Shown in pieces: positions 1 through 9,513 of a stretch of DNA of 9,513 bases. Position numbers and translations under genes: made by a program. The notes beneath the pieces are model-generated. The model made no database searches and was not told the origin of the DNA. It worked only from the letters and a program-made list of their open reading frames with translations. This DNA comes from Polaromonas sp. (lineage in GTDB: Bacteria > Pseudomonadota > Gammaproteobacteria > Burkholderiales > Burkholderiaceae_C). Numbering within the stretch: position 1 is the first letter of the stretch; every line of letters starts with the position of its first letter. The DNA lies in the NCBI GenBank assembly GCA_026786065.1, contig JAJAYS010000078.1, forward strand, positions 1 through 9,513, read 5' to 3'.

Positions 1-743
1 CCGTCAGGGTTGGCGCGCGGCAGGATCACCACGTTGATGCGGTCGAGCAGCGGCGCCAGCGTGCCCTGCGCCAGTTCACGCGCGACCACCAGCAGCGCCT
101 CGGCGCCGGCGGGCTCGTCGCCATGCTGCTGGCCGACCAGCAGCACTGTCGGCTTGGCGGCGGCCAGCAGGCTGGCCGGATCGGTCGCGCTGCCGCGTGC
201 CAGAACCATCGCGTCCAGCGGCTGGTCGCCCTGGCTGCGACCGGCGACGATGACCGCCGCCCGCGGAGGTGAGCGGGCCGCAGCCGCCTGGGTGCGCAGC
301 CAGGTGTTGATTTCGGCCGAGGTGCTGAATTCGCGGCGGCCCTCCTGCAGGCCGGGTGTGCTGTAGCTGACGCTCGGGGCCGGAAAGCGGTCGGCAACCG
401 CCTGCCCGTAGGGCGGGGCTGCGTCGTTCGAAGGCGCTGCGGCCGACGGCGCCGATACCGGGCGGGTTGGTGGGGCGGCGGGCGCATCCGCAGGCCCGGG
501 CAGCGGAAAGCTCTGGGCGCCCGGCGTGGTGTCCAGCGGCGCTGCCCCAACCGGCGGCGCTGCCGGCCCTTGTGGCGTGGCGACGGGCAAAGGGGTGTCG
601 GCCGGCGTCCAGGCCGGCAACGGCACCTTGGTGCCGCAGCCCGCAAGCCAGACGGCGGCAAGTAGAGCGGGCCATCGCAGCCCCGGCCCCGGCCGGCGCC
701 GGGTGACATTGATGGCGTCGCGCGTCGGGTCCGTATCGGGCAT
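1..743 (-). CDS. M14 zinc carboxypeptidase-like lipoprotein (C-terminus outside window)
   Basis: Read on the minus strand, 247 codons are visible before the frame leaves the window. The ATG at 743 is preceded by AGAGG at a good distance, which supports this start. Residues 1-35 are an Arg-rich n-region and a hydrophobic stretch ending in the lipobox Leu-Ala-Gly-Cys (33-36), so the protein should be exported and lipidated at Cys36. A Pro/Ala-rich linker runs to about residue 125. The catalytic domain then begins, with the zinc motif His207-Gly-Asp-Glu210 in the context GQQHGDEPAG, and ILPRANPD at the visible end. HxxE and the following N-P-D-G signature are typical of the M14 carboxypeptidase family, which cleaves C-terminal residues of peptides or acts on murein peptides. 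The substrate cannot be told. The third zinc ligand and catalytic Glu would lie outside the window. It is divergent from dusA. Confidence 0.85.
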   Translation of the reverse strand, partial: MPDTDPTRDAINVTRRRPGPGLRWPALLAAVWLAGCGTKVPLPAWTPADTPLPVATPQGPAAPPVGAAPLDTTPGAQSFPLPGPADAPAAPPTRPVSAPSAAAPSNDAAPPYGQAVADRFPAPSVSYSTPGLQEGRREFSTSAEINTWLRTQAAAARSPPRAAVIVAGRSQGDQPLDAMVLARGSATDPASLLAAAKPTVLLVGQQHGDEPAGAEALLVVARELAQGTLAPLLDRINVVILPRANPD

Positions 744-898
744 GGGCGTCCTCTTGAGTATCAGGCTGATGCGGCGGCGGCTAGGCTTGGCGCCTGCGTG
801 CAGCGGGATCGGAGTGGGTTGGTCGGTCAGGGTCGCAGTGATGTTAGCGGCTGCAGCGGCGCGGCGGGCGCCACCTGTCTTTCTGGGAAAATCCGGCC

Positions 899-1930
899 AT
901 GCTTCCCGCCGCCGCGTCCATTGCCAACGATCCATCTGCTGCCGCGAGATCTGCTGGCCGGGCGAGCCCTTGGCGGCTGTCGGTCGCGCCAATGATGGAC
1001 TGGACCGACCGGCATTGCCGCTACTTTCACCGCCTGCTGTCGCGCCACGCGCTGCTCTACACCGAGATGGTCACCACCGGCGCGCTGCTGCACGGCGACG
1101 TACCGCGCCACCTGGATTTCGACGCCGCCGAGCAGCCGGTGGCGCTGCAACTCGGCGGCAGCGAGCCGCAGGCGCTGGCGCAGTGCGCGCGCCTGGGAGA
1201 ACGCTGGGGTTACCGCGAGATCAATCTCAATTGCGGCTGCCCGAGCGAGCGGGTGCAGCACGGCGCCTTCGGTGCCTGCCTGATGGCCGAACCGCAGCTG
1301 GTGGCCGATGGCGTCAAGGCAATGGTCGATGCGGTCGGCATTCCGGTCAGCGTCAAGCACCGCGTCGGCATAGACCGGCAGGAAAGCTATGGGTTTGTGC
1401 GCGATTTCGTCGGCACGGTCAGCGAAGCCGGTTGCTCAACCTTTGTCGTGCATGCGCGCTCGGCCTGGTTGCAAGGACTGAGCCCTAAAGAAAACCGCGA
1501 CATCCCGCCGCTGCGTTACCCGCTGGTGCACCAGCTAAAGCGCGACTTTCCGCATCTGACCATCGCGATCAACGGCGGCTTTAAAACCGACGACGAAGTC
1601 GGCGCGCAATTGCAGCAACTCGACGGCGTGATGGTCGGCCGGGAGGCTTACCACAACCCCTGGTGGCTGGCGAGCTGGGACCACACCTTTTTCGGCGATG
1701 CCGCGTCCGGCGCCAGCCGCGACGCCATTGAAGCGCAGATGGTTGATTACATGGGCCGGGCGGCGCTACAGGGCACGCGCTGGCCCTCGATTGCGCGGCA
1801 CATGCTCGGCCTGCGCCACGGCCAGCCTGGGGCCCGCGCCTGGCGCCGCGTGTGGAGCGACCATCGCCGGAAAATGCTGCCTGCCCACGAAGTCTTTCGG
1901 ATTGCAAACTCGGAACTCCGGGCTGGCTGA
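899..1930 (+). CDS. dusA: tRNA-dihydrouridine synthase A
   Basis: This 343-residue flavoprotein reduces uridines in the D-loop of tRNA (positions 20/20a for the DusA type) using FMN and NADPH in the cytosol. The TIM-barrel start is seen at VAPMMDWTDRHCR (29-41), a DusA-type signature. The catalytic cysteine is Cys114 in NCGCPS (111-116). Lys153-His154 (VKHRVG) and His185 (VHAR) match the FMN/substrate-binding residues of the family. SPKENRDIPPLRY (195-207) and the late VGREAYHNPWWL stretch (246-257) are also DusA-like rather than DusB or DusC. The length fits the family. The first 25 residues are variable and the start at 899 has only a weak GGGAAA upstream, so the exact N-terminus is less certain than the identity. 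It stands alone, divergent from the M14 lipoprotein gene. Confidence 0.95.
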   Translation: MLPAAASIANDPSAAARSAGRASPWRLSVAPMMDWTDRHCRYFHRLLSRHALLYTEMVTTGALLHGDVPRHLDFDAAEQPVALQLGGSEPQALAQCARLGERWGYREINLNCGCPSERVQHGAFGACLMAEPQLVADGVKAMVDAVGIPVSVKHRVGIDRQESYGFVRDFVGTVSEAGCSTFVVHARSAWLQGLSPKENRDIPPLRYPLVHQLKRDFPHLTIAINGGFKTDDEVGAQLQQLDGVMVGREAYHNPWWLASWDHTFFGDAASGASRDAIEAQMVDYMGRAALQGTRWPSIARHMLGLRHGQPGARAWRRVWSDHRRKMLPAHEVFRIANSELRAG

Positions 1931-2331
1931 GCCCGCTTCTTGAAACGTTTTGTTTCGTTCTTGAGGTAGGCGCTGTTTGTGATCGCGCCGGACGCGTTTT
2001 TGCCGCACCGACCGCAGCTAAACCAACGGGCAGCACGGTCTGGCAGCTTCGTTTCCGAGTGGATCAACGATGTCGCCGAAACTTCGAACGAGTCAAAGCC
2101 ACATTCGCTGCAGTTGCCTCGATGGAAGGCATGGCTGCGTCATTTCTGCGCACCTCGCAGCAAGGGCTCGGGGGTGCGAGTGGCCTTCGGCTTTCTGTCC
2201 GACAGGGGATTGGGAAGTTGATGCGTTGGCCTTTTGACCTAAAGTTTTTAGCATCGGTACCGGCTGGTGTGCGGACCCGTGCGCTGTACTTATTCACAAA
2301 CATTAACCATTTGCAACAACGAGGGCTTGGC
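1931..2331. other. 401-base gap after dusA, no convincing gene
   Basis: The gap is slightly less GC-rich than the flanking genes. The frame of the downstream lipoprotein is open through the whole gap and back into dusA (from 1852), but that translation has no recognisable domain and no signal at its start, so I treat it as chance. Just after the dusA stop there is a short hairpin (GAAAC 1942-1946 with GTTTC 1952-1956) without a following T run, and a direct repeat of TTCTTGA around it. It is too weak to call a terminator. The gap presumably holds the leader and promoter of the propeller lipoprotein, but I could not identify a good -35/-10 pair. Confidence 0.4.
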
Positions 2332-3840
2332 GTGCGCAAACATTCATATTTCTCTGGTCTCGGCAGAGCCGCATTTTCAGTTCTTTTTGTCGCCAGCCTG
2401 GCCGCCTGCGGCGGCGGTGGCGGTGGCGGTGGCGGAAGCGATCCTGCGGCAGGCAGCGCTCAAACACCTTCAAACCCGCCAACCGCAGGAACCGAAACGC
2501 CTGCTTCTTCCGCAACCCGCATCACCGGGCTGAATCAACAAACAAAGCCCAACGCGAGCTACACGGTGGCCAGCGCCGTCGCAGGCACCGTCAACATCAT
2601 GCTGCCAGCCAGTCCGGCCGTCGGTGACACGGTGCGCATCACCGGCGAAAGCGCCAACCAGTGGAGAATCGCGCAAAACCCAGGCCAGTCGATCAACACA
2701 TCGTCACTCGCCAACACCCCGGTGACCGGGCAGACCTGGGCAATCAGCGATCAGACGCCAAGGAATTGGTGGGCAGTGGCTTCTTCGGCCGATGGTTTGA
2801 AGCTGGTTGCTGCGACAAACGGGGCTATTAGTTCATCCGGGCAATCGTTGCCCGCCGGCAGCGACGGTCGGCTTTATACGTCGGCCGATGCGGGCGTGAC
2901 CTGGACAGCGCGCGCCTTGCCAGCGAGTAACCCAGCCTGGTCGTCGGTTGCGTCGTCGGCTGACGGCACCCGTCTGGCTGCCGTGGGACCGGGCAACAGA
3001 ATCTGGACTTCCGCCGACTCCGGCGCGACCTGGCAGGAGTCCGAAATCGCCCGGTTCTGGACGTCCATCAGCATGTCGGCAGACGGTAGCCGGATGGCGG
3101 CGGTGGTCGAAGAGGTGCCCAATGGATCGACCGGAGCGGGCCGGATCTATCTTTACACCCAGACCGCCGGTGCCGCATTCGGCACCGGCACCTGGACCGC
3201 CGTTGCAAGCGCGGTTGCTGGCGCCCGCAACTGGCGCTCGATCACGATGTCCGACGACGGCTCACGGCTCGCTGCAGCCGCACACACCGACGGCGGTTCC
3301 CCGCTCGAATCGGTGTATTACTCGGTCGATTCAGGTGCGACCTGGTCAGCGACTCGGCAAACTTTTAGCAACGCCTACCGAGTTCGTTCTTCGTCCGACG
3401 GCACGCGTCTGGTAATGGCCGAGGGCTACCCCTTAACCGCGACCGGGAGGCTTTGGACATCGACGGATTCGGGTGCCACCTGGATCCAGCGAAATACCTC
3501 CACCACCACCAGCTACAACTCTGTAGACATCTCCGATGACGGTTCCAAAATGCTCGCGGTTCAGGACGGTGGTCAGATTCACTCCTCTGTCGATGCGGGT
3601 GTGACCTGGACGGCCAGAGACACCGGACGCGTCTGGCGCGGCGTTGCGATGTCTTCGGATGGCAATCGGGCAACTGCGCTGGTCAACGGCGGCGCGTCCT
3701 ACGCGTCGCTTGCCAACCGTACCGTCGTCGGAGCTAATGGCGGTTTGGCTGGGGCCCAGAACAACACCATCACGCTGACCTATGCAGGATCCGGTCTGTT
3801 CAACATCACGGCAAGTACCGGGGTTTTCTCGATCCAGTAA
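2332..3840 (+). CDS. Lipoprotein with seven-repeat Asp-box beta-propeller
   Basis: I chose the GTG at 2332 because GAGG lies seven bases upstream and because it gives a clean lipoprotein signal: Arg-Lys-His n-region, hydrophobic core, and lipobox Leu-Ala-Ala-Cys ending at Cys26, followed by nine glycines. The product is 502 residues. A linker and a small beta-rich segment (about 63-140, with VGDTVRITG and WRIAQN) precede seven repeats from about residue 145. Each repeat opens with a [W/Y]-x-[S/G/R]-[V/I]-x-x-S-x-D-G-[S/T/N]-[K/R] strand. Five also carry an Asp-box of the form S-x-D-x-G-x-T-W (for example TSADSGATW). The third has a degenerate box and the seventh lacks it. Seven such units of roughly 40-60 residues predict a seven-bladed propeller. 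The catalytic Arg triad and RIP motif of sialidases were not seen, so this is more likely a binding or structural surface protein. Its ligand is unknown. An alternative start is ATG 2221. Confidence 0.8.
   Translation: MRKHSYFSGLGRAAFSVLFVASLAACGGGGGGGGGSDPAAGSAQTPSNPPTAGTETPASSATRITGLNQQTKPNASYTVASAVAGTVNIMLPASPAVGDTVRITGESANQWRIAQNPGQSINTSSLANTPVTGQTWAISDQTPRNWWAVASSADGLKLVAATNGAISSSGQSLPAGSDGRLYTSADAGVTWTARALPASNPAWSSVASSADGTRLAAVGPGNRIWTSADSGATWQESEIARFWTSISMSADGSRMAAVVEEVPNGSTGAGRIYLYTQTAGAAFGTGTWTAVASAVAGARNWRSITMSDDGSRLAAAAHTDGGSPLESVYYSVDSGATWSATRQTFSNAYRVRSSSDGTRLVMAEGYPLTATGRLWTSTDSGATWIQRNTSTTTSYNSVDISDDGSKMLAVQDGGQIHSSVDAGVTWTARDTGRVWRGVAMSSDGNRATALVNGGASYASLANRTVVGANGGLAGAQNNTITLTYAGSGLFNITASTGVFSIQ
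2410..2436 (+). repeat. Poly-glycine codon run (GGN)9
   Basis: Nine consecutive glycine codons (GGC/GGT/GGA) directly follow the lipidated Cys26 codon of the propeller lipoprotein. Such a flexible Gly tether after the lipobox is common in lipoproteins of Burkholderiales. The near-perfect GGCGGT tract could also vary in length by slippage. Confidence 0.8.
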
Positions 3841-4006
3841 ACAGCACGGGGTGATTCCCTTACTTCTGCGCCGGCTTGACGCTCGGCTGGCCAAGGAGCA
3901 GGACGGATCGCTTTTTTTCAGCTGTGAGTGGTCATTCCCTGCCTCACGGCGAAAGCGCCTCCCCAATTCATATGTTGTACGCTTTGAGGCTGCCCGGCCG
4001 TGGGCG

Positions 4007-4360
4007 ATGGCTTTTAATGTTTTGAAGGGCTCATTGTTGACCGCGCTCCAATCCAGTTCCGGTTTTCAATTCTCATCGGCTGCTCGCCGAACGCGTCGCC
4101 TGGCCTGCGCGTTGGTACCAGCCATACTGCTTTCTGCCTGCGGCGGCGGTGCCGTCTTCATTGGCGACGGCGTTGGCGTCAGTGTGAACGTGCCGCCGCC
4201 CAGCGGCGGCGGTGAGGTGTTGACGGCGGTATCCAACGAACCCGCGGGGCGTAACTGCCGTAACGGTGGCACGCGCGTCGATGCCGGGACTGACGCCAAT
4301 CGCAACAACCTGCTCGACGAGCAGGAAGTTACCAGCACGCGCTATGTGTGCAACGCCTAG
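4007..4360 (+). CDS. Small lipoprotein with DUF7151-like Cys module
   Basis: From the ATG at 4007 the product is 117 residues. An unusually long Arg-rich n-region (AARRTRR) precedes a hydrophobic core and the lipobox Leu-Ser-Ala-Cys, followed by three glycines. The rest is a short linker and one module of the form EPAGxNCxxGGTRVDAGxDANxNxxLDxxEVTSTxYVCN. Two cysteines bracket it and an acidic DANRNNLLDEQE segment resembles a Ca2+-binding loop. I recognise this as the DUF7151-type repeat often found in secreted proteins and lipoproteins; its function is not known. The start is uncertain: in-frame TTG codons at 4034 and 4037 have GAAGGG (4024-4029) just upstream and still give a full signal peptide. 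The gene ends seven bases before the DUF4198 gene, whose ribosome site overlaps its stop codon, so the two are probably cotranscribed. Confidence 0.75.
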   Translation: MAFNVLKGSLLTALQSSSGFQFSSAARRTRRLACALVPAILLSACGGGAVFIGDGVGVSVNVPPPSGGGEVLTAVSNEPAGRNCRNGGTRVDAGTDANRNNLLDEQEVTSTRYVCNA

Positions 4361-4367
4361 GACTCCG

Positions 4368-5228
4368 ATGAAGCTGACTTCCTTTCCGCTGATCGCGGCA
4401 CTGGCTGCGCTGCTCTTTGGCGCGCAGGTTCGCGCGCATGAGTTCTGGTTCGCGCCGGTCACGCAGGCGCTGAAGGCCGGCAGCGCGGCTGAACTGAGCC
4501 TGTATGTCGGAGAGTACTTCGATGGCGTGCTGGTCGGTTTTTCGGCGCCGCAAACCGCCAGTCTGAAGCACATCAGTTCGGCGGGCACCCGGGATCTGCG
4601 CGCGCAGGTTCCCGCCCAGCCGGTGGCGAGTATGTCGGTGCCGTTGAGCGCGCCGGGCACCCACCTGATTGCCTACGACAGCCAGCCGAGCCAGATCGAA
4701 TTGCCGGCCGGGCGCTTTCAGGCCTATCTGCACGACGAGGGCCTGGACTTCATCCAGAAGCAGCGCGAGGCCGCCGGCGCCGCCGACACGCCGGGCCGCG
4801 AACGCTATCGCCGCAATGTCAAAACGCTGTTCGCCGTTGGCGAGGCGCCGGCCGGGCCGGTTGGCCAGGCGGCGGCAGCGCCTGAAAAAATCTACGCCGT
4901 CCGCGTCGGCCACCGGCTGGAGCTGGTGCCGCTGAACGACCCGCTGCGCATGCCGGCCGGCGGCGCGCTGGGCCTGGAGCTGCTGTTCGACGGCAAGCCG
5001 CTTGAGGGCGCGCTGATCAAGGCCTGGCACCGGCGCAGCGGCCAGACTTTGATGATCCGCGCGATCAGCTCGAAGCAGGGGCAGGTCAGCCTTGACTTGC
5101 CCTATGCCGGCGCATGGATGGTCAGCGCGGTACACATGGTGCCGGCGACGGGCGTCAAAGACATCGACTGGGACAGTCTGTGGGCGAACTTGAGCTTCGT
5201 CGTGCCGGGGCGTTCGGTTGGCCGATAA
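4368..5228 (+). CDS. DUF4198 family periplasmic protein, putative Ni/Co uptake component
   Basis: The start at 4368 is supported by AGGA at 4359-4362, which overlaps the upstream TAG stop. The product is 286 residues. A Sec signal peptide (MKLTSFPL, then an Ala/Leu core) ends at V-R-A, so cleavage is predicted after Ala23 and the mature protein would begin at His24 with HEFWFAP. That HxFWxxP opening is the hallmark of the DUF4198 family (COG5266, linked to Co2+/Ni2+ transport). The remainder looks like two beta-sandwich parts, the second near residues 190-285 (GALGLELLFDGKPLEGA; a pattern of family members). No membrane helix follows the signal. No permease or TonB receptor lies beside it, so the metal role is inferred from the family only. 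It is probably in one unit with the DUF7151-like lipoprotein. Confidence 0.8.
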   Translation: MKLTSFPLIAALAALLFGAQVRAHEFWFAPVTQALKAGSAAELSLYVGEYFDGVLVGFSAPQTASLKHISSAGTRDLRAQVPAQPVASMSVPLSAPGTHLIAYDSQPSQIELPAGRFQAYLHDEGLDFIQKQREAAGAADTPGRERYRRNVKTLFAVGEAPAGPVGQAAAAPEKIYAVRVGHRLELVPLNDPLRMPAGGALGLELLFDGKPLEGALIKAWHRRSGQTLMIRAISSKQGQVSLDLPYAGAWMVSAVHMVPATGVKDIDWDSLWANLSFVVPGRSVGR

Positions 5229-5254
5229 ACTTAAGGTCTAATCGGCTGAAGACC
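5218..5254 (+). other. Interleaved inverted repeats at the end of the DUF4198 gene
   Basis: GCCGAT (5221-5226, including the first base of the stop codon) pairs with ATCGGC (5241-5246), extendable outward to nine pairs with two G-U pairs. GGTCT (5235-5239) pairs with AGACC (5250-5254). The two stems interleave, so they either exclude each other or form a pseudoknot. No T run follows, so a normal intrinsic terminator is not supported. It may still shape the 3' end of the upstream transcript. Confidence 0.35.
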
Positions 5255-5274
5255 AACAAAATACTGCGTTAGAA

Positions 5275-5291
5275 GCTATGAATATTATAGC
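5275..5291 (+). repeat. Short AT-rich hairpin GCTAT-N7-ATAGC
   Basis: Perfect five-base arms flank a seven-base AT-rich loop, between the DUF4198 gene and the mutase. The same 5-7-5 layout with nearly the same arms recurs at 9309-9325. It resembles the small dispersed GCTAT...ATAGC intergenic repeat I recall from Comamonadaceae genomes; the assignment rests on memory and is tentative. Confidence 0.4.
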
Positions 5292-5383
5292 GAATGGCGC
5301 CTGCCAAGATGCCTGTAGCCGGTCGTAAAACAGCGCTGCCAGCGTGTTAGCCCAGCCTAGGCCGGGTTGGTAAGATTGGTTGG

Positions 5384-7543
5384 ATGAACGACGAATTCAA
5401 ACGGGCCACGCTGGCCGACTGGGAGCGCGCTGCCGCCAAATCCGCGCCGGGCGGCAATGTGCAGGCGCTCGACTGGCACACGCCCGACGGCATCACCGTG
5501 AAGCCGCTCTACACGGCAGAAGATTTGGCGGGCTTGCCGCATACCAACACCTTGCCCGGTTTTGAGCCCTTCATTCGGGGTCCGCAGGCCACCATGTATG
5601 CGGTGCGGCCGTGGACGATCCGGCAGTACGCCGGGTTTTCAACCGCCGAAGAATCGAACGCGTTTTACCGCAAGGCGCTCGCTGCCGGCGGGCAGGGCGT
5701 CAGCGTCGCGTTCGATCTGGCGACCCACCGGGGTTACGACAGCGACCACCCGCGCGTCACCGGCGATGTCGGCAAGGCCGGCGTGGCGATCGACTCGGTC
5801 GAAGACATGAAGATTTTGTTTGATCAGATTCCGCTCGACAAGGTCAGCGTCAGCATGACCATGAACGGCGCGGTGCTGCCGGTGCTGGCAGGCTATGTGG
5901 TGGCGGCCGAAGAGCAAGGCGTGGCGCAGGACCAGCTGAGCGGCACCATCCAGAACGACATCCTCAAAGAATTCATGGTGCGCAACACCTACATCTACCC
6001 GCCTGAGCCCAGCATCCGCATCATTGGCGACATCATTGAGTACACGGCTCGGCACATGCCGAAGTTCAATTCGATTTCGATCAGCGGCTATCACATGCAG
6101 GAAGCCGGCGCCAACCAGGCGCTGGAGCTGGCCTTTACGCTGGCCGATGGCAAGGAATATGTCAAAACCGCCATCGGCAAAGGTCTGGACGTCGATGGCT
6201 TTGCCGGACGGCTGAGTTTTTTCTGGGCCATCGGCATGAACTTCTACCTCGAAGTCGCCAAGCTGCGTGCGGCCCGGCTGCTGTGGTGCCGCATCATGAA
6301 AACGTTAGACGCGAAGTCGCCCAAGTCCTTGATGCTGCGCACCCACTGCCAGACCAGCGGCTGGAGCCTGACCGAACAGGACCCCTACAACAACATCGTG
6401 CGGACCACCGTGGAAGCGATGGCGGCGGTGTTCGGCGGCACGCAGAGCCTGCACACCAATTCATTCGACGAGGCGATTGCGCTGCCGACCGAGTTCAGCG
6501 CCCGCATCGCCCGCAACACGCAGCTCATCCTTCAGGAAGAAACGCATATTGGCGCGGTGGTGGACCCGTGGGCCGGCAGCTACATGATGGAAAAGCTGAC
6601 GCAGGACATGGCGGACGTCGCGTGGAAGATCATCGAAGAAGTCGATGCGATGGGCGGCATGGTCAAGGCGGTTGACAGCGGCTGGGCCAAGCTGAAGATC
6701 GAAGCGGCGGCGGCCGAGAAGCAGGCGCGCATCGACTCCGGCCGGGACGTGATCGTCGGCGTCAATAAATACAAACTGCAAACCGAAGACGCGATAGAGA
6801 CGCGCAACATTGACAACGTGGCGGTGCGCGACGCGCAGATTGCAAGACTCAAAGAAATCAAGTCAAAACGCGATGCAGCCGAGGTAGAACGGGCGTTGGC
6901 TGCTATTCAAAATGCAGCAGAAAATGATTCGGGCAATTTGCTGGACTTGTCGATTCAGGCAGTTCGCGCGCGAGCCACCGTAGGGGAAATCAGCGATGCA
7001 CTGGAGGCCGTGTACGGCCGCCATCGCGCCGATACGCAAAAGGTGACCGGCGTGTATGCAGCTGCTTATGACTCGGCCGAAGGCTGGGAAACCCTCAAGT
7101 CCGAGATCAACGCCTTTGCCGAAGCAGAAGGCCGTCGCCCTCGCGTGATGATCTCCAAGCTGGGCCAGGACGGCCACGACCGTGGCGCGAAAGTAGTCGC
7201 TACCGCGTTCGCCGATCTGGGCTTCGACGTGGACATCGGCCCGTTGTTCCAGACCCCCGAAGAATGCGCCCGTCAGGCGATTGAAAACGACGTGCATGCG
7301 GTCGGCGTGTCCACGTTGGCGGCGGGCCACAAGACGCTGGTGCCGGCGATCATCGAAGAGCTTCAGCGCCAGGGCGCCGACGACATCATCGTCTTCGTCG
7401 GCGGGGTGATTCCGCGGCAGGATTACGAGATGCTGTATGAGGCTGGCGTGAAAGGAATCTACGGGCCGGGCACGCCGATACCGGCGAGTGCGAAGGATGT
7501 GCTGGAGCAGATTCGCAAGGCGCTTCCCCGGGATCGCGCTTGA
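5384..7543 (+). CDS. scpA: Methylmalonyl-CoA mutase, single-chain, B12-dependent
   Basis: This 719-residue enzyme interconverts (R)-methylmalonyl-CoA and succinyl-CoA with adenosylcobalamin, the last step of propionyl-CoA use. The TIM-barrel part (about 1-560) contains [16 protein letters not shown] (71-86), [20 protein letters not shown] (187-206) and [10 protein letters not shown] (234-243). By constant offset to the Propionibacterium enzyme, Tyr82, Gln190, Arg200, Tyr236 and His237 match its active-site Tyr89, Gln197, Arg207, Tyr243 and His244. The cobalamin domain (about 585-719) has DGHDRG (596-601) with the cobalt ligand His598, then GVSTLAAGH (641-649) and GGVIP (673-677). All key residues are present and the length equals that of E. 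coli ScpA-type single-chain enzymes, so it should be active as a homodimer. The ribosome site before the ATG is weak. meaB and pccB follow, separated from it by a vapBC pair. Confidence 0.97.
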
Positions 7544-7545
7544 CA
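7540..7545 (+). promoter_or_regulatory. Consensus -35 hexamer TTGACA overlapping the mutase stop codon
   Basis: A perfect sigma-70 -35 hexamer contains the TGA stop of the mutase (7541-7543) and lies 61 bases before the vapB start. The matching -10 is not clear: TATACC follows at 15 bases and TACCTT at 17, both poor. The -10 would in any case fall in the AT-rich inverted repeat, which suits an autorepressed toxin-antitoxin promoter. Confidence 0.4.
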
Positions 7546-7554
7546 GCAGGCTTC

Positions 7555-7581
7555 ATGATATATACCTTAAATATATATCAT
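7555..7581. promoter_or_regulatory. Perfect 10-bp inverted repeat, likely VapB(C) operator
   Basis: ATGATATATA (7555-7564) and TATATATCAT (7572-7581) are exact reverse complements with a seven-base spacer, 25 bases upstream of the vapB start. It is strikingly AT-rich against its surroundings. VapB proteins with an AbrB-type fold bind palindromes of this kind in their own promoter, alone or with VapC. An operator is the simplest reading; a transcript hairpin is the alternative. Confidence 0.7.
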
Positions 7582-7606
7582 TTTCACCGCCGAAACGGAC
7601 TCACCG

Positions 7607-7861
7607 ATGCAAACGCCTGACATTGCGCAACTTTTCATGAATGGTCGCAGCCAAGCCGTCCGGCTGCCCAAGTCGTATCGCTTTGAAGGTACCGAAGTGC
7701 GCATCGAAAAAGTCGGGAACAGTGTCGTGCTGACGCCGGTGGCGCAAGACCGCTGGCGCGCGCTGGAAGACGCGCTGATGGCGTTTGAGTTCGAGCCCGG
7801 CTTTCAGCTTGAGCGTCCGGCCCCGATGCCGGCTTCGCCGCGCGAGGAATTGTTTCCGTGA
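7607..7861 (+). CDS. vapB: VapB-type antitoxin, AbrB/SpoVT domain
   Basis: The 84-residue product has an N-terminal swapped-hairpin AbrB-type DNA-binding domain (about 7-44), seen as LFMNGRSQAVRLPKSYRF and VRIEKVGNSVVLTP. This is the standard VapB form. The C-terminal tail, rich in Phe, Pro and Glu and ending EELFP, is where VapB antitoxins wrap the toxin active site. It should neutralise VapC and, with it, repress its own promoter at the inverted repeat just upstream. Its stop overlaps the vapC GTG start by four bases (GTGA), so the pair is translationally coupled. The gene is unusual in position: it lies between methylmalonyl-CoA mutase and meaB, genes that are normally adjacent in related bacteria. 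Confidence 0.9.
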   Translation: MQTPDIAQLFMNGRSQAVRLPKSYRFEGTEVRIEKVGNSVVLTPVAQDRWRALEDALMAFEFEPGFQLERPAPMPASPREELFP

Positions 7862-8256
7862 AGTACATGCTGCACACCACCATCTGCATCTATCTGATCG
7901 CCAATCGGTCGCTCGAATTGGTCAGCAAGTTTCGCGAAAAAGATCAAGACGGCATTGGCGTTTCTGTCATCGTGGCATCCGAGCTGGCCTACGGCGTGGC
8001 CAAGAGCCGCATGGTCGAAAAAAACCGGGCTACGCTCGATGTTTTTCTGAGTGGCCTGAACGTGCAGGCGATGACGGACAAGGTGATCTGGCACTACGCC
8101 GATTTGCGCTGCAAGCTCGAAGGGCAAGGCCGAATCATTGGCGAAAACGACCAGTGGATCGCCGCGCATGCGCTGGCCAGTGACGCCATACTGGTCACGA
8201 ACAACCGCAAGGATTTCGACCGTGTCGATGGTCTGCGGGTGGAAAACTGGGTATGA
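7858..8256 (+). CDS. vapC: VapC-type PIN-domain toxin, first catalytic Asp replaced by His
   Basis: The 132-residue product is a PIN-domain protein. Active VapC toxins are Mg2+-dependent ribonucleases that cut initiator tRNA or rRNA. The GTG start at 7858 gives the family-like opening MKYMLHTTICIYLI, with GAGGA nine bases upstream; an ATG at 7867 would remove the first strand. The family consensus here is LDTNICIYLI, so His6 replaces the first catalytic Asp and Thr8 replaces the Asn. The other acidic residues are kept: Glu42 (SELAYGVAKS), Asp98 (GENDQWIAAHAL) and the LVTNNRKDF segment (112-120). Losing a metal-binding Asp should abolish or strongly reduce cleavage. The reading frame is otherwise intact and of normal length, which suggests the protein is still made. 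Its stop overlaps the meaB start (ATGA), so it also serves as the upstream cistron for meaB. Confidence 0.9.
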   Translation: MKYMLHTTICIYLIANRSLELVSKFREKDQDGIGVSVIVASELAYGVAKSRMVEKNRATLDVFLSGLNVQAMTDKVIWHYADLRCKLEGQGRIIGENDQWIAAHALASDAILVTNNRKDFDRVDGLRVENWV

Positions 8257-9320
8257 CGTTGCCGTTAGCGGTCGGCATCATGCAGCAGTGCCCGGTTGCC
8301 GCCAATGCCATCCTGGGCGCAGAACCGGCAGTCCAGCGCCGCGCCATCGCCAAAGCCATCACCCTGCTTGAATCCACCCGCGCCGACCACCGCACTCAGG
8401 GCGACGAACTGCTCACTGCGCTGCTGCCCCACACCGGCGCATCGTTCCGGCTTGGAATCAGCGGCGTGCCCGGCGTCGGCAAATCGACCTTCATCGAAGT
8501 GCTGGGACTCTATTTGATAGCGCGCGGTCACCGGGTCGCGGTGCTCACCATCGACCCGTCGTCGTCGCTGTCCGGCGGCTCCATCCTGGGCGACAAGACG
8601 CGCATGGAAAAGCTCTCGGTACACGAGCGCGCCTACATCCGGCCCAGCCCATCGAGCGGCACCCTCGGTGGCGTGGCCGAGAAAACGCGTGAAGCCATGC
8701 TGGTCTGCGAAGCCGCTGGCTACGACATTGTCATCGTCGAAACCGTCGGCGTTGGCCAGAGCGAAACAGCGGTGGCCAACATGACCGACCTGTTCGTGCT
8801 GATGCAACTACCCAATTCAGGCGATGACCTGCAGGCGATCAAGAAGGGCGTGATGGAGCTGGCCGAGCTGGTCCTCATCAACAAGGCCGACATCGACCCT
8901 GATGCGGCGATGCGGGCCGAAGCGCAGATCACCTCGGCAATGCGGCATTTCGGCCTGGTCAACAACGCGATGGGCGGCCCTCACGCTGAGGAACAAGCTC
9001 CCCACTGGCAGCCGCGTGTCCTGAAGCTGAGCGCGCTACACGGCCGGGGCGTGAAAGAATTTTGGGCCGCAGTGACCGAGTTCAGGACGCTGCAAACCAC
9101 AAACGGCCGGCTCGACGCCAAACGCAAGCAGCAGGCGCTGAGCTGGATGTGGGTGCGCATCGAGGCCGGTTTGAAGCAGGCCTTTCGCAGCGACCCGGCA
9201 GTAAGCCAGCTGCTGCCGTCCCTCGTGGCCGATGTGGTCAGCGGTCGGCTTCCGGCCTCAATTGCAGCACGAAATCTGCTTTCAGCCCAATCAAATCGGG
9301 CGCAATCAGCTACAAAATAA
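8253..9320 (+). CDS. meaB: Methylmalonyl-CoA mutase-associated GTPase MeaB (ArgK family)
   Basis: The 355-residue G3E-type GTPase binds methylmalonyl-CoA mutase, gates cobalamin loading and protects the enzyme from inactivation. Visible motifs are the P-loop GVPGVGKST (71-79), DPSSS (101-105), GDKTRM (113-118), the Walker-B-like region IVETVGVGQSE (161-171), the guanine-specificity motif NKAD (210-213) and a G5-like SAL (260-262). The C-terminal part (from about 290) matches the dimerisation region of the family. The ATG at 8253 overlaps the vapC stop and has only a weak GGTGGA upstream, so translation probably depends on ribosomes finishing vapC. ATG 8280 is a possible alternative. No promoter is seen between vapC and meaB. 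The last codons and stop lie within the short GCTAC...ATAGC hairpin at 9309. Confidence 0.95.
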   Translation: MTLPLAVGIMQQCPVAANAILGAEPAVQRRAIAKAITLLESTRADHRTQGDELLTALLPHTGASFRLGISGVPGVGKSTFIEVLGLYLIARGHRVAVLTIDPSSSLSGGSILGDKTRMEKLSVHERAYIRPSPSSGTLGGVAEKTREAMLVCEAAGYDIVIVETVGVGQSETAVANMTDLFVLMQLPNSGDDLQAIKKGVMELAELVLINKADIDPDAAMRAEAQITSAMRHFGLVNNAMGGPHAEEQAPHWQPRVLKLSALHGRGVKEFWAAVTEFRTLQTTNGRLDAKRKQQALSWMWVRIEAGLKQAFRSDPAVSQLLPSLVADVVSGRLPASIAARNLLSAQSNRAQSATK

Positions 9321-9325
9321 ATAGC
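9309..9325 (+). repeat. Short AT-rich hairpin GCTAC-N7-ATAGC at the meaB stop
   Basis: This copy has the same 5-7-5 layout and nearly the same arms as the hairpin at 5275-5291, with one mismatch (C against A). The TAA stop of meaB is inside its loop. The preceding bases from 9289 (CAAATCGGGCGCAATCA) also resemble the flank I recall of a Comamonadaceae dispersed repeat. It may therefore be a shortened insertion that supplied the current meaB C-terminus. Confidence 0.35.
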
Positions 9326-9342
9326 GACTAGAGAGAGCGACC

Positions 9343-9513
9343 ATGCAACTGATACTCGAAGAACTTGAAAAAAAGCGCGCTGCCGCACGCCTGGGTGGCG
9401 GGCAAAAGCGCATAGCCGCGCAGCACGGCAAGGGCAAGCTGACCGCGCGTGAGCGACTGGAATTGCTGCTGGACGAAGGCACCTTCGAAGAATGGGACAT
9501 GTTTGTCGAGCAC
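9343..9513 (+). CDS. pccB: Propionyl-CoA carboxylase beta subunit, N-terminal fragment
   Basis: Fifty-seven codons are visible before the window ends. The opening [20 protein letters not shown], then [32 protein letters not shown], is the standard start of acyl-CoA carboxylase carboxyltransferase subunits (PccB type). The enzyme, with a biotin-carrying alpha subunit, carboxylates propionyl-CoA to (S)-methylmalonyl-CoA. GAGAG at 9331-9335 gives a good ribosome site seven bases before the ATG. Placement 22 bases after meaB and downstream of the mutase supports the propionyl-CoA assignment over acetyl-CoA or methylcrotonyl-CoA relatives, since all are alike at the N-terminus. The gene is intact as far as it is seen. 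Confidence 0.9.

What the first reader, a model, noticed from the sequence alone, without database searches (positions are those of the whole stretch)
7544..8256. Toxin-antitoxin pair embedded in the methylmalonyl-CoA mutase operon
mcm, meaB and pccB form one functional set and are usually contiguous in related betaproteobacteria. Here a vapBC-type pair with its own likely promoter and operator sits exactly between the mutase and its chaperone GTPase. This could make meaB expression respond to antitoxin levels and stress, uncoupling it from mutase expression. The sequence shows the layout; the regulatory consequence is inference.
Basis: partly seen in the sequence, partly recalled or inferred. 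Interest (0 to 1): 0.75.

Follow-up and report, generated by a model that had tools for sequence, protein, structure and literature searches.

The report
Disarmed toxin-antitoxin inside B12-enzyme operon
A toxin-antitoxin gene pair sits inside the operon for a vitamin-B12 enzyme, at a spot where related bacteria repeatedly carry such pairs, but here the toxin has histidine in place of an aspartate that is catalytic in relatives, so it is predicted to be harmless and to survive mainly as a likely switch for the neighbouring helper gene meaB.

Summary
The layout is confirmed. vapB (7607-7861) and vapC (7858-8256) lie between mcm and meaB in a probably Polaromonas-like MAG; vapC overlaps vapB and meaB by 4 nt each. 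A 27-nt palindrome precedes vapB.

Two things change the reading. First, the position is not odd for the family. The mcm-meaB junction carries over 150 nt of extra DNA in 89 of 207 resolved junctions, against 0 of 63 for meaB-pccB in the genus. The commonest cargo is a toxin-antitoxin pair: 34 ribbon-helix-helix-like/PIN and 7 vapBC, one a remnant. One PIN toxin family sits there in 39 of its 41 best hits, the query's own locus included.

Second, this VapC has His6 where 118 of 118 aligned best-listed relatives have the catalytic Asp, plus N8T and E119D. Equivalent D7A and D6A mutants are reported non-toxic.

Most likely it is an independently acquired, probably disarmed vapBC that still gives meaB a VapB-controlled promoter and translational coupling. 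Expression and binding are untested; a sequence error at codon 6 cannot be excluded.

The parts
5384..7543 (+). mcm (scpA), methylmalonyl-CoA mutase
   Evidence: NF006944 1284 bits, cut-off 876
7540..7545 (+). TTGACA, candidate -35 element straddling the mcm stop codon (7541-7543)
   Evidence: read from the sequence; the promoter scan gave no full hit
7555..7581 (.). palindrome, arms 7555-7564 and 7572-7581, candidate VapB(C) operator
   Evidence: similar-looking palindromes before other vapB genes, e.g. L329, L352, L212, L195
7607..7861 (+). vapB, MazE/AbrB-type antitoxin, 84 aa
7858..8256 (+). vapC, PIN-domain toxin homologue, 132 aa, GTG start in a 4-nt overlap with vapB
7873..7875 (+). vapC codon 6, CAC (His), where 118 of 118 aligned relatives covering it have Asp
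7879..7881 (+). vapC codon 8, ACC (Thr), where 117 of 118 aligned relatives have Asn
8212..8214 (+). vapC codon 119, GAT (Asp), where 117 of 120 aligned relatives have Glu
8253..9320 (+). meaB, G-protein chaperone of the mutase; ATGA overlap with vapC (an in-frame ATG at 8280 is a second possible start)
   Evidence: NF006958 476 bits, cut-off 329
9343..9513 (+). pccB, carboxyltransferase, start of the gene only
   Evidence: PF01039 23.2 bits, cut-off 22.3

Best explanation
The window carries a complete vapB-vapC pair between mcm and meaB, and its VapC has histidine where 118 of 118 aligned relatives have the catalytic aspartate, so it is predicted to be a disarmed toxin whose likely remaining role is to help VapB repress an internal promoter that would also transcribe meaB. 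Shown: gene order, the 4-nt vapB/vapC and vapC/meaB overlaps, the 27-nt palindrome before vapB, the active-site substitutions in this contig, and the recurrence of toxin-antitoxin pairs at this junction in the family. Inferred: the pair arrived independently of the other junction vapBC lineage; VapB, alone or with VapC, binds the palindrome; antitoxin turnover would raise vapBC-meaB transcription; the ATGA overlap couples meaB translation to vapC; mcm transcription probably also reads through, so meaB would have two inputs.
For: Position and overlaps. Antitoxin and toxin body pass family models. H6, T8 and D119 against D 118/118, N 117/118 and E 117/120 in the 120 best-listed of 2,596 relatives. 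The window departs at only 3 of 49 columns conserved at 95% or more, 2 of them among the four catalytic residues, p 0.015. Catalytic set D7, E42, D98, E119 in Shigella VapC, with D7A used as the inactive control (PMC8923223, passages). H. influenzae VapC1 D6A fails to inhibit growth, though it is poorly expressed (PMC4229260, section 12); mutations that disable that toxin need not abolish VapB binding (passages). A solved entry, 3zvk, holds a VapC chain with Gly at this position together with a VapB chain (whether engineered is not shown). Palindrome; a junction relative, L329, shows TTGACATATACCTTTGGTATATATCAA. No terminator-like site in 7544-7606. Window VapC groups with 37 catalogue proteins (support 99), apart from 9 other junction VapC; well-supported branches force at least two origins of junction VapC.
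Against: No expression, binding or toxicity data. The promoter scan found no full sigma-70 site. The substitution rests on one MAG contig, so an assembly or sequencing error cannot be excluded. At a 99% conservation threshold the active-site concentration is not significant (p 0.19). Many relatives do without any insert: 118 of 207 junctions are 150 nt or shorter, so meaB does not need this promoter in general. GNAT and GIY-YIG genes occupy the same junction, so the site is not specific to regulators. The preference for a 7-nt palindrome spacing among vapB genes is slight (4 of 12).
Confidence: 0.5

Rival explanations
1. Neutral passenger: the pair lies at a permissive insertion site, the toxin is decaying, and meaB is simply transcribed from the mcm promoter, so vapBC has no regulatory effect.
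For: The junction takes many unrelated genes (RHH-like/PIN 34, vapBC 7, GNAT 21, GIY-YIG 19, NYN 4 of 207; some loci count twice). Decayed pairs occur there: L337, where vapB and vapC are both shortened; L248, broken PIN; L259, antitoxin-like gene without PIN.
Against: 35 of 37 clade-invariant VapC positions are kept, VapB passes its family model, the palindrome is intact and both 4-nt overlaps are present.
Confidence: 0.27
2. Working toxin-antitoxin addiction module that stabilises the mcm-meaB-pcc operon; His6 still supports activity, or the His is a sequence error.
For: Other junction toxins look active: 9 of 9 other full junction VapC keep DTN and 48 of 49 junction PIN toxins keep D7. The window's substitution is seen in one contig only.
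Against: D7A and D6A are reported non-toxic in VapC relatives; two further conserved positions changed as well.
Confidence: 0.17
3. Cargo swapping: conserved mcm 3' ends and meaB serve as homology arms, so genes at this junction are exchanged between relatives by recombination, whatever their function.
For: mcm C-termini 82-95% identical to the window's in loci L005-L062 where seen; patchy cargo; only weak agreement of PIN and MeaB distances in 48 loci, Mantel r 0.257, although no permutation of 999 reached it.
Against: It explains arrival, not retention; the nine other junction VapC group together (support 85) and the PIN family's best hits are nearly confined to this site, which suggests residence rather than random exchange.
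Confidence: 0.06

Closest known systems
Enteric and Leptospira VapBC (VapB MazE/AbrB fold, VapC tRNA-fMet endonuclease, NF047863)
   Same: Gene order, overlap, both protein families, palindrome before vapB
   Different: First catalytic Asp is His and residue 119 is Asp; embedded in a metabolic operon with an ATGA overlap onto meaB
vapBC pairs at the mcm-meaB junction of other family members (L172, L189, L191, L192, L202, L225, L329, L347, L352)
   Same: Same slot, same two families
   Different: Their VapC keep the Asp and form another group in the tree
RHH-like/PIN toxin-antitoxin pairs at the same junction (e.g. L032, L171, L246)
   Same: Same slot and orientation, PIN toxin, antitoxin-like gene first
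   Different: Different antitoxin family (mostly sub-threshold RHH/HicB matches) and a different PIN family; first catalytic Asp kept in 48 of 49

Membership tests
VapBC type II toxin-antitoxin | MazE/AbrB-type VapB followed by PIN-domain VapC, overlapping genes | tested here: met
VapBC type II toxin-antitoxin | Four acidic catalytic residues in VapC (D7, E42, D98, E119 in Shigella) | tested here: not met
   H6, E42, D98, D119; so it is described as VapBC-derived, not filed as a working VapBC
VapBC type II toxin-antitoxin | Toxin arrests growth and cleaves RNA, antitoxin neutralises it | not testable with these tools
   needs expression assays
VapBC type II toxin-antitoxin | Autoregulation through an operator before vapB | tested here: inconclusive
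   palindrome present; binding not measured
RHH-like/PIN junction toxin-antitoxin family | RHH-type antitoxin and that PIN family | tested here: not met
   window antitoxin is PF04014; the PIN query finds no match in G000 at 1e-10

The most novel reading that the evidence does not exclude
The Comamonadaceae have made a toxin-antitoxin pair a resident module of the methylmalonyl-CoA mutase operon, in which the antitoxin's operator sets the level of the mutase chaperone MeaB; in this genome the module has been disarmed at the catalytic site and kept purely as a regulator.
Probability: 0.25. Interest if true: 0.82.

Novelty: new variant of a known kind. Interest (0 to 1): 0.6.

Why it matters
Why chromosomal toxin-antitoxin pairs persist is an open question. 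Here one operon junction repeatedly holds them: one PIN family sits there in 39 of its 41 best hits, next to a gene with a clear biochemical job. The window adds a natural test case, a pair whose toxin appears disarmed while antitoxin, operator-like palindrome and overlap remain, so regulation and toxicity could be separated.

Tried and rejected
Unique insertion: rejected by the junction census. Shared descent of the window vapBC with the other junction vapBC: not favoured by the tree, though the nine-row group has support of only 85 and there are few columns. Plasmid origin: none of the 5000 best plasmid records reaches 60% identity (capped list). Rfam RNA in the window: none at gathering score. 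Shared palindrome spacing of 7 nt: 4 of 12 unique best palindromes, p 0.01, with many ties among the 62 stretches, so not pressed. Published link between toxin-antitoxin pairs and mcm/meaB: searches found no paper; one search found 137 papers with three of four terms, and the 10 listed held no 'methylmalonyl-CoA mutase'; the other 127 were not seen. The library lacks most subscription papers.

Papers: PMC8923223 passages; PMC4229260 passages and section 12; PMC4701950 passages; PMC4803016 passages; all others as search listings only.

Sampling limits. Genus set: 87 genomes searched, 70 loci taken (G047 gives two), 69 resolved; truncated or weak meaB matches (e.g. G011, G030, G032, G037, G074) were not taken. 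Family set: 140 of the 144 non-genus rows that I tabulated (G378, G158, G140 and G144 left out; G175, already known to carry VapC beside meaB, was fetched in the place of G158), 138 resolved. The list shows only the best-scoring part of 336 genomes with meaB, so the set leans to MeaB like the window's. L189, L191, L192 and L202 were found through VapC and are not in the 207. Named loci: the first 40 of 80 were analysed for both junctions.

Full report
What is there. The window is contig C78 of a 2.93-Mb, 396-contig genome, 83.6% complete. A genus-mate contig of the same length (G048:C6 and L034, 27,874 bases) is titled Polaromonas sp., so the host is probably a Polaromonas-like MAG (inferred). 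On the plus strand lie mcm (5384-7543), vapB (7607-7861), vapC (7858-8256), meaB (8253-9320) and the start of pccB (9343). vapB/vapC and vapC/meaB each overlap by 4 nt. The 63-nt gap after mcm is 41% GC against 62% for mcm and holds the palindrome ATGATATATA-N7-TATATATCAT at 7555-7581. A perfect TTGACA at 7540-7545 straddles the mcm stop, but no full sigma-70 promoter passes the scan, and the two terminator-like hits lie inside vapB and vapC, near chance level.

The junction is a recurrent insertion site. In the genus, 69 mcm-meaB junctions were resolved: 41 have 150 nt or less and 28 more. In 36 of the 69 a possible meaB start overlaps the mcm stop by 4 nt or the meaB match reaches into mcm. 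Of 63 loci with both junctions resolved, mcm-meaB exceeds 150 nt in 24 and meaB-pccB in 0 (Fisher p 8e-9). In a wider set of 138 family junctions, 61 exceed 150 nt; in that set pccB follows meaB within 150 nt in 127, lies further away in 1, was not seen in the roughly 300 nt fetched in 9, and 1 ran off the stretch. Among 39 resolved of 40 named loci (L034-L073, some of them the same places as genus or family loci and not in the 207), 13 exceed 150 nt at mcm-meaB and 2 at meaB-pccB.

What the inserts are. Over the 207 junctions, seed searches label 34 as RHH-like/PIN pairs and 7 as vapBC (including the remnant L337), 21 with GNAT, 19 with GIY-YIG, 4 with NYN, 1 with the RHH-like gene alone and 7 other; some loci hold two kinds. 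Pfam supports PIN, GNAT, GIY-YIG and NYN/PIN7 for one representative each. The RHH label is weak: of four members tested only one passes a Pfam cut-off (HicB, 22.8 against 21); the others show sub-threshold RHH_1 or HicB matches. In 42 of 93 long junctions (the 89 plus L189, L191, L192, L202) a plus-strand ORF overlaps a possible meaB start by 4 nt; not each such ORF need be a gene.

A toxin family tied to this site. A PIN toxin from L246 (G220) searched in 399 family genomes gave 41 hits at E 1e-34 or better, its own locus among them. Of these, 24 of 24 whose meaB place was already listed lie upstream of it on the same strand, within about 1.1 kb, and are among the junctions with mcm resolved; 15 of the other 17 also lie between mcm and meaB. 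The exceptions are G233, where the pair precedes a pccB-like gene with no meaB nearby, and G464. Weaker hits were not placed systematically; G407:C673 shows no meaB in its stretch and G195, cut at a contig end, lies beside meaB. 48 of 49 such toxins keep the first catalytic Asp; the exception is the broken L248; single departures at other conserved acidic positions occur in L356, L233 and L171. PIN and MeaB distances agree weakly (Mantel r 0.257 in 48 loci, 0 of 999 permutations as high).

vapBC at the junction. Of 63 VapC loci screened, 6 carried mcm and meaB in their flanks, and the census added L329, L347 and L352 plus the remnant L337. By coordinates a VapC fragment at a contig end in G105 also lies beside meaB, but its junction (L307) was not resolved. 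All 9 other full junction VapC keep DTN at the first motif. In a tree of 122 VapC those nine group together (support 85, not strong), while the window VapC lies in a 38-row set with 37 catalogue proteins from P0001-P0038 (support 99). So the window's pair probably arrived separately. The genomic context of those catalogue proteins is not known.

The toxin. Among the 120 best-listed of 2,596 catalogue relatives, position 6 is Asp in 118 of 118 that cover it, position 8 Asn in 117 of 118 and position 119 Glu in 117 of 120; the window has His, Thr and Asp. These are its only departures among 49 columns conserved at 95%; two of the three are in the four-residue active site (p 0.015). If only 99%-conserved columns count, the departures are positions 6 and 8 and p is 0.19. 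A few relatives also carry a changed residue 119 or 42 (P0025, P0026, P0085, P0079). Literature: Shigella VapC active site D7, E42, D98, E119 with D7A as inactive control (PMC8923223); H. influenzae VapC1 D6A does not inhibit growth, with the caveat of low protein level (PMC4229260); mutations that inhibit VapC1 need not abolish VapB1 binding. Solved VapC chains with Gly (3zvk) or Asn (5ed0) at this position exist; whether they are engineered is not shown there.

Mechanism. VapBC complexes are reported to bind operators at their promoters, and toxins of type II systems usually act as corepressors (review PMC4803016, passages). With toxin activity predicted lost, the parts left are a DNA-binding antitoxin, a probable corepressor, an operator-like palindrome and a 4-nt overlap onto meaB. 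The likely outcome is VapB-controlled transcription of vapBC-meaB on top of read-through from mcm. MeaB is the G-protein chaperone that delivers and helps repair the mutase cofactor (PMC10481361, start of abstract in a search listing), so separate control could matter on propionate. None of this is measured.

Verdict. Observation confirmed; interpretation partly supported. The larger result is that this operon junction is a preferred home of toxin-antitoxin pairs in the family, and that the window holds a version likely disarmed.

Noticed in passing
L009, L143, L021, L033, L241 (mcm-meaB gap): A GIY-YIG-like domain reads in frame into MeaB with no stop between, through a linker rich in repeat-like peptides, in 5 of 6 loci looked at: a possible GIY-YIG-MeaB fusion.
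   Followed up: partly
L337: Remnant vapBC at the junction: VapB lacks its N-terminal part and VapC its middle; the remnant still overlaps a possible meaB start by 4 nt.
   Followed up: partly
L355 (G233): RHH-like/PIN pair about 110 nt before a pccB-like gene, with no mcm or meaB match in the stretch.
   Followed up: partly
P0002: Catalogue protein 97% identical to window VapC over 85% of it that begins at residue 21, so lacks motif 1, and has Tyr for Asn beside D98; may be a gene-call artefact.
   Followed up: no
L021 and L182 (G047): One genome has two mcm-meaB junctions, one long and one short.
   Followed up: no
window 1852-5228: Upstream ORFs match sortilin/BNR, DUF7151 and DUF4198 models next to dusA (899-1930), with no evident tie to the mcm operon.
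   Followed up: no
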